Below are positions 1-58,386 of a stretch of 58,386 nt of DNA, piece after piece. A program made the translations under genes and the position numbers. Source of the DNA: a virus; IMG/VR virus record IMGVR_UViG_3300035698_022255, positions 1 to 58,386 of that record; one strand, given 5' to 3'. Under the pieces are notes generated by a model. It saw only the letters and a list, made by a program, of their open reading frames with translations. It ran no database searches and had not been told where the DNA came from. The number at the start of each line of letters is the position of its first letter. Within the stretch, counting starts at the first letter, position 1.

Positions 1-53
1 AAGCCGGAGGCCAAGGCGAAGCCGGAGGCCAAGGCGAAGCCGGAGGCCAAGGC
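1..53. repeat. Terminal direct repeat (left copy), contig-closing overlap
   Basis: These 53 bases are identical to 58334-58386. Both copies are in the same reading frame of the SSB gene, so joining them yields one continuous gene. This is most simply an assembly overlap of a circular or circularly permuted molecule. Because the sequence is a lysine/proline/alanine-encoding low-complexity repeat, the true number of repeat units could be higher than assembled. Confidence 0.9.
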
Positions 54-207
54 CAAGGCCAAGGCCAAGGCCGGGGTGAAGAAGGGCAAAGGCAAGTGTC
101 CCACAGGGCACACGTTCGGCGAGGACGTGGACGCTTACGAAGACTGCGAAGAGTGTCCCGTCTGGGAAGCCTGTGAGAAGGCGTTCGAGGAAGCGAGCAA
201 CGGATGA
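1..207 (+). CDS. Single-stranded DNA-binding protein, C-terminal part (continues from 57185)
   Basis: Open at the left edge. It is the 3' end of the SSB gene that starts at 57185; removing the 53-bp overlap gives one protein of about 451 residues. This segment encodes the end of the K/P/A-rich linker and then a small Cys cluster (CPTGHTF... C..CPVWEAC, nucleotides 97-175), which could bind zinc. Similar short Cys modules end other phage SSB-like proteins as I remember them. The stop TGA (205-207) overlaps the ATG of the recombinase gene, so SSB and recombinase are translationally coupled. Confidence 0.85.
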   Translation, partial: KPEAKAKPEAKAKPEAKAKAKAKAGVKKGKGKCPTGHTFGEDVDAYEDCEECPVWEACEKAFEEASNG

Positions 208-1301
208 CCTCGAACCGCGACCACCTCCGCCGAGTCCTCGAGGGAGATATGGAGGGGGGCACAAGTTCCGCCCCCCTCCGGTCCCCCCTCATGCTCTCTA
301 CAGGTAGCACGCTCTTGAATCTCGCCTGCACGGACACCCCGGAAGGCGGTTTCCTCGCAGGGCGCTATCACTTCGTTGTGGGGGACAGCGCAAGCGGCAA
401 GACATTTATCTGCATGACTTGCCTGGCTGAGGCCACCATCAATCCGGCCTTCGCAGATTACCGGTTGATCTACGATAATGTCGAGGATGGCTGCCTGCTC
501 GACATCCCGGCACTATTCAACATAGCGCTGGCGGAACGTATCGAACCGCCCGCGGTAAAGGCCGACCTGCCCCACTATAGCGAGACGGTCGAGGAGTTCT
601 ACTACCACGTAGACGACGCGCTCCAGGACGGGAGGCCATTCGTTTATGTTCTGGATTCGATGGACGCACTTACAAGCGAGGCAAGCGAGGCGAAGTTCAC
701 CCAACAGAAGAAGGCCTTCCGGAAGAGCGAGGATGCAGCAGGATCATATGGGGATGGCAAAGCAAAGGAAAACTCCCAGCGCCTCCGCAAGGTTCTGGGT
801 GGGCTGCGAAAGACGGGCAGCATTCTGGTTATCGTTGCCCAAACCCGGGACAGCCTTGGCTTCGGGTGGGAGAAGAAGACACGGTCGGGAGGACACGCGC
901 TACGATTCTATGCCACGCTCGAGATATGGGCAAGCATCAAACGCCATATCAAACGCGGCGTAATGGGCAAAGATCGAACTGTTGGGGTGGACGTTGCGAT
1001 AAGGGTCCGTAAAAACCGCGTGACTGGAAAGACGCCCACGGTCGTCATTCCCATCCATCCTTCCTACGGCATCGACGACCTGGGCTCGTGCGTGGATTAT
1101 CTGGTGGATGAGAAGTGGTGGAAGAAGTCGGGGCAGAAGATCGTAGCACGGGAGTTCAAAATATCGCTCACCCGAGCCGCCCTGATTCGCCACATTGAGA
1201 AGCTACGGCGAGGACGTCTCGTGCGGCGAATCGTTGGACGATGCTGGAAGAAGATCGAGAAAGCGTGCGCTGAACAGAACCGTAGGCCCAAGTATGAGTA
1301 A
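204..1301 (+). CDS. RecA/UvsX-like recombinase
   Basis: 365 aa. It is predicted to form filaments on single-stranded DNA and carry out ATP-dependent strand exchange, supporting recombination-dependent replication. A Walker A motif GDSASGKT is at residues 60-67, and a Walker B strand VYVLDSMDAL has its acidic residue at D151. After that comes a segment leading to LVIVAQTRD, the usual position of the RecA L2/sensor region. Its length fits UvsX (about 390 aa) or RecA (about 350 aa). The ATG overlaps the SSB stop codon. SSB, a UvsY-like protein and gp46/47-like genes nearby fit a T4-type recombination module. A DnaB/KaiC-type ATPase is the alternative, but the context favours recombinase. Confidence 0.8.
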   Translation: MTSNRDHLRRVLEGDMEGGTSSAPLRSPLMLSTGSTLLNLACTDTPEGGFLAGRYHFVVGDSASGKTFICMTCLAEATINPAFADYRLIYDNVEDGCLLDIPALFNIALAERIEPPAVKADLPHYSETVEEFYYHVDDALQDGRPFVYVLDSMDALTSEASEAKFTQQKKAFRKSEDAAGSYGDGKAKENSQRLRKVLGGLRKTGSILVIVAQTRDSLGFGWEKKTRSGGHALRFYATLEIWASIKRHIKRGVMGKDRTVGVDVAIRVRKNRVTGKTPTVVIPIHPSYGIDDLGSCVDYLVDEKWWKKSGQKIVAREFKISLTRAALIRHIEKLRRGRLVRRIVGRCWKKIEKACAEQNRRPKYE

Positions 1302-2313
1302 TCCCACCCGACAACCGTGGATCCTTTGTGACTTCTCCTGGATGGCTCACCGGGCACGGTTCGCCCTCAAGAATCTGGCGTGGGAAGAGAAGCCCATCGG
1401 GATGATTTACGGGATATGCGAGCAGCTCCGCACGCTCTGCATGGACCCAAGGATCCGCTCGAGTCAACTTGCCATGCTCCTCGATTCTCGGAAGAGCATT
1501 CGACGCCTCCATTATCCTGCCTACAAAGCGCGGCGACATAAGCTCTCAGCGGACGAGTTGGCAGACCTGGAGGTTATGCGGGAGCAGATGAGAATCCTCG
1601 TCAAAGATGTCTTTCCCAGGATCGGGTTCGAGACCTATCGCCAGACCGGCCTGGAAAGCGACGACTTGATGGCATCCGCCGCCAAAACCTGTGCTCCAGG
1701 ACGCGCTGTGCTCGTCACGGCTGATAAAGACTTGCTGCAGGCCGTATCATCCCGCGCAGCCTGGCACGATCCGTGTAGAGGCGTATGGGTGACGTCAAAG
1801 AGCTTTGAAGCGGACAAGGGAATCGACCCTCCATGGTGGGGGGAGGTGAAGGCAATAGCAGGGTGTCAGAGCGACGGGGTGCCCGGTGTGCGGGGCGTTG
1901 GCGAACGAACGGCCATCCGCTTCCTTATCGGTAACCTGCCTGAGCATCACAAGACCTACCAGTTGATTCAGTCCAAGGCAGGACAAGCAGTCATTGAGCG
2001 TAACCGAGAACTCGTTGTCCTACCTCATGCAAAGACACGACCTGTAGAGCTGCGGGTGCCCCACTACAATCCAGATGCCTTCTTCAAGTTCTGCGAGGAT
2101 TACGGCTTCCAAACCTACTTGGAAGGCAAGCGACATGAACAATGGGAGAGGATTTTGGAAGGGGGCCTCGAGGCCCCGAGGACGATCAGAACAAGGAGAC
2201 GAAATAAACGCCCGGGCCGGCCGACCTCGGAGGACCAGCACTCCTTCCGCGGTGCGATTGAACACGCCGCCGGCCCGGGCATCCTACCAGAGGAAAAGGA
2301 AACAGAAGAATGA
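1294..2313 (+). CDS. 5'-3' exonuclease / flap endonuclease (Pol I N-domain, T4 RNase H/T5 exonuclease type)
   Basis: 339 aa. It would remove RNA primers and flaps at the fork. The N-terminus has the WILCDFSWMAHR strand carrying the first metal-binding Asp. Further on are LESDDLMASAA and LVTADKDLLQ, the acidic clusters of the PIN-like fold, and then GVPGVRGVGERTA, the helix-3-turn DNA-binding element. The start chosen is the ATG at 1294, which overlaps the recombinase stop by 8 bp (ATGAGTAA); the reading frame is open further upstream but without a reason to use it. The last 50 residues are basic and low in complexity. The polymerase of this phage (54051) lacks such a domain, so this gene supplies it. 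Confidence 0.85.
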   Translation: MSNPTRQPWILCDFSWMAHRARFALKNLAWEEKPIGMIYGICEQLRTLCMDPRIRSSQLAMLLDSRKSIRRLHYPAYKARRHKLSADELADLEVMREQMRILVKDVFPRIGFETYRQTGLESDDLMASAAKTCAPGRAVLVTADKDLLQAVSSRAAWHDPCRGVWVTSKSFEADKGIDPPWWGEVKAIAGCQSDGVPGVRGVGERTAIRFLIGNLPEHHKTYQLIQSKAGQAVIERNRELVVLPHAKTRPVELRVPHYNPDAFFKFCEDYGFQTYLEGKRHEQWERILEGGLEAPRTIRTRRRNKRPGRPTSEDQHSFRGAIEHAAGPGILPEEKETEE

Positions 2314-2474
2314 ATAAGGGAATGACATGGGCGGAAGCCGTCGAATGGTGTGCCAAGGATTCGACACGCCAGGTGTGCCGAGAGACTATGAACGCCCGGC
2401 GCACTGCTCATATACATAAGGACGGCTACTTTCGGTGGGCGGAGGAGGACGGTAGTCGCGGGGCTGAAGAGTAA
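2310..2474 (+). CDS. Small hypothetical protein
   Basis: 54 aa, starting at an ATG that overlaps the exonuclease stop (ATGA). A clear purine-rich ribosome binding site (aggaaaaggaaac) precedes it. The protein has alternating basic and acidic stretches (MNKGMTWAEAVEWC...) and no motif I recognise. Coupling to the upstream gene and the good ribosome binding site make it a likely real gene. Function unknown. Confidence 0.6.
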   Translation: MNKGMTWAEAVEWCAKDSTRQVCRETMNARRTAHIHKDGYFRWAEEDGSRGAEE

Positions 2475-2498
2475 TTCTTTAGATAGAGGTATCGACTA

Positions 2499-3266
2499 AT
2501 GGGTACGTATGAATGGCCAATTGTTCCGATCTGTAAGCGACAACATAGAGACATCAGAGATGAGGATCTGATTTCTGGTGGTCTCTTCCGTAGATGTGTA
2601 GTGACTCGTCATCGAGATCAACGTGATCTCTTTGCGGAGATATGTACAAAGAGACTGAATAGAGATGGAAGTTCTCATTTTGTAGTCCAGGCATACGGGT
2701 GTGTACTTGATTGTCCGTATTGCTATGTGACTCCAAGAGGTATATGGGGTGATCCGGTCTTATTCTCTAGTCTAGATTTGATTCATCTATTCAGATCTAC
2801 GGGTCTTAAGATATTCCATCTAATGGGTGGTGCTCCCGGTCTATATCTGGAGAAATGGTGGGAGATAGTAGAGATGATAGATAAGCAGACTGAGCTATTC
2901 CACAGTGACCTCCTTATGGTCGAGAAGCCATATTCACCAGAGGTCTTTGAGAATTTAGATCTATCAAAGTGCCTAATTGCTATCAATGTCAAAGGAGTGA
3001 CTCCTGAGAATTACGAGGATAGAACACGCACACCGTTTCCGAATAATCTTTTCTGGAGGAATATGGATATAGTCGCTGACTATGTGGACTCTACCAGATA
3101 TGGTCACAATCCGTTCTATGTGACCTTCACTGATCCTGATCTGAATATGTTGGAGGCATTCAAGGAACAGGTAGTAGATAGGTGTGGTAAGAGTATATTA
3201 GAAGAGAGTTTTGTAATAGACACAGTCCACTACAATGCGCTGAAAGGAGACGACGATGCTGAATGA
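2499..3266 (+). CDS. Radical SAM protein of unknown substrate, AT-rich
   Basis: 255 aa. It carries the radical-SAM iron-sulfur signature CVLDCPYC (C68, C72, C75; CX3CX2C) followed by HLMGGAPGLY, which fits the S-adenosylmethionine-binding GGE-like motif. The rest of the barrel is compact and there is no obvious C-terminal accessory cluster. The gene stands out by composition: it is visibly AT-rich, with codons such as AGA, ATA and TTA that the neighbours avoid, which suggests recent acquisition. GAGG lies upstream of the chosen ATG. It sits between a nuclease and a helix-turn-helix gene, which says little about its substrate. DNA, tRNA or peptide modification are all possible. It is not QueE; that gene is at 47946. 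Confidence 0.8.
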   Translation: MGTYEWPIVPICKRQHRDIRDEDLISGGLFRRCVVTRHRDQRDLFAEICTKRLNRDGSSHFVVQAYGCVLDCPYCYVTPRGIWGDPVLFSSLDLIHLFRSTGLKIFHLMGGAPGLYLEKWWEIVEMIDKQTELFHSDLLMVEKPYSPEVFENLDLSKCLIAINVKGVTPENYEDRTRTPFPNNLFWRNMDIVADYVDSTRYGHNPFYVTFTDPDLNMLEAFKEQVVDRCGKSILEESFVIDTVHYNALKGDDDAE

Positions 3267-3642
3267 CGACACCATCTGCGAGTGCGGGCTGCTGGCGCCG
3301 GACAAACCGGATTATGGGAAAGCGCTTGCGCCGACAATCAAAAGCCGCCGGAGATTGGCTCCGGCAAGTAGGCGAGACTCCCTTCGGAGGCTTGACATGG
3401 TGACTGATATTGGAGGGCGATTGTATGCGATGCGTGTCGCCAACGGCATGTCGCAGGCCGAGGCGGCTCGCAGGGTCGGCGTGAGCCTGGACTTGCTTGC
3501 AATGTGGGAGACGGGGAAATCAACGCCGCGCCCGGCAACCCTGGCGAAAATTGAGCAGTTCCTGCCAGTGGTCGTCCCCGAGGCCGTCCGCGCCGGACAG
3601 CGCCCGCTCTGGGGTGACGCGGGCGCACGAGGCACTGACTGA
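3256..3642 (+). CDS. XRE/Cro-type helix-turn-helix protein
   Basis: 128 aa. The ATG at 3256 overlaps the end of the radical-SAM gene and has AAGGAG upstream. The N-terminus has a small CECGLL segment, and residues about 52-105 form an XRE-like domain (GMSQAEAARRVGVSLDLLAMWETGKSTP), the usual DNA-recognition helix pattern. It may repress or time early transcription. With no integrase in the window I do not read it as a lysogeny repressor. Confidence 0.7.
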   Translation: MLNDDTICECGLLAPDKPDYGKALAPTIKSRRRLAPASRRDSLRRLDMVTDIGGRLYAMRVANGMSQAEAARRVGVSLDLLAMWETGKSTPRPATLAKIEQFLPVVVPEAVRAGQRPLWGDAGARGTD

Positions 3643-3674
3643 GACGGATACACTTTCCCAGAGAGGAGCACAGG

Positions 3675-4229
3675 ATGACGCAGCAAGAATGTCTGGCGGC
3701 GCTCTCCAAGGGCAAGATCGTTCGGGTGATGTGTGATGGGCTTTACCGGATGCTCGACAGGCGGTTGGAGTTTCGCCTCGAATGGGGGGTATGGGAGACG
3801 GCAGCCGCCTGGCCCGACATTGATGCGCTTCCCAACGCCGAGATTATGTGGAAGTGTGACTGCGGCGCGTTCGTGCCCGAGGGCAAGGAGTGCTCCGTGT
3901 GCCATCCCCCCGCCCCGCCGTCCGCGTTGAGCTTCGCGATGTGGGCAAGAGTGCCGGTGAATACGGGTGGCTGTAGTCCTGTTCTGTATCAGGATCACGC
4001 TGGCAATCACCGCTCCCCGGAATTCCTGTCATTCGCTGAGGTGAATGGCGCGCTTTGGGTTCTCGACGGCTGGCAACACGAGGGGCAGAATGGTCTTCGG
4101 CCGAGCGTGCTCATGTGGGTAAGGCCCAACGGAGGATTGTATCTCACGGCATGGGCGCCGGGCATGACAGAGTCGATCGCCACCCATGCGGCCATGCGCC
4201 GCAATAACCCACGCCATCAAGAAGGGTAG
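3675..4229 (+). CDS. Hypothetical protein with a CXC-X9-CXXC zinc-ribbon-like knot
   Basis: 184 aa, good ribosome binding site (gagaggagcacagg). Near residue 60 a CDCG...CSVC pair could bind one zinc ion. The remainder is Trp-rich and unrecognised. The N-terminal MTQQECLAALSKGKIVR resembles short phage proteins of unknown function. No catalytic motif is visible. Confidence 0.55.
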   Translation: MTQQECLAALSKGKIVRVMCDGLYRMLDRRLEFRLEWGVWETAAAWPDIDALPNAEIMWKCDCGAFVPEGKECSVCHPPAPPSALSFAMWARVPVNTGGCSPVLYQDHAGNHRSPEFLSFAEVNGALWVLDGWQHEGQNGLRPSVLMWVRPNGGLYLTAWAPGMTESIATHAAMRRNNPRHQEG

Positions 4230-4308
4230 GGAGGCCCGCGCGACAGGCAACATGCTCCTTACGCAGTGCTTCGCAGAGCTGGAACGGCATGGACTTTGGA
4301 ATGGATAA
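4186..4308 (+). CDS. Possible small ORF
   Basis: A 40-codon ORF overlapping the end of the previous gene by 44 bp and filling most of the gap before the resolvase gene. Its middle (AIKKGREARATGNMLL) looks helical and protein-like. The ribosome binding site is weak. I list it because the gap has no other explanation, but it may be spurious. Confidence 0.3.
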   Translation: MRPCAAITHAIKKGREARATGNMLLTQCFAELERHGLWNG

Positions 4309-4323
4309 TCGGAGGAGAACTGC

Positions 4324-4890
4324 ATGGCGAACAAAGGAACCCCGTTTGAGCGAGAGGTCTGCAAAACCCTAAGCCTCTGGTGGACTGGCCAGGAACGAGA
4401 CGATGTATTCTGGCGCACAGACACGAGCGGGGGTCGAGCAAAATCCAGGATGAAAGCTGGCAAGGAAACCTTCGGCCAGTATGGTGACGTCCAGGCAAGC
4501 GACCCCATCGGCCAGCCCCTCATTGACCTCTGCACCATCGAACTCAAGCGAGGATACAACAGGACTTCTATTATGGATATGCTTGACGCCAAGGATCACG
4601 CAGCCCAGCAGCAATGGGACGCCTGGATCGAGAAACTCCTTGTGGATCACGTAGCTGCGGGCACGCAGTTCTGGATGCTGATATGGAGGAGGGACAGGAG
4701 AGCGCCGCTACTTTTCCTTCCCCATCCACTGTTCGTCCTGTTCAGCCTGCGGGGCCTTGCAAAGGTATTCCGTATGCGGTTGCTCCTGAAGGACGGCACT
4801 TCCATGGCCTGCTGTGCTATGTTGTTCGAGACCTTTCTGGAACACGTCACGCCGAAGGCTGTCCTGGACCTGGTCGAGGTGGCCTTTTGA
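4324..4890 (+). CDS. PD-(D/E)XK nuclease, Holliday-junction-resolvase-like
   Basis: 188 aa. The start has a GGAGGAGAACTGC ribosome binding site. Residues 1-80 show the order expected of Hjc/RecU-like resolvases: GTPFEREVCKTLS (helix with first Glu), GRAKS, GQYGDVQ (metal-binding Asp) and IELKRG (E-x-K core). It would cut branched DNA before packaging or during recombination. It lies directly upstream of the SbcCD-like genes, which supports a role in recombination. Substrate specificity cannot be read from the sequence. Confidence 0.7.
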   Translation: MANKGTPFEREVCKTLSLWWTGQERDDVFWRTDTSGGRAKSRMKAGKETFGQYGDVQASDPIGQPLIDLCTIELKRGYNRTSIMDMLDAKDHAAQQQWDAWIEKLLVDHVAAGTQFWMLIWRRDRRAPLLFLPHPLFVLFSLRGLAKVFRMRLLLKDGTSMACCAMLFETFLEHVTPKAVLDLVEVAF

Positions 4891-4903
4891 TTAGGGGAAG
4901 ATC

Positions 4904-5926
4904 GTGCCGCTGCAGCGAATAAGCCTGAAGAACTTCCAAGTGCACGGGAGCCTCACCCTCGAACTCTCCCCTACAATCACCGTTCTCCTCGGCCCCACGG
5001 ATGTAGGGAAGTCTTCAGTTATCCGGGCGCTAAAATGGCTGACGACGAACCGGCCGGCTGGCATGGCCTTCCTCCGGACTGGCGAGGAGGAGGTCAAGGT
5101 CGAAGTCGAGGACGACAAAAAGAACATAATGGCTCGTCGTCGGAGCGCAAGCGTAAACGCATATGAAATCAACGGTCGAACATTAGAAGCTTTCAGGAGC
5201 GACGTGCCCGAGGATGTCCAGCATATCCTCGCGCTTGGCGACGTCAATTTCCAGGACCAGCGCGACCTTCCGTTCTGGTTCTCGGAATCGGCAGGCGAGG
5301 TATCCCGAAGGCTGAATGAGATTGTAGACCTCGGCGCCATCGACGGGATCCTGGCATGGCTGAAGAACGAGCACACACGATGTCGGGCAGAACAGAGCGT
5401 AGTCCAGGAACGCCTGGCAAAACTGGACGAGGAGCGCCGCAAACTCCGTCACGTTCGGCAACTCGACGCCGATTTCCGGAGGCTAAAGCGGTTTGAGCGC
5501 AAGGCATCGTCAGCGGCTCTATTACGGGCAGGGCTGGCCTCGGCTGTTGAGACGTCTCATGCCCAAGGCCACTGGCTGAAATCCCTACGACAGCTCCAGA
5601 AAGACGCGTCAGTGACACGAGATCAGGGCAGCTGTTGGAGAAACTGCAGAAACATGGTTGAAGCCCTGAATGAGGTCACAAGTGAGCTCCAGACGCTCTC
5701 ACATCTCGCCCAGCAACCTCTTCCTGACACCGCACCGCTTGAACAGCTGGCAAGAGGGTGGGGCGTGAGTCGAAAACGGACGCGGGAATTGGGGCGCCTC
5801 ATGCACGAGATGAGAGAACGGGCAGCAGGAACCATTCATCTACGTGAGCAGGCAAAACAAGCCCAGACAAAACTCGAAGCCAAGATGGGAAAGGTGTGTC
5901 CACTATGCGGGAAAAGCCTCCAGTAA
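4904..5926 (+). CDS. SbcC/Rad50/gp46-like ATPase, N-terminal half
   Basis: 340 aa, GTG start preceded by ttaggggaagatc. It opens with a Rad50-type head (LKNFQVHGS..., Walker A GPTDVGKSS at residues 30-38), continues into a charged coiled coil, and ends at residues 332-335 in CPLC, the zinc-hook motif. A complete SbcC would now return along the coiled coil to a second head half, but here the gene stops. The missing half (signature motif and Walker B) is encoded separately at 7107-7688, so the ATPase is split at its hook. The nuclease subunit gene overlaps its 3' end. Confidence 0.85.
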   Translation: MPLQRISLKNFQVHGSLTLELSPTITVLLGPTDVGKSSVIRALKWLTTNRPAGMAFLRTGEEEVKVEVEDDKKNIMARRRSASVNAYEINGRTLEAFRSDVPEDVQHILALGDVNFQDQRDLPFWFSESAGEVSRRLNEIVDLGAIDGILAWLKNEHTRCRAEQSVVQERLAKLDEERRKLRHVRQLDADFRRLKRFERKASSAALLRAGLASAVETSHAQGHWLKSLRQLQKDASVTRDQGSCWRNCRNMVEALNEVTSELQTLSHLAQQPLPDTAPLEQLARGWGVSRKRTRELGRLMHEMRERAAGTIHLREQAKQAQTKLEAKMGKVCPLCGKSLQ

Positions 5927-6858
5927 TTGCGATTTTATGTGCCGACCTTCACCTGAGCGATCGCCCTCCAATTGCCAGGGCTGGTGAGCCGGACTGGTAT
6001 CATGCAATGGCACGCCCACTACGTCAGCTCTCACGTATCCAGCAGCAGGAAAGCTGGCCAGGAACAGTGCCGATTCTGTGTGCGGGTGACGTGTTCGACT
6101 ACTGGCGTAGTGTCCCCGGCCTTATCAACTTTGCGGTCCACAACCTGCCCGGGGACACATACGCTATTCCCGGGCAGCACGACTTACCGTTCCATGATCT
6201 GGAAGAGATCAAACGCTCCGCCTACCGCACCCTCGCCCACACTCCGGTCCTCGTCGATCTAAGCCGCTACAGACATCCACATCCATTCCTCCTCAATAAC
6301 ACGCTTGCTCTGCATGGCTTCAGCTGGGGGCAACCCTTCCTGCCCCTGCAGGAGAAGCTGAAGGGATTTATCCACGTTGCGATTGTCCATTCCTTCGTCT
6401 GGATCAAAGGCAGGAGTTACAAGGGGGCGCCCCAGACCGGAAGGCTTCGGGCCTTGCGCGAGACAATAAAAAGCTATGATGTCGTAGTGTTCGGGGACAA
6501 TCATCAGGGCTTCAAGGCACGTTGCGGAGGAACTCCTGTCTTCAACTGCGGGTCTTTCATGCGGCGATGTTCGGACGAGATCAACTACCGCCCTCGTGTA
6601 GGCCTACTGCGAGGAGACAAGAGCATCGAGACCGTATTCCTCGACACGAGCAAGGAAGTCATTGGGGAGGGGACAAAGAACGCCTTTGTCCCGCAGGAAG
6701 GGGGTTTCGAGGCTTTGCTTGCGGAAGTAGACGAGACGGCCGAAACAGCCGTGGATTTTGTGCAATGGCTACAGCGTGCGGCCGAGGAAACCTCCCGCCC
6801 GGGCGTGCGCAAGGTAATCCTGGAAGCGATTGAACAGGAGAGAAAGAAACGTGGCTGA
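5905..6858 (+). CDS. SbcD/Mre11/gp47-like metallophosphoesterase
   Basis: 317 aa with the ATG at 5905; a GTG three codons earlier is possible. Calcineurin-type phosphoesterase motifs appear in order: CADLHLSD, CAGDVFDYW, IPGQHDLPF (the GNHD block), IVHSF and FGDNHQGF. It is the nuclease partner of the split SbcC-like ATPase and should process DNA ends and hairpins for recombination. It overlaps both neighbours (hook-half upstream, coiled-coil gene downstream), indicating co-translation of the complex. Confidence 0.85.
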   Translation: MREKPPVIAILCADLHLSDRPPIARAGEPDWYHAMARPLRQLSRIQQQESWPGTVPILCAGDVFDYWRSVPGLINFAVHNLPGDTYAIPGQHDLPFHDLEEIKRSAYRTLAHTPVLVDLSRYRHPHPFLLNNTLALHGFSWGQPFLPLQEKLKGFIHVAIVHSFVWIKGRSYKGAPQTGRLRALRETIKSYDVVVFGDNHQGFKARCGGTPVFNCGSFMRRCSDEINYRPRVGLLRGDKSIETVFLDTSKEVIGEGTKNAFVPQEGGFEALLAEVDETAETAVDFVQWLQRAAEETSRPGVRKVILEAIEQERKKRG

Positions 6859-7117
6859 CCTGGAAGATGTGATGGAGCTCAAGACGATGGTCGGGCGCCT
6901 CCAACGTCAGGTGGACCAGGCACAGGGACGCCTCGACAGCCAGACCCAGCGTCTACAGGACGAGTTCGGATGTGCCACACTGAAAGAGGCCGAGGTGCTA
7001 CTGGACAAGCTCAGCAAAGACGAGGTCAGGGCCAAGGCACAGTTCGAAAAGGCATTCAAAGCCTTCGAGTTGAAGTGGGGCAACGTGATACAGGAGATCG
7101 AGGCCGATGGAACTTGA
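6851..7117 (+). CDS. Small coiled-coil protein between SbcD and SbcC C-half
   Basis: 88 aa from the GTG at 6851 (aggagagaaagaaac upstream; overlaps the SbcD stop by 8 bp). Nearly all predicted helix with heptad-like spacing (MVGRLQRQVDQAQGRLDSQ). No Cys pair, so it is not the missing side of the zinc hook. It may pair with the coiled coils of the two ATPase halves, replacing part of the continuous arm of normal SbcC. Function inferred from position only. Confidence 0.6.
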   Translation: MADLEDVMELKTMVGRLQRQVDQAQGRLDSQTQRLQDEFGCATLKEAEVLLDKLSKDEVRAKAQFEKAFKAFELKWGNVIQEIEADGT

Positions 7118-7688
7118 CGCCATAGCTCGAGTCATTGAGCGACAGAAGGAGAAACTTGCGCTCGTCCGCAAGCAGCGTCAAAGCGAACGCACGGCCATCT
7201 CCACCCTCGAGGGTAGGCTCGACAACATCAGGACGGCGCAGGAGCTCGCGCAAGACGTTGCTCAAAAGGTGCAGCAACAGGTCCACGAGCAGGTAGCACG
7301 CATGGTCTCACATAGCCTGGCTGCTGTATTCGAGGACCCATACACCTTCCGGATTGTATTCGAGCAAAAGCGCGGACGGACCGAGGCACGACTGATCTTC
7401 GAGCGCGACGGGATCGAAGTGGATCCCATGTATGCTGCCGGCGGAGGGGTAGTGGACGTGGCAGCGTTTGCTTTGCGCCTCTCGTGCCTGCTTCGCACAC
7501 GCCCGCCTGTGCGCAGGCTGCTGGTGCTGGACGAACCTTTCAAGTTTGTCTCGGCTGAATATCGGGACCGTATCCGAAAGCTCCTGGAGACGCTCAGCAA
7601 AGAGAAGGGCGTCCAGATCCTCATGGTCACCCATATCCCCGAACTGCGCACGGGGAAGGTGATAGAGCTGGGTAAAGTCGGGGGCTGA
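7107..7688 (+). CDS. SbcC/Rad50/gp46-like ATPase, C-terminal half
   Basis: 193 aa. It starts with a coiled-coil segment (residues about 5-60), followed by the second head lobe. An ABC-signature-like region MYAAGGGVVDVAAFALRLS precedes Walker B LLVLDEPF, and MVTHIPEL supplies the switch His. This complements the Walker A half at 4904. It starts inside the preceding gene (ATG at 7107, stop of the neighbour at 7117). It is the last gene of the rightward early block and converges on the lipoprotein gene with only 9 bp between stop codons; I see no hairpin terminator there. Confidence 0.85.
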   Translation: MELDAIARVIERQKEKLALVRKQRQSERTAISTLEGRLDNIRTAQELAQDVAQKVQQQVHEQVARMVSHSLAAVFEDPYTFRIVFEQKRGRTEARLIFERDGIEVDPMYAAGGGVVDVAAFALRLSCLLRTRPPVRRLLVLDEPFKFVSAEYRDRIRKLLETLSKEKGVQILMVTHIPELRTGKVIELGKVGG

Positions 7689-7697
7689 CACAGCAGA

Positions 7698-8399
7698 TTA
7701 TTCCCTGAGGCCCTTCACCATCTTTTCCGTCTCCTTGGACATTCGTCCGCCAAGGTGATCCTTGAGCTTCTCAGCAGTGGCCGGGTCGTCCTTCTTCAAC
7801 TCGTCAATCAGGCCCACCATTTCCTGGAAGCCCCGCCGAGCTCGACGCCAGAGGAACGCAAGCACCGACGATCCACCCGCCCCCATTACAACCACTACCA
7901 CCAACCCCGCGACGAGTAGGAAGAATGCTGTGCGTAGGATGCCCGACGAGATTTTCCACCCCGTCTCGACGGGCGTGCTTCGGTGACTCTCATATTCCTC
8001 CCACCACTCCTCAGCCCTTTCCCGCTCCCTGCCAATGGTGCTGTGCATGATCTTGACCAGTCGATCCACCTCCTTCGACCGAACATCCCTGGCCACGGGC
8101 ATGGGGACGACTTCGGCAGGCTCACCCAACGGAGCACGAGCCGCGCTTATCGCATTCACCATCTGATCCACTTGTGGGTTACCCGATTCCGCCCCCTCAT
8201 AATAAGTCCTGCGAGCTTCCTCCTCGGACCACTGCAGGAGCGCCGCCTGCATCTCAGCGATTGACGGATCCTGGCGCAGCGGTGCCGGACTCGGCGGCGG
8301 CGCTTTCTTGCTGAAGCTGAACAGCGAACCGCAACCCATCATTGACATCACGAGTAGCGGCAATAGAATGCTCTCTACCAACCTTGTGTGTCTCATCAT
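7698..8399 (-). CDS. Lipoprotein with internal membrane segment, possible one-piece spanin
   Basis: 233 aa, AAGGAGG ribosome binding site before ATG-ATG. The N-terminus is a signal peptide ending in a lipobox-like SMMGC, then a Pro-rich linker. A helical, charged middle follows, then a strong membrane helix (TAFFLLVAGLVVVVVMGAGG) near residue 165 and a basic C-terminal tail. An outer-membrane lipid anchor plus an inner-membrane helix is the design of unimolecular spanins such as T1 gp11, although this protein is longer. It is the last gene of the late leftward operon. If correct it implies a host with an outer membrane. No endolysin is adjacent. Confidence 0.5.
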   Translation of the reverse strand: MMRHTRLVESILLPLLVMSMMGCGSLFSFSKKAPPPSPAPLRQDPSIAEMQAALLQWSEEEARRTYYEGAESGNPQVDQMVNAISAARAPLGEPAEVVPMPVARDVRSKEVDRLVKIMHSTIGRERERAEEWWEEYESHRSTPVETGWKISSGILRTAFFLLVAGLVVVVVMGAGGSSVLAFLWRRARRGFQEMVGLIDELKKDDPATAEKLKDHLGGRMSKETEKMVKGLRE

Positions 8400-8410
8400 C
8401 CCCAACCTCC

Positions 8411-9715
8411 TTAGATCAACTCGCCAGCCAGCACGGGAGCGTCCGGGACATTCGCATCTGGCGTGGCATTGTAGGTGTCCTCATTATCCGTCTCGTAACC
8501 ATCCGGCGAGGCCGCAGTGGCAATCCTTACGCCGAACAGGTATGCCTGCTCGTCTACAAGTGCCTCGCTCGTCCACGTCCACCAGTTCGCCCTTGTGGGG
8601 CTACTCATAGAAGCGGTAGCCTTCGGTGCGCTCCAGTCCACTGTCCCCGTTCCGTCATCCCAATACACCCGCCCCTCATACGCCGCACCGCCTCCGCCAC
8701 TTTCCTGAGTAGGATCGTAGTAAAAGCTTACCTTCACCTTCCCATCGGCCACAGCTTCTGCACGGACAATGCGGGGCTCCACAGGAAGGGCGGTAATGAG
8801 GACACCATCGCAACCTACAAAAACCTTCAGCATCTGCAGAATGTTCGCCTCCTCATTCCCGTCCGTGTCCACAGCCCTAAGGAGGAAAGTATGCGTGCCG
8901 GCTTGGCTCGGGGTGATCTCAAGTTGATAGGATTCTCCGGTGGGTTGTGCAAGAGGAGAATCATTATTGGGATCAATCGGAGCGTTACGCGAATGGTAGA
9001 GATTGTAGTGGTCAACATCAGCAGATTCGCTGGCGGTCCAGGAGAAGTCAAGCGTGACAGAGGTTGCGTAGCTGGCAGCTGCAGTGAGGGAACTCACCGC
9101 TGCGATGGTGCCGGAGGCCTCGACAATGACGCCGCCCCCCTGGAGGTCGAGGTCCTCGACCTGGAAATAGGTGGTATCGTTGTCGCCGTTGTTATCGCTG
9201 TTCGCAACATTGACATAGCGGAACGTGCGCCCCGCGTCAATGGTCACGCTCGCACTGCCCACCAGGTCCGTCCGCGCTTCATCGGTGTAAGCATAGCCCG
9301 TCACCGTGGCGCCGTTGCGGTCGAGCGTGAACCAGTACCAGGTGTTCAGCGCGCAGCCGACGAGCGTGTCGCTCTCGTTACCCTCGAAGTCCTCGAGAGT
9401 GACGTTGAACACCGACGTCTCGCGCGCCCGCAGGCCGACGGCCTCGCGGTCGTTGACGAGCCAGTCGCGCATGTCGTCGAGCGTGTTGGAGACGGCGACC
9501 AGCACGGCGAACGCGCCGCTGCCCGTGGTCTCCATGATGGCCTTGAACTTATAGGTGAAGTCGCCGATCGTCCCGGCGCCCTTGTCGTCGCCGTACCAGG
9601 CGTCCTCGTTCTCGGCCACACCGTTGACGTTGAGACGCAGGCCCCCGTTTTCCTCGTCGATGTGATTATTGGGGTCCGTCCGGCTGGACCAGGTGCTGAA
9701 GTTCTCGAGCGCCAC
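8411..9715 (-). CDS. Tail-tip/adhesin protein with lectin-like and fibronectin III-like domains
   Basis: 434 aa, GTG start directly after the stop of the next gene upstream. The first ~200 residues look like a jelly-roll (LamG/concanavalin-type) domain and align by eye with the 9716-10336 protein. Residues about 205-315 have a fibronectin III pattern (VTLDFSWTASESADVDHYNLY). A further beta-rich repeat ends the protein (VDEQAYLFGVRIAT). Position after the tape measure and tail-tip genes suggests surface binding to host polysaccharide. Receptor unknown. Confidence 0.55.
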   Translation of the reverse strand: MALENFSTWSSRTDPNNHIDEENGGLRLNVNGVAENEDAWYGDDKGAGTIGDFTYKFKAIMETTGSGAFAVLVAVSNTLDDMRDWLVNDREAVGLRARETSVFNVTLEDFEGNESDTLVGCALNTWYWFTLDRNGATVTGYAYTDEARTDLVGSASVTIDAGRTFRYVNVANSDNNGDNDTTYFQVEDLDLQGGGVIVEASGTIAAVSSLTAAASYATSVTLDFSWTASESADVDHYNLYHSRNAPIDPNNDSPLAQPTGESYQLEITPSQAGTHTFLLRAVDTDGNEEANILQMLKVFVGCDGVLITALPVEPRIVRAEAVADGKVKVSFYYDPTQESGGGGAAYEGRVYWDDGTGTVDWSAPKATASMSSPTRANWWTWTSEALVDEQAYLFGVRIATAASPDGYETDNEDTYNATPDANVPDAPVLAGELI

Positions 9716-10336
9716 TCAGGAGGTCTCCAGGTTCGTGATGTTGTATCGGTTCGGCAGGTCGTAGCTGTCCGGGTCGAGGCTGTAGTCCTTCATTGACGCG
9801 CTTACAATGGCCGCGTCGCCATCATTCTCGGAGTTGGCGGGGAAGAAGTACCGGTAAGAATCCACCGGGATGGTAATGCCCAAGGTGTCCACCAGGACGG
9901 TGTGCGCCTCGTCGCTGTAGATCTCCATCGTGGCGCTGGTGCCCGCCCGCGTCACGATGGCATAATACCACGTGTCCTCAGTCAGCCCGGTGTAATTGTC
10001 CTGCGTCGGGGTAGTCGTCTCCCAGAAGTAAATCCGCCAGGCGCTGGCCGTCCAGTAGAGCCGCGCGAACAACGCCTCATCGCTGTTGTCCCTCCAGCCC
10101 TTGGTGTCGTCAACGACATTCGCCAGGCCCCATACACTCACCGTCCCCCTGCCCGTCTTCCCATCCGCTCGGAAAGCGAAGTGGTGGACAAAATTGCCAA
10201 AATGCGCCGCGCCCTTGTCGATCCACACACGGGCGTCCACGAGCCGCGAGAGGTCCACGACACCGATCTCGTCCACAGTGACGGTGAACTCATTCCACTT
10301 GTGGATGTATGTACCAGCAGTGAGGTCCTCGGCCAT
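9716..10336 (-). CDS. Lectin/LamG-like virion protein, paralogue of the 8411-9715 N-domain
   Basis: 206 aa. Its ATG overlaps the previous stop (TGATG). Beta-rich, with the pattern FAFRADGKTGRGTVSVWGLA...W, matching the related segment of the neighbouring adhesin, and a shared motif of a Tyr-Trp strand (DTWYYAIVTR versus NTWYWFTLDR). A tandem duplication of a carbohydrate-binding-like domain is the simplest reading. Likely part of the tail tip or a fibre. Confidence 0.5.
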   Translation of the reverse strand: MAEDLTAGTYIHKWNEFTVTVDEIGVVDLSRLVDARVWIDKGAAHFGNFVHHFAFRADGKTGRGTVSVWGLANVVDDTKGWRDNSDEALFARLYWTASAWRIYFWETTTPTQDNYTGLTEDTWYYAIVTRAGTSATMEIYSDEAHTVLVDTLGITIPVDSYRYFFPANSENDGDAAIVSASMKDYSLDPDSYDLPNRYNITNLETS

Positions 10337-10638
10337 CAGATTTCCCTTCTCAGCGCGACATCCGACAATGCACGCACCCCTGCCTCGACCACAACTGATC
10401 GGGGCTCTTCAGGCTCGACCTCGCCCGCCGCCAACTGAGGGTTGACCTTCCGCCGGAGGTCTGACCGCTCCAGCGACGCATCTCGCAGCAACGGCAGGAG
10501 CCGTGCCCGGTGCGCCTTGGCCTCTGGGCTCGTGTCCCCCGCGCGCGCGTTGTGCTCCCGGCGCAGTGCCTCGCACTTGGCCGCCGCGCGCCGCAACGCC
10601 TTCTCAGGCACACTTAGTGTTACTACTATTTCCCGCAT
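10336..10638 (-). CDS. Hypothetical helical protein in the tail block
   Basis: 100 aa, coupled at both ends (TAATG upstream, TGATG downstream). Rich in Arg, Glu and Ala, predicted helical (KALRRAAAKCEALRREH). No recognised family. It could be a chaperone or linker for the adhesins on both sides. Confidence 0.5.
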   Translation of the reverse strand: MREIVVTLSVPEKALRRAAAKCEALRREHNARAGDTSPEAKAHRARLLPLLRDASLERSDLRRKVNPQLAAGEVEPEEPRSVVVEAGVRALSDVALRREI

Positions 10639-11321
10639 TACTCAGCCTCCGCTACAGCAAAATTGCTCGGCGGTTCGGGCGCCGATTCTACCGTTAGGCT
10701 CACCACGGCCGACGCGGCCGTGTCCCCCTCATCATCCTCAGCCAAGACCTTGTAATCATAGTCCGCGTCCTCAAGGACCGAACTGGCGTAGGTTAGATCG
10801 TCCCCCACATCCGCTTTTATCGTCGCCACCAGTTCCCAATCCCCTCCATCCACACGCCGCCACACCTGGCTCTTTGCAGACGTTGCTGTCCAGTCCAAGG
10901 ATACCTTGTCAAGCGGGGTTGTAATCGTCCTTGGCGGCTCGTCCCAGATGTCTATGTATTGCCGGATCTCAACATCCGCCGGCACATTCATCTCACCCCC
11001 AACGACCCTGTTGAAGAGGACCCCGTCAAACCGGACCTCGACCTCCTCCAACAGGTCTGTAATGTCCCAACTAATCCGACGCTTCTCCTCCCCTGCCTCA
11101 TCAACATACACCTCGAGCAGAGGCCACCAAAATCTTACCGCTACTGGCTCGCTGAACGTGCTCACTCCCGCAATCGTCCCTGACGCCTTGCGCAAGACGC
11201 CTGCGGCAGCTTCTACGGCGCTTGCTGCCGCAATCGTGCCCGTAGCCGCTCTTATACGCAATGGGGTAGCGCTAAGGGCCCCAGCGCCTACAATAAGGCC
11301 GCTGGCCGCGACTTCCGCCAT
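10638..11321 (-). CDS. Structural protein with a fibronectin III-like domain
   Basis: 227 aa. The N-terminal 60 residues are Ala/Gly-rich repeats (ATGTIAAASAVEAAAG, KASGTIAGVS). Residues about 130-215 form a fibronectin III-like sandwich (VSLDWTATSAKSQVWRRVDGG...YDYKVLAEDDEGD). The repeated TGTIAAxS phrase also occurs at the start of the fibronectin domain of the 8411 protein, pointing to shared ancestry. Probable tail-tip or fibre component. Confidence 0.5.
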   Translation of the reverse strand: MAEVAASGLIVGAGALSATPLRIRAATGTIAAASAVEAAAGVLRKASGTIAGVSTFSEPVAVRFWWPLLEVYVDEAGEEKRRISWDITDLLEEVEVRFDGVLFNRVVGGEMNVPADVEIRQYIDIWDEPPRTITTPLDKVSLDWTATSAKSQVWRRVDGGDWELVATIKADVGDDLTYASSVLEDADYDYKVLAEDDEGDTAASAVVSLTVESAPEPPSNFAVAEAE

Positions 11322-11333
11322 GTATCCACCTCA

Positions 11334-11729
11334 TTATGTCAGGGTGACTTCCGCGTTTCCCGCATCGAGCTTGAGCTGGTCGCCGCTGCCGATCACCTTG
11401 CTCTCATCCAAGGCGCCGCTGCCCAAGAAGTTTCCACCGGAGCTGTCATCATAGAGGGCCCAGTAAGTAATGGTCCCCCAACTCCCTGTGGCTTCCGGGA
11501 ACGTGATGGCATTGGCATTGCTCGTCAAGCCAGCCGCTGCCGCGTTCCAGTCCGCAGGGGCCGTAGAGACACGGGCATAGCTCCCTCCAGACGGCTCTGC
11601 GATACTGCCACCGGCCTCACCGGGGTCCGCCGTGCTGAGGGCCACATAAATGTTCGCAGGCGCCGGGTAGGCCGCCTTGTCAAAGACGTGATCGAGAATC
11701 TTATTCTCCCAGTAATCTCCAAAACTCAT
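11334..11729 (-). CDS. Tail fibre-like protein
   Basis: 131 aa, strong ribosome binding site (aaggaaggag). The sequence pattern ENKILDHVF...PANIYVALSTADPGE...YARVS...ITFPEATGSWGTITYWALYD is a widespread small phage protein annotated as a tail fibre/receptor-binding component. Its position within the tail-tip genes agrees. Exact place in the virion unknown. Confidence 0.65.
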   Translation of the reverse strand: MSFGDYWENKILDHVFDKAAYPAPANIYVALSTADPGEAGGSIAEPSGGSYARVSTAPADWNAAAAGLTSNANAITFPEATGSWGTITYWALYDDSSGGNFLGSGALDESKVIGSGDQLKLDAGNAEVTLT

Positions 11730-11750
11730 TTCACAACTCCTTCCTTAGTG

Positions 11751-12959
11751 TCACTGCTCCTTGCCATCAACGATGGCGTCCGAAGGATCAACGATGATAC
11801 GAGGCCAGTAGGTCGCGTGGTCGAGGGCGCTGTAGTCCAAGCCGGTGTAGATGTTCCCGAGGCAGGCGTCCACGTAATCACTATAGTAGCCACCGGCGAC
11901 AACGCGCAAAGCAAACCCATAAATGGGAATGGGGGAGAACAACCGGACCCGGGTCAACGCCCACGTTTTGGAATAGACGCTCCCGCCCCCGGCGCGGACA
12001 TAAAGGTAATCCGCGGTCGCTCCCGGGGCCCAGTATGCTGTTGCGCTTGGCTGCCCCACGCCAACGCTTTCCGTCGTCAGAGCCAGGACATCCGCCCATG
12101 CGGAAACGTCCGCCAGATCAAACGCCTCTTTGATGATATAAGCGGTGGCCTCGCCCCACACCGATTCCTGCGCGACCATCCCTCCCGTTGCCCAGGATGA
12201 AGCAAAGATAGCGACAAGTGGGCCATAACTCGGCCTCGGCGGGTGCGCAAAATACGGGACCACCCCTCCAGCCACCTTGAGCATCCTGGCGGTTAGTGGG
12301 GAGGCATATCGGAAAAGGGCAAAGCGCGAGCCGGTCTCTGTTGCCGTGCCCGGATCGTAGCGGGAGCACACGTCCCCACACGCGGGCGGCGTGCCTGCTT
12401 CAACCATCTTGTAGGTCGCCGGGTAATAGGCGGTCAGTGCATCCGGAGTATTATGGTCGCTAAAAAAACATACAACGACTCCGTCCAATGTGCCCCGCGC
12501 TACGGACAGGATAACCTCGGACGCATCTTCCTCTGCCACACCAACCCAGTTGCCGTCACGCGGACCAATATTATCCCCCGGCACCACCCCCGCGCACGTC
12601 ACTTCCCACGGCCCTCCAGACAAGGCCACACGACCATAGCTCCCGGACTTAATTGGTGTGGTCAGGATCCCATACACCCCGACGCCCGCCGCGTCTCCAG
12701 GCTTTGTGATCTCGACCTGGGCCACGGAATCCCCAACAGCGCAGAGCTCGCATATTCCACGCCAGGGCGCCTTCTCCGCATGGACGTTTCGGGCAACGAC
12801 CTCACCCGCCCTTAGAGCTCCCTTGAGAGGCCGCGCTTTTGCCCCTGGCTGACCCTCCCGTGTATGCTGTGTAAGGTCCATCAACGCATTCCACGCATCG
12901 GGCTGGATGGTCATACGGTCGCCTGTCTGGACACGCCGGAATGAATCGCCTCCTGCCAT
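11751..12959 (-). CDS. Tail-associated protein of unknown function
   Basis: 402 aa. The N-terminus (GDSFRRVQTGDRMTIQPDAWNALMD) resembles the first residues of uncharacterised virion proteins that sit downstream of tail-tip genes. Residues about 45-160 look like a small beta-barrel domain. The C-terminal half is aromatic-rich and could be a host-binding or capping domain. No enzyme motif found. Confidence 0.45.
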   Translation of the reverse strand: MAGGDSFRRVQTGDRMTIQPDAWNALMDLTQHTREGQPGAKARPLKGALRAGEVVARNVHAEKAPWRGICELCAVGDSVAQVEITKPGDAAGVGVYGILTTPIKSGSYGRVALSGGPWEVTCAGVVPGDNIGPRDGNWVGVAEEDASEVILSVARGTLDGVVVCFFSDHNTPDALTAYYPATYKMVEAGTPPACGDVCSRYDPGTATETGSRFALFRYASPLTARMLKVAGGVVPYFAHPPRPSYGPLVAIFASSWATGGMVAQESVWGEATAYIIKEAFDLADVSAWADVLALTTESVGVGQPSATAYWAPGATADYLYVRAGGGSVYSKTWALTRVRLFSPIPIYGFALRVVAGGYYSDYVDACLGNIYTGLDYSALDHATYWPRIIVDPSDAIVDGKEQ

Positions 12960-12962
12960 CGG

Positions 12963-13799
12963 TTAGCTCCCTATGCCAAGCAAGGAGAAGTCCTCATATT
13001 CGTAGACCTGCTCAATGTGGACGGACGTGGGCTTCTGTCTCCAATACCCTGTCACAGCATCTTCATCATCCTCAAACTGGACCCACAAGTATTGCCAGCC
13101 TTCCTTCTCGATCCCCGTGATGTCGCCTATGGTAATGTTCGTCCGATTCTCCACAAGCGCAAAGCGGAATGATATTTCCCAATCCGCATTCTCCCCGCGC
13201 CAGGAACCTGACGCTCCAAGGAATAAACATTCCCCCTTCGCCGCACCTCGCCATGCTGCGTTATTGACCTTGCCCGTCAAGTCCTTTAGCAACCGCCTGT
13301 AATCGCTTGTGACAAGGTTGGAATCGAGGTAATGTGTCTCGCTATATTCGTAGACAGCCATCTGGATATCACACCCTTGGACGCCATCCTTACTCACACC
13401 GATGGCGCCAAGATAATCTGTTGCCGTCTCACCCACTTCAGCATACCTATGCGGAGTGGCAAGGCTTTGTGTGATATGCTCAGTGCGGCCGGCGGTGCTG
13501 AAGTTGACGACCTTGTCCCCCGTTGCCGGCTGCCGCTGCCGTCGTCGATACGCTACCGTTCCTTCCCACACACAGTCCGCCGCAGGAATACTTGACAACA
13601 CCTTGACCGCTGTCACATTGCCGCCCGCCAGCACGAGCACATCCGTTCCCGAATCCAGCGTGCTTGGGGCTTCCGCAAGGAGAGCGTTCTTGGCAGCAAC
13701 CGGATTGGCTGTGCCTCGGATCAGGTACTCCTGAGTAGCGCCCGCACGGTCTCCGGTTCCTATGTTCTGATCCGGCTTCTGTTCAACAGTGATTGCCAT
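12963..13799 (-). CDS. Tail protein following the tape measure (distal-tail position)
   Basis: 278 aa using the ATG at 13799, which lies just after the tape-measure stop with GGAG upstream. The protein has N-terminal repeats of small residues and a C-terminal beta-rich region ending in YEYEDFSLLGIG. Position immediately after the tape measure is where distal tail or baseplate hub proteins are usually encoded, but I see no diagnostic motif. Confidence 0.5.
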   Translation of the reverse strand: MAITVEQKPDQNIGTGDRAGATQEYLIRGTANPVAAKNALLAEAPSTLDSGTDVLVLAGGNVTAVKVLSSIPAADCVWEGTVAYRRRQRQPATGDKVVNFSTAGRTEHITQSLATPHRYAEVGETATDYLGAIGVSKDGVQGCDIQMAVYEYSETHYLDSNLVTSDYRRLLKDLTGKVNNAAWRGAAKGECLFLGASGSWRGENADWEISFRFALVENRTNITIGDITGIEKEGWQYLWVQFEDDEDAVTGYWRQKPTSVHIEQVYEYEDFSLLGIGS

Positions 13800-13800
13800 A

Positions 13801-15795
13801 TCATTCTGCTCCAAACATCCAGGCCCAATTCACTTCTCCGCTCTTCATCATCGACTCAAGAGCACCTGCCGTCCGCTCTGTTGCGTTTGCCGTCCGCTCC
13901 TCCGCGCGGTTCGTTCCGACAATGGCTTCGATACGTGCGCTGGCGAATGTGCCTGCAGCCTCCTGTCCAAAGCCGGTCTCCTCCCCGCGCGCCTCCTGCA
14001 ACCTTGCATAAGCCGCATCTACCGCACGAGCATGGACCATCTGCGAGACTGCACCGGAGTCCACCAGTGCTCCCAATTTCTCCACCTCAGCGGTGTAGAC
14101 TTCGAGGGGGCCTCGCATCTGCTCTGTTATCCGTCGCCCCTCGGCCATCATTGCTCCCTGTCTACGCCGCTCATCCAGCAGCCGCTGCCGCTCCGCAGGA
14201 TCGACCCCGCTCCCCCCTGCATCCTCGGGAGCCTTTCCTTCCCGCGCCAAGTTCATCTTCTCCAAGTAGCCAGCATACAATTGTTCCTGGGCTGCGTCCA
14301 TCAGCTGCACGTATGCCGCATGCTTGCCCATCCGTGTTGCGGCCTTCCCAGCAAACTCCGCCTCAAGGCCCTCCACGTCCTGCTTATATCCCTCGACCTT
14401 ATCGAGAAAGGGGTCCATAAAGGTTTCGGTCGCTTTGAACTCAAACTCAGGAATGTAAATCTTCGGGATCTTATTGATCCCACGGATCAACCTATTCACA
14501 CCTGACATCATAAAGTCCAGCGCTGCACTAAACGAACCAACGATCACACCAATAAGGGAGACGAACCCAACCTTCAGATAAACATAACCCTTCCTCATTC
14601 CGATGATGAACCCGTCCCAATCGGTCAGCATCGACGTGGTGAATCCTGACCACATCTTCCCCAACTCCAACCACATTCCTATCAATTGTGTAGTGAAGCT
14701 GACGCCAGATACACGGATCTTTGTAAAGGCCTCCCCAACCCACTGCAGCGCAGGCAAGAGAGACTCGCCCAATTCCGATACCACATTTCCCAGCGACGCT
14801 CGCATCTGCTTCAAGCCAAAGCTGGTCGTCTTTGTAATCTTGTCAAAGGCCTCCTGCCTCATACCCGCCGAGTTCAGCATTATGGCATAGTCTTCCGCAA
14901 ACCCCTCAGTATTCTGGAGGGCTGCAGCAAAGCCCTTCATCCCCCGGATACTCGGACTGATGGCTGCCAGTTGTTCAACGGAGGCGCTGCTCATGCGCTG
15001 CATAATCCCGACAAGCCCCTCCTCACGCAGGGCCAAGGTATTGAGTTCAAAGCCAAGTTCTCTTGCGGCCGCAATCCCGTCCTCAGTAGGATTCAAAAAC
15101 GCTCTCAACATTCCATTCAATGCTGTCACGCTCTCATTGGTGTTGATCCCGGCCCGGGTCATCGTCGCCATGGCCGCACCCACCTCCTCCAGCTTCAGCC
15201 CAGCAATAGCCGCAGTAGACATCACACGCCCGATGCTGGGAGCCAACTCGGCGAAGGTAGTCTTGCCACGCTTTACAATGGCGAACATTACATCGCTCAC
15301 CCGGCCGGCCTCGCTCACTTTCATAGAGTAAGCATTGAGAATAGTTGTGATGGCGTCAGCTGCTACACCCGTATCCGTTAGGCCTGCAACCGCTGCCTTG
15401 GCTGAGATATCGAGAACGCCAAGGGCCTGGCCAGCCGGCACGCTCGCGCTGAGAATATCGTAGAGCCCCTTGCTCAGGCTCTCGGTCGACTCGCCGAACT
15501 GCTCCGCCATGTTCCTCAGTGCGATCTTGTAACCCGGGAGGACTTTCATTGCCCCGGCATCCAGCATCGTGGATACCCGGGCAAGCTGATCCTCCATCTT
15601 CATCGAGTGCCGCGCAGCCACCAGGCCTACAACACCAATCGCCGCGAAGGCGGCCGTATAGCGGAGCAGGGATCCTGCCGCCACCTTCGCAGTGCTCCCC
15701 ATGCTTTTGACTTGCATAGTAGACTGGGTCATTGCCCGCTTGAACTGAGCGGAACGGGCTTTCAACATTAGGCTCAATGTGCCCAGGTTGGCCAT
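13801..15795 (-). CDS. Tail tape measure protein
   Basis: 664 aa. It sets tail length and is ejected with DNA. The N-terminus is the typical tape-measure opening (LMLKARSAQFKRAMTQSTMQV...), followed by long helical stretches, hydrophobic segments (AAFAAIGVVGLVAAR near residue 50 and VGFVSLIGVIVGSF near 410) and a charged C-terminal third (ERQRLLDERRRQGAMMAEGRR). At about 1.5 angstrom per residue the tail would be near 100 nm. It follows the G/GT frameshift genes, as in lambda-like order. Confidence 0.85.
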   Translation of the reverse strand: MANLGTLSLMLKARSAQFKRAMTQSTMQVKSMGSTAKVAAGSLLRYTAAFAAIGVVGLVAARHSMKMEDQLARVSTMLDAGAMKVLPGYKIALRNMAEQFGESTESLSKGLYDILSASVPAGQALGVLDISAKAAVAGLTDTGVAADAITTILNAYSMKVSEAGRVSDVMFAIVKRGKTTFAELAPSIGRVMSTAAIAGLKLEEVGAAMATMTRAGINTNESVTALNGMLRAFLNPTEDGIAAARELGFELNTLALREEGLVGIMQRMSSASVEQLAAISPSIRGMKGFAAALQNTEGFAEDYAIMLNSAGMRQEAFDKITKTTSFGLKQMRASLGNVVSELGESLLPALQWVGEAFTKIRVSGVSFTTQLIGMWLELGKMWSGFTTSMLTDWDGFIIGMRKGYVYLKVGFVSLIGVIVGSFSAALDFMMSGVNRLIRGINKIPKIYIPEFEFKATETFMDPFLDKVEGYKQDVEGLEAEFAGKAATRMGKHAAYVQLMDAAQEQLYAGYLEKMNLAREGKAPEDAGGSGVDPAERQRLLDERRRQGAMMAEGRRITEQMRGPLEVYTAEVEKLGALVDSGAVSQMVHARAVDAAYARLQEARGEETGFGQEAAGTFASARIEAIVGTNRAEERTANATERTAGALESMMKSGEVNWAWMFGAE

Positions 15796-15808
15796 GGCAT
15801 TCTTACCC

Positions 15809-16521
15809 TCATTTTGAGGCGTTCGATCCTGCGGCTTCTGCTATCGCTTCCAAAATCCTCCTCATGTCCTCGGGGGACTGTTCCTCGTGCAGCTCCGAGG
15901 GTATATGGATCCAATCCTTAGGCCGCGCTTTCTTCGATCCTTTCGCGGACCACAGATTGATGAGTGGAGCTGCAATCGTGCCGGCCCTGAAGTCGGCACG
16001 CTCGTCTCCGAATGGACACAAAGCATCATAGGCCATCCATTCCTGGAACTCTCGGGAACTCATGCCTTGAAGCATGTCCGCAACGCTACGGGCGCCGAGG
16101 GCCAACGCTAACTTGAAGGCGAATCTTCGCCCTGGGCGCTCAATGAGTTTCCCGTCAGGTCCTCGAGATCCTCTATTGACATGCCGCTCAGGCGGTGCGC
16201 CACCTGGACAATCCGATCCAGTGCAGCTGCGGGCGTCTTGCCCAGGGCGTCTGCATCACGGTCGGAGAAGACTCGATTGCCAGCCTCGTCCACAACACAC
16301 TTCACGCAGAGCCTGGCCTTGGCATTCATAAAGGCCGGAACGAGCTGCTGGCGCCGACCGGAACCTTTCGCCCGGAGCAGGCTCTGCTCATACTCGTCCC
16401 GCTCGAAGGCGGTCAGCCCGCGCACCCATACTTGCGCATCCTCCCCGAGCTCGGGAACGTCCACAAGCTCGCGGTTCAGAGTTGTCTTGGCAAGAATTTC
16501 ATCTCTTCCCAGAATACCCAT
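15809..16521 (-). CDS. Tail assembly chaperone G-T fusion made by -1 frameshift
   Basis: Predicted 237-residue frameshift product. Ribosomes read 125 codons of the G-like frame to the heptamer G-GGA-AAC (16153-16147), step back one base, and continue 112 codons to the stop at 15809. The downstream frame (LALALGARSVADMLQGMSSREFQEWMAYDALCPFGDERADFRAG) has the classic lambda gpT-like sequence: MSSREFxEW and FGDERADxRAG are typical of second chaperone ORFs. It has no ATG of its own near its beginning. The fusion helps assemble the tail around the tape measure, which is the next gene. Confidence 0.8.
16108..16521 (-). CDS. Tail assembly chaperone (G-like, unshifted)
   Basis: 137 aa, the product made when ribosomes do not shift. 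Sequence order (LNRELVDVPELG...VWVRGLTAFERDEYEQSL...ARLCVKCVVDEAGNRVFSDRDADAL...) is that of siphophage tail chaperones, including the conserved D-x-D-A-x-x-L-G-K segment. It ends in a Ser-rich tail 11 codons after the slippery site. Encoded between the tail tube and tape measure genes. Confidence 0.8.
   Translation of the reverse strand: MGILGRDEILAKTTLNRELVDVPELGEDAQVWVRGLTAFERDEYEQSLLRAKGSGRRQQLVPAFMNAKARLCVKCVVDEAGNRVFSDRDADALGKTPAAALDRIVQVAHRLSGMSIEDLEDLTGNSLSAQGEDSPSS
16147..16153 (-). promoter_or_regulatory. Slippery heptamer GGGAAAC for programmed -1 frameshift
   Basis: In the zero frame the codons are ACG-GGA-AAC, so the site has the X-XXY-YYZ form (G-GGA-AAC), close to the lambda G-GGA-AAG site. 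Shifting back by one base joins the gpG-like ORF exactly to the gpT-like frame. Just downstream the two frames overlap for 42 bases, and the shifted frame has no good start codon of its own. Confidence 0.8.
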
Positions 16522-16563
16522 CTGGCCCCATCCTTTCAGACACGAGGAAACGCGGATACGTCA

Positions 16564-16965
16564 TCAACCGCTCGACGCGGTAAACTCAGGCACCCCACTC
16601 AGCTTCAGCGAGGCGGACGAGAGGATCTTATCATCCATCGGGATCTCGGCCCCCAACCCTTTCAGGAAGCCATCAACGACGAAGGTTGAACTGTCCGGCA
16701 GCGTGATCGTCCACGCCTCGACGGTCCCGCCCAGAATTCCCAGCATGGTGCTGAATTGGGACTTCTCGTAGAGCAGGTCGAGCGTGAGCGCGCCCGCATC
16801 TTTCAGGCCCGCGATGAACTCACGCCAGCCACTCGTGCTCGCCATGGTGGTGACATCGAGTTCAGGCACGTCCATGCCGTCGATCCCGATACGGGTAATC
16901 TCGACAATGACGCCGCTCACCGCTCCACTCAACGTAGTGCCAAACCCACTGATTCCATTACTCAT
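16564..16965 (-). CDS. Major tail tube protein
   Basis: 133 aa. The pattern (IVEITRIGIDGMDVPELDVTTMAS..WREFIAGLKDAGALTLDLLY...LPDSSTFVVDGFLKGLGAEIPMDDKILSSASLKLSGVPEF) is that of lambda-V/HK97-type tail tube subunits: a beta-sandwich with a conserved D-x-G-x-x-x-L-x-x-x-Y strand. It sits directly before the tail chaperones. No sheath gene accompanies it, supporting a siphovirus. Confidence 0.8.
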   Translation of the reverse strand: MSNGISGFGTTLSGAVSGVIVEITRIGIDGMDVPELDVTTMASTSGWREFIAGLKDAGALTLDLLYEKSQFSTMLGILGGTVEAWTITLPDSSTFVVDGFLKGLGAEIPMDDKILSSASLKLSGVPEFTASSG

Positions 16966-16966
16966 C

Positions 16967-17404
16967 TTACTCTCCTTCCAGTCTTATCAAACCGTTTAGG
17001 GTGACCAGACTCCGTCGCTTTGTTCCAGGCTCCAGCCCTAAGGCAATCGGAGGCGCGTCTTGTGAGATGGACTCGATTTTGTAAGAGTCATCTCCAATGG
17101 TGACCACCGCATTATGTGCGGTCTCGAAAAGGTCCGCAACAGCAGTAATTTTGACCCAGCCCGCGTTGTAACTCAGCGCCCGCACCTTCACCTGATATCC
17201 ATAGCGCTGTGTGTTTTCTCCGCTTAGAAGCCGTTCCTCCTGGACGCCCGCGGTGTCGTAGACGGCACCACAATCATGCTCAACGCCGCCTCCATCAGGC
17301 ATAGAGCTCACAAAAACAGGCCACGAGGCTCCAGCATCGTAGGCGGTAAAGAGACCCTCGTCCTTCAGCAGTGCCGCGAGGATTTCAGCAGGGCTATGAT
17401 CCAT
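16967..17404 (-). CDS. Tail terminator-like protein
   Basis: 145 aa. Its ATG overlaps the preceding stop (TAATG). Position between the neck protein and the tail tube, size, and the pattern SPAEILAALLKDEGLF...WPVFVSSMPD...DNAV (short helix then beta strands) fit the tail-terminator/minor capsid protein family that caps the tail tube and joins it to the connector. No direct motif proof. Confidence 0.55.
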   Translation of the reverse strand: MDHSPAEILAALLKDEGLFTAYDAGASWPVFVSSMPDGGGVEHDCGAVYDTAGVQEERLLSGENTQRYGYQVKVRALSYNAGWVKITAVADLFETAHNAVVTIGDDSYKIESISQDAPPIALGLEPGTKRRSLVTLNGLIRLEGE

Positions 17405-17775
17405 TAGACCCCTGCCTCCTTCCGCACAATCTCAACCATCTGCTTTCCGTAAAGGCGGGCCGGCTTTTCGAGGAACTTTGCTACCCTGCCCGGAGCGTGG
17501 GTGGCATCAAGATTCTCATGGACGAACACGGCATAGTTAGCGCTATATCCCACCGCCACTACGGTATTCTCGTTCTCCCCCGTCGCCCCCACAAACCAGG
17601 ATGCTCTGAGGTTCCCTGTGTCCACTGGGACGACCTTCATGGATTCCCGAATCAGGAACAGCCCGGCCTTCTTCAGCCCATCCCCTATCCCCTTGCGGAC
17701 CTTTGCACGCTGCTTCCGCAAGTTCGCCAAGACCCTTGGGATTCCCAAGACTCGCATGGTAATACCGTCCGCCAT
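17404..17775 (-). CDS. HK97 gp10-like neck/tail-completion protein
   Basis: 123 aa. It shows the recognisable gp10 pattern: long basic helix (LANLRKQRAKVRKGIGDGLKKAG), VVPVDTGNLRASW, then VGYSANYAVFVHE, with RVAKFLEKPAR at the C-terminus. In HK97-type phages this protein is part of the head-tail joining region. Overlaps the tail-terminator gene. Confidence 0.75.
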   Translation of the reverse strand: MADGITMRVLGIPRVLANLRKQRAKVRKGIGDGLKKAGLFLIRESMKVVPVDTGNLRASWFVGATGENENTVVAVGYSANYAVFVHENLDATHAPGRVAKFLEKPARLYGKQMVEIVRKEAGV

Positions 17776-17784
17776 TGCTGCACC

Positions 17785-18147
17785 TCACAAGAAAGCGATC
17801 CGCAGAAACTCGGTAGCCTTGAGATTCCCAATCTTCCTGAACGCTCGAATCTCCCACGCGCCGTCCTCTTCCTTGGGATCATCCGCGAATCCACTGGCCT
17901 CGGCCTCCGTCAATGTTCCAAGCATCAGCACCCCACCCAGCTCCACGTCGGACTCGATAAAAACCTTGGCCCTGCTCACCTGCCGTGTGCCATCCGGCGC
18001 TACAAACTCCTCGTTTACCTCGTCCCACCGACACTTCAGTTGCACCGGATCTATCACCACCGGCTTACCGAAGGCGTCAAACTCAGTCACGGAACTTGGC
18101 GCCCAGTAGACAGCCGTCTGCTTTTGGATCTTGGTAATGATGCTCAC
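17785..18147 (-). CDS. Head-closure-like connector protein
   Basis: 120 aa from a GTG that overlaps the upstream stop (GTGA); a TTG seven codons earlier is an alternative. Beta-rich, with the segment AVYWAPSSVTEFDAFGKPVV...QLKCRWDEVNEEFVAPDGTRQVSRAKVFI, which matches the stopper/head-closure family in pattern. It lies between the adaptor and the neck protein, where such proteins are encoded. Confidence 0.6.
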   Translation of the reverse strand: MSIITKIQKQTAVYWAPSSVTEFDAFGKPVVIDPVQLKCRWDEVNEEFVAPDGTRQVSRAKVFIESDVELGGVLMLGTLTEAEASGFADDPKEEDGAWEIRAFRKIGNLKATEFLRIAFL

Positions 18148-18530
18148 GACAAGTCGCTCCCAAGCCAAGTCATGGACCCTTCTACAATCCTGATACCCTT
18201 GTCGGCTTTGCGCAGATTGCCCGCCGTATCTATCCGCATAGCCATCTGTCCGTAATGCGTAACATTGAGCCCAAGATCCACCTTGCTCTGATACTTGACC
18301 GAGGGCCCTCCACTAATGCCTTCGCTTGCCGGCCTCGTGTCCCGGATGGCGACGAAATGGGCAGCCAGCCACAGCTCAATCCTTTTTAGCTTTGCTGCAA
18401 CATAGCTGCTGCTACTACACAGGTCCGTTACCAGATTGGAGGCAGCGTCGATGAATGGATTGAGGTTGGTGATGGAAACATCCACCTCAATGATTTCCTT
18501 CACCTCATCCGCTGTTACACGTGCCGCCAT
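18144..18530 (-). CDS. Head-tail adaptor-like protein
   Basis: 128 aa, mostly helical (VTADEVKEIIEVDVSITNLNPFIDAASNLVTD...LKRIELWLAAHFVAIRD). This size and helix pattern suit gp6-type adaptors that bind the portal. Overlap with the head-closure gene by 4 bp supports one connector operon. Assignment rests on position and pattern. Confidence 0.6.
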   Translation of the reverse strand: MAARVTADEVKEIIEVDVSITNLNPFIDAASNLVTDLCSSSSYVAAKLKRIELWLAAHFVAIRDTRPASEGISGGPSVKYQSKVDLGLNVTHYGQMAMRIDTAGNLRKADKGIRIVEGSMTWLGSDLS

Positions 18531-18545
18531 TGCCTACCTCCAGTC

Positions 18546-18779
18546 TCAGTTGAGAAGCTGAAGAAGCTTTGCGAACCCCACCGACAATCCGCTACCCACT
18601 ATTGCCGCACCCAAAACCAGACCGATGAGCACCCCCTTGCCTTGCATCATGTTCGGGCAGTTCTCCGCATGATGCTCAACCACCTTCCGCATCCCCTCCT
18701 GCGTCTGCTCTGCCATCTCCGCAATTGCAGCCGTGACAATTGCCCGCACCCATTCACGATCCTGTTCCGAAAGGGCCAT
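18546..18779 (-). CDS. Small membrane protein, holin-like candidate
   Basis: 77 aa from the ATG at 18779 (tgaggattggaaa upstream; the frame is open further upstream but the better start is internal). An amphipathic helix (LSEQDREWVRAIVTAAIAEM) is followed by a His/Cys segment and one hydrophobic helix (GVLIGLVLGAAIVGSGLSVG) near the C-terminus. The layout resembles small phage membrane proteins with an XhlA-like design. It lies inside the virion block, not near a lysin, so a lysis role is only a possibility. Confidence 0.45.
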   Translation of the reverse strand: MALSEQDREWVRAIVTAAIAEMAEQTQEGMRKVVEHHAENCPNMMQGKGVLIGLVLGAAIVGSGLSVGFAKLLQLLN

Positions 18780-18792
18780 TTTCCAATCCTCA

Positions 18793-19437
18793 TTATCTTG
18801 GGATGCCAGCCGCTGAGGCGAAGTGCTCACACAAGGCCTCCTTGGAGAAGTGGTGGAGGTCGCTATCATCCGTCACGTTGACCACCCGTCGTCCTGGGAA
18901 GATTTTGGGCAGGGCTTCCGCCAAGTAATCAAACCCCCTAAGGAAGCGTTGGAAGACATCCTCCTTCGGCTTGAAACAGGATTTATCATGCCAATTGTTC
19001 TCCCCATCCTGGAGCCTCATATCAAAGCCCAATAGGTAGACACATTGGGCCCCGAACAGAAGGGCAAGATTGATTGCTGCCGCGCCTGTGTTCCCGTTCC
19101 AGGCCAGCGTGTTCTTCACGCCCAGGCCCCTGGGTTGACGACACATCTTTCCCAACCAAGGACGGGAGCCATCATCACGAGCAACGAGGCTTGGAAGGCA
19201 TGTAACTACCAGGCCGTCGAATGCTTCCAATTCCTTCTCGTATGTGTCCAAGAACACCCGGTCGCCGAAGAGCAGAACATCGACGATTCCAGGGGGAAGC
19301 AGAAAGACGGCGTTGCATCCAATCACATGCTCATGCTCAAGCAGTGACCAATCGAAGGAGCGTAAGGAAGGCCCGCCCCCAATAATGTAGCAGGCCTTCC
19401 CGTTCCACATAGGACTGGGCGTCCATGGGGTTTCCAC
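18793..19437 (-). CDS. DUF115-like / glycosyltransferase-related protein
   Basis: 214 aa, GTG start with GGAG upstream. The N-terminus has CYIIGGGPSLRSFDWSLLEHEHVIGCNAVFLLP, a nucleotide-sugar-binding-like GGGPSL turn, followed by ADVLLFGDRVF and VYLLGFDMRLQDG. This pattern is that of DUF115-type proteins associated with protein or flagellin glycosylation and with phage structural modules. It is separated from the main modification cassette (26070-30457) but belongs to the same transcription block, so it may act on the same virion target. Confidence 0.6.
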   Translation of the reverse strand: METPWTPSPMWNGKACYIIGGGPSLRSFDWSLLEHEHVIGCNAVFLLPPGIVDVLLFGDRVFLDTYEKELEAFDGLVVTCLPSLVARDDGSRPWLGKMCRQPRGLGVKNTLAWNGNTGAAAINLALLFGAQCVYLLGFDMRLQDGENNWHDKSCFKPKEDVFQRFLRGFDYLAEALPKIFPGRRVVNVTDDSDLHHFSKEALCEHFASAAGIPR

Positions 19438-19440
19438 ACG

Positions 19441-19968
19441 CTACTCCAGATCGAGGATGAAACCGTCCACCTCGGACCGTTTCATCCCCGTCTTGTTCAG
19501 GGGCTTCGCCGAAGCGTCCTTACCAAGATCGTAGACGTAATAATACTTCCCACGCCTGAAGACCCCAAGATCGGCGTCCATTGCGAGCGGGAAGCTCGCT
19601 GTGCGCCTGAGACCGCGTTTGTCGCGCCTTTTCCCCGCCTTCGCTGGCCTCTGGGCCGCTTGCCCGTGGTCTTGCCCATCGGCAGGCGTCGGCTCAGCGT
19701 GGGGCGGTATAGGGACGCTAACGGGAATGACCGGCTCTGGACGGGAGGAGGGCGAAACGGGGGGCTCGCCCTCCTCCTTTTGCGCGCCGGCTTGGGCAAC
19801 CTTCGGCACGGCCTTCGGGACAACCTTCGGCACGGCCTTCGGGACAACCTCGAAACGCTCCGGGAAGGCTCGCATGAGGTCACCGTCGGATTCGACGATA
19901 TCGCCTCGCACGTAGTTCTTCCCGGCCCTGTCCTGATGCCTGCTACCGAGTAGTCTGAATCGCCCCAT
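19441..19968 (-). CDS. Virion-block protein with VPK repeats
   Basis: 175 aa. N-terminal residues 1-40 (FRLLGSRHQDRAGKNYVRGDIVESDGDLMRAFPERFE) match a common short phage protein found next to capsid genes. It is followed by a low-complexity linker with repeated AVPKVVPK units (a 24-bp DNA repeat at about 19797-19850) and Pro-rich sequence. A C-terminal domain (ADLGVFRRGKYYYVYDLGKDASAKPLNK) closes it. Linker length may vary. Function unknown; possibly head-associated. Confidence 0.5.
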   Translation of the reverse strand: MGRFRLLGSRHQDRAGKNYVRGDIVESDGDLMRAFPERFEVVPKAVPKVVPKAVPKVAQAGAQKEEGEPPVSPSSRPEPVIPVSVPIPPHAEPTPADGQDHGQAAQRPAKAGKRRDKRGLRRTASFPLAMDADLGVFRRGKYYYVYDLGKDASAKPLNKTGMKRSEVDGFILDLE

Positions 19969-20038
19969 TGTCTCATCCCTCCTTGTGTAGCATTGAGTAG
20001 ACTACGCTCAACCGTCCACGTCAGCCGTTGACACCGTC

Positions 20039-21097
20039 TTACTCGTCAACGCTACCGTAAACGATGCCAGTGTTGCTGTTCTGGTCCGTGCGCAGTTGCG
20101 GGACCAAAATGGCCATGACCTTGAAGTTCTGCTGCAGGCCACCTCGGGATTCCCACTGCACCGTGGTGATCTCCATGCCGACCACGATCCGGACCACGTC
20201 AGCTGTCATCTGGACCAGCACCAACGAGTAGTCCGTCAGGTAGTCAAGCGTTGAGACACCCTCGATGCCCTGAACCTTCGCGAGCCGTTCGCGAAGCGTA
20301 TTGTCGCCCTTGGACGCGGAGTAATCATCGTCCATGTAGACGTCCCAGTTGGGCGAGCAGTAGAGCATCCACGGCCCGTAGTGGAAAGCGTCCTGAGACT
20401 GGAGCCGCATCTGCAGCACTTCCTGAACGGTCGTTGCCGGCGTCCAGGCTACAGCAGTGGGACTCGTGAGGGACCTCGAGAGGGCGTTCGGATAATTGAC
20501 GTATCCGTAAATGGTCCCGCCGCCGAAGGCGTAGGAACTCGCGACGCCCAAAAGCAGTTGCTCCGCCATCTCTGCAACCCTGCGAGCAGCCAGTTCGGCC
20601 GTCGTGGTGTCGAGGGGGCTGCCCCCATTCCGACTGGCTGCAATCTGCCTTGCCGAATACTGGAAATCCTTGTGGATGATCGGCAGGGGCAGGTTGACCA
20701 GATCGAACTGCGGACGGTCACCTTCGGATTCCCGCAAGCCATCCATGCTAATGATGGCAGCGGAGATATCCGACTGGTTCTCCGTCTCGAGGACCGTCTT
20801 GCCCATCCCGTTGGGAATTGCGAAGCTCAGCCCACGGCTGCGCAGATCGGCAACGGCACGCAGACGGGGCTTCGCTGCCTTCACGATGGCATCGTCCAGG
20901 ATCTTCCAGTCATCCTTCCGCAGCGTCGCTGTTGCATTGGCGATAGGAATGGCGCTGGGGATGCCGTTCTGGGTGAGCGTAACATACGTCCGCCCATCCA
21001 GTCCCGTGTAGGGACGAAGGGCACCCACGTCGAAGTTGTGGGCCAGCAGGGTCTCCGCAACATTCCCGCTCGGCCGTCCGTTGAGGATGAAATCCAT
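20039..21097 (-). CDS. Major capsid protein
   Basis: 352 aa from the ATG at 21097, which has a strong GTAAGGAGAAC ribosome binding site; an upstream in-frame start would add 15 residues without one. The pattern (RPYTGLDGRTYVTL...SAAIISMDGLRESEGDRPQFDLVNLPLPIIHKDFQYSARQIAASRNGGSPLDTT) is that of HK97-fold capsid proteins close to the encapsulin-like group. The P-domain segment with RQIAASRNGG is characteristic. Gene order protease-decoration-capsid supports this. Confidence 0.85.
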   Translation of the reverse strand: MDFILNGRPSGNVAETLLAHNFDVGALRPYTGLDGRTYVTLTQNGIPSAIPIANATATLRKDDWKILDDAIVKAAKPRLRAVADLRSRGLSFAIPNGMGKTVLETENQSDISAAIISMDGLRESEGDRPQFDLVNLPLPIIHKDFQYSARQIAASRNGGSPLDTTTAELAARRVAEMAEQLLLGVASSYAFGGGTIYGYVNYPNALSRSLTSPTAVAWTPATTVQEVLQMRLQSQDAFHYGPWMLYCSPNWDVYMDDDYSASKGDNTLRERLAKVQGIEGVSTLDYLTDYSLVLVQMTADVVRIVVGMEITTVQWESRGGLQQNFKVMAILVPQLRTDQNSNTGIVYGSVDE

Positions 21098-21168
21098 CTT
21101 TGTTCTCCTTACGTTTGAGTCCATGCGAAAGTCTCGCCTCATGCTCGATCACACAACCTGGTGACCGC

Positions 21169-21612
21169 TTACACGACACGGACCTTGGCACAGGTATCGC
21201 TTGTCCCACTTGCGCTCAGGTCGATGGCCTCCCTGGCGTTCGCGATGATCTGCTGAATGGTGGTGCCGGACGAAACGCTACCCTCAGCAATCAGGGTGCC
21301 GTCGCCCGCACTGATGAGTCTCTCGCCCACGACGATGCTTTCACCGGCTTTGATGAGCGCGTCCACCTCGGCCCCGGGGTCCACAACATGGAACTGGACG
21401 AGGGCGTCGTCCGCGTAAACGTCATCCACCGTGTTGCCCTGCAGCGCATCTTCGATAGCAAAGAGTCGCTCACAGTAGCCGCCCTCAGTGGCATGGGCTT
21501 TGACCTCGGCGCTGGAATCCTCTTCCAGCAGCATGCCGGGCGTCACCGCCCCGCTTGCCGTTGCCTCCTCGGTCCGGAAACCTCCGCTCAACTGGATGCG
21601 ATTGGCAGACAT
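21169..21612 (-). CDS. Capsid decoration (cement) protein
   Basis: 147 aa, CTTATCTCG-side ribosome binding site ATAAGGAGAC. Residues 10-35 (GGFRTEEATASGAVTPGMLLE) and the end (ANAREAIDLSASGTSDTCAKVRVV) match small beta-barrel decoration proteins encoded just before the capsid gene. It would stabilise the expanded head. Three 22-bp direct repeats lie immediately upstream. Confidence 0.7.
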   Translation of the reverse strand: MSANRIQLSGGFRTEEATASGAVTPGMLLEEDSSAEVKAHATEGGYCERLFAIEDALQGNTVDDVYADDALVQFHVVDPGAEVDALIKAGESIVVGERLISAGDGTLIAEGSVSSGTTIQQIIANAREAIDLSASGTSDTCAKVRVV

Positions 21613-21630
21613 TCTAATGTCTCCTTATCT

Positions 21631-21694
21631 CGACCTTGTGATCCACATCTTTCGACCATGTGGTCCACGTCTTTCGACCATGTGGTCCACATTC
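21631..21694 (-). repeat. Three tandem 22-bp repeats with dyads upstream of the decoration/capsid genes
   Basis: Units at 21631-21652, 21653-21674 and 21675-21694 share CGACCATGTGGTCCAC (first copy diverged). Each contains the imperfect dyad GACCA-TG-TGGTC. The exact 22-bp period is two helical turns, so proteins bound to each unit would lie on one face of DNA. They fill the 127-bp gap between the protease and decoration genes. An operator, an activator site or an RNA-processing element are all possible. Confidence 0.7.
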
Positions 21695-21739
21695 AAGAAC
21701 CCGAAAGAGAGAAAACTGACCCGGCAACAGCGGGGGCGC

Positions 21740-23491
21740 TTAGTCCCCGTCCGTGCCCTCGAAGTTCATCACGGGCACCACAAGCGGCGTTTCCTTGGTC
21801 GTGGACGCGACTTCGCCCAGACCCTCGTATGTCGGCGCCGCTTCGCCCGGGGTTGCCGTTTTGGGTGCCGTCATCTGTGCCATGTTGTGCAGCACGTCGA
21901 GCGGCTGGGCGTTCAGGAAGTCCGGCGTGAGTTTGCACGCCTCGTTCGCTGCGATGGCAGCGACCAGATGAGCGCGCTGGGCCTTATGCGTCTGGAGGCC
22001 GGCGGCGAGCATGTCGCGGATCTCGGGCGGCGCGTTCTGGACGTACTCCTCCGCCGTCACAGGCTTCTTGGCCTCAACCTCGGTATTGGCAGCCAGGGCC
22101 TCGACTTCCGGGACATCCTTCGTAACGGGCTCCTCGACCTCCGCCTCCTGCTCATTGACAACCGGGATCATCTTTGCGAGCATGTCATCCTCCAGCTGCA
22201 TGAGCGCTTCGCGGTCGTCCTCGTCCCACTCTGTGCCCGCGTTCGCGACGAGCGCGTCCACGAGTTCCTTCTTCTCCTTGCCCATCTTCACGTCCTCCGT
22301 TATGGAAGCATTGGTAATCGGCTCGTATTGAGTTACCCGCACAACCTCGATGGGGAGCCCTTTGAGCGTGATCTTGCCATCCACTTTCAGAAAATCCTGG
22401 CGGAACAAACGGCCCCCTCGATCATAGATAACGTGATCGGGGAACAGGTCCTCAACGTAAGGATATGGAACCGCCCCGTCCTCCCCGTCCGTTGGAAGGA
22501 GCGCTTCCACCTCCTTTTGCAGCTCCCTATACGATTGCTCATTCCAAACCACCGCAACCAATGTGCCGCCGCAGTTCGCACAGACCCGGCTCTCCTGTTC
22601 ATCATCCGGGAGCCCCTGGTAGACAGTAGCGCAGTTCACACACACACGAGACCGATTGGTCGCAGGGGCCACGCCAGTCATCGCTGTCCCGCACTTCGGA
22701 CAGCTCGTCTCATTGCAAGGCGTGCCTCGCTCATGGTTCGCCGTTGCCCCGCACTCAGGACAGTGGCACAGATCGGTTCCACCCGTGCCCTGCTTCTCCG
22801 CCTCCTGCCCTTGCCCCTTGCCGGTAGCGGCCAATGTGTCCACCACAGCCCTGCCTATGCGCTCGAAGTCCATCTTTTCCATGCCCTCCCTGTTGACCAT
22901 AAGTCCCGCGCCGTCCGCCAACGAACAGGCGCCCACTTTGTCCGGCAGCAGCGCCAGGTGATCGGGGCCATATCCACGCGCGACTGCTTCGTAGGCTTCT
23001 CCCTCCCACTCGCCATCGGTGTAGGTATTCGCGGAGAAGAGCCCCGTAGAAAGTTCCATCGGCGTGCCCTGTTCCAGGGCCTCGAGCACGCGCACGTCCA
23101 CCGCCTTCAGCCTCTCCTCCTCCAGCCAAGCCTCAGCCTTTAGCTTGCCATCGGAGAATGACGTGTTCATTACCACGCCAACTTTACGGTTGGTCAAGAT
23201 GTCCGGATCGCACGCACTCACGGCCTTGCCCTGGAACTGCGGGTGGTAAACAACGATGGGCTTGTGATTCCAAACTTGCGAGGTCTTGGCAAGCTCTTCA
23301 GCCGGGTAGAAGATCGCGCCATTGCTGCCGGTGTGAACGCCCTCCGTAAGCATCACCATCGGCACGACCAGGTAGGGACGTCCCTCCATTGTGTCGTGTC
23401 GGACGGACGGGGTAAAGTTGACCGTGATCTGCTGGAAGGAATTTTTGTTCTTCGCCATGCGTCTGGGTGCCTCCACCTCATTCGTCGTCAT
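21740..23491 (-). CDS. DUF2213-like prohead protease/scaffold with zinc ribbons
   Basis: 583 aa (start 23491; the ATG at 23458 is an alternative). Residues about 15-190 match the DUF2213 pattern: YLVVPMVMLTEGVHTGSNG, WNHKPIVVYHPQ and MELSTGLFS, a family tied to capsid maturation. Residues about 240-320 hold three Cys-pair ribbons (CHCPECG, SCPKCG, VCVNC..VCANCG), which are unusual here. The C-terminal part is acidic and helical (EAEVEEPVTKDVPEVEALAANTEVE), typical of scaffold. Located upstream of the decoration and capsid genes. Confidence 0.7.
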   Translation of the reverse strand: MTTNEVEAPRRMAKNKNSFQQITVNFTPSVRHDTMEGRPYLVVPMVMLTEGVHTGSNGAIFYPAEELAKTSQVWNHKPIVVYHPQFQGKAVSACDPDILTNRKVGVVMNTSFSDGKLKAEAWLEEERLKAVDVRVLEALEQGTPMELSTGLFSANTYTDGEWEGEAYEAVARGYGPDHLALLPDKVGACSLADGAGLMVNREGMEKMDFERIGRAVVDTLAATGKGQGQEAEKQGTGGTDLCHCPECGATANHERGTPCNETSCPKCGTAMTGVAPATNRSRVCVNCATVYQGLPDDEQESRVCANCGGTLVAVVWNEQSYRELQKEVEALLPTDGEDGAVPYPYVEDLFPDHVIYDRGGRLFRQDFLKVDGKITLKGLPIEVVRVTQYEPITNASITEDVKMGKEKKELVDALVANAGTEWDEDDREALMQLEDDMLAKMIPVVNEQEAEVEEPVTKDVPEVEALAANTEVEAKKPVTAEEYVQNAPPEIRDMLAAGLQTHKAQRAHLVAAIAANEACKLTPDFLNAQPLDVLHNMAQMTAPKTATPGEAAPTYEGLGEVASTTKETPLVVPVMNFEGTDGD

Positions 23492-23617
23492 CTTCTTTTC
23501 CCTTCACAAAGGCATCATACAAGATCCGACATAGGCGGATCAACCTCCACGACAGAAAATCCGAAGAAATCCCAAAGCGTCTACTTCTATACCTCCTTAG
23601 ATTCCGATACGTAAATC

Positions 23618-23878
23618 TCAATACACCCTCCCCTTGACGAACTCGGGCGGAGGGCCCAAAACAATCTCCCCCTCGAATACTCCCATGGCGTATTGGACGC
23701 GGATGCTTGCAGCGCCAACATGGGTGCCTATGCCCATCTCTATTAGCTCGTCATCGTCCGGCTCGTGCAGGCCATTGAGGGCATTCTGCAGATCCGCATC
23801 TCCCTCCACCACCCATTCCTCTTTCATCGAAAAGTAGACGGCATCAGCATCCCCAACTTTGCATGCCCAGGTAGCCAT
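23618..23878 (-). CDS. Small hypothetical protein in the head block
   Basis: 86 aa from the ATG at 23878, which overlaps the MuF stop (TAATG). Sequence MATWACKVGDADAVYFSMKEEWVVEGDADLQNALNG...VQYAMGVFEGEIVLGPPPEFV. Small beta-rich protein, no family recognised. Upstream in-frame codons exist but the coupled start is preferred. 23492-23617 beyond it holds no gene that I can support. Confidence 0.55.
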   Translation of the reverse strand: MATWACKVGDADAVYFSMKEEWVVEGDADLQNALNGLHEPDDDELIEMGIGTHVGAASIRVQYAMGVFEGEIVLGPPPEFVKGRVY

Positions 23879-26073
23879 TATATCTCTCCTCGTAACAGCC
23901 CAACGATGAGCTTGAAATGTTCTCGATCCCCTTCCAGAAACTTCTGAGGGTCTTTGTAAAAGAGCTCCAACCCCATACTCATCACTTCGGTATCCCCGCT
24001 CCTGTAAACCTTGGTGCAATAGGCATCCATCCAGTCCTCTGTAGGCAGTCCCATTTCATCCAGGCCATAACGGTCCCCTAAATGCTGGAGCTTGACGCCC
24101 CTCTTCTTCGCCCGTCCCTTGACCAACGCATTACACCGATTCTTGAAGTGTTTATTTTGATCCTCGATATGGTGGCCAAACTCATGGACGAACGTCCCGG
24201 GCGGGGCGTTTGCCCCCATCTTGGCTGAGGCAAGCGGTCTTCCAGGATCAACGTACGTTTCAGGGGCTCGTCGATAATAATGAGATCGCGTTGTAGATCT
24301 ATCCAGGACGAACTCAATAGGGCTCATGCTCTTCTGTCTTCCCCTAAGAGCATCCTTACGAACCAACTTCCGCACATCGTCCACCAATTTATCCACCTTC
24401 TTCTTAGTCGTCCACGAGAGCTCCGGCGAAACATTCACTCCAGCAATACCCGCAGCCTCGTCCGGGGCAACTTGGCATGCTTTGAGCCAGACGTCCCTCC
24501 CGGCCGCCCCTCCATCAATTGCATCCTTTGCCCTCCTTTTGACCGCGGTAATTCGGACATTGAGTTCTCTATACTCCGGCGTCTTCCAATATTCCCAATG
24601 CTGGGGGCCGCTTTCCTTTAGCCTCCGAAACGCACTTTTCAACTCCCTCAGTTCAACCTTCGTTGCATCTAATATCTCCTGTACGCCCTGTGTGCCTCGG
24701 CTCCCAATTGTCGCGTTTGCACGATCTACAAGCTTCTGGAAATGAGGATCGTATTCCTCCAGCGCCTTGAAAACCGACCGCCGCCCCCTGAGGTCCACCC
24801 GCTCCAGCGAAGGTCCCGCCGTAGGTGACGGTGGCGCCGGGGCTGCAGGCTTAGAAACAGACGGTGTAGCCTTGAGCTTCCTTGCGGCTGTCCTTCGGTA
24901 TGTTGCAATGCGCTCCCGCATCCAGGCCTCCGTCTTTCCCTTGCCTGCGTAGCGGGCAAAAAACACCTCCTCTATCTCCGCCTCGGTCTTACCTTCCTGG
25001 ACCAGGCGAATCATAAGATTCTCGTTCGATTCCTTGCCTGCTACCGGGCCCATTGTAGCCTGCCTGCCTCGCACAGCTTTTGCAATCCGCTGCCGTGGCG
25101 TCCTTGCAATAACCCCCGCCCTCCTGAACGCCCCGCCCCGCTGGTCATAAGCCCCGGCTTTCTCAAGACGCTTCCGAACGGACGAGGGGCCCCACTTCTG
25201 TCCCGGGCGTCTGTAGTCAGACATGGCAGGCGCAAACGCACAGCGACAATTGGGGTGGAGTGGAATGAGACCTCGCGCCTGAGCAATCTTCATCACCACA
25301 CCTTCCAGATGTGCGCACCTATCGCACACCCGCTCGTCGCCGGCCGTCATCCACTCAACCTGGACCGAGACCTTCTTGAAACCAAGATCTTCCAACCCAT
25401 CCAATTGCCCCTCCGCATGAGCATAGATGATCTCGGTCCGCGCAATCGTGAGGGCCCTCGTGCGGGTGAGGCTCGCGACGGTCCTATTCAACTGCCGCGC
25501 GAGTTCCCGCGGGTTTCGTCCTTCCGCCATTCCCAATGTCAGCGTCCGTGCCATACGCTGGGACATCGTAGCGGAGACCCCGCGCAGATCCTCATACGAC
25601 CTGGTGCTCAACAGCTCCATCTTGCTCACACGTTCGGGGGAGGCAAAGGAGCTCCGCAGGAACTCCTCCTTCGAGCCTTCGTAGAATCCAGCCGGCTTGC
25701 CGAACTCCTCCTTATGAGCATCGGTGTAGGATCTTAGGACGCCCTTCTTGTAAGCGCTATTTACATACTTCGCAGTCCAAGGTTTTCCTGTGATGCCGTC
25801 CACCTCGAGCACCCCCTCATTCACCTGCTTTTGGAACCAGGTCCGGAACGAGGTGAGCTTCTGCGGATTCGTCTGGAATCGCCATGCCTGGGGCTCTATG
25901 TTGACCTGTAAGCCGGAAAAGATATTGGGAGGAGCCAAGCCAAAAACGTCCTCCTCCGCAACCAGTTCCGTCACAGCCTTCTGGATCGCACGGAAGCGCT
26001 TCCGCATGTCGCGCATAAACGCCTGGCGGAGCATGGTAGTGCGACTAGGATCTCGTTGGGCCACAGCTATCAC
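23878..26073 (-). CDS. MuF-type head morphogenesis protein fused to a zincin metallopeptidase
   Basis: 731 aa, GTG start overlapping the previous stop (GTGA). Residues about 60-300 are a Mu gpF/SPP1 gp7-like domain: RTRALTIARTEIIYAHAEGQ, then VEWMTAGDERVCDRCAHLEG and HPNCRCAFAP with its Cys/His set. The middle is a basic linker with an Ala/Pro stretch near residue 410. The C-terminal 250 residues contain TFVHEFGHHIEDQNKHF (HExxH) and TEVMSMGLELF, giving a zincin active site. MuF polyvalent proteins are known to carry effector domains into the cell. The target of this protease is unknown. Confidence 0.8.
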   Translation of the reverse strand: MIAVAQRDPSRTTMLRQAFMRDMRKRFRAIQKAVTELVAEEDVFGLAPPNIFSGLQVNIEPQAWRFQTNPQKLTSFRTWFQKQVNEGVLEVDGITGKPWTAKYVNSAYKKGVLRSYTDAHKEEFGKPAGFYEGSKEEFLRSSFASPERVSKMELLSTRSYEDLRGVSATMSQRMARTLTLGMAEGRNPRELARQLNRTVASLTRTRALTIARTEIIYAHAEGQLDGLEDLGFKKVSVQVEWMTAGDERVCDRCAHLEGVVMKIAQARGLIPLHPNCRCAFAPAMSDYRRPGQKWGPSSVRKRLEKAGAYDQRGGAFRRAGVIARTPRQRIAKAVRGRQATMGPVAGKESNENLMIRLVQEGKTEAEIEEVFFARYAGKGKTEAWMRERIATYRRTAARKLKATPSVSKPAAPAPPSPTAGPSLERVDLRGRRSVFKALEEYDPHFQKLVDRANATIGSRGTQGVQEILDATKVELRELKSAFRRLKESGPQHWEYWKTPEYRELNVRITAVKRRAKDAIDGGAAGRDVWLKACQVAPDEAAGIAGVNVSPELSWTTKKKVDKLVDDVRKLVRKDALRGRQKSMSPIEFVLDRSTTRSHYYRRAPETYVDPGRPLASAKMGANAPPGTFVHEFGHHIEDQNKHFKNRCNALVKGRAKKRGVKLQHLGDRYGLDEMGLPTEDWMDAYCTKVYRSGDTEVMSMGLELFYKDPQKFLEGDREHFKLIVGLLRGEI

Positions 26074-26825
26074 AACTTGGCCTCCTTACGATCACGGCCG
26101 GGAACGCCTTGAACCTTAAGTTCTGCGTGGTGCTGCCTAACCCGGGAGATCGCAGCACGGGAAGGAGCCCCTACCGACTTGCCCTGCCACCGTTCGGTCA
26201 AGCGCCCATACCAGTTCTCGCCGAGATTGCCGAGATGGATGACCGGGAGCGAGAAGCGTTTCTTGTGCGCCTTATCCCATCGTTTCTGGAAGGCGCTGTC
26301 GTATCCTCCCGCGTGCTCGTATTCTGCATCATACCAAGGAGGTGGCGACAACTGCCCCGTCCAGAAACAATGGAGAAACCCGGGCAGTTCACAGGGGTTC
26401 TTGATCGGAGGAAATGGCCCGCCGTTTTCCCACGCTTCGAGGTTGGAACATCCCACCCTCGATGCCCCGTAAAGAACATTCTTCTCCGTCGCCTCCGCCT
26501 CGATCACCCGTCCCATTCCTGGCTGGAACACGATATCCGCATCCAACGTCAGGACCCATTCCGGCCTGCACGTTCGCCAATCTTCCAGCACCGCATTGAG
26601 CGCAGCCGCCTTGCTAAACGCCGCACCGTGCGTGTAAAAGGCATCAGTCTGAAACACGCACACACCAGCCTTCTGCCCAACACGCACGGTTGCGCTGTCC
26701 TTCCGACTTGTCACCACAACGATCTCGTTGTCCAGGTCGTGCCCCACCTCCCTGATAATGGAGGGCAATGAAATGCCCAGCAGGTCGTCGTAGTTGACAC
26801 AGACAATCACAGTTAGGAGGGACAT
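26070..26825 (-). CDS. GT-A family glycosyltransferase (GT2-like)
   Basis: 251 aa with the ATG at 26825 (GGAGATTGGAA upstream). The N-terminus has VIVCVNYDDLLGISLPSIIREV, then EIVVVTSRKD, AAALNAVLEDW and WVLTLDADIVFQPG. The DAD is the DxD nucleotide-sugar/metal motif. A C-terminal segment (SPPPWYDAEYEHAGGYDSAFQKRWDKA) fits an acceptor-binding part. Overlaps both neighbours and belongs to a five-gene modification cassette between MuF and portal. Likely transfers a sugar to a virion protein or another target; donor unknown. Confidence 0.75.
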   Translation of the reverse strand: MSLLTVIVCVNYDDLLGISLPSIIREVGHDLDNEIVVVTSRKDSATVRVGQKAGVCVFQTDAFYTHGAAFSKAAALNAVLEDWRTCRPEWVLTLDADIVFQPGMGRVIEAEATEKNVLYGASRVGCSNLEAWENGGPFPPIKNPCELPGFLHCFWTGQLSPPPWYDAEYEHAGGYDSAFQKRWDKAHKKRFSLPVIHLGNLGENWYGRLTERWQGKSVGAPSRAAISRVRQHHAELKVQGVPGRDRKEAKL

Positions 26826-27457
26826 TTCCAATCTCCTTCCGTATCCTCCATGAACTGGAATACAAAACTGCTCGATCGCTTGGGGTCCCGGAACCCGACC
26901 AAGTGTGCACCCTGCTCCGTCAACTCATCGAGATATTGGGTAACACCGAACACCGGCCCTCCCGGATGATATTGGGAAGGCACATTGTAATCATGCCAGA
27001 TGACAATGCTCTGGTCATGGATGAGATGGCGAGCCCATTCGGTGGCCTGTTTTGTTCCCGTGCGGGAATGGTCGGAGTCGATAAGCGCCCAGTCGAATGG
27101 CGCGTGCGGAACATCCTGCCAAGGGATACCTCGCGTGCCCTTCTCGTGCAGCAGAAGCGACACTTTGCCATTGCCCTCGACCATTCGGCCAGGGTGGGCA
27201 GGAGCAGACGTCATTGTATTCATCCGCTTTCTATCTACTCCCACATACTGGCCGATTCCAGGCGCAAAATCCAGCAGCAGGGCCGCCGTGTGTCCCTCGT
27301 GGATTCCCACCTCCAGACACGTCACAGGTTTCCGAACTTCGAGAAGCCTGAGCAAGACCCTCAGGTCATTCCACGTAGGGCCCACAACACCTCGACGCCC
27401 GCGGACGGCCGCAACATCAACATCCTTGACGAACCGCTCAAAATCCAACAGCACCAT
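26813..27457 (-). CDS. Class I SAM-dependent methyltransferase-like protein
   Basis: 214 aa, GGAGGTAGGATCA before the ATG. LLEVRKPVTCLEVGIHEGHTAALLLDFAPGIGQYVGVDRKRMN has the motif I E-x-G-x-x-x-G loop and the acidic residue after the second strand; FDWALIDSDHSRTGTKQATEW fits motif IV. The sequence resembles the family around cephalosporin hydroxylase/glycan methyltransferases. Part of the glycan/radical-SAM cassette, so an O-methylation of the transferred sugar is a reasonable inference. Confidence 0.65.
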   Translation of the reverse strand: MVLLDFERFVKDVDVAAVRGRRGVVGPTWNDLRVLLRLLEVRKPVTCLEVGIHEGHTAALLLDFAPGIGQYVGVDRKRMNTMTSAPAHPGRMVEGNGKVSLLLHEKGTRGIPWQDVPHAPFDWALIDSDHSRTGTKQATEWARHLIHDQSIVIWHDYNVPSQYHPGGPVFGVTQYLDELTEQGAHLVGFRDPKRSSSFVFQFMEDTEGDWKCPS

Positions 27458-27469
27458 TGATCCTACCTC

Positions 27470-28348
27470 CTATGCTCCTGTTTTCGCGGACCTCATCGTG
27501 CGGCCCTTTGACACGTCACGGTAGCGACGTGGATCCCAGCCCTTCCCATACTGCGCGACATCGTAGCCCGCGCAGTCGAAGACCACACACCGATCCATCA
27601 CCGGGCTGTTGCAAGCTTCCAGCATTGCGTAGTTCCCTGGGCTGACATCGTCGTGACGATCATTGTCCATCCTGCCCGGCAACGGCATGCAGATGCCGCA
27701 CCGATTACACCAGCGATGGACCTGGTCATGGAAATCCGTCAGGCTCCTGTTCCACCACAGCGGCTCGATGGGAAGCCCGCCCGGCCCGCTGAAAAGCACA
27801 TCCATCGCTCCGGCCACCTCGCAGAAGAACACACCCTTAGGTGTGATGCTCCCGCACCAACTATTCTGGAGCCAGCAGTCCCATATCCGCGCATATCGCT
27901 TCTTCTTATCCGGCTCCAGTTCAGCACTAGCGATGAACACGGGCTGGTGACGTGCGGGGGGTTTGTGCGGATTCTTATTCTGGAACCCGAACACTTCTTT
28001 GATCCGCTTCTCATGCCTCCTGTAGGCCGGACCAAGGCTCGTCCACAAGCCTCGATTCTTTCGCTGTGGAATGAGCTGCTCCATGATCTCGCAGATCTCG
28101 AGGAACTCAGGGTGAAGGGTCGGCTCCCCACCCATTACACCTATCACCTTCGTTCTCCCTTCCACATCCAGCTCGCTTTCGGATGGGAATGTCATCACGC
28201 TTTCCACCGCTTTGTGGAATGTGTCAAGCGCCATTGTGAATGGTCGATCCTTGACGTGCGCGGTCATCCTTGTGCAGTTGGAGCATTGGATGGGGCAGAC
28301 GTTTGTCACGTCGATCTGGATACACCACTGTTCGCTTACGGATTTCAT
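27470..28348 (-). CDS. Radical SAM protein with SPASM-like C-terminal cysteines
   Basis: 292 aa from the ATG at 28348 (GGGAGATAGGACCA upstream). NVCPIQCSNCTR gives C18, C22, C25 (CX3CX2C) and GVMGGEPTLHPEFLEI is the GGE motif. After the barrel a run of Cys (IWDCW, SWCGSITPKGVFFC, WCNRCGIC, ACNSP, RCVVFDC) looks like a SPASM/auxiliary iron-sulfur region, typical of enzymes that modify peptides or sugars. Its place inside a virion operon with glycosyltransferases and a methyltransferase is unusual. Substrate unknown. Confidence 0.8.
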   Translation of the reverse strand: MKSVSEQWCIQIDVTNVCPIQCSNCTRMTAHVKDRPFTMALDTFHKAVESVMTFPSESELDVEGRTKVIGVMGGEPTLHPEFLEICEIMEQLIPQRKNRGLWTSLGPAYRRHEKRIKEVFGFQNKNPHKPPARHQPVFIASAELEPDKKKRYARIWDCWLQNSWCGSITPKGVFFCEVAGAMDVLFSGPGGLPIEPLWWNRSLTDFHDQVHRWCNRCGICMPLPGRMDNDRHDDVSPGNYAMLEACNSPVMDRCVVFDCAGYDVAQYGKGWDPRRYRDVSKGRTMRSAKTGA

Positions 28349-28353
28349 TGGTC

Positions 28354-29436
28354 CTATCTCCCTTTTCTTCTCCTCGATTGTCCAACCCCCGCCCTCCGCC
28401 ACTGCTCGGTGAGGACCCCATGAATCCTGGCGGCCTCGACCCGGAAGTCATATCGGTCCACACAGATCTTGGCAAAGTGACGCTGCCGTTCCACATCCCA
28501 GTCAGCTGCAAGCTCGCCACACAAGTCCCGCAAACCCTGGGCGGAAATATCATCATGGACACGGACGAAGTTGGGCTCGATGCCCGGCACCCGAACACTA
28601 CTGGACAGATTGGTAACCACAATGCAACCCGCAGCCGTTCCTTCCCAGTGCTTCTTGAACGCGACATCCCATCGAGAACAGCCAACAAGCATCACTTTAT
28701 GGCGCCTTAGCTCCACCATGTAATCCGGCACAGCCGAGCCGTCGGTCCGGGACCAGTGGTGGTGGGCGCGAATCGTAAAATCTCGCTCCCAGTTCTGCAG
28801 CCCCCTCACGTCGTCCCACAATCGTCCACGCACCGGGTAGTTCCGCCTATTCGAGGCGCCACTGAGCAGACACACCTTATCCCGTCCATCTGCCGAGGGC
28901 TCCGGACACAGCTCCCTCACGACGGTATGGTAGATGCGGAGGAGACGCCGGCCCTCCATATAGGGTGCGATCTTGATACATTGGGCGGGGTCGTAGCGGA
29001 CGAGGACGGCATGGGGATTGAATCGTGTCTGCCATTCCTGATGGGCGTCCGGATGACCCCACGGGTCCGCGTGCTTCGTCACCCGCAGCAGCCCTTCCAT
29101 CCGCCCCACCTCATCGTAGCCATCGAATCCCACGTCCTTCGACGGAGGCTGAGACATTGAGGGGTTCCAAGTATTCCATTCTTCCGCGACCACAATGTCG
29201 GGCTCTACATCACGCACAACACCCGCCATATCCGTCCTGTCCTGTCCTCCCGGGAACCGTCGGCCGTATGGGGTGTAGCCCATAAGCTCCAGCCCACGCT
29301 GAATCCGGTATGCGGTGTCGCTCGCGTAGTCCTTGAACGCCTCAACACCGAACTGGATACAGTGAGGCTCCCTGGAGTCCTTTGACCGGTCCATGATGTC
29401 CTTCTCCTGTGTCCCCATTATGCTGCTCGTCGCCAT
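28354..29436 (-). CDS. GT-B-like glycosyltransferase candidate
   Basis: 360 aa using the ATG at 29436 (agaggaataggaag); an ATG six codons later is possible. VEAFKDYASDTAYRIQRGLELMGYTPYG is an N-terminal Rossmann-like opening. PDIVVAEEWNTWNPS follows. The C-terminal part (VMLVGCSRWDVAFKKHWEGTAAGCIVVTNLSSSVRV...NFVRVHDDISAQGLRDLCGELAADWDVERQR) has the layout of GT4-type enzymes: a G-x-x-x-x-E-like loop, then the D..L..L..L helix. I see no hydrolase motif. It is probably one of several transferases building one glycan. Confidence 0.6.
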   Translation of the reverse strand: MATSSIMGTQEKDIMDRSKDSREPHCIQFGVEAFKDYASDTAYRIQRGLELMGYTPYGRRFPGGQDRTDMAGVVRDVEPDIVVAEEWNTWNPSMSQPPSKDVGFDGYDEVGRMEGLLRVTKHADPWGHPDAHQEWQTRFNPHAVLVRYDPAQCIKIAPYMEGRRLLRIYHTVVRELCPEPSADGRDKVCLLSGASNRRNYPVRGRLWDDVRGLQNWERDFTIRAHHHWSRTDGSAVPDYMVELRRHKVMLVGCSRWDVAFKKHWEGTAAGCIVVTNLSSSVRVPGIEPNFVRVHDDISAQGLRDLCGELAADWDVERQRHFAKICVDRYDFRVEAARIHGVLTEQWRRAGVGQSRRRKGR

Positions 29437-29440
29437 CTTC

Positions 29441-29743
29441 CTATTCCTCTCCTTCCCTCTCGTTTCTTTCTTCCCTCTCGTTTCGTTCCTGAACTTCCCT
29501 CCCTTGCTCGTGGTGCTGAATGCGGATGACCTCGTCCTCCCACCAGTCGTTGATCTCGGCCAGGATCCTCTCCCCCCACAGCCCGATGGTGGAAAGGACG
29601 AGACAAGCAACCGCGCTTGTCGCCAACCCAATCCATCTGCCCCAGGCATCGGGAAGAATAAGGATCAAAATGCCAGCAACCGCCATACACAGGGCTCCCA
29701 CTGTGGAAAGCCGAATCGACAACCTACCCTTCTGTGGAATCAT
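29441..29743 (-). CDS. Small two-helix membrane protein, holin candidate
   Basis: 100 aa, GGAGGATAAGTA ribosome binding site. Two hydrophobic helices (LSTVGALCMAVAGILILILP and WIGLATSAVACLVLSTIGLW) are separated by a short turn; a highly charged tail rich in Glu and Arg follows. This design fits class II holins, but it lies between two glycosyltransferase-like genes, so it could equally be a membrane anchor for them. Confidence 0.5.
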   Translation of the reverse strand: MIPQKGRLSIRLSTVGALCMAVAGILILILPDAWGRWIGLATSAVACLVLSTIGLWGERILAEINDWWEDEVIRIQHHEQGREVQERNEREERNEREGEE

Positions 29744-29746
29744 TAC

Positions 29747-30457
29747 TTATCCTCCTTGCCAGGTGACGAATGCCTTGCCGCCCTTATGCTCAATCCCGCG
29801 CTTCTTGAGCCACTCGCGTCCAATGTCCTTCACAACGATCCCATCCTGCCGGAGCGGCCAGTGGTATGAGCGATAAGGCTCCCCTAACCCTCGTCCCCCT
29901 TCGCGGAACTCCGGTGCTCTCATCTGCGCCTCGGGGCCCGCACTATCGTCCAACTGTTCCGCAATCGTTGCCGCAACGCTGGACTTGATGAGCACCGGAC
30001 TCAGACACACGCGGTGGTGATTGTCATTGTAAGCACGCAGATTTACTGCGCTCCACTCATACTGTTCGCCATCGTCGGTGCTCCAGAGCAGGGAGAGCAG
30101 ATCACGCACGTCCACGGGCCTCGTCAGCACCCAATCTGCTTGTAAGTAGAAGAACTCAGGGCCCGTCGGTTGCCTCCACCCCCATGCCACTGCTGAGGGG
30201 AAACTGGGCTTGGAACAGACGCGTGACAGCACACGGCCGAAAACCTTGGCGGCCTCGTCCCTCACCTGTTCCGCCCGCGGGGCTGCGGGTTCCCATCGAG
30301 CGGGGCAGCAGTCAATGTTGAGGTATAGGGTGGAGCGAGGCCAATCCACGCCCACAAGGTTTTCCCGGAAGCTCCCCCAGCTCTCCGCACACACGCCTGG
30401 ACGCAGACATTCGGTGCCCACGAATTCCAGTTGGACTCCTTCGCCATCGGTCCTCAT
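29747..30457 (-). CDS. Glycosyltransferase-like protein
   Basis: 236 aa. STLYLNIDCCP and FFYLQADWVLTRPVDVRDLLSLL look like GT-A elements (a strand ending in an acidic residue near a Trp, as in LxxDW enzymes). YEWSAVNLRAYNDNH and CLSPVLIKSSVAATIAEQL follow. I do not recognise the exact family, but the arrangement and its place at the head of the cassette suggest a sugar transferase. Ends 3 bp before the small membrane protein gene. Confidence 0.5.
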   Translation of the reverse strand: MRTDGEGVQLEFVGTECLRPGVCAESWGSFRENLVGVDWPRSTLYLNIDCCPARWEPAAPRAEQVRDEAAKVFGRVLSRVCSKPSFPSAVAWGWRQPTGPEFFYLQADWVLTRPVDVRDLLSLLWSTDDGEQYEWSAVNLRAYNDNHHRVCLSPVLIKSSVAATIAEQLDDSAGPEAQMRAPEFREGGRGLGEPYRSYHWPLRQDGIVVKDIGREWLKKRGIEHKGGKAFVTWQGG

Positions 30458-30494
30458 TGTAAGCTCTCAAGAAAAGGGTGGAGGCCGTCGTCTA

Positions 30495-31994
30495 CTATGT
30501 GCCGTCAGGCGGAACAGGAGAAGGCGGGGGCGCCGGATCCTCGATGCCTTCCACGTCCTGTGGGGCCGCAGGAATGACAGGTTCGGGGATGGTATCCTCG
30601 TCCTCATCCTGTTTTTCTACATACGTAGCAGCGGCCTCCATAATTGCACCAATCTGGTCGGGCGAGAAGCCCATGATCTGTGAGAAGAACTCCTCGGGCG
30701 GAACAAGCATATCCACCTCGCCCTTGACATAATCTCCCAGGGCTTTGACAATCTTGCCTGCGGTGTCGGCCCTCTCCCCCTCACTCGGTGCGTCCAGGTC
30801 AGGCCATTCGACGTAGAAGTCCTCGGGGTCGGGAAGCACACCAAGGAGCAGGAGACGGTCGATGAATGGACGGATCAGCATTGGGGAGATGTACTCCTCT
30901 CGCCTACGTGCCAGACGCTTGTTCCACGTTCGGGTATCCTGCGTGCTCGCGAGTTGCGCCTGCTCGCTCCCAAAGAGGATCCGGTTCGGGATGCCGAGGC
31001 TAATGGCGATGCTTTTGAGCTGGGCCTCGAGGTGCTCCGTCGGGCTAACGACCTGAGGCGCGAGGTTCTTAGCCGTGAGGCCCTGGGTGGCAATGTATCG
31101 CTGGAGGCCATTGTAATAATCGGCCACCTGCTCGGCCAGGCTCTCCTGGTCGATTGACACGCCAGCCTGAGCCAGCTCCGCGGGCATCTCAAACGATATG
31201 CCGGGAAATGCGCCCTTCCAAAACATTTCAGCGCTGGCCCCTAAGATCTTCCGGAGATCGAAGAGCCTATTGAATACGGGCTGCATCCTCGGGACGCCGA
31301 ACACCTCGCTCTCCTCCCGATTGTCCGCGACATGCAGCACGCGCGTCCAGTGGACCGTCTTCTTATCCTTTGATGAGACGGAGCCTTCCAATGTCACGTC
31401 CTCGAGCGCGACAGTGTAAGAGACAGGCTGCCCATAGCGAGGATTCGTCGTGTCCTTCTCCTTGGACTTTATCGTGACGACGTTCTCGCTAAACACGCGG
31501 AGATAGAGGAGGTCGTATTGTCGCATACCCCGCCACCCATCCTCGGGCAGGCCGTCGTTCCCAATCCCTTCGACTGGCTGTTCCAAGGGCTTGCCATCGT
31601 CGAGACCCAGCAAAACGATTCCGAACCGCCCAATGCCGCTCAGTTTGTCGGCACGATACAGGTAGTGGAGGAGGTGGAGGCGACGGTCGAGATCATCCCA
31701 CGCAAGCTCGAATAACGTCTCCTCCACATCTTCCGTCTCGTAAATGTGGGGCATAGACGTCCACGACTCATCGGGGAGGCAGTGCGCCACACGCTTTGCC
31801 ACGCCCTCGCGGTTGTAGTAATCCGTGTAGTTCGCCACCGAGATGGTATCAGGGTATCCGCACTCGTCGTTGAGGTTGCGGTTGGCCCCGTCCATGGCCT
31901 TCGCCATCAGGGCCGCGCGGCTGAGGACAGCATTGAGCATCATGGCCGGCCCAGCCCCTACAGGCTCCGAAACGTCCTTATGCGCTTCTCCCAT
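30495..31994 (-). CDS. Portal protein (DUF1073 type)
   Basis: 499 aa, AAGGAGGAGACGTAGAA ribosome binding site. It would form the dodecameric DNA channel at the head vertex. Characteristic segments: NYTDYYNREGVAKRVAHCLPDESW, GIGRFGIVLLGLDDGK, RVFSENVV, MQPVFNRLFDLRKILGASAEMFWKGAFPGISFE, IAISLGIPNRILFGSEQAQLASTQDTRTWNKRL and a C-terminal acidic/Pro-rich tail. Location next to TerL agrees. A 58-bp leader repeat lies 22 bp upstream of the gene. Confidence 0.85.
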   Translation of the reverse strand: MGEAHKDVSEPVGAGPAMMLNAVLSRAALMAKAMDGANRNLNDECGYPDTISVANYTDYYNREGVAKRVAHCLPDESWTSMPHIYETEDVEETLFELAWDDLDRRLHLLHYLYRADKLSGIGRFGIVLLGLDDGKPLEQPVEGIGNDGLPEDGWRGMRQYDLLYLRVFSENVVTIKSKEKDTTNPRYGQPVSYTVALEDVTLEGSVSSKDKKTVHWTRVLHVADNREESEVFGVPRMQPVFNRLFDLRKILGASAEMFWKGAFPGISFEMPAELAQAGVSIDQESLAEQVADYYNGLQRYIATQGLTAKNLAPQVVSPTEHLEAQLKSIAISLGIPNRILFGSEQAQLASTQDTRTWNKRLARRREEYISPMLIRPFIDRLLLLGVLPDPEDFYVEWPDLDAPSEGERADTAGKIVKALGDYVKGEVDMLVPPEEFFSQIMGFSPDQIGAIMEAAATYVEKQDEDEDTIPEPVIPAAPQDVEGIEDPAPPPSPVPPDGT

Positions 31995-32015
31995 TTCTAC
32001 GTCTCCTCCTTATGA

Positions 32016-32073
32016 TCGGCACGTCCTGGATGCGGAAGCCCCTCCGAGGTCGCGACCTTCCGGGACCCGGAGA
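32016..32073 (-). repeat. 58-bp leader repeat, copy 1 (inverse of 46350-46407)
   Basis: Exact 58-bp copy, in opposite genome orientation, of 46350-46407. Each copy is oriented the same way relative to the gene it precedes (portal here). It contains the palindrome AGGTCGCGACCT and can form nested stems, for instance CTCCG with CGGAG and CGGAAG with CTTCCG. It fills most of the 115-bp TerL-portal gap. Confidence 0.9.
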
Positions 32074-32109
32074 GCCCGAATGACCCGGCATCTTGGCCCA
32101 CATACGTAT

Positions 32110-33723
32110 TCATACGTTCTTCCTCCCGCCCGCGCCTACACGGGCACGCGTAGACCCGCCCAGGCCTCCCGCAACGAATCCGCCCAGGGTCAGCCGCGCA
32201 AACGCTCCGGAACTCGCGTCCACCTGATCCTTGTATCTCGACCGTGGGAAGAACCGTAACTCCCCTATGTAGTCCTGCGTCCAGGCGCGCTTTAGAACAT
32301 GGACATTCCCATCATTGACCTGTGTTGCATAAGGATCCGCGCGCTGCGCCTTGTCCCCCGTGGGACGATCTCGATAAGCCGTAAACCCCGCAAGGCTCCG
32401 AATGGTCGCCTGCGCGGACTCCTTCCCCCCACTTCCCGGCTCCTGTTCAACGCCTACCGTAACATTCACCCCATCCGCCTCCGCGGCCTGACGGATAAGA
32501 CGTTCCCGCTGTGCCGCCTCCCACTGCCCACGCACCACATCGAGAACCCAGTATTCTCCGCTCGCGCCCTTGCCCATTAGGACGCCTACCGTATACGCTC
32601 CCGCCTCATGCGTGCCTGCCTTGTCCCAGTAGCGCACAAGCCTCATAGTGCCCTTTCCTCGGACATCGTCCTCTAATACAATACGGTCCACCTTGAACAT
32701 TCCCCCACCCCTCGGAACGGGGTGCTGTAAATACTGTGCTGAGAATACCCAATCTCCTAATTCCGCCCGGGCCCCTTCAATGCATTGCATTGAAAGCCGA
32801 ATGGGATCCATAAGGCCCACCACCTCGTCCGGCTCCTCATCGTCCTGTGTAGGGTCCTGTGTAACAACATCCTCAGGAGTCTCAATAATCTCCTCGCCTG
32901 GGGCGCGGGAAGAGAGGGAATCCTCGGGGGGAGAAACGGGGATATAATACTCCCGGGCTGAATGAGGACGGACGCCTGGGGTGAGATAAGCAGGGAGACA
33001 TATATGCCGGACGGGGGAGGCATGAGGCTGTCGCGCCTTCTCCAGGAGGTGGCCGGTAGGATCGTCTTCTGCCAGACGCTGCATGATTAGGATAAGTGGG
33101 GTGGTGCGTCTATCAATCTTCCGGGTCATTAGCGTGTCGTCAATCCACTCATTGGTAGCGGTGAGGAATGCCTTGGAAACAGCGCCCCTTGGATTTATTG
33201 GATCGTCGATGATAAGGACGTGGCCATGGAAACCGGTAATAGCGCCACCGGTGGAAGTTGAGATCCTTTGACCGCCTGCGGAAGTAGTGAGGAGCCCCTT
33301 CTGCTCCTCATCGAGAACGACGTCTGGGAAAAGGGTCCGGAAGCGTTCGGAAGTTGCTATGCGCCGGGAAAGCGTTCCAAGATACAGGGAGAGGTGGGCA
33401 GCATACGATCCACAGATGGTGCGGATGGTGGGGTCTCGTGTCCACATCCAGACGGGAAACGCGACGGAACAGACGGTGGACTTTGTCGTGCCGGGGCTGA
33501 TGTTGATGATTAGGTCGTGGTCCTTGGGTTCCCGGGCAAGGACCTTTTCCGCGAGGCTCTGAAGTTCGGCGCAGAGATACTCAATGTGCCAGTTCCATAC
33601 AGGCTCCTCGGGGATGAATACGGGCCACATACGCTGGAGGAAATCGTAGAAGCTGTCCCGACACACCGAGGCCTCGAGATCGAGTTTGCTAATGCGGGTT
33701 CTTGTCGTGGCGCCACTACCCAT
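32110..33723 (-). CDS. terL: Terminase large subunit
   Basis: 537 aa from the ATG at 33723, which overlaps the TerS stop by 8 bp (ATGGGTAG) and has AAGGAG upstream; the frame is open 27 codons further. It cuts and pumps DNA into the prohead. The ATPase part has HDLIINISPGTTKSTVCS (Walker A-like), HVLIIDDPINPR (Walker B) and LILIMQRLAEDDPTG (motif III). The nuclease part has YWDKAGTHEAGAYTVGV and VLDVVRGQWEAAQRERLI, the RNase H-like metal-binding region. Its class does not reveal the end type. Confidence 0.85.
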   Translation of the reverse strand: MGSGATTRTRISKLDLEASVCRDSFYDFLQRMWPVFIPEEPVWNWHIEYLCAELQSLAEKVLAREPKDHDLIINISPGTTKSTVCSVAFPVWMWTRDPTIRTICGSYAAHLSLYLGTLSRRIATSERFRTLFPDVVLDEEQKGLLTTSAGGQRISTSTGGAITGFHGHVLIIDDPINPRGAVSKAFLTATNEWIDDTLMTRKIDRRTTPLILIMQRLAEDDPTGHLLEKARQPHASPVRHICLPAYLTPGVRPHSAREYYIPVSPPEDSLSSRAPGEEIIETPEDVVTQDPTQDDEEPDEVVGLMDPIRLSMQCIEGARAELGDWVFSAQYLQHPVPRGGGMFKVDRIVLEDDVRGKGTMRLVRYWDKAGTHEAGAYTVGVLMGKGASGEYWVLDVVRGQWEAAQRERLIRQAAEADGVNVTVGVEQEPGSGGKESAQATIRSLAGFTAYRDRPTGDKAQRADPYATQVNDGNVHVLKRAWTQDYIGELRFFPRSRYKDQVDASSGAFARLTLGGFVAGGLGGSTRARVGAGGRKNV

Positions 33724-34324
33724 CGGCCTGCGGGGTCTCCTTGGCATCGGTGGTAGGCGAGGGGAGGGAGGGGTCGGGATCAGCGAGCCGGAGAACATCG
33801 TCACTACCGTCCTGGGTTTCGATGGCGCGAAGCAAACGCCGCCTCATATCGAGGGGAAGGTTGAGACTGTCCACGGCTACGATGGATGCGATACGGATGG
33901 GGTTCTCGCCGCCCTCGATCTGGACCTTGTCGCCATAGCCGAGATGACGTGCCTTGCGCTCGAGATACCATCGGGCGTTCCGCGTTGCCTCGGCCATGTC
34001 GGCGCGGTTGGTGATGGCGTAGATGATGGTATCCTCGGCGAGGTCGATCACCTGGTCGCGCTCCTCCTCATACGCCTCCCGGATGTCGTCCCACCCCGGC
34101 CGGAGTAGAAGTTGCCGCACACACTCAGGGGTTGCGCCAAGGCGTCCTGCGATTCGACGCTTCACGCCCCCCGTCCCACGGAGGGCCCTGAGGAATCGAC
34201 GCTTGGAAACAGCATGGACATGGGGCTTGCGTTTGCGCTTGGCTTTGCGGCGGGGAGCGGTCGCTCTGTTCTTCGTCTTCTGTGCCCGGGCCATGCGGGC
34301 AAGGTCCTTGCGAGTCAACGCCAT
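33716..34324 (-). CDS. terS: Terminase small subunit-like protein
   Basis: 202 aa, GGGGAGGATCG upstream. A basic N-terminus (ARAQKTKNRATAPRRKAKRKRK) is followed by a helix-turn-helix-like region (GVKRRIAGRLGATPECVRQLLLRPGWDDIREAYEEER). Next comes the segment VIDLAEDTIIYAI...ARWYLERKARHLGYGDK, which is typical of small terminases. It would recognise the packaging site. First gene of the leftward late operon; a promoter lies 57 bp upstream. Confidence 0.75.
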   Translation of the reverse strand: MALTRKDLARMARAQKTKNRATAPRRKAKRKRKPHVHAVSKRRFLRALRGTGGVKRRIAGRLGATPECVRQLLLRPGWDDIREAYEEERDQVIDLAEDTIIYAITNRADMAEATRNARWYLERKARHLGYGDKVQIEGGENPIRIASIVAVDSLNLPLDMRRRLLRAIETQDGSDDVLRLADPDPSLPSPTTDAKETPQADG

Positions 34325-34380
34325 CCGATTCGATCCTCCCCATGTCGCGGGCTGCGTCCGTCACACGCCCGACACCCCAT

Positions 34381-34409
34381 ATATTACACGGACGCCGAAC
34401 GAGAGGCAA
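34381..34409 (-). promoter_or_regulatory. Sigma70-like promoter for the late operon
   Basis: On the minus strand TTGCCT (34409-34404) and TAATAT (34386-34381) are separated by exactly 17 bp. Transcription would start some 50 bp before terS and run through the whole virion block. Confidence 0.6.
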
Positions 34410-34570
34410 GACGAATCATCGGCGCCCTTGAGCGCCCTTGGGGAAAAACGCAGGGTGGAAATCACGCGAAAAGGGCCTTTTCCCAAAAGAAATCTTCTGG
34501 CATATTCCTGCAGGAGCCCGCTTCTACGGAGCAATCCGGAAGCTCCAGGACGATTCCGCCGAGATAAGCC

Positions 34571-34599
34571 TTGACAGGATTGGGATACCCAGGTATCAT
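34571..34599 (+). promoter_or_regulatory. Sigma70-like promoter into the structured region
   Basis: A perfect -35 (TTGACA, 34571-34576), 17-bp spacer and TATCAT (34594-34599). This is the best consensus promoter I found in the window. Transcription would begin near 34606, at the left border of the structured sequence, and continue towards the early genes from 35036. Confidence 0.75.
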
Positions 34600-35000
34600 G
34601 TGCTACGTAGGTTTGACATCACGTTGGGCTTGGATGGATCGGCGATCAGGTCGGCAGTTTGATCGGCCCTGACAAGACCCAGCCACAAAGCGTCCCTCGA
34701 GGGGGACGGGTGAAAAGGTAGCCAGGCGCGGTAGGTGAGGAGCCGAAAGCCAGGCGAAGTCGAGCGGTGATGTCGCCCGACACCTAAACGACTACCCCAA
34801 AGGATAAGCGAGGGTGAGCGAGTAAGGGCGTAGATGCGCCTGGAGGCCGCGAGGCGGGCCGAGCATTGACCAGCGGAAGCGAGGTCAATAAGCAACCGTC
34901 AGTAGCCCCAACGTCTTAGGGGGGGAAGAACGAGGAAGCCGAAACGGGCCGCGCGTTGAGCGGCTCGTCGTGGCGGTGTGGTAACCGTCACCTGATGAGG
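34600..35000 (+). ncRNA. Candidate structured non-coding RNA (about 400 nt)
   Basis: Downstream of a consensus promoter and without a credible ORF. Several perfect stems can be drawn. GTCCC/GGGAC (34692-34696 with 34703-34707) is a local hairpin. GGTAG/CTACC (34717-34721 with 34792-34796) encloses GGTG/CACC (34734-34737 with 34781-34784), which encloses GGCGA/TCGCC (34753-34757 with 34773-34777). ATTGACC/GGTCAAT (34865-34871 with 34883-34889) is capped by a GC-GGAA-GC stem-loop. GNRA-like loops and purine-rich joints (CCGAAAGCC, GGTGAAAAGG) resemble large folded phage RNAs. I cannot assign it to a known class. It may instead be a long 5' leader of the 35036 gene. Confidence 0.5.
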
Positions 35001-35035
35001 CAGCCACCTCGGAGACGTTGGAAGGAGACGGGACG

Positions 35036-35779
35036 ATGTCAATCCGCATCAGAGAAGACGGGATGATCGAGGTCGTGGTCGTAGTGACGCACGTAGACGC
35101 AACGCAGGATGGCTTCTCGTCCACACAGGCGCACTACATTCTGACGGAGGAGGACGGCGGCGGCGTTGTCAAGGGGGAATCCCTTGACCGCGCAGAGAGG
35201 GCGCTGCTGGAAAACATCATCCGTCCGGCCTTGTGCCCGGGTCGTCGCGGGGCGTCACCCAACAAGGACGTATTCGTCCAGCACGACCTGACCATGCTGG
35301 ACGAGGCGACGCGGAGCGAGCTGATCAACATCGCGCACATGGAAGCCCAGCAGGAGGAGACGAGCAGGAAGCAGACAGGAGCGCAACGCGACGCGCCCAT
35401 AGAAGGCAGCGAAGGACCCGGCCTGCTGCCCACCGGGAGCGAGCCGATGGGAAGTGGAGACGGGTGGGTCGCACGCGAGGCCCTGAGCGTGCGGCTGCAC
35501 TCCGGCGTCTGTTACACGATTAGCCGCGCGGGGGAGATGCGCATTACCCCCCACGGCGAGCTAACGGAACCCTCATATGCCCGCGAGGCTGAGATGTGCG
35601 CCGTCCACAATGCGCTGTGCGCGGCGGCGCCGAAGGCGGGCGATGGCCCAATCTCGGGTCTCATGCCAGCTGATGATGCGGGGGCGCTGGTCCAAGCGAC
35701 GATGGTCTCCCGGTACGGGACCGACTGGATCGCCTGGCAAGCGGCCCAGAGAGTGCGGACGAGCCTCGCGGATGGTTGA
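35036..35779 (+). CDS. Hypothetical early protein
   Basis: 247 aa, AAGGAGACGGGACG before the ATG. N-terminus beta-rich and very Val-rich (MIEVVVVVTHVDAT), then an acidic helical middle (LTMLDEATRSELINIAHMEAQQEET) and a C-terminal alpha/beta part. No family recognised. First gene after the structured region, so likely among the first expressed; host-takeover functions are plausible but not shown. Confidence 0.6.
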   Translation: MSIRIREDGMIEVVVVVTHVDATQDGFSSTQAHYILTEEDGGGVVKGESLDRAERALLENIIRPALCPGRRGASPNKDVFVQHDLTMLDEATRSELINIAHMEAQQEETSRKQTGAQRDAPIEGSEGPGLLPTGSEPMGSGDGWVAREALSVRLHSGVCYTISRAGEMRITPHGELTEPSYAREAEMCAVHNALCAAAPKAGDGPISGLMPADDAGALVQATMVSRYGTDWIAWQAAQRVRTSLADG

Positions 35780-35818
35780 CCAACACACCCGGGCAAGAGC
35801 CCTTGAAAAGGAGACGCG

Positions 35819-36157
35819 ATGAGGACCGGAAAGAACACGCAGACCGAAGCGCAACACAAGGGAGATAGAAGAATGAGGACGAGGCGCATAGACGTAGAAG
35901 GCCCGAACGGCGAGGCGACGATCACCCGCGACGGGATGATGATCGAGATCGCCGGATCGAAGCTGCTGAAGGCGATTGAGACCAAGGGCGGCAAGACGGC
36001 CGTGGTGAAGGTAACCTTCACCCGCCGCACGAGCGCGATGAGGCAGGAGCAGATCGAAAAGGCCGCGCGAGACCTCCAGGAAGCCCTGGACGGCTTCCGC
36101 GGCTGCGCGGGCGACGTAGCGAGCTACCGGATGGCAATCGAACTCTTCGCAGACTGA
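35819..36157 (+). CDS. Hypothetical early protein
   Basis: 112 aa, AAAAGGAGACGCG upstream. The first 14 residues (MRTGKNTQTEAQHK) are nearly the same as those of the 36203 protein, and the DNA there is a near-identical copy of about 43 bp. A second start at 35873 has its own GGGAG. The main body (RRIDVEGPNGEATITRDGMMIEIAG...AARDLQEALDGF) is a beta-hairpin plus helix. Function unknown. Confidence 0.6.
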   Translation: MRTGKNTQTEAQHKGDRRMRTRRIDVEGPNGEATITRDGMMIEIAGSKLLKAIETKGGKTAVVKVTFTRRTSAMRQEQIEKAARDLQEALDGFRGCAGDVASYRMAIELFAD

Positions 36158-36202
36158 TCCTGCTTCGCACGAGGCTACGCAGGACAAAGGAAGGACCACG
36201 CA

Positions 36203-36523
36203 ATGAGGACGAGAAAGAACACGCAGACCGAAGCGCAACGCAAGGCAAAGGAAGCTTACACGCGCGCCCAGCGCGACATCGCCGGACTCCTCGACAACCT
36301 GCGCACCGAGGCCAAAGAGCACGCGCGGCTGGTCTACGCGAAGGAAGACGGCTGCCCGAGCTGGGAAGACTACGGCAACATCGCACATACCCGAGAGCTG
36401 CTGACCCACGCGCTGGCATTCTTGGGGGGCTGTTGGTGGAACGAGGCGGACATCGACGCCACAATGGAGGGCGCGAAGAATCTGAAGATGGAGGGTGCTG
36501 GTGAAGATCAAAGTAGTCGTTGA
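36203..36523 (+). CDS. Hypothetical early protein sharing its N-terminus with the preceding gene
   Basis: 106 aa. Begins MRTRKNTQTEAQRK and continues as a helical, Trp-containing protein (IAGLLDNLRTEAKEHARLVYAKEDGCPSWEDYG). The duplicated 5' segment shared with 35819 suggests copying of a translation-start region. The 36158-36202 gap has an imperfect CCTGC/GCAGG stem. Function unknown. Confidence 0.6.
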   Translation: MRTRKNTQTEAQRKAKEAYTRAQRDIAGLLDNLRTEAKEHARLVYAKEDGCPSWEDYGNIAHTRELLTHALAFLGGCWWNEADIDATMEGAKNLKMEGAGEDQSSR

Positions 36524-36710
36524 CGTAGACCCCCGCGCCCGGCGCGGCTTGGTAATTGAAGGCTGGTCAGTCGGCCAAAAGAACAAACTTGCCTCCCGTG
36601 AGGATATGCGGAATCATATCATCACAACCATAGAAATAGAACTCGGCGACCTCGAGCACAGAGCGCATTGCGAGGCCGAGGGTGTGAAGCCACATAAGTT
36701 CGGCGAATGA
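36501..36710 (+). CDS. Small hypothetical protein
   Basis: 69 aa, GTG start with GGAGG six bases upstream; another GTG two codons earlier is possible. Overlaps the end of the previous gene. Pattern KIKVVVDVDPRARRGLVIEGWSVGQKNKLASREDMRNHIIT is beta-rich then helical. The His/Cys C-terminus (HRAHCEAEGVKPHKFGE) might bind metal. Unknown function. Confidence 0.55.
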   Translation: MKIKVVVDVDPRARRGLVIEGWSVGQKNKLASREDMRNHIITTIEIELGDLEHRAHCEAEGVKPHKFGE

Positions 36711-36749
36711 TGCCGCCCCGAACAACACAGAAGACATGGAGGGTTGACC

Positions 36750-37064
36750 ATGGCTGCGCAAAAGCAGATCTCAACGAGCAATCCTTACGTCGGAGAAGTC
36801 CTGGCCCGCCACTTCGGCTCGGACGCAATGGTCTACTGCTCGGTCGAGGAGGTCGAGCCAAGAGGATCGTTGGAGACGGAGGAGTCACGAGAGGCGGAGG
36901 CAGCAGGCCTGGTCGTGCTCGGCTCGCTGACCGTCAATGCCTTCTCCTGCAACCGCGCACGATTCCTGGTCATCGAGAAGGCCAGGTGCCCGGTAAGCGA
37001 GGACGAGTGCGCGATGGCGACGCGGTGCCGCCGGCGGGGAACCCACTGCATCCTGAAAGGATAA
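36750..37064 (+). CDS. Hypothetical protein with C-terminal cysteines
   Basis: 104 aa from the ATG at 36750 (ATGGAGGGTTGACC). The C-terminal part CNRARFLVIEKARCPVSEDECAMATRCRRRGTHC has five Cys and one His that could form a metal site. N-terminal half alpha/beta. No family recognised. It directly precedes the MoxR/CobS-like gene and may be co-expressed with it. Confidence 0.55.
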   Translation: MAAQKQISTSNPYVGEVLARHFGSDAMVYCSVEEVEPRGSLETEESREAEAAGLVVLGSLTVNAFSCNRARFLVIEKARCPVSEDECAMATRCRRRGTHCILKG

Positions 37065-37072
37065 AACAGCAT

Positions 37073-38062
37073 ATGAAAGCAAACGAACTGAAAGCGCTGC
37101 TGAGGAGAACGATTCCCGCTGGGCTGCCTATCCTCATCAAAGGAGCGCCCGGCATCGGCAAGAGCGACATCGTTGCTCAAGCCGCGGGGAGGGTCGGAGC
37201 GGACCTCGTCGTCAGCCACCCCGTCGTGAGCGACCCGACGGACTACAAAGGATTGCCCGCTATCGTAGGCGGGCAGGCCGAGTTCCTCCCATTCGGGGGC
37301 CTGCGGGCGCTCATGGGGGCCTGTGTTCCCACCGTCGCCTTCTTGGACGACTTGGGGCAGGCGCCGGCCGTGGTGCAGGCCGCTGCCATGCAACTCATCC
37401 TGGGGCGACGAATCAACGGACACGCCATTAGCAGCATGGTAACGTTTGTCGCCGCCACCAATCGCCGGGAGGACCGGGCAGGCGTAACCGGAATCCTCGA
37501 GCCCGTCAAAAGCAGGTTTGCCACCATCGTCGAGCTCAATGTTGACGTGGACGCGTGGTGTCAATGGGCCGCCGAGAATGACGTGCCAGTCGAGGTAATC
37601 GCATTCATCCGGTTCCGCCCGGAACTGCTCATGGACACCTCTCGTCCCACCAACGACATCGTCAACCGCCCCAGCCCTCGGACGGTCACGTATGCGGGGA
37701 AGCTATTCTCCTTGGGCCTCGAAGATCCCGAGAGCTTCGGTGGCGCATGTGGCGAGGGATGGGCAGCGGAGTTCCTGGGGTTCGTCCGTATGTGGCGACA
37801 ACTACCGAGCATCGACGGCATCCTGGTCAATCCAGGTAGCGCCGAGGTGCCCTCGGACCCCGCGGCACTGTTCGCCGTGAGCACCGCGCTGGCCGAGAGG
37901 GCATGCGCAAAATCAGGCAGCCGTATCATGCAGTACCTCGCGCGGCTCCCCGAAGAGTTCGCTGTCCTGTGCATCCGCGACGCCATCCGACGGGATCCCG
38001 GCTTTGCCCGGTGTAAGCGATTCATCTCCTGGGCCGCCGAGAACAGCGAGATGTTGAGCTAA
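37073..38062 (+). CDS. MoxR/CobS-like AAA+ ATPase
   Basis: 329 aa from the ATG at 37073 (aaaggataaaacagcat upstream). GAPGIGKS is Walker A at about residue 23, TVAFLDDLGQAP Walker B, and TFVAATNRRED the sensor 1 region with an arginine after it. The MKANELKALLRRTIPAGLPILI opening is typical of MoxR proteins. These AAA+ chaperones work with VWA-domain partners; such a partner is encoded two genes on (38964). What they remodel during infection is unknown. Confidence 0.75.
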   Translation: MKANELKALLRRTIPAGLPILIKGAPGIGKSDIVAQAAGRVGADLVVSHPVVSDPTDYKGLPAIVGGQAEFLPFGGLRALMGACVPTVAFLDDLGQAPAVVQAAAMQLILGRRINGHAISSMVTFVAATNRREDRAGVTGILEPVKSRFATIVELNVDVDAWCQWAAENDVPVEVIAFIRFRPELLMDTSRPTNDIVNRPSPRTVTYAGKLFSLGLEDPESFGGACGEGWAAEFLGFVRMWRQLPSIDGILVNPGSAEVPSDPAALFAVSTALAERACAKSGSRIMQYLARLPEEFAVLCIRDAIRRDPGFARCKRFISWAAENSEMLS

Positions 38063-38089
38063 CTCAATCAGCCCGAAAGGACGACCATC

Positions 38090-38959
38090 ATGTCTCTCTC
38101 CGAACGAGCAATGCTCGTGGACCTCACCATCGGTTGCTGGGAAGGTCGAAAGAAGGACAAGGACCTCAGCGCCCGCGTGCCCAGCCAAGCAAAGGCCAGA
38201 GAAGGCAGCGGCAGCTGGTGGACACAGACGGTGTCGAAGGAGGACCTCAGGGACGTCCGGGTCGCGGTGTCGCGAGGGCGCGAAACCCACGCAAAACTCA
38301 CCCTGCCCTGGAACGACGAGGGCATGAGGATTCTTCCCGCGGAAATGTATCTCGAATATACCAAGACAATGCGAGAGCTTCGGACGGAATACGAGGCGGT
38401 CGTTGCAGCGTTCCTCGACCGGTGGCCCTCAATAATCGAGGGCGCACGCGAACGGCTGGGCGACCTGTTCAAGGCCAACCTGTTCCCAACCGCTGGGCGC
38501 CTGGCCGGGCGGTTCCACTGGACCATCTCATTCTTACCCATGCCCGACAAGTCCGACTTCCGGATCGACCTAGGAGACAGCGCTACCGCAACCGTCCAGA
38601 CAAACATCGAGCAGCAGGTCGAGGCACGAACACAAGCCGCGCTGAGAAACCTGTGGGAACGGCTCTTTGCCGTAGTGGAAAAGGTAAGTGAGCGCCTCGG
38701 CGACCCCGAGAACATCTTCCGGGATAGCATGCTCTCAAACGTGGTCGAGCTGTGTGACATGCTGCCCAAACTCAACATTACGGGAGACGCGCGGCTGGAC
38801 AAGATGCGACGGCAAGTGCTGAAACGGCTAACCAAGCACTCCCCGGGCGTCTTGCGCCAGGACACGAAGGCACGGTCAGACACAGCCGCTGCCGCGAAGA
38901 AGATGCTCAAAACGATGTCCACATATCTTCCCGCAGCCCAGGAAAAGGAAGGAACCTAA
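38090..38959 (+). CDS. Middle protein of the MoxR-VWA triad (DUF3150-like?)
   Basis: 289 aa. Mostly helical with a conserved-looking start (SLSERAMLVDLTIGCWEGRKKDKDLSARVPSQAKA) and VAVSRGRETHAKLTLPWNDEGMRILPAEMYLEYTKTM. Proteins of this shape stand between MoxR/CobS-like ATPases and VWA proteins in other phages; I think of DUF3150 but cannot confirm it. It may link ATPase and VWA protein or specify the target. Confidence 0.5.
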   Translation: MSLSERAMLVDLTIGCWEGRKKDKDLSARVPSQAKAREGSGSWWTQTVSKEDLRDVRVAVSRGRETHAKLTLPWNDEGMRILPAEMYLEYTKTMRELRTEYEAVVAAFLDRWPSIIEGARERLGDLFKANLFPTAGRLAGRFHWTISFLPMPDKSDFRIDLGDSATATVQTNIEQQVEARTQAALRNLWERLFAVVEKVSERLGDPENIFRDSMLSNVVELCDMLPKLNITGDARLDKMRRQVLKRLTKHSPGVLRQDTKARSDTAAAAKKMLKTMSTYLPAAQEKEGT

Positions 38960-38963
38960 TACC

Positions 38964-40250
38964 ATGACCGCTCGAATCAGACAGGCAAGGGCGAGGCTGC
39001 TGCTTGACCACCCGTTCTTCGGAACCTTGGCGCTCAAACTCCCGCCGGTCGAGGACAAGGGTGTGCGCACGGCAGCGGTGGATGGAACACGCATCCGCTA
39101 CAATCCCCAGTGGTGCGCCACATTGACGGACGCCGAACTGGAGGGGCTCCTTGCCCATGAGGTCATGCACGTTGCCAACGGCCACTGCTGGCGTCGCGAC
39201 GGGCGGGACCAGGCGGGGTGGAACCTCGCGACGGATTACGCCATCAATTCGATACTCCAGGAGGCTGGGGTCTCCCTGCCCGATGAGGAGCACGCAGCCA
39301 TCGGATATCCCGGCCCGCCTCGCGCAGCCGAGGCAATATACGCGGAGCTCCCTCAGACGCCGGGAAACGCGCCAGCAGAGGACAGCCAAGACGATAGGTG
39401 CAAAGACGCCGACAGTGCGGCGAACGCCCCAGGAAGCGGCGCTACAGGCCCGTCAGAGACCCACACGAACAGCCAAAGCTCGTCTCCTACCTCCGAAAGC
39501 GACGGCACGCCCGACATCCAGGGCAGTCCGGACGTTCCCGGCGTCCCCGAGGATGACAGCCAGGGTGGGCCGGACGTTCCCGACCCCGGCGGTTGCGGGG
39601 CCGTCGAGGACGCGCCAGGAGACGGCACGCAGGAGGAGGAATGGCGCGTGGCCGTGGCCCAGGCCTACAGCGCCACGAAGGGCATGGGAAAACTTCCCGG
39701 GGGAATGGAACGGATGGTCCAGGAAATCATCTGCCCGTCCGTGCCGTGGACCGTGCTGCTGCGCGACTTCGTCGAGCATAGCGCCCGGAACGATTACAAC
39801 TGGACCCACCCGAACCCACGCTACCTATCGTCCGGAATCGTCATGCCCAGCCTCGTCAGCGAAGAGCTCCAGGATGTCGTCCTGGTCATGGACACATCAG
39901 GCAGCATCGGCTCGGAGCTCCTGGAAAAATTCTCCTCGGAAGTGAGCGCCGTCCTGGGCTGTTACGACGCCACCATCCACGTCCTCTTCTGCGACTCAGC
40001 AGTGAGGACCACGGAGTCGCTCACGCGAGCCGACCTCCCGCTCCACCTCAAGCCGGCAGGCGGGGGCGGCACAGACTTTCGTCCCGCATTCCGTTGGGTG
40101 GAAGAGCAGGACATCTCGCCGTCGTGCCTCATCTATCTCACGGACCTGCTCGGATGCTTCCCCGAGGAGGAGCCCGACTACCCCGTGCTCTGGGTGAGTT
40201 GGAGCAACATCCGAGACGTCCCGTTCGGCCAGGTCGTTGCAATGGATTGA
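38964..40250 (+). CDS. VWA-domain protein with a putative metallopeptidase N-domain (DUF2201-like)
   Basis: 428 aa. Residues about 50-90 contain LEGLLAHEVMHVANGHCWRR, a zincin HExxH motif with a further His. A long acidic Ser/Pro/Gly linker (residues about 125-225) follows. The C-terminal domain begins VVLVMDTSGSIGSEL, a complete MIDAS motif (DxSxS), with GGGGTDFRPAF and LIYLTDLLG supplying the Thr and Asp positions. Same operon as the MoxR-like ATPase (37073). Such pairs act as assembly or remodelling chaperones; here the peptidase-like part adds possible cleavage. Confidence 0.75.
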   Translation: MTARIRQARARLLLDHPFFGTLALKLPPVEDKGVRTAAVDGTRIRYNPQWCATLTDAELEGLLAHEVMHVANGHCWRRDGRDQAGWNLATDYAINSILQEAGVSLPDEEHAAIGYPGPPRAAEAIYAELPQTPGNAPAEDSQDDRCKDADSAANAPGSGATGPSETHTNSQSSSPTSESDGTPDIQGSPDVPGVPEDDSQGGPDVPDPGGCGAVEDAPGDGTQEEEWRVAVAQAYSATKGMGKLPGGMERMVQEIICPSVPWTVLLRDFVEHSARNDYNWTHPNPRYLSSGIVMPSLVSEELQDVVLVMDTSGSIGSELLEKFSSEVSAVLGCYDATIHVLFCDSAVRTTESLTRADLPLHLKPAGGGGTDFRPAFRWVEEQDISPSCLIYLTDLLGCFPEEEPDYPVLWVSWSNIRDVPFGQVVAMD

Positions 40251-40274
40251 CTATCTACTCGGAAGGAGCACAAC

Positions 40275-40919
40275 ATGATGCCAACAGAAGGGCTGGTCCA
40301 AAAGGTGTCCGTGCCGGAAGGACGGAGCGGGGACTGGTCGGTGGAACGGTTTGACATCTCGCAAGACGAGGCGTCCCAATTCAACCTGCGCGCGGCATTC
40401 CAGTTCGGCGCAGGACGAGGAGGCCCCCTACGGCGAGTTACGGCCGACACTTACACCAGGCTCATGCACAACCGCACAATGGTCATGTCCGACACGCCTG
40501 CCGATGGGCAAGACCATCTCGTTCCGGTGTTGAAAGCGCGAGTGCTCGGCGGCCACGTCCTGCTCCACGGCCTCGGCCTGGGAATGGTCCTCAACGCAAT
40601 CTGCAACCTCGGGACTTGCTCGCACATTACCGTGGTGGAAATCGCGCCAGAGGTCATCGACCTGGTAGGCAAGCATTGCCTCGACAAGTGGGGCGCGGGG
40701 TTAGTCACAATTCTCCAGGACGACGCCCTCACCTGGCAGCCCCCGAAGGACGCGAAGTACTCGGTGGTGTGGCACGACATCTGGTCAGCCATATCTGACG
40801 ACAACCTGCGCAGCATGCGCCGGCTCCACCGTCGGTTTGGGAATCGGTGCATATGGCAGGGCTCCTGGGCACGAGACATACTGGAGAACTACATCCGGCT
40901 CTACGGCCCATCGTTCTAA
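40275..40919 (+). CDS. Class I SAM methyltransferase-like protein
   Basis: 214 aa, AAGGAGCACAAC before a double ATG. HVLLHGLGLGMVLNAI is a motif I glycine loop, HITVVEIAPEVIDLV motif II with its Glu, and VTILQDDALTWQP motif III. This order resembles spermidine-synthase-type and small-molecule methyltransferase folds. No SPPY or NPPY, so DNA amino-methylation is unlikely. Target unknown; a hypermodification step on a base is one possibility. Confidence 0.6.
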   Translation: MMPTEGLVQKVSVPEGRSGDWSVERFDISQDEASQFNLRAAFQFGAGRGGPLRRVTADTYTRLMHNRTMVMSDTPADGQDHLVPVLKARVLGGHVLLHGLGLGMVLNAICNLGTCSHITVVEIAPEVIDLVGKHCLDKWGAGLVTILQDDALTWQPPKDAKYSVVWHDIWSAISDDNLRSMRRLHRRFGNRCIWQGSWARDILENYIRLYGPSF

Positions 40920-40984
40920 GCACGGTGGTCCACGCGCAGCAGGCGGGGACATCACACAGATCCACAATCCACGAGGAGCATAGC

Positions 40985-41587
40985 ATGCCAGCAAAACTGT
41001 CCAGGAAAAAACGGAAACATGCGGCGACCCTATTCCTCAAGCATCGGGCTCTGGCAAGACGGCTGGCAAAGCGCTTTGCTGGGCAATTCAACCGACCCTA
41101 TGACGAGATGATTGGTCAGGCAGAAGGACGCCTGGCATATGAGCTCTGTGAGCGATGGGAAAGATACGACCCCACACGAGCGGCCGAAAGCACTTGGATC
41201 TACTGGTGCGTCTATTGGGGGCTCAAGACCTACTGCTGCAACCTCCAGCGGGAGCCCATCCAGTTTGCCGTGCTGGAGGAGGAGGACACGGTCAACACTT
41301 CCCCGTCGCCAACATCGGCAGGCAGCCGGCTCATGCACATCATCTCGGAACTGACAACGGAGGCCCGCACGCTCGTCTCAATAATATTGTGTGCGCCCGC
41401 CGAGATTGCGGAGGACGTGACTGTGCTAACCCGCGCACGAGGACGGCGCGCAGTGCGGGGCTACCTAACGGAGCAGCTGCGGTGGGACGCCGCACAATTG
41501 GAAAAGGCTTGGACGGAGGTGGAGACATGGCTCCGAACATACGAGGCTGGCGATCCATCCTGCGGCGGTTCCAGCGTCGTGGTGTGA
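40985..41587 (+). CDS. Sigma-factor-like protein
   Basis: 200 aa from the ATG at 40985 (GAGGAGCATAGC). The basic N-terminus (KLSRKKRKHAATLFLKHRALARRLAKRFAGQFN) leads into PYDEMIGQAEGRLAYELCERWERYDPTRAAESTWIYWCVYWGLKTYC. That segment has the region-2 pattern of sigma70 proteins: D-E/Q helix, YDP-x-x-x-STWIY and then a helix. The C-terminus (LTEQLRWDAAQLEKAWTEVETWL) would be region 4-like and is weaker. Likely directs host RNA polymerase to phage promoters, possibly the repeated GATAATAAT sites. Confidence 0.65.
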   Translation: MPAKLSRKKRKHAATLFLKHRALARRLAKRFAGQFNRPYDEMIGQAEGRLAYELCERWERYDPTRAAESTWIYWCVYWGLKTYCCNLQREPIQFAVLEEEDTVNTSPSPTSAGSRLMHIISELTTEARTLVSIILCAPAEIAEDVTVLTRARGRRAVRGYLTEQLRWDAAQLEKAWTEVETWLRTYEAGDPSCGGSSVVV

Positions 41588-42903
41588 GGTTCATCGAGCG
41601 GCGCGCAGGCCGGGCCCTCGTTGCGGATGACATGGGGCTGGGCAAAACGCTACAGGCGATTGCATGGCTGGTCCGGCATCCTGAGGCCCGGCCTGCGCTC
41701 ATCGTATGTCCCGCCAGCGTCAAGCATCACTGGCGCCGGGAATGTCAGCAGTATGGAAACATTGCGGTCACAATGCTGGTGGGCCGGACGCCACACAATC
41801 CAGACGGCCAGGTATGGATCATCAACTACTCAATCCTGGCCTGGTGGACGACGACATTGGGCGACCGGAAACCCCGCGCGCTCATCATCGACGAGTGCCA
41901 CTACGTAAAAAACCGAGCGGCCAAGCGCACGAAAGCCTGCCAGAAATTGGCGCGCCTATGTCCCAACGTCATCGCCTTGTCAGGCACCCCGATCTTGAGC
42001 AGGCCCGTAGAATTCTTCCCGGTGCTCAACATGATTGCTCCACGGGATTTCACCTCCTTCTGGAAATACGCAATGGCTTATTGTGACCCCAAGCCTGGGT
42101 TCCGTGGCCGGGGCTGGGACTTCCGCGGCGCGAGCCACGTAGGAGAACTCAGCAGCCGGGTGGGGCCATACATGATTCGCCGCACGAAGGAGGAGGTGCT
42201 AAAGGAGCTGCCACAAAAAACTCGTGTGACCTTGCCCGTCGAGATCGACAACCGGGCCGAATACATCGAGGCCCGGGAACACTTCCTACGCTGGCTCGCC
42301 AAGGTGGGTGGAAAGCAAGCCGCGAGGCGTGCAGCTAACGCACAACATCTCGTCAGACTCGGCAAGCTGAAGCGCCTGGCAGCGGAGGGCAAACTTCAGA
42401 GCCTCAAGACATGGATCAAAGACTGGCTGGAAGAGACAGGAGAAAAGCTCGTCGTGTTCGGGCGTCATCGCTCGATCATTGGAGCCCTACACGACACTTT
42501 CCCAGCAGCCGCCGTAATCACGGGGGCAACGCCGGTGGACAAGCGTGAGGCGGAAATAGCGGCTTTCAGAAGCGATAAGCGGTGCCGTGTGTTCCTTGGC
42601 AACATACAGGCTGCCGGAACAGGGCTGGACGGGCTGCAACGGGCATCCAGTACCGTCCTATTCGCGGAGCTGGGCTGGACGCCAGCCGAACACGACCAGG
42701 CCGAGGACCGCGTACTGCGAATCGGCCAGGAGGCAGACCGGTGCCTCATCTACTACATGATTGGATTGGAGACCATCGAGGAGAAAGTGCTCGCCATTGT
42801 GCAGAAGAAGCGAAACATCGTCAACGGAATTCTGGATGGCCACGGTGCTCGTGCAAACGTGACCCACCTACTACTCGACTCAATGAGGAGAGAAGAGCAA
42901 TGA
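41527..42903 (+). CDS. SNF2-family DNA helicase/translocase
   Basis: 458 aa from the ATG at 41527 (GGAGGTGGAGAC), overlapping the sigma-like gene by 61 bp. Motifs in order: DDMGLGKTLQAI (I, residues 35-46), LIVCPASVKHHWRRE (Ia), LIIDECHYVKN (II), LSGTPILSRPVEFF (III), KLVVFGRHRSI (IV), GLDGLQRASSTVLFAELGW (V) and HDQAEDRVLRIGQ (VI). This set matches SMARCAL1/annealing-helicase-type SNF2 proteins common in phages. Probably remodels replication forks or removes proteins from DNA. Confidence 0.85.
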   Translation: MAPNIRGWRSILRRFQRRGVRFIERRAGRALVADDMGLGKTLQAIAWLVRHPEARPALIVCPASVKHHWRRECQQYGNIAVTMLVGRTPHNPDGQVWIINYSILAWWTTTLGDRKPRALIIDECHYVKNRAAKRTKACQKLARLCPNVIALSGTPILSRPVEFFPVLNMIAPRDFTSFWKYAMAYCDPKPGFRGRGWDFRGASHVGELSSRVGPYMIRRTKEEVLKELPQKTRVTLPVEIDNRAEYIEAREHFLRWLAKVGGKQAARRAANAQHLVRLGKLKRLAAEGKLQSLKTWIKDWLEETGEKLVVFGRHRSIIGALHDTFPAAAVITGATPVDKREAEIAAFRSDKRCRVFLGNIQAAGTGLDGLQRASSTVLFAELGWTPAEHDQAEDRVLRIGQEADRCLIYYMIGLETIEEKVLAIVQKKRNIVNGILDGHGARANVTHLLLDSMRREEQ

Positions 42904-43118
42904 GACCCACCCCTGAGACACTTCCCCCCGCCCCCTACCCGAAACCCGACGGGGAGGCGGCAGAGGAAACGTGCGCCTTCTTCATCCACAAAGTCCCGCT
43001 CTCGACAAAGGCTGCTTTCAAGGCCGCGTGCGCAAAACGAAACATCAGTATGAGGACGGCCGTCATGTCCTTTCTCCAAGCGTTCGACGGCGAGGACAGA
43101 GGCACAGATGCGAATTGA
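42900..43118 (+). CDS. Small ribbon-helix-helix-like protein
   Basis: 72 aa, ATG overlapping the helicase stop (ATGA). After a Pro-rich N-terminus, KVPLSTKAAFKAACAKRNISMRTAVMSFLQAF reads like a beta strand, helix A and helix B of a ribbon-helix-helix protein. A DNA-binding regulator or a partner of the adjacent primase are possible. It overlaps the primase gene by 11 bp. Confidence 0.55.
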   Translation: MRPTPETLPPAPYPKPDGEAAEETCAFFIHKVPLSTKAAFKAACAKRNISMRTAVMSFLQAFDGEDRGTDAN

Positions 43119-44058
43119 CCTCCCCCGCCTGTGCAGACGCTACAGCATCGACTTCGCCGAAGCCGGAGAGCACCATCATGCCCACCAGGGATGGATACAA
43201 GTCAACTGTCCGTTCTGTGCGGGAGGCACATCCGGGCTGCACATGGGCTACAGCATAGAAACCAGCGTATTCCATTGCTGGCGGTGTGGCACACACAAGT
43301 CTCTTGACACCCTGGCCGCCCTGCTAAACACGTCCTCGAAGGCCGCAACCCTCCGGGCCGTCCAGCCGTTCATCGTCCAGGACACCGGGCGGGATGGGCC
43401 GCCCTCCCTTACCACCGCCCCTGAGGTCACGACAGGGGTGAGGAGGCGCTCCTGTCCCATCCCGCCCAACCTCGGCGTGCTCAGGCTCCAGCACACACGA
43501 TACCTGGAAAAGCGATCCTTCCATCCGCCAACACTTGCCCATACCTGGGATCTACAAGGGTGTGGCCCAAGCGGAGGCTTGTGGGCATGGCGTATCGTTG
43601 CGCCCGTTCGGGACTCCTCAGGGCACGTCACGGCCTACTTAGGACGGACAATCCAGGACGACATGCGGCCCAAGTATCGGATGACAGGACACGAGGACAT
43701 CCGACAGGACCCTCGCTCCATCCTTTACGGCATCGACAAGGTGCCGGGAGAAAGCGTCGTGGTCGTCGAGGGGCCAACAGATGTCTGGCGCCTCGGCCCA
43801 GGAGCAGTGGCGCTATTAGGCATTGGATGGAAAGTCGGGCAGGCCAACATCCTGCGGAGCTTCGAGAAGCGATACATCATGCTGGACCCTGGTCATGTTG
43901 CCCAGGCACAAGCCGAACACCTGGCCGCATGGCTCGGCATGTTCAACGGCCAGACAGAACTCATCACGGACCTCCGCACAGACCCCGGTGATATGTCACC
44001 AGAAATAGCGCGGCAGGTAATGGACAATCTTGGAATGGGAGGGCACAATGAGGGGTGA
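43108..44058 (+). CDS. DNA primase (zinc finger plus Toprim)
   Basis: 316 aa. Lays RNA primers for replication. The N-terminus has the zinc site CPFC...FHCWRC (residues about 33-57) after a HAHQGW strand, as in DnaG/T7-like primases. The middle has LQHTRYLEKRSFHP and LGRTIQDDMRPKYR. The Toprim part has SVVVVEGPTDVWRLG (conserved Glu), VALLGIGW and YIMLDPGH (DxD position). The DnaB-like helicase is two genes on. Confidence 0.85.
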   Translation: MRIDLPRLCRRYSIDFAEAGEHHHAHQGWIQVNCPFCAGGTSGLHMGYSIETSVFHCWRCGTHKSLDTLAALLNTSSKAATLRAVQPFIVQDTGRDGPPSLTTAPEVTTGVRRRSCPIPPNLGVLRLQHTRYLEKRSFHPPTLAHTWDLQGCGPSGGLWAWRIVAPVRDSSGHVTAYLGRTIQDDMRPKYRMTGHEDIRQDPRSILYGIDKVPGESVVVVEGPTDVWRLGPGAVALLGIGWKVGQANILRSFEKRYIMLDPGHVAQAQAEHLAAWLGMFNGQTELITDLRTDPGDMSPEIARQVMDNLGMGGHNEG

Positions 44059-44884
44059 ACATCCCTACCGTCACGCAACGATTCCCGCCCAGCTTTTCAC
44101 CATGGTGGAGGTCGGGAAGATCACGACACAAGAAGGATGGCTCCTCGCGCTCATTGATGCCATGGACGAGCCCCCAAGTTCCGGCTGTTGCTTGACCGAT
44201 GTTGACCTCGCGGTTCTCATGGGAGCAACGGACGCTTGGATGGAGCAGAAGATTCGACAGCTCCTGAAGAAACGGCTTCTCGTTGACATCGGTGTGGGAG
44301 GCGAGAATCCCCGGCAACTAATTGTCAGTTGGAACCTCGGATTCAACGTCACTTGTTCTAGCGCGCCGTACTCTAATTCTATACCCCGTGAAGGGTGGGG
44401 CCTATACGGGGGCCCCTTAGGGCCCCGTAAGGCCCCCTTACCTGGACGTAGGTTGCAACTGAAAAAACCTGATACCAACATTCCTCCACAACAAACTCGT
44501 TCTCGTAGATGCCATTCCCATATCCATGCACGCTGGCAGCACCTCGCAGAGCTCCTACACCACGCGGTTTTCGAGCACACCAAAGTGGATAGAACACGAC
44601 ACCTACGGGACTGGGCGAATCAGCTCCGGCTTCTTCATGCCAGGGACAAGGTTGCCATTACGAGAATCCGAGCCGTGCTGAGGTGGTATGCTTCCCAGTT
44701 CCCGAACCCGGGAAAGTTCATCCCACAAGCATTTAGTGGGGGGTCCTTTCGCGGGAAGTTCGTCAAGCTGGAAGCCGCCATGCGCCGCGAGCTGCAGGAC
44801 GACACAGGAGAACAACCTCCTGCTTACAAGATCAGGGATGGCGGCGAATTGTCAGACGAGGACGAGGAAGGTCTCGGAATGTAA
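44048..44884 (+). CDS. Winged-helix replication protein (initiator or helicase loader candidate)
   Basis: 278 aa from the ATG at 44048 (GGGAGGGCACA), overlapping the primase stop. Residues about 15-95 look like a winged helix (ITTQEGWLLALIDAMDE...CCLTDVDLAVLMGATDAWMEQKIRQLLKKRLL). A low-complexity linker encoded by a GC palindrome (44409-44426) follows. The C-terminal helical part (HLRDWANQLRLLHARDKVAITRIRAVLRWYASQFPNPGKFIPQAFSGGSFRGKF) resembles DnaD/replisome-organiser proteins. Position between primase and helicase supports helicase loading. Confidence 0.6.
   Translation: MRGEHPYRHATIPAQLFTMVEVGKITTQEGWLLALIDAMDEPPSSGCCLTDVDLAVLMGATDAWMEQKIRQLLKKRLLVDIGVGGENPRQLIVSWNLGFNVTCSSAPYSNSIPREGWGLYGGPLGPRKAPLPGRRLQLKKPDTNIPPQQTRSRRCHSHIHARWQHLAELLHHAVFEHTKVDRTRHLRDWANQLRLLHARDKVAITRIRAVLRWYASQFPNPGKFIPQAFSGGSFRGKFVKLEAAMRRELQDDTGEQPPAYKIRDGGELSDEDEEGLGM
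44409..44426 (+). other. GC palindrome GGGGCCCC-TTA-GGGCCCC inside the winged-helix gene
   Basis: Perfect seven-to-eight-base arms around TTA, followed by a further related GGCCCCC at 44431. It encodes the Gly/Pro linker of the replication protein. Initiator genes often contain the origin; I flag this as an origin candidate without further evidence (no AT-rich unwinding region or iterons seen beside it). Confidence 0.3.
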
Positions 44885-44899
44885 TTAGGAGAAGGTTCT

Positions 44900-46327
44900 G
44901 TGAAGCGACAACCAGTAGAAACGCATACGGAACGACGGCTCCTTACCGCAATGATTGTAAGCGACAACTTCCTGGCTGCTGCAACCCCCATTCTCGATGC
45001 CGCCCTATTCGGAACACCTCATGCGCAGCAGATTGTGAGATGGTGTGTCGATTATTTCCAGCAGTATGGCGGCGCACCCAAGCGCCATATCGAGTCCTTG
45101 TATCTTGCCTGGGCAGCAAAGCAGGGGGAGGAGGACGACCACGCGGATGCCTTGCACGGATTCCTCAGCGAGCTCTCGGATCAGTATGAGGATGGCGAGG
45201 ATCAGAACGTGCCATTCCTCCTCGACGAGCTAAGTACGTTCCTAACTCTCCGCAAGGCCACAGCGCTTCGCGACGGACTGGAATGGGCGCTACTGGAAGG
45301 CGACGTGGCACGCATAGCCGAGAGCATCGAGGAGTTCCACCAGGTCGGGTATGAGACGGAAGCAGGATTCGACTTGCTCGGCGAGGAGGCGCCATGGCAG
45401 CGGGCCTTTGCAGAGCCCCCTGATGCCATGCTCTCGTTCCCCGGGGAGGCAGGCGAGTTCCTCGGGCCCGCGCTTGTGCGTGACAGCCTTATCGCCATAC
45501 AGGGTCCTGAGAAGCGGGGGAAAACCTGGTGGTGTGTCGAGTTCGTTATGCGGGCGCTTCGGAACCGAAAGAAGGTTGCGTTCTTCCAGGTAGGCGACCT
45601 GAGCGAGGGGCAGTTGATGAAGCGGATGGGAGTCCGATTGTCGGGCCGTCCCCTGTGGAAGACGCAGTGCGGCCGTGTCGCCGTGCCGGTGGGCATCGAG
45701 CGGGCGGACACGGGAGATGATGAAGGGGCCCCGCCATTCGCTGTGGAGGTGCGGCACAAGATCTGCCGACATCCGGTGTCCTATGCCGGGTCTTTGCGTG
45801 CCGTCCGTCGATTCCTCCGCGGGTGCGGCATCCCCGCGAATCGGCCATACCTAATGAGTAGCGTCCATTCCAATAGCAGCATCAACGTGGCGGGAATTAC
45901 GACGATCCTACAGACCTGGCAGCGGACGCGGGATTTTGTCCCGGACGTGATCGTAATAGACTACGCCGACATCCTGGCGCCCGAAGATGCACGACAGGTG
46001 GGGCGGGATCGAATCAACGAGACCTGGATGGCGTTGCGGAGATTGAGTCAGGACTATCACGCCCTGGTCCTCGTGCCTACGCAAGCTGACGCCGCGAGCT
46101 ACGAGCAGGTGACCCAGAGCATGAGAAATTTCTCCGAGGACAAGCGCAAGCAAGCCCACTGCACAGGAGTGCTTGGGCTCAATCAGACGCCCCCCGAAAA
46201 GCAGGCGCAGGTAATGCGGCTCAACTGGATCGTGCTGCGCGAGAGCCCCTTCTTGGCACACCGTTGTCTCTACGTTGGACAATGCCCCACCCTCGGGAGG
46301 GCTTACTGTTGCGGCGCCGTGCTGTGA
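44900..46327 (+). CDS. DnaB-like replicative helicase
   Basis: 475 aa, GTG start after TTAGGAGAAGGTTCT. Residues 1-110 form a DnaB N-terminal-like helical domain. The RecA-like core starts near residue 190: LIAIQGPEKRGKTWW (Walker A 202-209), KVAFFQVGDLSEGQLMKRM, and VIVIDYADIL (Walker B, with Q of motif H2 in LVPTQADAASY). It would unwind the fork ahead of the phage polymerase. A Cys-rich segment (TQCGRVAVP, KICRHP) is unusual. Last gene before the 58-bp repeat and modification operon. Confidence 0.8.
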   Translation: MKRQPVETHTERRLLTAMIVSDNFLAAATPILDAALFGTPHAQQIVRWCVDYFQQYGGAPKRHIESLYLAWAAKQGEEDDHADALHGFLSELSDQYEDGEDQNVPFLLDELSTFLTLRKATALRDGLEWALLEGDVARIAESIEEFHQVGYETEAGFDLLGEEAPWQRAFAEPPDAMLSFPGEAGEFLGPALVRDSLIAIQGPEKRGKTWWCVEFVMRALRNRKKVAFFQVGDLSEGQLMKRMGVRLSGRPLWKTQCGRVAVPVGIERADTGDDEGAPPFAVEVRHKICRHPVSYAGSLRAVRRFLRGCGIPANRPYLMSSVHSNSSINVAGITTILQTWQRTRDFVPDVIVIDYADILAPEDARQVGRDRINETWMALRRLSQDYHALVLVPTQADAASYEQVTQSMRNFSEDKRKQAHCTGVLGLNQTPPEKQAQVMRLNWIVLRESPFLAHRCLYVGQCPTLGRAYCCGAVL

Positions 46328-46349
46328 CATGCACGAGACGTGCCGGGGT

Positions 46350-46407
46350 TCTCCGGGTCCCGGAAGGTCGCGACCTCGGAGGGGCTTCCGCATCCAGGAC
46401 GTGCCGA
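46350..46407 (+). repeat. 58-bp leader repeat, copy 2 (inverse of 32016-32073)
   Basis: Identical for 58 bases to the element before the portal gene. It lies in the 161-bp gap after the helicase and before the small zinc-protein gene, oriented with rightward transcription. Its flanks also share GTGCCGGG-like sequence with copy 1, so the homology may be longer but diverged. Confidence 0.9.
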
Positions 46408-46460
46408 GGTTTAGGCGGGGTGAAATCGCAGTTAGAACGGCAAGGCCCGTTGGCGGGGCT

Positions 46461-46469
46461 GATAATAAT
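46461..46469 (+). promoter_or_regulatory. AT-rich GATAATAAT motif before the modification operon
   Basis: TGATAATAAT stands out in a GC-rich gap 20 bp before the ATG at 46489. The same motif occurs at 48633-48641 and, as GATAATATT, at 56510-56518, each before a gene. It looks like an extended -10 element without a good -35, possibly used by the phage sigma-like factor. Confidence 0.45.
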
Positions 46470-46488
46470 GTGTCGGAAATCGACAGGA

Positions 46489-46911
46489 ATGGAGAAGACG
46501 CTCGTGGCAAAAGCAAAGGCCGGGAAGAAAGCGAAGGTTCCAAAACTACGCGGGGCAGACGAGTTGCTGCCAAAGGCGGTGCGGAGGAAACTCCAAGCGA
46601 TGCCGTCTATTTATCGCCGACGGTATCGGGAGGCCATGCGCGGACGCAGCCGAAAGGCAGCAATGGAAAGCTTTTGCATGGAATGCTTCGGCTGGGAGGG
46701 GCGACAGGTTGCACATTGCACGGACGTTTCTTGTCCGCTTTATCCCTACAGGCCGGGACGGCTGACGGGTCCCGAGGCTGTTACGCCCAAGGAGACGGCT
46801 AAGAGGCCGAAAGCGGCCCGTGCTCGAACGGAACGGGATGGGAAGGCGCAAAGACACGTCAAGGGGACAAAGCCCCGTAGACGCAAGGAGAGCGACGCTC
46901 ATGGGAGTTAG
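46489..46911 (+). CDS. Small basic zinc-finger-like protein
   Basis: 140 aa from the ATG at 46489 (cgacagga upstream). It is very basic, with the core MPSIYRRRYREAMRGRSRKAAMESFCMECFGWEGRQVAHCTDVSCPLYPYRP carrying four Cys (C-x2-C, C-x5-C) that could hold zinc. This core is a family I have seen in phages and prophages, function unknown; a DNA- or RNA-binding role is likely. The tail (RPKAARARTERDGKAQRHVKG) is disordered and basic. It overlaps queD by 11 bp. Confidence 0.65.
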   Translation: MEKTLVAKAKAGKKAKVPKLRGADELLPKAVRRKLQAMPSIYRRRYREAMRGRSRKAAMESFCMECFGWEGRQVAHCTDVSCPLYPYRPGRLTGPEAVTPKETAKRPKAARARTERDGKAQRHVKGTKPRRRKESDAHGS

Positions 46912-47437
46912 CACAACCGCAGAAATACAATGCACATTCCGTGTCTGCAAAACCATCCGGTTCGAGGCGGCCCACCAGCTGGAGCGTGCATATAGCAAGG
47001 CGTGTGTCGAGAGCATCCACGGCCACTCATACAGAGTGGATGTTGTGCTGGCGTCTCGATGCCTCAACCCCGACCTGATGGTCCTGGACTTCGGTCTGAT
47101 AAGCAAAGCCTTGGCGCAGGTTGTCGAGGAATGGGACCACGCGCTTATCCTGCCCACGTCGCTCCTCCATAATTCGGAGCTTCCGGATTGCCACAAGGTT
47201 GTCGAGTTCCCCTGCAATCCCACAGCCGAAGTTATGGCTGCCTTCATCTTTGGGCACGTCCAGAAGGCGCTGGCAGTCGAGGTAGAACATGGCGTCATGT
47301 CCAAGGACAATGGGGTGCGTGTGGAACGGGTGCGAGTCCACGAAACGGAGACGAGTTGGGCGGAGGCTACGGCGCCACCGCGTGCGCACCGGCGCGATAC
47401 TGACGACCGTGGTGACCCGGGGACAACGACCCCGTGA
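46901..47437 (+). CDS. queD: 6-carboxy-5,6,7,8-tetrahydropterin synthase
   Basis: 178 aa from the ATG at 46901 (GCAAGGAGAGCGACGCTC). It converts dihydroneopterin triphosphate from FolE into carboxytetrahydropterin, the second step to 7-deazaguanines. Diagnostic residues are visible: IRFEAAHQL (zinc His25), CVESIHGHSY (catalytic Cys35 and zinc His40/His42), VLDFGLI, EEWDHALIL, NPTAE and VRVHETETSWAE. The C-terminal ~25 residues are an Arg/Asp/Pro-rich extension beyond the usual end. FolE (49590) and QueE (47946) are in the same operon. Confidence 0.9.
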   Translation: MGVSTTAEIQCTFRVCKTIRFEAAHQLERAYSKACVESIHGHSYRVDVVLASRCLNPDLMVLDFGLISKALAQVVEEWDHALILPTSLLHNSELPDCHKVVEFPCNPTAEVMAAFIFGHVQKALAVEVEHGVMSKDNGVRVERVRVHETETSWAEATAPPRAHRRDTDDRGDPGTTTP

Positions 47438-47450
47438 CGAGGATGATGCG

Positions 47451-47939
47451 ATGAAACCAGACGTCGAGATGCCCGGCGCGCGGCTCTACTGCGGGGATGC
47501 CGTGGACGTGCTGGCGGCGCTCCCGGAGGCGAGCGTCCAGTGCGTCGTGACGAGCCCGCCGTATTGGGGGCTCCGCTCGTACCTGCCGGCAGACCATCCC
47601 GACCAGGGGCGCGAGATCGGGCAGGAGGCGAGCATCGAGGAGCACATGGCGCGGCTGAGCGGGCGCACCGTCCTCTGCTACCGCCCCACCTGCGAGCATG
47701 ACGACGACACCGGCCGCTGCATCGTCCTTGACCCGTTCTCGGGGACGGCCAGCTGCGGCGTGGTCGTCCGTCGCGAGGGCTGCGATTACATCGGCATCGA
47801 CCTGAGCCCGGAGTACACCCAGATGGCCCGCGAGCGCCTGGAGGACCCAATGGCTTCCACATTGCGGAGAAGGAAAAGGACGAGAACAAAAGACGGAAAG
47901 CTGCGTCAGGACACATTCAATCTGCGGAAACGAAAGTAG
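47451..47939 (+). CDS. Miniature DNA methyltransferase (N4-C/N6-A type), probably internally deleted
   Basis: 162 aa. It has CVVTSPPYWGLRSY (catalytic SPPY motif IV) and, after only about 70 residues, VLDPFSGTASCGVVVRREGCDYIGIDLSPEYTQMARERL (SAM-binding motif I). Beta-class methyltransferases usually have about 150-250 residues between these, including the target-recognition domain, so the middle seems lost. The gene is more GC-rich than its neighbours. It may be a dying gene, or a reduced enzyme. It sits between queD and queE. Confidence 0.65.
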   Translation: MKPDVEMPGARLYCGDAVDVLAALPEASVQCVVTSPPYWGLRSYLPADHPDQGREIGQEASIEEHMARLSGRTVLCYRPTCEHDDDTGRCIVLDPFSGTASCGVVVRREGCDYIGIDLSPEYTQMARERLEDPMASTLRRRKRTRTKDGKLRQDTFNLRKRK

Positions 47940-47945
47940 GCCAGA

Positions 47946-48602
47946 ATGGCAGAGCGTTATCAAGTCAACGAGATTTTCTTCAGCGTCCAGGGCGAGGGCG
48001 CCTTTGCCGGGACGCCCATGGTTTTTGTTCGGTTCTCCGGCTGTAACCTGGAATGTCCTTGGTGCGATACCCAGCACCAGAGTGGACGATTTATGGCTGA
48101 TGAGGAAATCCTGAACGAGGTCCTCGACGCTGCATACGTGGGCGGATGGAATGGCGCACATTGTCCCTCATCTCTTCCCCGACCTCCTGTCTGTTTTACA
48201 GGGGGCGAGCCGTTGCTTCAGCTGGATGAGGACCTCGTCTTTCTCCTTTCGTCCATGGGGTTCCCCTTACACATCGAGACCAACGGGACGCTGGGGCTTC
48301 CCCCAATGCCGTCGGTCTTCCATTGCATTACGATTGGCCCCAAGGAGCTCCCCGGGGGAACGAAACAGGCAGAGTGGATGTTCCCGCTTGCCGCTACGCT
48401 GGAGCTAAAAGTCGTTGTCGTGGGCAACTACGTAGGACTGATGGAGGGTTGGAAAGCATATAGGCGATTTACCCACCACTTCCTTCAGCCCCTGACCCGG
48501 CCGGACGGCACGACGAATGTGGACGAGGTGTTGCGGGTCCTCCAGAAATGGCCGGGGTGGCGCCTTAGCGTGCAGTTGCACAAAATCCTGGGAATCCGTT
48601 GA
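47946..48602 (+). CDS. queE: 7-carboxy-7-deazaguanine synthase (radical SAM)
   Basis: 218 aa. Rearranges carboxytetrahydropterin to 7-carboxy-7-deazaguanine. FFSVQGEGAFAGTPMVFVRFSGCNLECPWCDT contains the substrate-binding EGxxxG and cluster Cys33, Cys37, Cys40. CFTGGEPLLQ is the GGE motif, HIETNGTL follows, and ITIGPKELPGG is the typical SPK-like loop. Length is usual for the family. With queD, folE and dpdA it forms a DNA-modification pathway. Confidence 0.9.
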   Translation: MAERYQVNEIFFSVQGEGAFAGTPMVFVRFSGCNLECPWCDTQHQSGRFMADEEILNEVLDAAYVGGWNGAHCPSSLPRPPVCFTGGEPLLQLDEDLVFLLSSMGFPLHIETNGTLGLPPMPSVFHCITIGPKELPGGTKQAEWMFPLAATLELKVVVVGNYVGLMEGWKAYRRFTHHFLQPLTRPDGTTNVDEVLRVLQKWPGWRLSVQLHKILGIR

Positions 48603-48632
48603 GATTTTAGGAGATCCTTGTGCCAGGAGCGT

Positions 48633-48658
48633 GATAATAATTTGTGCCAGAAGGCACA
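48633..48658 (+). promoter_or_regulatory. GATAATAAT motif followed by a short hairpin
   Basis: GTGATAATAAT (GATAATAAT at 48633-48641) like the elements at 46461 and 56510. Immediately after it, TGTGCC-AGAA-GGCACA (48643-48658) is a perfect 6-bp stem with a tetraloop. Located in the gap between queE and the acidic protein gene at 48692. Confidence 0.45.
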
Positions 48659-48691
48659 CATACACATTTCCACCAGATAGGAGGCGGAAGG

Positions 48692-49486
48692 ATGCCTGCG
48701 AGCAAGAAGTCGGCAGCGGACAGAAAGATGGTCACGAGCATTCTGGAGGCGCTGGGTGTCGAGGCCAACGGCCGCACCGCAACGCCCAAACTCAAAGCAA
48801 GGCTCGAAGCGAAGATTAAGGACCCTGACTGGGACAAGGTGGATGCCGTTCTCAAAGATCTGAGTTGTGCCCAGCTCGACTGGCTGGAAGCGGAAGACAT
48901 GATCGACAGTGCCGACGAGGACGAGGACGAGGATGAGGACGAGGTTTTGGACGGATGCCTGAGTGAAGAGTGTGAGGTTTTGGACGAGGATGAGGATGAG
49001 GATGAGGTTTTGGACGAGGATGAGGTTTTGGACGAGGATGAGGATGAGGATGAGGTTTTGGACGAGGACGAGGATGAGGATGAGGTTTTGGACGAGGATG
49101 AGGATGAGGATGAGGTTTTGGACGAGGACGAGGATGAGGACCCGAAGGCCAAGGCCAAGCCGAAGGCAGCGCCGGAGGCCAAGCCGGAGGCCAAGCCGAA
49201 GGCCAAGGCCAAGCCGGAGGCCAAGGCGAAGCCGGGCGAGCGCAGGAAGTGGAAGGGCGAGAAGAGCCTCGCAACCGTCTTCCAGGAGGTGGTCCTGCGC
49301 GGAACGTTTCCCCTGAAACGCGCCGTGCTCATGGCACGTCTCGAGAAGGCGCGCGGGGACCGCGGCTGCGCGAACACGATGCAGACCTACCTCAACTGGG
49401 CCTGCCGCACGGACGAGAAGAATCGTTGCTCCTTCCTGCTCGTCAAGGACGGCAAGAAGTTGGACAGGGTAGCGAGAAAGAGCTGA
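48692..49486 (+). CDS. Charge-block protein: DE repeats, KPA repeats, C-terminal domain
   Basis: 264 aa from the ATG at 48692 (AGGCGGAAGG). Residues 1-75 are a small helical domain (MVTSILEALGVEANGRTATPKLKARLEAKI...). Residues about 78-150 are acidic repeats of the type VLDEDEDEDE. The next ~30 residues are Lys/Pro/Ala-rich. The last ~80 residues form a globular basic domain (SLATVFQEVVLRGTFPLKRAVLMARLEKARG...). The acidic and KPA segments are nearly the same at DNA level as those of the SSB gene (57944-58386). May tether something to DNA or to the replisome. No known family. Confidence 0.6.
   Translation: MPASKKSAADRKMVTSILEALGVEANGRTATPKLKARLEAKIKDPDWDKVDAVLKDLSCAQLDWLEAEDMIDSADEDEDEDEDEVLDGCLSEECEVLDEDEDEDEVLDEDEVLDEDEDEDEVLDEDEDEDEVLDEDEDEDEVLDEDEDEDPKAKAKPKAAPEAKPEAKPKAKAKPEAKAKPGERRKWKGEKSLATVFQEVVLRGTFPLKRAVLMARLEKARGDRGCANTMQTYLNWACRTDEKNRCSFLLVKDGKKLDRVARKS
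49021..49140 (+). repeat. Tandem 60-bp repeat encoding acidic VLDEDEDEDE units
   Basis: 49021-49080 and 49081-49140 are identical 60-mers, each made of two diverged 30-bp units; shorter related units precede them from about 48974. Recent tandem duplication, likely variable in copy number. Confidence 0.85.
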
Positions 49487-49494
49487 GGGCCCCT

Positions 49495-49548
49495 CACCCG
49501 GGCCTTCCTCCGGGTGCCCCGGTCCACGCCATTCCGACCGGGGCACCC
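49495..49548 (+). terminator. Two overlapping, mutually exclusive hairpins (terminator or attenuator)
   Basis: Hairpin A pairs CACCCGG (49495-49501) with CCGGGTG (49510-49516). Hairpin B pairs 13 bases, 49512-49524 with 49536-49548, around an 11-nt loop. They share GGGTG, so only one can form at a time. There is no long T-run after B, so a classic intrinsic terminator is uncertain. The element lies between the acidic protein gene and folE. Confidence 0.6.
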
Positions 49549-49589
49549 AACATTCTACTCCCACATAACAGCAGCAGGCAGGAGGATAG

Positions 49590-50516
49590 ATGCGCTCGCA
49601 CAGAGAGCTCTCATGGACAGACGTCGAGCAGGCCGCACACACGGTTGCCTTTGACCTTATGGAAATCGCAGATGAGAATAAGCGCGGCGTGCCCGAGGCC
49701 TTGTATGGCGTGCCTCGTGGGGGCATCTTTGCAGCGCAGGCTCTGGCCCGACAGTTGGTCCTGGGCTGTGACGTTCGACCCCATCTCGTTGAGTCCCCGG
49801 ACCTCGCCGAGCTGGTTGTGGATGACATCATCGCAACGGGCGCCACACGAGACGACCTCGCTATCGAGCATCCTGGCGTGCCGTTTGTCGCGCTGTTCAA
49901 TAAGGCGGACTTCACTGATCGGGTCTCGTGGGTCTCGTTTCCCTGGGAGCGCGCAACGCCCGATGACAAGACGGGGATTGAGAACAACATCTCGCGCCTG
50001 CTGGAATACATAGGCGAGGACCCGCAGCGAGAAGGGCTTGCTGAGACCCCGGACCGGGTTGCACGAGCCTGGACAGAAGAGCTGTTCGTAGGCTATTCGC
50101 AGGATCCGCATGGGGTGCTCAAGACCTTCGAGGACGGGGCCTGCAACGAGATGGTAGTGCTGTCCGACATCGAGTTCTACTCCCACTGCGAGCATCACAT
50201 CATGCCCTTCTACGGCCATGCCCATATCGGCTACATTCCAGATGGCAGGGTCGTTGGGGTAAGCAAGTTGGCGCGGCTCCTGGAAGTGTTTACACGGCGG
50301 CTGCAGATCCAGGAGCGGATTGGGCAACAGGTCACCGCGGTCCTGCAGAGCGAGCTCAAGCCGAAAGGCTGCGGCTGTGTTCTTGAGGCCACCCACTTCT
50401 GCATGACCAGCCGAGGCGTCCAAAAGCAGCACAGCAGAATGGTCACAAGCAGCCTTCGGGGCTGCTTCGATAAAGCGGAAGTCCGGGCCGAGTTCCTGCG
50501 GCTTATAGGGAAGTAG
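49590..50516 (+). CDS. folE: Phosphoribosyltransferase-like domain fused to GTP cyclohydrolase I
   Basis: 308 aa. Residues about 1-120 have LYGVPRGGIFAAQALA and LVVDDIIATGATRDDL, the PRPP-binding loop of type I phosphoribosyltransferases. Residues about 128-308 are FolE: EDPQREGLAETPDRVARAW, FYSHCEHHIMPFYGHAHIGYIP (zinc Cys200, His203 region), VGVSKLARLLEVFTRRLQIQERI and ATHFCMTSRG (zinc Cys271). FolE makes dihydroneopterin triphosphate from GTP, the first step to 7-deazaguanine. The fused domain might salvage guanine for GTP or handle a deazapurine base. Ribosome binding site caggcaggagg. Confidence 0.85.
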   Translation: MRSHRELSWTDVEQAAHTVAFDLMEIADENKRGVPEALYGVPRGGIFAAQALARQLVLGCDVRPHLVESPDLAELVVDDIIATGATRDDLAIEHPGVPFVALFNKADFTDRVSWVSFPWERATPDDKTGIENNISRLLEYIGEDPQREGLAETPDRVARAWTEELFVGYSQDPHGVLKTFEDGACNEMVVLSDIEFYSHCEHHIMPFYGHAHIGYIPDGRVVGVSKLARLLEVFTRRLQIQERIGQQVTAVLQSELKPKGCGCVLEATHFCMTSRGVQKQHSRMVTSSLRGCFDKAEVRAEFLRLIGK

Positions 50517-50527
50517 CGGCGGCACGA

Positions 50528-50644
50528 ATGAATGACACGTCCACACACACAGGCGGGGCTCGTTGTGACGGGTATGGGTCAGATGCGGGCCTTACAGAGA
50601 CCTCATGGCACGTGCTGAAGCGGGGAGGACAGACATGGCCGTGA
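50528..50644 (+). CDS. Possible small ORF overlapping dpdA start
   Basis: 38 codons (MNDTSTHTGGARCDGYG...), ending TGGCCGTGA across the dpdA start. It could couple translation of dpdA to upstream ribosomes. The upstream Shine-Dalgarno is poor. No similarity recognised. Confidence 0.3.
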   Translation: MNDTSTHTGGARCDGYGSDAGLTETSWHVLKRGGQTWP

Positions 50645-51624
50645 AGATTTTCTTTGACTGCGGCGCGCCCGCCCTTTTCAATCGCCTCAGCCGGAAGATC
50701 GCGAGCACTGCCAGCATGAAGAACAAGCTTGGGGTGCATGTCACACGTAGCCACACGAGCGACTTCTCCTACGTGCATACGCCGGAGTATCGTGAGTATC
50801 GGGAAGCCTACGCTAAGTTCCTGCTTCGCTACCGACGATGCTTCGAGACCTACGCAAGCCTGGACGTGATGGGGAGCGCGGAGTTGACTTACGAGAATCA
50901 AAAATACCTCGAGGGCTATGGACTGAAGCCCCTGCCGGTGTGGCATTACGGCACGGACATTGGGTGGCTTGTCCGATACCTTGACGAGGGCTACGACTAC
51001 CTATGTATCGGGGGGCTTGTGCCGAACCCTGTCCCAGTTCTCAAGCTCCCGCTCGACCGTATCTGGGCACGCTACCTAACGGACAGTAGTGGAATGCCCG
51101 TCGTCAAGGTCCACGGTTTTGCTGTAGGCTCCTTTCAGCTCATGTATCGCTACCCATGGTATAGCGTCGATGCCAAGACGTGGCTCGACCAGGCCCGATT
51201 CGGCGCTATCCTCATGCCTCGGCCCGTGACAAAAGACAAGTACGACTGGCTCCATCCATACCTAACATCCATGACCGCGCGCACCATCCGCCCAGCACCC
51301 CCTCACCGACACATTCGCACCATGGGGATTGCACAGCGGCAAGCAGTGCTCCTGTTTCTTGAACGTATTGGGGTGCCATTGGGGAAGAGCCGCTTCGAAC
51401 CCCGACCAATGGACTACGAGTTGCAGGGGGATGAGCATTGGGTTACAAGGCCTACCGAGGACAAGGCGGGCCTTCTGGAAATCTGTGAGGAGCGCGGGGT
51501 CGTGAATTACCAAGCGGCTCGCCTGGACGTAAATCTTCTTGTCTACCACAAGATTGAAGAGATAGTTCCAAAGTGGCCGTGGCCCTTTGAGTTTCAACCA
51601 CCCGAGAAGGGGCTCTTTACATGA
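50635..51624 (+). CDS. dpdA: DpdA-like DNA 7-deazaguanine transglycosylase
   Basis: 329 aa from the ATG at 50635 (GGGGAGGACAGAC). Distant relative of tRNA-guanine transglycosylase that exchanges guanine in DNA for a 7-deazaguanine base. Seen: VKIFFDCGAPALFN (position of the first active-site Asp in DSG-type sequences), YASLDVMGSAELTYENQKYLEGYGLKPLPVWHYGTD, YLCIGGLVPNP, and KVHGFAVGSFQLMYRYPWYSVDAKTW (second catalytic Asp region), which is typical of phage DpdA. Encoded with folE, queD and queE, giving strong contextual support. Confidence 0.85.
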   Translation: MAVKIFFDCGAPALFNRLSRKIASTASMKNKLGVHVTRSHTSDFSYVHTPEYREYREAYAKFLLRYRRCFETYASLDVMGSAELTYENQKYLEGYGLKPLPVWHYGTDIGWLVRYLDEGYDYLCIGGLVPNPVPVLKLPLDRIWARYLTDSSGMPVVKVHGFAVGSFQLMYRYPWYSVDAKTWLDQARFGAILMPRPVTKDKYDWLHPYLTSMTARTIRPAPPHRHIRTMGIAQRQAVLLFLERIGVPLGKSRFEPRPMDYELQGDEHWVTRPTEDKAGLLEICEERGVVNYQAARLDVNLLVYHKIEEIVPKWPWPFEFQPPEKGLFT

Positions 51625-51908
51625 TTATCTATCTGGTAGGCGGGCTTTCTGAGATCGGGAAGCTTCAATTCCCGAAGATGAATGACCACGTTCTATTCTC
51701 GTTCTTCGACTATTCCAAGTCCAATTTTCGGATCATGCGCCAACGCAAGCGAGAGGAGGATCATCAAGATGAGAATCAAACGGGAAACGATGCTGGGGAT
51801 GCTTCGCAGGGCGGACGTCGGCAGGACGGCGGACCGCAGGCTGGAGACGTTGGAACAATGCAAGTGCTACATATTCGACGGGGGGGAGATCATCACATTC
51901 AACGATGA
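51621..51908 (+). pseudogene. Truncated ORF after dpdA, possible remnant of a second DpdA-like gene
   Basis: 95 codons starting at ATGA overlap with the dpdA stop. The first ~40 residues (MIIYLVGGLSEIGKLQFPKM...VLFSFFDYSKSNFRIM) resemble, from memory, the opening of DpdA/TGT-like phage proteins (GGLS then FSFYDYS), but the protein stops being convincing after residue 40, where it overlaps the clamp gene in another frame. A 3'-truncated paralogue is my reading; a genuine small protein of about 40-95 residues is the alternative. Confidence 0.4.
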
Positions 51909-52776
51909 GATCTGCTACCGGGGGCCGTGCCCATTAGAATTCACAGCAGCCGTCCCGGGAAAATTGTTGTGGTCCCTGCTGGATCGGATGCCCGACGACG
52001 AGGTCCGGCTCCAACGAAAGGGCAGCGAGCTCCTGGTCAGAGGCAAGAATCGGCAGGCGGGGGTGGCGTGTGCTCGGGAGGTCCTCCTGCCATATGATGT
52101 CGTCCCGGCCCCGGACAAGTGGACAGCCTTATCCAACCCCGGGGAGTTCGTCAAGCTCCTGCGGATGGCCGCGCAAACGTGCGGAAAGGACTACGCAGAA
52201 ATCCTGACCACCGTTGTCCACATTACGCCAGAGCTCATCGAGGCGTCGGACAACACGCGCTTGTTCCGAGCGCGCATTGACACAGGATTCCCAACGGAGG
52301 TCTGTGTTCCCGGGCGGACGATTGAGAAGGTCTGTGGCATGCCCTTGCAATCCGTCTGCTTACAGGAGGGATGGGTGCAGTTCCAGCTTGACGACGGCGC
52401 AGTAGTGAGCCTTCGCTGCTACCATGAGGATTACCACGACAACATCGAGGACGTGCTGGAGGTCAGAGGAGAAAAGATGCTCCTCCCATCCATCCTGTCC
52501 GAGATGCTGGGCCGAGCGGAGATTATGCAGGACGAAGAGCTGCCCCTGGTCGAGGTTGTTGTCGAGGACAATATGTTGTGCCTTACTGCTCGGAAGGAGG
52601 GCGGCTGGATTCGCGAGCGTAGGCGAGTGCCTTACAATAAGGAAGCGCTCAAGTTCCATATCAACCCGCAGTTCCTCCGCGACATCCTGACCTACTCACG
52701 ACGGATTACGGTAGGCCCGTCACGGATCAAATTGGCCAAGGGAAGCATTGAGTTCGTGACAGCCCTGGCCTACTGA
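51769..52776 (+). CDS. Sliding clamp (DNA polymerase III beta-like)
   Basis: 335 aa from the ATG at 51769 (AGAGGAGGATCATCAAG). Three beta-clamp-like segments can be traced: ITFNDEICYRGPCPLEFTAAVPGKLLWSLLDRM, the middle FVKLLRMAAQTCGKDYAEILTTVVHITPELIEASDNTRLFRAR, and the C-terminal ALKFHINPQFLRDILTYSRRITVGPSRIKLAKGSIEFVTALAY, the usual last strand. It encircles DNA to keep the polymerase attached. A clamp-loader gene is encoded at 55574. Confidence 0.75.
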   Translation: MRIKRETMLGMLRRADVGRTADRRLETLEQCKCYIFDGGEIITFNDEICYRGPCPLEFTAAVPGKLLWSLLDRMPDDEVRLQRKGSELLVRGKNRQAGVACAREVLLPYDVVPAPDKWTALSNPGEFVKLLRMAAQTCGKDYAEILTTVVHITPELIEASDNTRLFRARIDTGFPTEVCVPGRTIEKVCGMPLQSVCLQEGWVQFQLDDGAVVSLRCYHEDYHDNIEDVLEVRGEKMLLPSILSEMLGRAEIMQDEELPLVEVVVEDNMLCLTARKEGGWIRERRRVPYNKEALKFHINPQFLRDILTYSRRITVGPSRIKLAKGSIEFVTALAY

Positions 52777-52830
52777 AAGGCACTACTCCGCCTCGACCAT
52801 CGTGGAAGATTCCGACGAGGGGACGAAGTT

Positions 52831-54054
52831 TTGAGCAAGACAAAGGGTTTCTTCCAGCAGTCGTCCTGGAGGCGCGACGACATCGAGAAAGCCCCGTCCA
52901 GACTGCCCCACTGCGGCCGGTGCGGACTGGCTTCCCAATGCCTTAGCCCTCGCATGGCTCCGACGGGTGGCGGGAAGAAGAAAGTGCTGGTCGTTGCCGA
53001 GGCCCCGGGCACGGAGGAGGATCGTCAAGGAACACAATTCATAGGTCAGACGGGCCAGGTCCTCCGCAAGCTACTCCACGAGATCGGCGAGGAGTTGGAG
53101 GATTCCACAAAGACCAATGCGATCATCTGCCGGCCCCCGGGAAACAAAATTGAGGACCGCTACATCGAGGCGTGCCGTCCCAACCTGCTGAGGACCATTG
53201 AGGAGGTCCAACCAAACGTAGTCATTCTGCTGGGCACGTCAGCAGCCCACAGCCTGATCGGCACGGAATGGCATAGGAACATCGGAAACCTGGGGCGCTG
53301 GGTTGGCTGGAGGATTCCAAGTGCTCTGCACCAGGCGTGGATATGCCCGACCTATCACCCATCGTATCTCGACCGCACGGGAATGGACGCGCCACTTGTC
53401 CGTCTCACCAAGGCACATCTACGAAGCGCCTTTGCTCTGCATGCCAAGAAGCCGCAGGTCAGCCGCCTCGAGGATCTGGAACAGCAGGTGGATCGGGTGA
53501 CAAAACCAAGACTGGTCCGGCTACGACTCCGCGACCTGGCCAAGGAGAAAGGCATCCTTGCGTTTGACTACGAGGCAACGGGCCTCAAACCTGATAACCC
53601 CAAGCATCGGATTGTAAGTTGCTCCTTCTGCCTTGACGGCAAAAATACATGGGCGGGGTTGATCGACGAGCAGTGCCATAGAAATCTTAGTCGTGTCTTA
53701 CGAGCCAGGGGCCTCCGTAAAATTGCCTCAAACCTCAAGTTCGAGGAGCGGTGGACAATCGCAAAGCTCGGCCATCCTGTTGTCGGGTGGCACTGGGACA
53801 CGATGCTTGCGGCCCACGTCCTCGACAACCGCCCGGGAATTACGTCGCTGAAATTCCAGGCCTATGTCCAGCTTGGCATTGGGGATTACGAATCAAAGGT
53901 CTCGGGGTTCCTTAAGTCGAAGACAGCAAACGGCTTCAACCGCATCCATGAGATAGACACGGAATCCCTGCTCCTTTATAACGGGCTGGATTCGTTGCTC
54001 GAGTACATGCTCGCGGACATTCAGCAGACACAGATGCAGCAGAGGGCCCTATGA
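52831..54054 (+). CDS. Uracil-DNA glycosylase (family 4-like) fused to a 3'-5' exonuclease
   Basis: 407 aa, TTG start (gaggggacgaagtt upstream). Residues about 25-215 match family 4/5 glycosylases: CGRCGLASQC, VLVVAEAPGTEEDRQGTQFIGQTG, TNAIICRPPGN, VVILLGTSAAHSLIG and CPTYHPSYL. Residues about 240-400 are a DEDD exonuclease: ILAFDYEATGLKPD, IASNLKFEERWT, WDTMLAAHVLD and YNGLDSLLEYML. This is the front part of a SPO1-like UDG-exo-polymerase, here separate from the polymerase (54051). Would proofread and remove uracil. Confidence 0.8.
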   Translation: MSKTKGFFQQSSWRRDDIEKAPSRLPHCGRCGLASQCLSPRMAPTGGGKKKVLVVAEAPGTEEDRQGTQFIGQTGQVLRKLLHEIGEELEDSTKTNAIICRPPGNKIEDRYIEACRPNLLRTIEEVQPNVVILLGTSAAHSLIGTEWHRNIGNLGRWVGWRIPSALHQAWICPTYHPSYLDRTGMDAPLVRLTKAHLRSAFALHAKKPQVSRLEDLEQQVDRVTKPRLVRLRLRDLAKEKGILAFDYEATGLKPDNPKHRIVSCSFCLDGKNTWAGLIDEQCHRNLSRVLRARGLRKIASNLKFEERWTIAKLGHPVVGWHWDTMLAAHVLDNRPGITSLKFQAYVQLGIGDYESKVSGFLKSKTANGFNRIHEIDTESLLLYNGLDSLLEYMLADIQQTQMQQRAL

Positions 54055-55577
54055 AAGCACAGGTCACGCCGTGTTCCAAGGATGCTTACACGCTGCTCCA
54101 CAATGGTGCAAGGGCACTGGCACAGATCGAGGCGGCGGGCATGCGTGTAGACATCCCATATCTCGACGCGGCCATAAAGCGCACGGAACGGCAGGTCAAA
54201 CGCCTCCAGGCACGGATGGAACGGACGGACGTAGCGCGAACGTGGCGGAAGGCTTATGGGCCCAAGACCAACTTCGATAGCACGCAGCAATTGGGTGACA
54301 TTCTCTTCGACTGGATGGGCTTCGACGGCTCCGAGGAAACGGCTGGCGGATCCTACAAAACGGATAAGGTGGCATTAGGCAAGATCGACCATCCCTTTGT
54401 CCGTGACATGCTGCGTGTGAGGCAGCTGGGAAAGGCGCTCAATACTAATCTGCGCGGCCTCAAACGCGAGGTCCAGGACGAATACCTCCACCCGTTCTTC
54501 AACTTACACACCACCACGACATTCCGCTCCTCGTCGGACCATCCGAACTTCCAAAACATCCCAGTCCGAGAAGAGGGGATAAAACAACTGGTGCGGCGGG
54601 CAATAATCCCACGGCCAGGACGGCAACTTGTCGAAGTGGACTACAGCGGCATCGAGGTGCGGATTGCTGCGTGCTACCACCAAGACCCTGTGATGATCGA
54701 ATACATCAGAGACGAGACCAAGGACATGCACAGGGACATGGCCATGGAATGTTACATGCTTGCTGCCGAGGAGGTCACAAAACCGATACGCTACTGTGGT
54801 AAGAATATGTTCGTTTTCCCCCAGTTTTATGGTGACTGGTATGTGGATTGTGCCAAGTCATTGTGGAACGCGACATCCGAGATGGGCTTGGTGACAGAAA
54901 GCGGCCTCGCCCTGGGGGAGCACCTCAAAGCAAAAGGCATCCGACGGCGCGGCGCATGTATCCCGGGAAAGGACCCCGTGCCTGGCACGTTCGAGGCGCA
55001 CATTCAGGCTGTGGAACATCGGTTCTGGCAGGAGCGGTTCCGAGTCTACGATCAGTGGAAGAAGGATTGGTTCAAGGCGTATCAGCGCAAGGGTTCCTTC
55101 CGCTCCAAAACGGGGTTTCTTTACCAGGGATATCTAAAGCGAAATGAGGTCATCAATTACCCGGTCCAGGGCTCTGCGTTCCATTGTCTGCTTTGGGCGC
55201 TGTCCCGCCTCGTTCTCCGTGAGCTGAGGCGGAACAAGATGAAGGCGCTGGTCATTGGGCAGATCCATGATAGCATTGTAAGCGACGTTCCCGAGGCGGA
55301 GGTGGACGATTATCTGCTGCTTACGCAGGAAGTCATGGTTGAGAAACTGATGAAAGCATGGCCTTGGATATGTGTGCCCTTGGTAATCGAGGCCGAAGTA
55401 GCCCCCGTGACAGAATCCTGGGTTGCCAAGAAAGAAGTACGGATTACATTGGCGGAACACAAGGCAGGATGGCAAGGTCTGGAGCCCGGCACAAGGGAGT
55501 GGTCGGGCTATTGGATATTGCACCCGGACGAACAGGAGCAGATGATTGCATACACCAGAGCAAGGAAGATAGGATGA
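54051..55577 (+). CDS. Family A DNA polymerase, polymerase domain only
   Basis: 508 aa, ATGA overlap with the exonuclease gene. Motif A VEVDYSGIEVRIAACYHQDP, motif B KPIRYCGKNMFVFPQFYG, and motif C VIGQIHDSIVSD are present. Thumb region (RVDIPYLDAAIKRTERQVK, FRSSSDHPNFQNIPVREE) precedes them. There is no exonuclease domain in this protein, which is supplied by the neighbour. It is the replicative polymerase of the phage. Confidence 0.9.
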   Translation: MKAQVTPCSKDAYTLLHNGARALAQIEAAGMRVDIPYLDAAIKRTERQVKRLQARMERTDVARTWRKAYGPKTNFDSTQQLGDILFDWMGFDGSEETAGGSYKTDKVALGKIDHPFVRDMLRVRQLGKALNTNLRGLKREVQDEYLHPFFNLHTTTTFRSSSDHPNFQNIPVREEGIKQLVRRAIIPRPGRQLVEVDYSGIEVRIAACYHQDPVMIEYIRDETKDMHRDMAMECYMLAAEEVTKPIRYCGKNMFVFPQFYGDWYVDCAKSLWNATSEMGLVTESGLALGEHLKAKGIRRRGACIPGKDPVPGTFEAHIQAVEHRFWQERFRVYDQWKKDWFKAYQRKGSFRSKTGFLYQGYLKRNEVINYPVQGSAFHCLLWALSRLVLRELRRNKMKALVIGQIHDSIVSDVPEAEVDDYLLLTQEVMVEKLMKAWPWICVPLVIEAEVAPVTESWVAKKEVRITLAEHKAGWQGLEPGTREWSGYWILHPDEQEQMIAYTRARKIG

Positions 55578-56491
55578 GCGAAGAGCTCTACAAACGGCTT
55601 AGGCCGCAAAGGCTCAAGCAGATTGTAGGAAACGACAATACGGTAGCCGCCCTACGGAACATGCTCTACAATAAGACTCTTCCGCACACGCTTCTATTCC
55701 ACGGTCCGAGCGGCTGTGGGAAGACCACGCTCGCCCGCATTCTTGCACGACGCCTCCGCTGTCACGAGATGGATTTCAAGGAGGTAAATAGCTCCAACTT
55801 CCGTGGCATCGACACCATCCGTTCCATTGCGGATGCCATGCACCTAAGCCCCGTTGGAAAGTGTCGTGTATGGTTGATCGACGAGTGCCACAAGTTGACC
55901 AACGACGCCCAGAACGCGGCGCTCAAGATGCTCGAGGACACACCATCACACGTCTACTTCCTGCTCTGCACGACGGAGCCGGAGAAACTCATCAAACCAA
56001 TCCGAACGAGATGCTGCGAGATGCCAGTAGCGGGCCTGAGTCCTGCTGATCTGGAAAAGCTGCTTGCACGAACGGTCGAGGAGATTGGGCTTGACATTTC
56101 CAGGGACCTGGGGGGCGAACTTGTCGAGGCGTGCCAAGGAAGTCCTCGGACACTGCTTGTAATGCTCGACAAGGTGGCGAACCTGGCACCCGACGAACGA
56201 GAGCAGGCTGTTGCAGAGCAGCTGGCAATCGAGCATGAAGGCATCGACCTTTGCCGGGCATTGATGAAGAAAGCCAGCTGGTCCCAGGTCGCCTCGATCC
56301 TGAAAAATATAAAGGGCGACCCAGAACAGATTCGATGGAACGTGCTCGGCTATGCCCGTGCCGTCCTGCTCAAGAAAGCCGATGCTCACGCCTACTCCAT
56401 CATCCTGGCCTTCGAGCAGCCGTTCTACAATAGCAAGGCTGCCGGCCTTGCTGCGGCATGTTATGAGGCCCTGTATGGCGAGGACGTGTGA
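55574..56491 (+). CDS. Clamp loader ATPase (DnaX/RFC/gp44-like)
   Basis: 305 aa from the ATG at 55574, overlapping the polymerase stop. LYKRLRPQRLKQIVGN, Walker A GPSGCGKTT (residues 44-52), VWLIDECHKLTNDAQNAALKMLEDTPSHVYFLLCTTEPEKLIKPIRTRC (Walker B with DECH, SRC-like arginine finger) are diagnostic. It opens and loads the clamp encoded at 51769. No separate small subunit gene was recognised; the gene may act as a homo-pentamer. Confidence 0.85.
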   Translation: MSEELYKRLRPQRLKQIVGNDNTVAALRNMLYNKTLPHTLLFHGPSGCGKTTLARILARRLRCHEMDFKEVNSSNFRGIDTIRSIADAMHLSPVGKCRVWLIDECHKLTNDAQNAALKMLEDTPSHVYFLLCTTEPEKLIKPIRTRCCEMPVAGLSPADLEKLLARTVEEIGLDISRDLGGELVEACQGSPRTLLVMLDKVANLAPDEREQAVAEQLAIEHEGIDLCRALMKKASWSQVASILKNIKGDPEQIRWNVLGYARAVLLKKADAHAYSIILAFEQPFYNSKAAGLAAACYEALYGEDV

Positions 56492-56509
56492 TGCCCGGGT
56501 GGTAGAGCC

Positions 56510-56518
56510 GATAATATT
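56510..56518 (+). promoter_or_regulatory. AT-rich GATAATATT motif before the UvsY-like gene
   Basis: Third occurrence of the GATAATAAT-type element, 22 bp before the ATG at 56540, in the 48-bp gap after the clamp loader. Compare 46461 and 48633. Possible promoter for the recombination genes. Confidence 0.4.
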
Positions 56519-56539
56519 ATGTAGGGAAAGGAGAGCATA

Positions 56540-57055
56540 ATGGACGTTGAAGAATTCCAGCGTGATAAGCGCATAGACCCCGAAGCCCTGGACGTGGAAT
56601 GCGCACGCCAGGCCGAGGTGTTCTTTCGATGGTCGGAAGAATACATTGCAGCACAGGGCAAGGCTGAACGCCTCAAGCTCAAGCTAGACACGGTTGAGGC
56701 ACGCATGAACATTGCGTGCCGCGAGAAGCCCGAGGAGTTTGGGCTTACGAAAACAACGGAGGCTGCCATCTCGGCAGCTGTAGTTGTCGATGCCCGATAC
56801 CAGAAGGCCTACGTAGGGTGGCTTCGGGCAAAGGGGATGGCAGAGCTGCTCAAGCAAGCCGTCCGGGCAATGGAACAGAAGAAGTCGATGCTCCAGGAGC
56901 TTGTCGTGCTTCACGGCCAGCAATACTTTGCGGGGCCGAGCGTCCCGCGTAACCTTGCGGAGGCGTGGAAGGAACAGCAGATGACACGGGAGAATCGAGT
57001 GGGGGTTGAGCAGAAGAAGCGAACACGTCAAGCAAAACGGAAAGGAGGCGGGTAA
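56540..57055 (+). CDS. UvsY-like recombination mediator
   Basis: 171 aa, GGGAAAGGAGAGCATA ribosome binding site. Helical, with the pattern VEEFQRDKRIDPEALDVECARQAEVFFRWSEEYIAAQGKAERLKLKLDTVEARMNIACREKPEEFGLTKTTEAAI...LKQAVRAMEQKKSMLQELVVLHGQQYFAG, which fits UvsY, the T4 protein that helps load UvsX onto SSB-coated DNA. It is two genes before SSB and recombinase, the right neighbours. Confidence 0.65.
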   Translation: MDVEEFQRDKRIDPEALDVECARQAEVFFRWSEEYIAAQGKAERLKLKLDTVEARMNIACREKPEEFGLTKTTEAAISAAVVVDARYQKAYVGWLRAKGMAELLKQAVRAMEQKKSMLQELVVLHGQQYFAGPSVPRNLAEAWKEQQMTRENRVGVEQKKRTRQAKRKGGG

Positions 57056-57184
57056 TGCGAATTGTCCTGCTGGCCCTAAGCTGGGGAATAGTTGGGCTGG
57101 CAGGTCTGCTCGGACTCTACGTAATGGTACGGTTTCTGACATTCGCAGTTTTACGATCTATTGAACAGTGGAAGGAAAGAGGAC

Positions 57185-58386
<1,202 letters not shown>

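Follow-up and report, generated by a model that had tools for sequence, protein, structure and literature searches.

A predicted type II hammerhead ribozyme in the 5′ leader of a phage early operon

The late/early junction of a tailed-phage contig

The window, by which we mean the whole 58,386-nt stretch analysed here, is a tailed-phage contig from an IMG/VR record. Its late genes (portal, terminase, capsid, tape measure) run leftward, and an early operon encoding an AAA ATPase, a DUF3150-like protein, an HNH protein, a methyltransferase, a helicase, a primase, DnaB and a polymerase runs rightward. The two blocks diverge at 34.3-35.0 kb, where 711 bp of noncoding sequence (34325-35035), a gap of the length given in an earlier note on this DNA, separate a leftward TerS-like ORF (33716-34324) from the rightward start codon at 35036. 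This ATG, with an AAGGAG ribosome-binding site upstream (35022-35027), is the best start of the first early ORF, which has 247 codons (35022-35779 on the + strand, ribosome-binding site included) and whose product had no relatives in the collections searched. Farther into the operon, the AAA (MoxR-like) ATPase gene (36707-38062, + strand) is followed by the DUF3150-like and HNH genes.

A sigma-70-type promoter, TTGACA-N17-TATCAT, lies within the gap (34571-34599, + strand), with its TTGACA at 34571-34576, a 17-bp spacer and its TATCAT at 34594-34599; the predicted +1 is near 34605. Matching the consensus at 11 of 12 positions, it is the sole promoter-like site in the region, where 0.2 would be expected, and one of just two sites with at least 11 of 12 matches within 58 kb on both strands. 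The promoter named in the earlier note thus stands, as does the statement that no plausible ORF follows it: all three forward frames of the leader contain stops.

Other features of the contig lie outside the gap. Two early ORFs are 92% identical to each other over 48 nt spanning their start codons (35814-35861 and 36198-36245), apparently a duplicated gene start, and a queuine tRNA-ribosyltransferase-like gene at 50605-51624 possibly has a role in DNA base modification. One 73-nt sequence, matching at 98% over 62 nt, occurs in opposite orientations at 32005-32077 (- strand) and 46346-46418 (+ strand), both copies being intergenic, one in the terminase/portal interval and the other after the DnaB-like gene; the terminase-side copy had no Rfam match, and fold energy was unremarkable in both. 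A low-complexity repeat (AAGCCGGAGGCCAAGGCC...) is found at 48922-49291 and at both contig ends (1-99 and 57913-58384), an arrangement suggesting a break of the assembly within the repeat and a genome that could be almost complete or circularly permuted.

A type II hammerhead before the first early gene

The earlier note had proposed a possibly novel structured RNA behind the promoter, with many nested stems in about 400 nt, and had been unable to match it to a known family. The Rfam search that it suggested did return a match: Hammerhead_II (RF02276) at 34937-35009 on the + strand, with 52.5 bits against a gathering cut-off of 37, 15 bits above it, and an E value of 5.5e-8 across the whole window. 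No other Rfam family was matched even at E <= 5, in the whole window or in the region, the ROOL and GOLLD models included. A structured RNA is present, but its identifiable part belongs to a known family. The gap RNA combines another member of a known ribozyme class, in a phage setting that has already been reported, with an uncharacterised leader.

Fold energies divide the gap in the same way. As a whole, 34600-35040 has a fold energy of -179.6 kcal/mol (z -2.3, with 1 of 100 shuffles as good), mainly because of its 3′ part: the ribozyme domain (34907-35022) reaches z -3.43, compared with -1.94 for the upstream leader (34606-34906), or -1.79 in a second estimate with 4 of 100 shuffles as good. 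Of the proposed run of stems, then, the ribozyme domain held up against shuffled sequence, whereas the leader stayed near the chance range. The interval given for the structure, 34600-35000, also clips the 3′ end of its well-supported portion, as the ribozyme extends to 35009 and a helix enclosing it to 35021.

The predicted ribozyme has an open stem II of 3 bp (GCC/GGC, 34938-34940/34999-35001), a loop-closed stem III of 9 bp (34944-34952/34960-34968) and a loop-closed stem I of 8 bp (34970-34977/34984-34991). Its catalytic core is complete, with CUGAUGA at 34992-34998, GAAA at 34941-34944 and UC at 34968-34969 at the cleavage site, corresponding to the CUGANGA, GAA(A) and UH of the class; the predicted cut falls between C34969 and G34970. 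For an independent search we used a custom pairing descriptor covering all three hammerhead permutations instead of a covariance model, because MAFFT misaligned stem III. The descriptor recovered the hammerhead in the window and gave no matches in 1.67 Mb of shuffled control sequence. With family match, descriptor and fold in agreement, the only strongly supported RNA structure in the gap is a predicted canonical type II hammerhead.

Loop I contains a strand, GUGGU (34978-34982, + strand), that can pair with GCCAC (35003-35007) in the 3′ tail. Across 48 distinct type II hammerheads from the fetched loci, the matched loop I/tail pairing scored 10.36, compared with 8.75 +/- 0.31 after re-pairing, and none of 500 re-pairings reached it; since related sequences are not independent, this figure is to be read as support and not as a probability. 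The loop I/3′-tail pseudoknot predicted for the window is a feature of most type II members, backed by pairing across the family. Full core, circular permutation, open 3-bp stem II, hairpin stems I and III, a loop I pseudoknot with an AGCC tail and an intergenic phage location all agree with the type II hammerhead as described (RF02276; Perreault et al. 2011, PMC3088659). The window copy differs from typical members in two respects that leave its class unchanged: it has a 10-bp helix beyond stem II, and it is a single copy after a long promoter-proximal leader.

This additional helix, which includes one G-U pair, encloses the ribozyme (34908-34917 with 35012-35021, + strand) and is found both by sequence and by folding. 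It exceeds expectation from shuffled flanks (p = 0.005) and is the strongest among 49 hammerheads tested, a set in which such a helix is not common to the other type II copies. Its 3′ arm adjoins the ribosome-binding site, and the end of stem II lies 34 nt 5′ of the first early start codon.

The inverted repeats of the gap might instead act as DNA, in a replication origin, a packaging site or a divergent late/early operator, and their place at a divergent junction beside the terminase genes, at the cumulative GC skew minimum, speaks for such an element. We consider this improbable: a switch of coding strand alone predicts the change in skew, no repeat reaching 35 nt was found at the junction, and the strongest stems are accounted for by the ribozyme.

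Hammerheads in related phages

Among 49 phage records related to the window by ATPase or terminase, 4 carry type II hammerheads, all scoring below the Rfam cut-off, and the operon of ATPase, DUF3150-like and HNH genes bears hammerheads in several related phages. One record (L003) has two, both downstream of the terminase/early junction; each directly follows a small reading frame, and the next start codon comes ~34 nt later. In another (L047), the locus has three, two before the DUF3150-like gene and the third between the DUF3150-like and ATPase genes, with four in the whole record (G034). A third (L092) has one in the divergent junction itself, with the first early ORF beginning 32 nt farther on, and two in the record. 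Several hammerheads in these three records lie 32-43 nt before a start codon, like that of the window, which fits a shared pattern, judged from gene positions, of a hammerhead shortly before an early-operon start codon. Two further records (L129, L130) were found by the hammerhead pattern alone and have distant ATPase operons downstream. The hammerhead closest to the window's by DNA, in L114, was set aside as a counterpart, being an intercistronic copy without a leader. In the literature searched, we found no published link between DUF3150 genes and ribozymes.

This arrangement resembles that of prophages and phages with clusters of intercistronic hammerheads (Perreault et al. 2011, Figure 3), in which ribozymes stand before or between phage genes, as they do in L003 and L047; the window differs in having one only, at the 5′ end of the operon. 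The same positions bear on whether the hammerhead is an inactive relic or a chance motif in an ordinary untranslated leader. The copy is present in one genome only, since the near-identical contig L002 stops before the ribozyme, and this leaves some room for such a reading. We nevertheless regard it as highly improbable, given that all core positions are intact, three stems and the pseudoknot can form, the Rfam score is 15 bits above the cut-off, shuffled sequence yields no descriptor match and relatives have hammerheads at the same position.

Separately, five phage contigs (L112, L120, L121, L135 and L118) each carry five to seven hammerheads along one strand, a rich set for the study of ribozyme-based mRNA processing.

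Proposed processing of the early transcript, and the upstream leader

Our preferred explanation, which we hold to be very probable, is that a type II hammerhead in the 5′ untranslated region of the early operon cuts the leader off the early mRNA. Transcription from the 34571-34599 promoter would produce a leader of ~365 nt, and the ribozyme would fold co-transcriptionally, its loop I/3′-tail pseudoknot setting the active geometry. Self-cleavage between C34969 and G34970 would then release a leader with a 2′,3′-cyclic phosphate end and leave an early mRNA whose 5′-OH end leads directly into the stem I hairpin and lies 66 nt before the ATG. As for the hammerheads that sit before or between cistrons in related phages, the likely gain is processing of early mRNA and probably its protection from 5′-end-dependent decay. 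Ends with a 5′-OH and a hairpin are expected to resist such decay. Cleavage in this RNA, the ends produced and the effect on the mRNA are what we infer from the motif and its position.

Pseudoknotted type II hammerheads have been shown to self-cleave, and clusters of them in prophages have been proposed to process phage mRNA (PMC3088659). Counting against this explanation, a stem II one pair longer lowered activity in one construct (PMC3088659), and the 10-bp enclosing helix could hold both cleavage products together. Most ATPase or terminase relatives, moreover, have no hammerhead, and the L003 and L047 copies lack the pseudoknot tail. A ribozyme at the 5′ end of an early operon, matched in relatives by copies that separate cistrons of this operon, offers a concrete test case for the hypothesis that phage hammerheads process mRNA.

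The untranslated leader upstream of the ribozyme (34605-34906, + strand) is weakly structured, with z values of -1.8 to -1.9. Among 56 random coding segments of 301 nt, taken from the sense strand, 5 (9%) reach z -1.79, and the antisense strand of the leader (z -1.77) is comparable to the sense strand. With values so near the controls, most of its stems are close to expectation for GC-rich sequence of such length. No homologue was found in Rfam (E <= 5), in the phage collection (blastn of the gap) or in the 49 related records. Nor did one appear in relatives traced through the ATPase, TerL, the TerS-like ORF or the first early ORF among viral contigs, or through TerL among genomes; the near-identical L002 ends at 34699. 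A failed homologue search is no proof that the leader lacks a function, and the leader is the only candidate for something new in the gap, weak as the support for it is.

Noncoding leaders occur at the same divergent junction in L003, L047, L055 and L006, which suggests that a leader is usual at the late/early junction of related phages. Those of L003 and L047 are 250-300 nt long, 84% alike over 119 nt and share a conserved hairpin; alignment of the L003, L047 and L055 leaders to that of the window did not exceed chance. One motif common to the window and L006, GGTG..CACCTAAAYGACT, looked promising (1 of 300 shuffles) and was rejected: unrelated coding stretches score 46-55 against its 39, its single further exact match is in the unrelated L145, and the L006 leader has no match in relatives at 64-67% TerL identity.

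Could the leader, of 300-365 nt, nonetheless have a function of its own as a noncoding RNA, either in trans once it is released or as a leader that serves antitermination or regulation, with the hammerhead as its 3′-end processing device? Its own strong promoter, the lack of an ORF, a mild surplus of fold stability and the leaders at the same junction in L003 and L047 (shared hairpin) and L055 (T-arm-like hairpin) speak for this; the equally stable coding segments and antisense strand, the missing homologues and relatives' leaders that do not align above chance speak against it, and we consider it possible if unlikely. Like GOLLD, ROOL and other large ornate phage RNAs, it would be a noncoding phage RNA of several hundred nucleotides (PMC12286853); unlike them, it matches none of their models and has no covariation support. 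If the leader is functional, it would be an RNA freed by a ribozyme and not by a terminator or nuclease. Slightly more doubtful is the fuller version, in which a dedicated noncoding RNA of ~365 nt takes its 5′ end from its own promoter and its 3′ end from the hammerhead, one transcript giving rise to an RNA that acts in trans as well as to processed early mRNA, and the L003/L047, L006 and L055 leaders being unrelated functional counterparts.

As an observation in its own right, the noncoding L055 leader (7957-8426, - strand), in which ARAGORN identified no tRNA or tmRNA and Rfam gave no match, ends in a T-arm-like hairpin held in an acceptor-like stem (GCCCTTG..GGTTCGACTCC..CAAGGGC).
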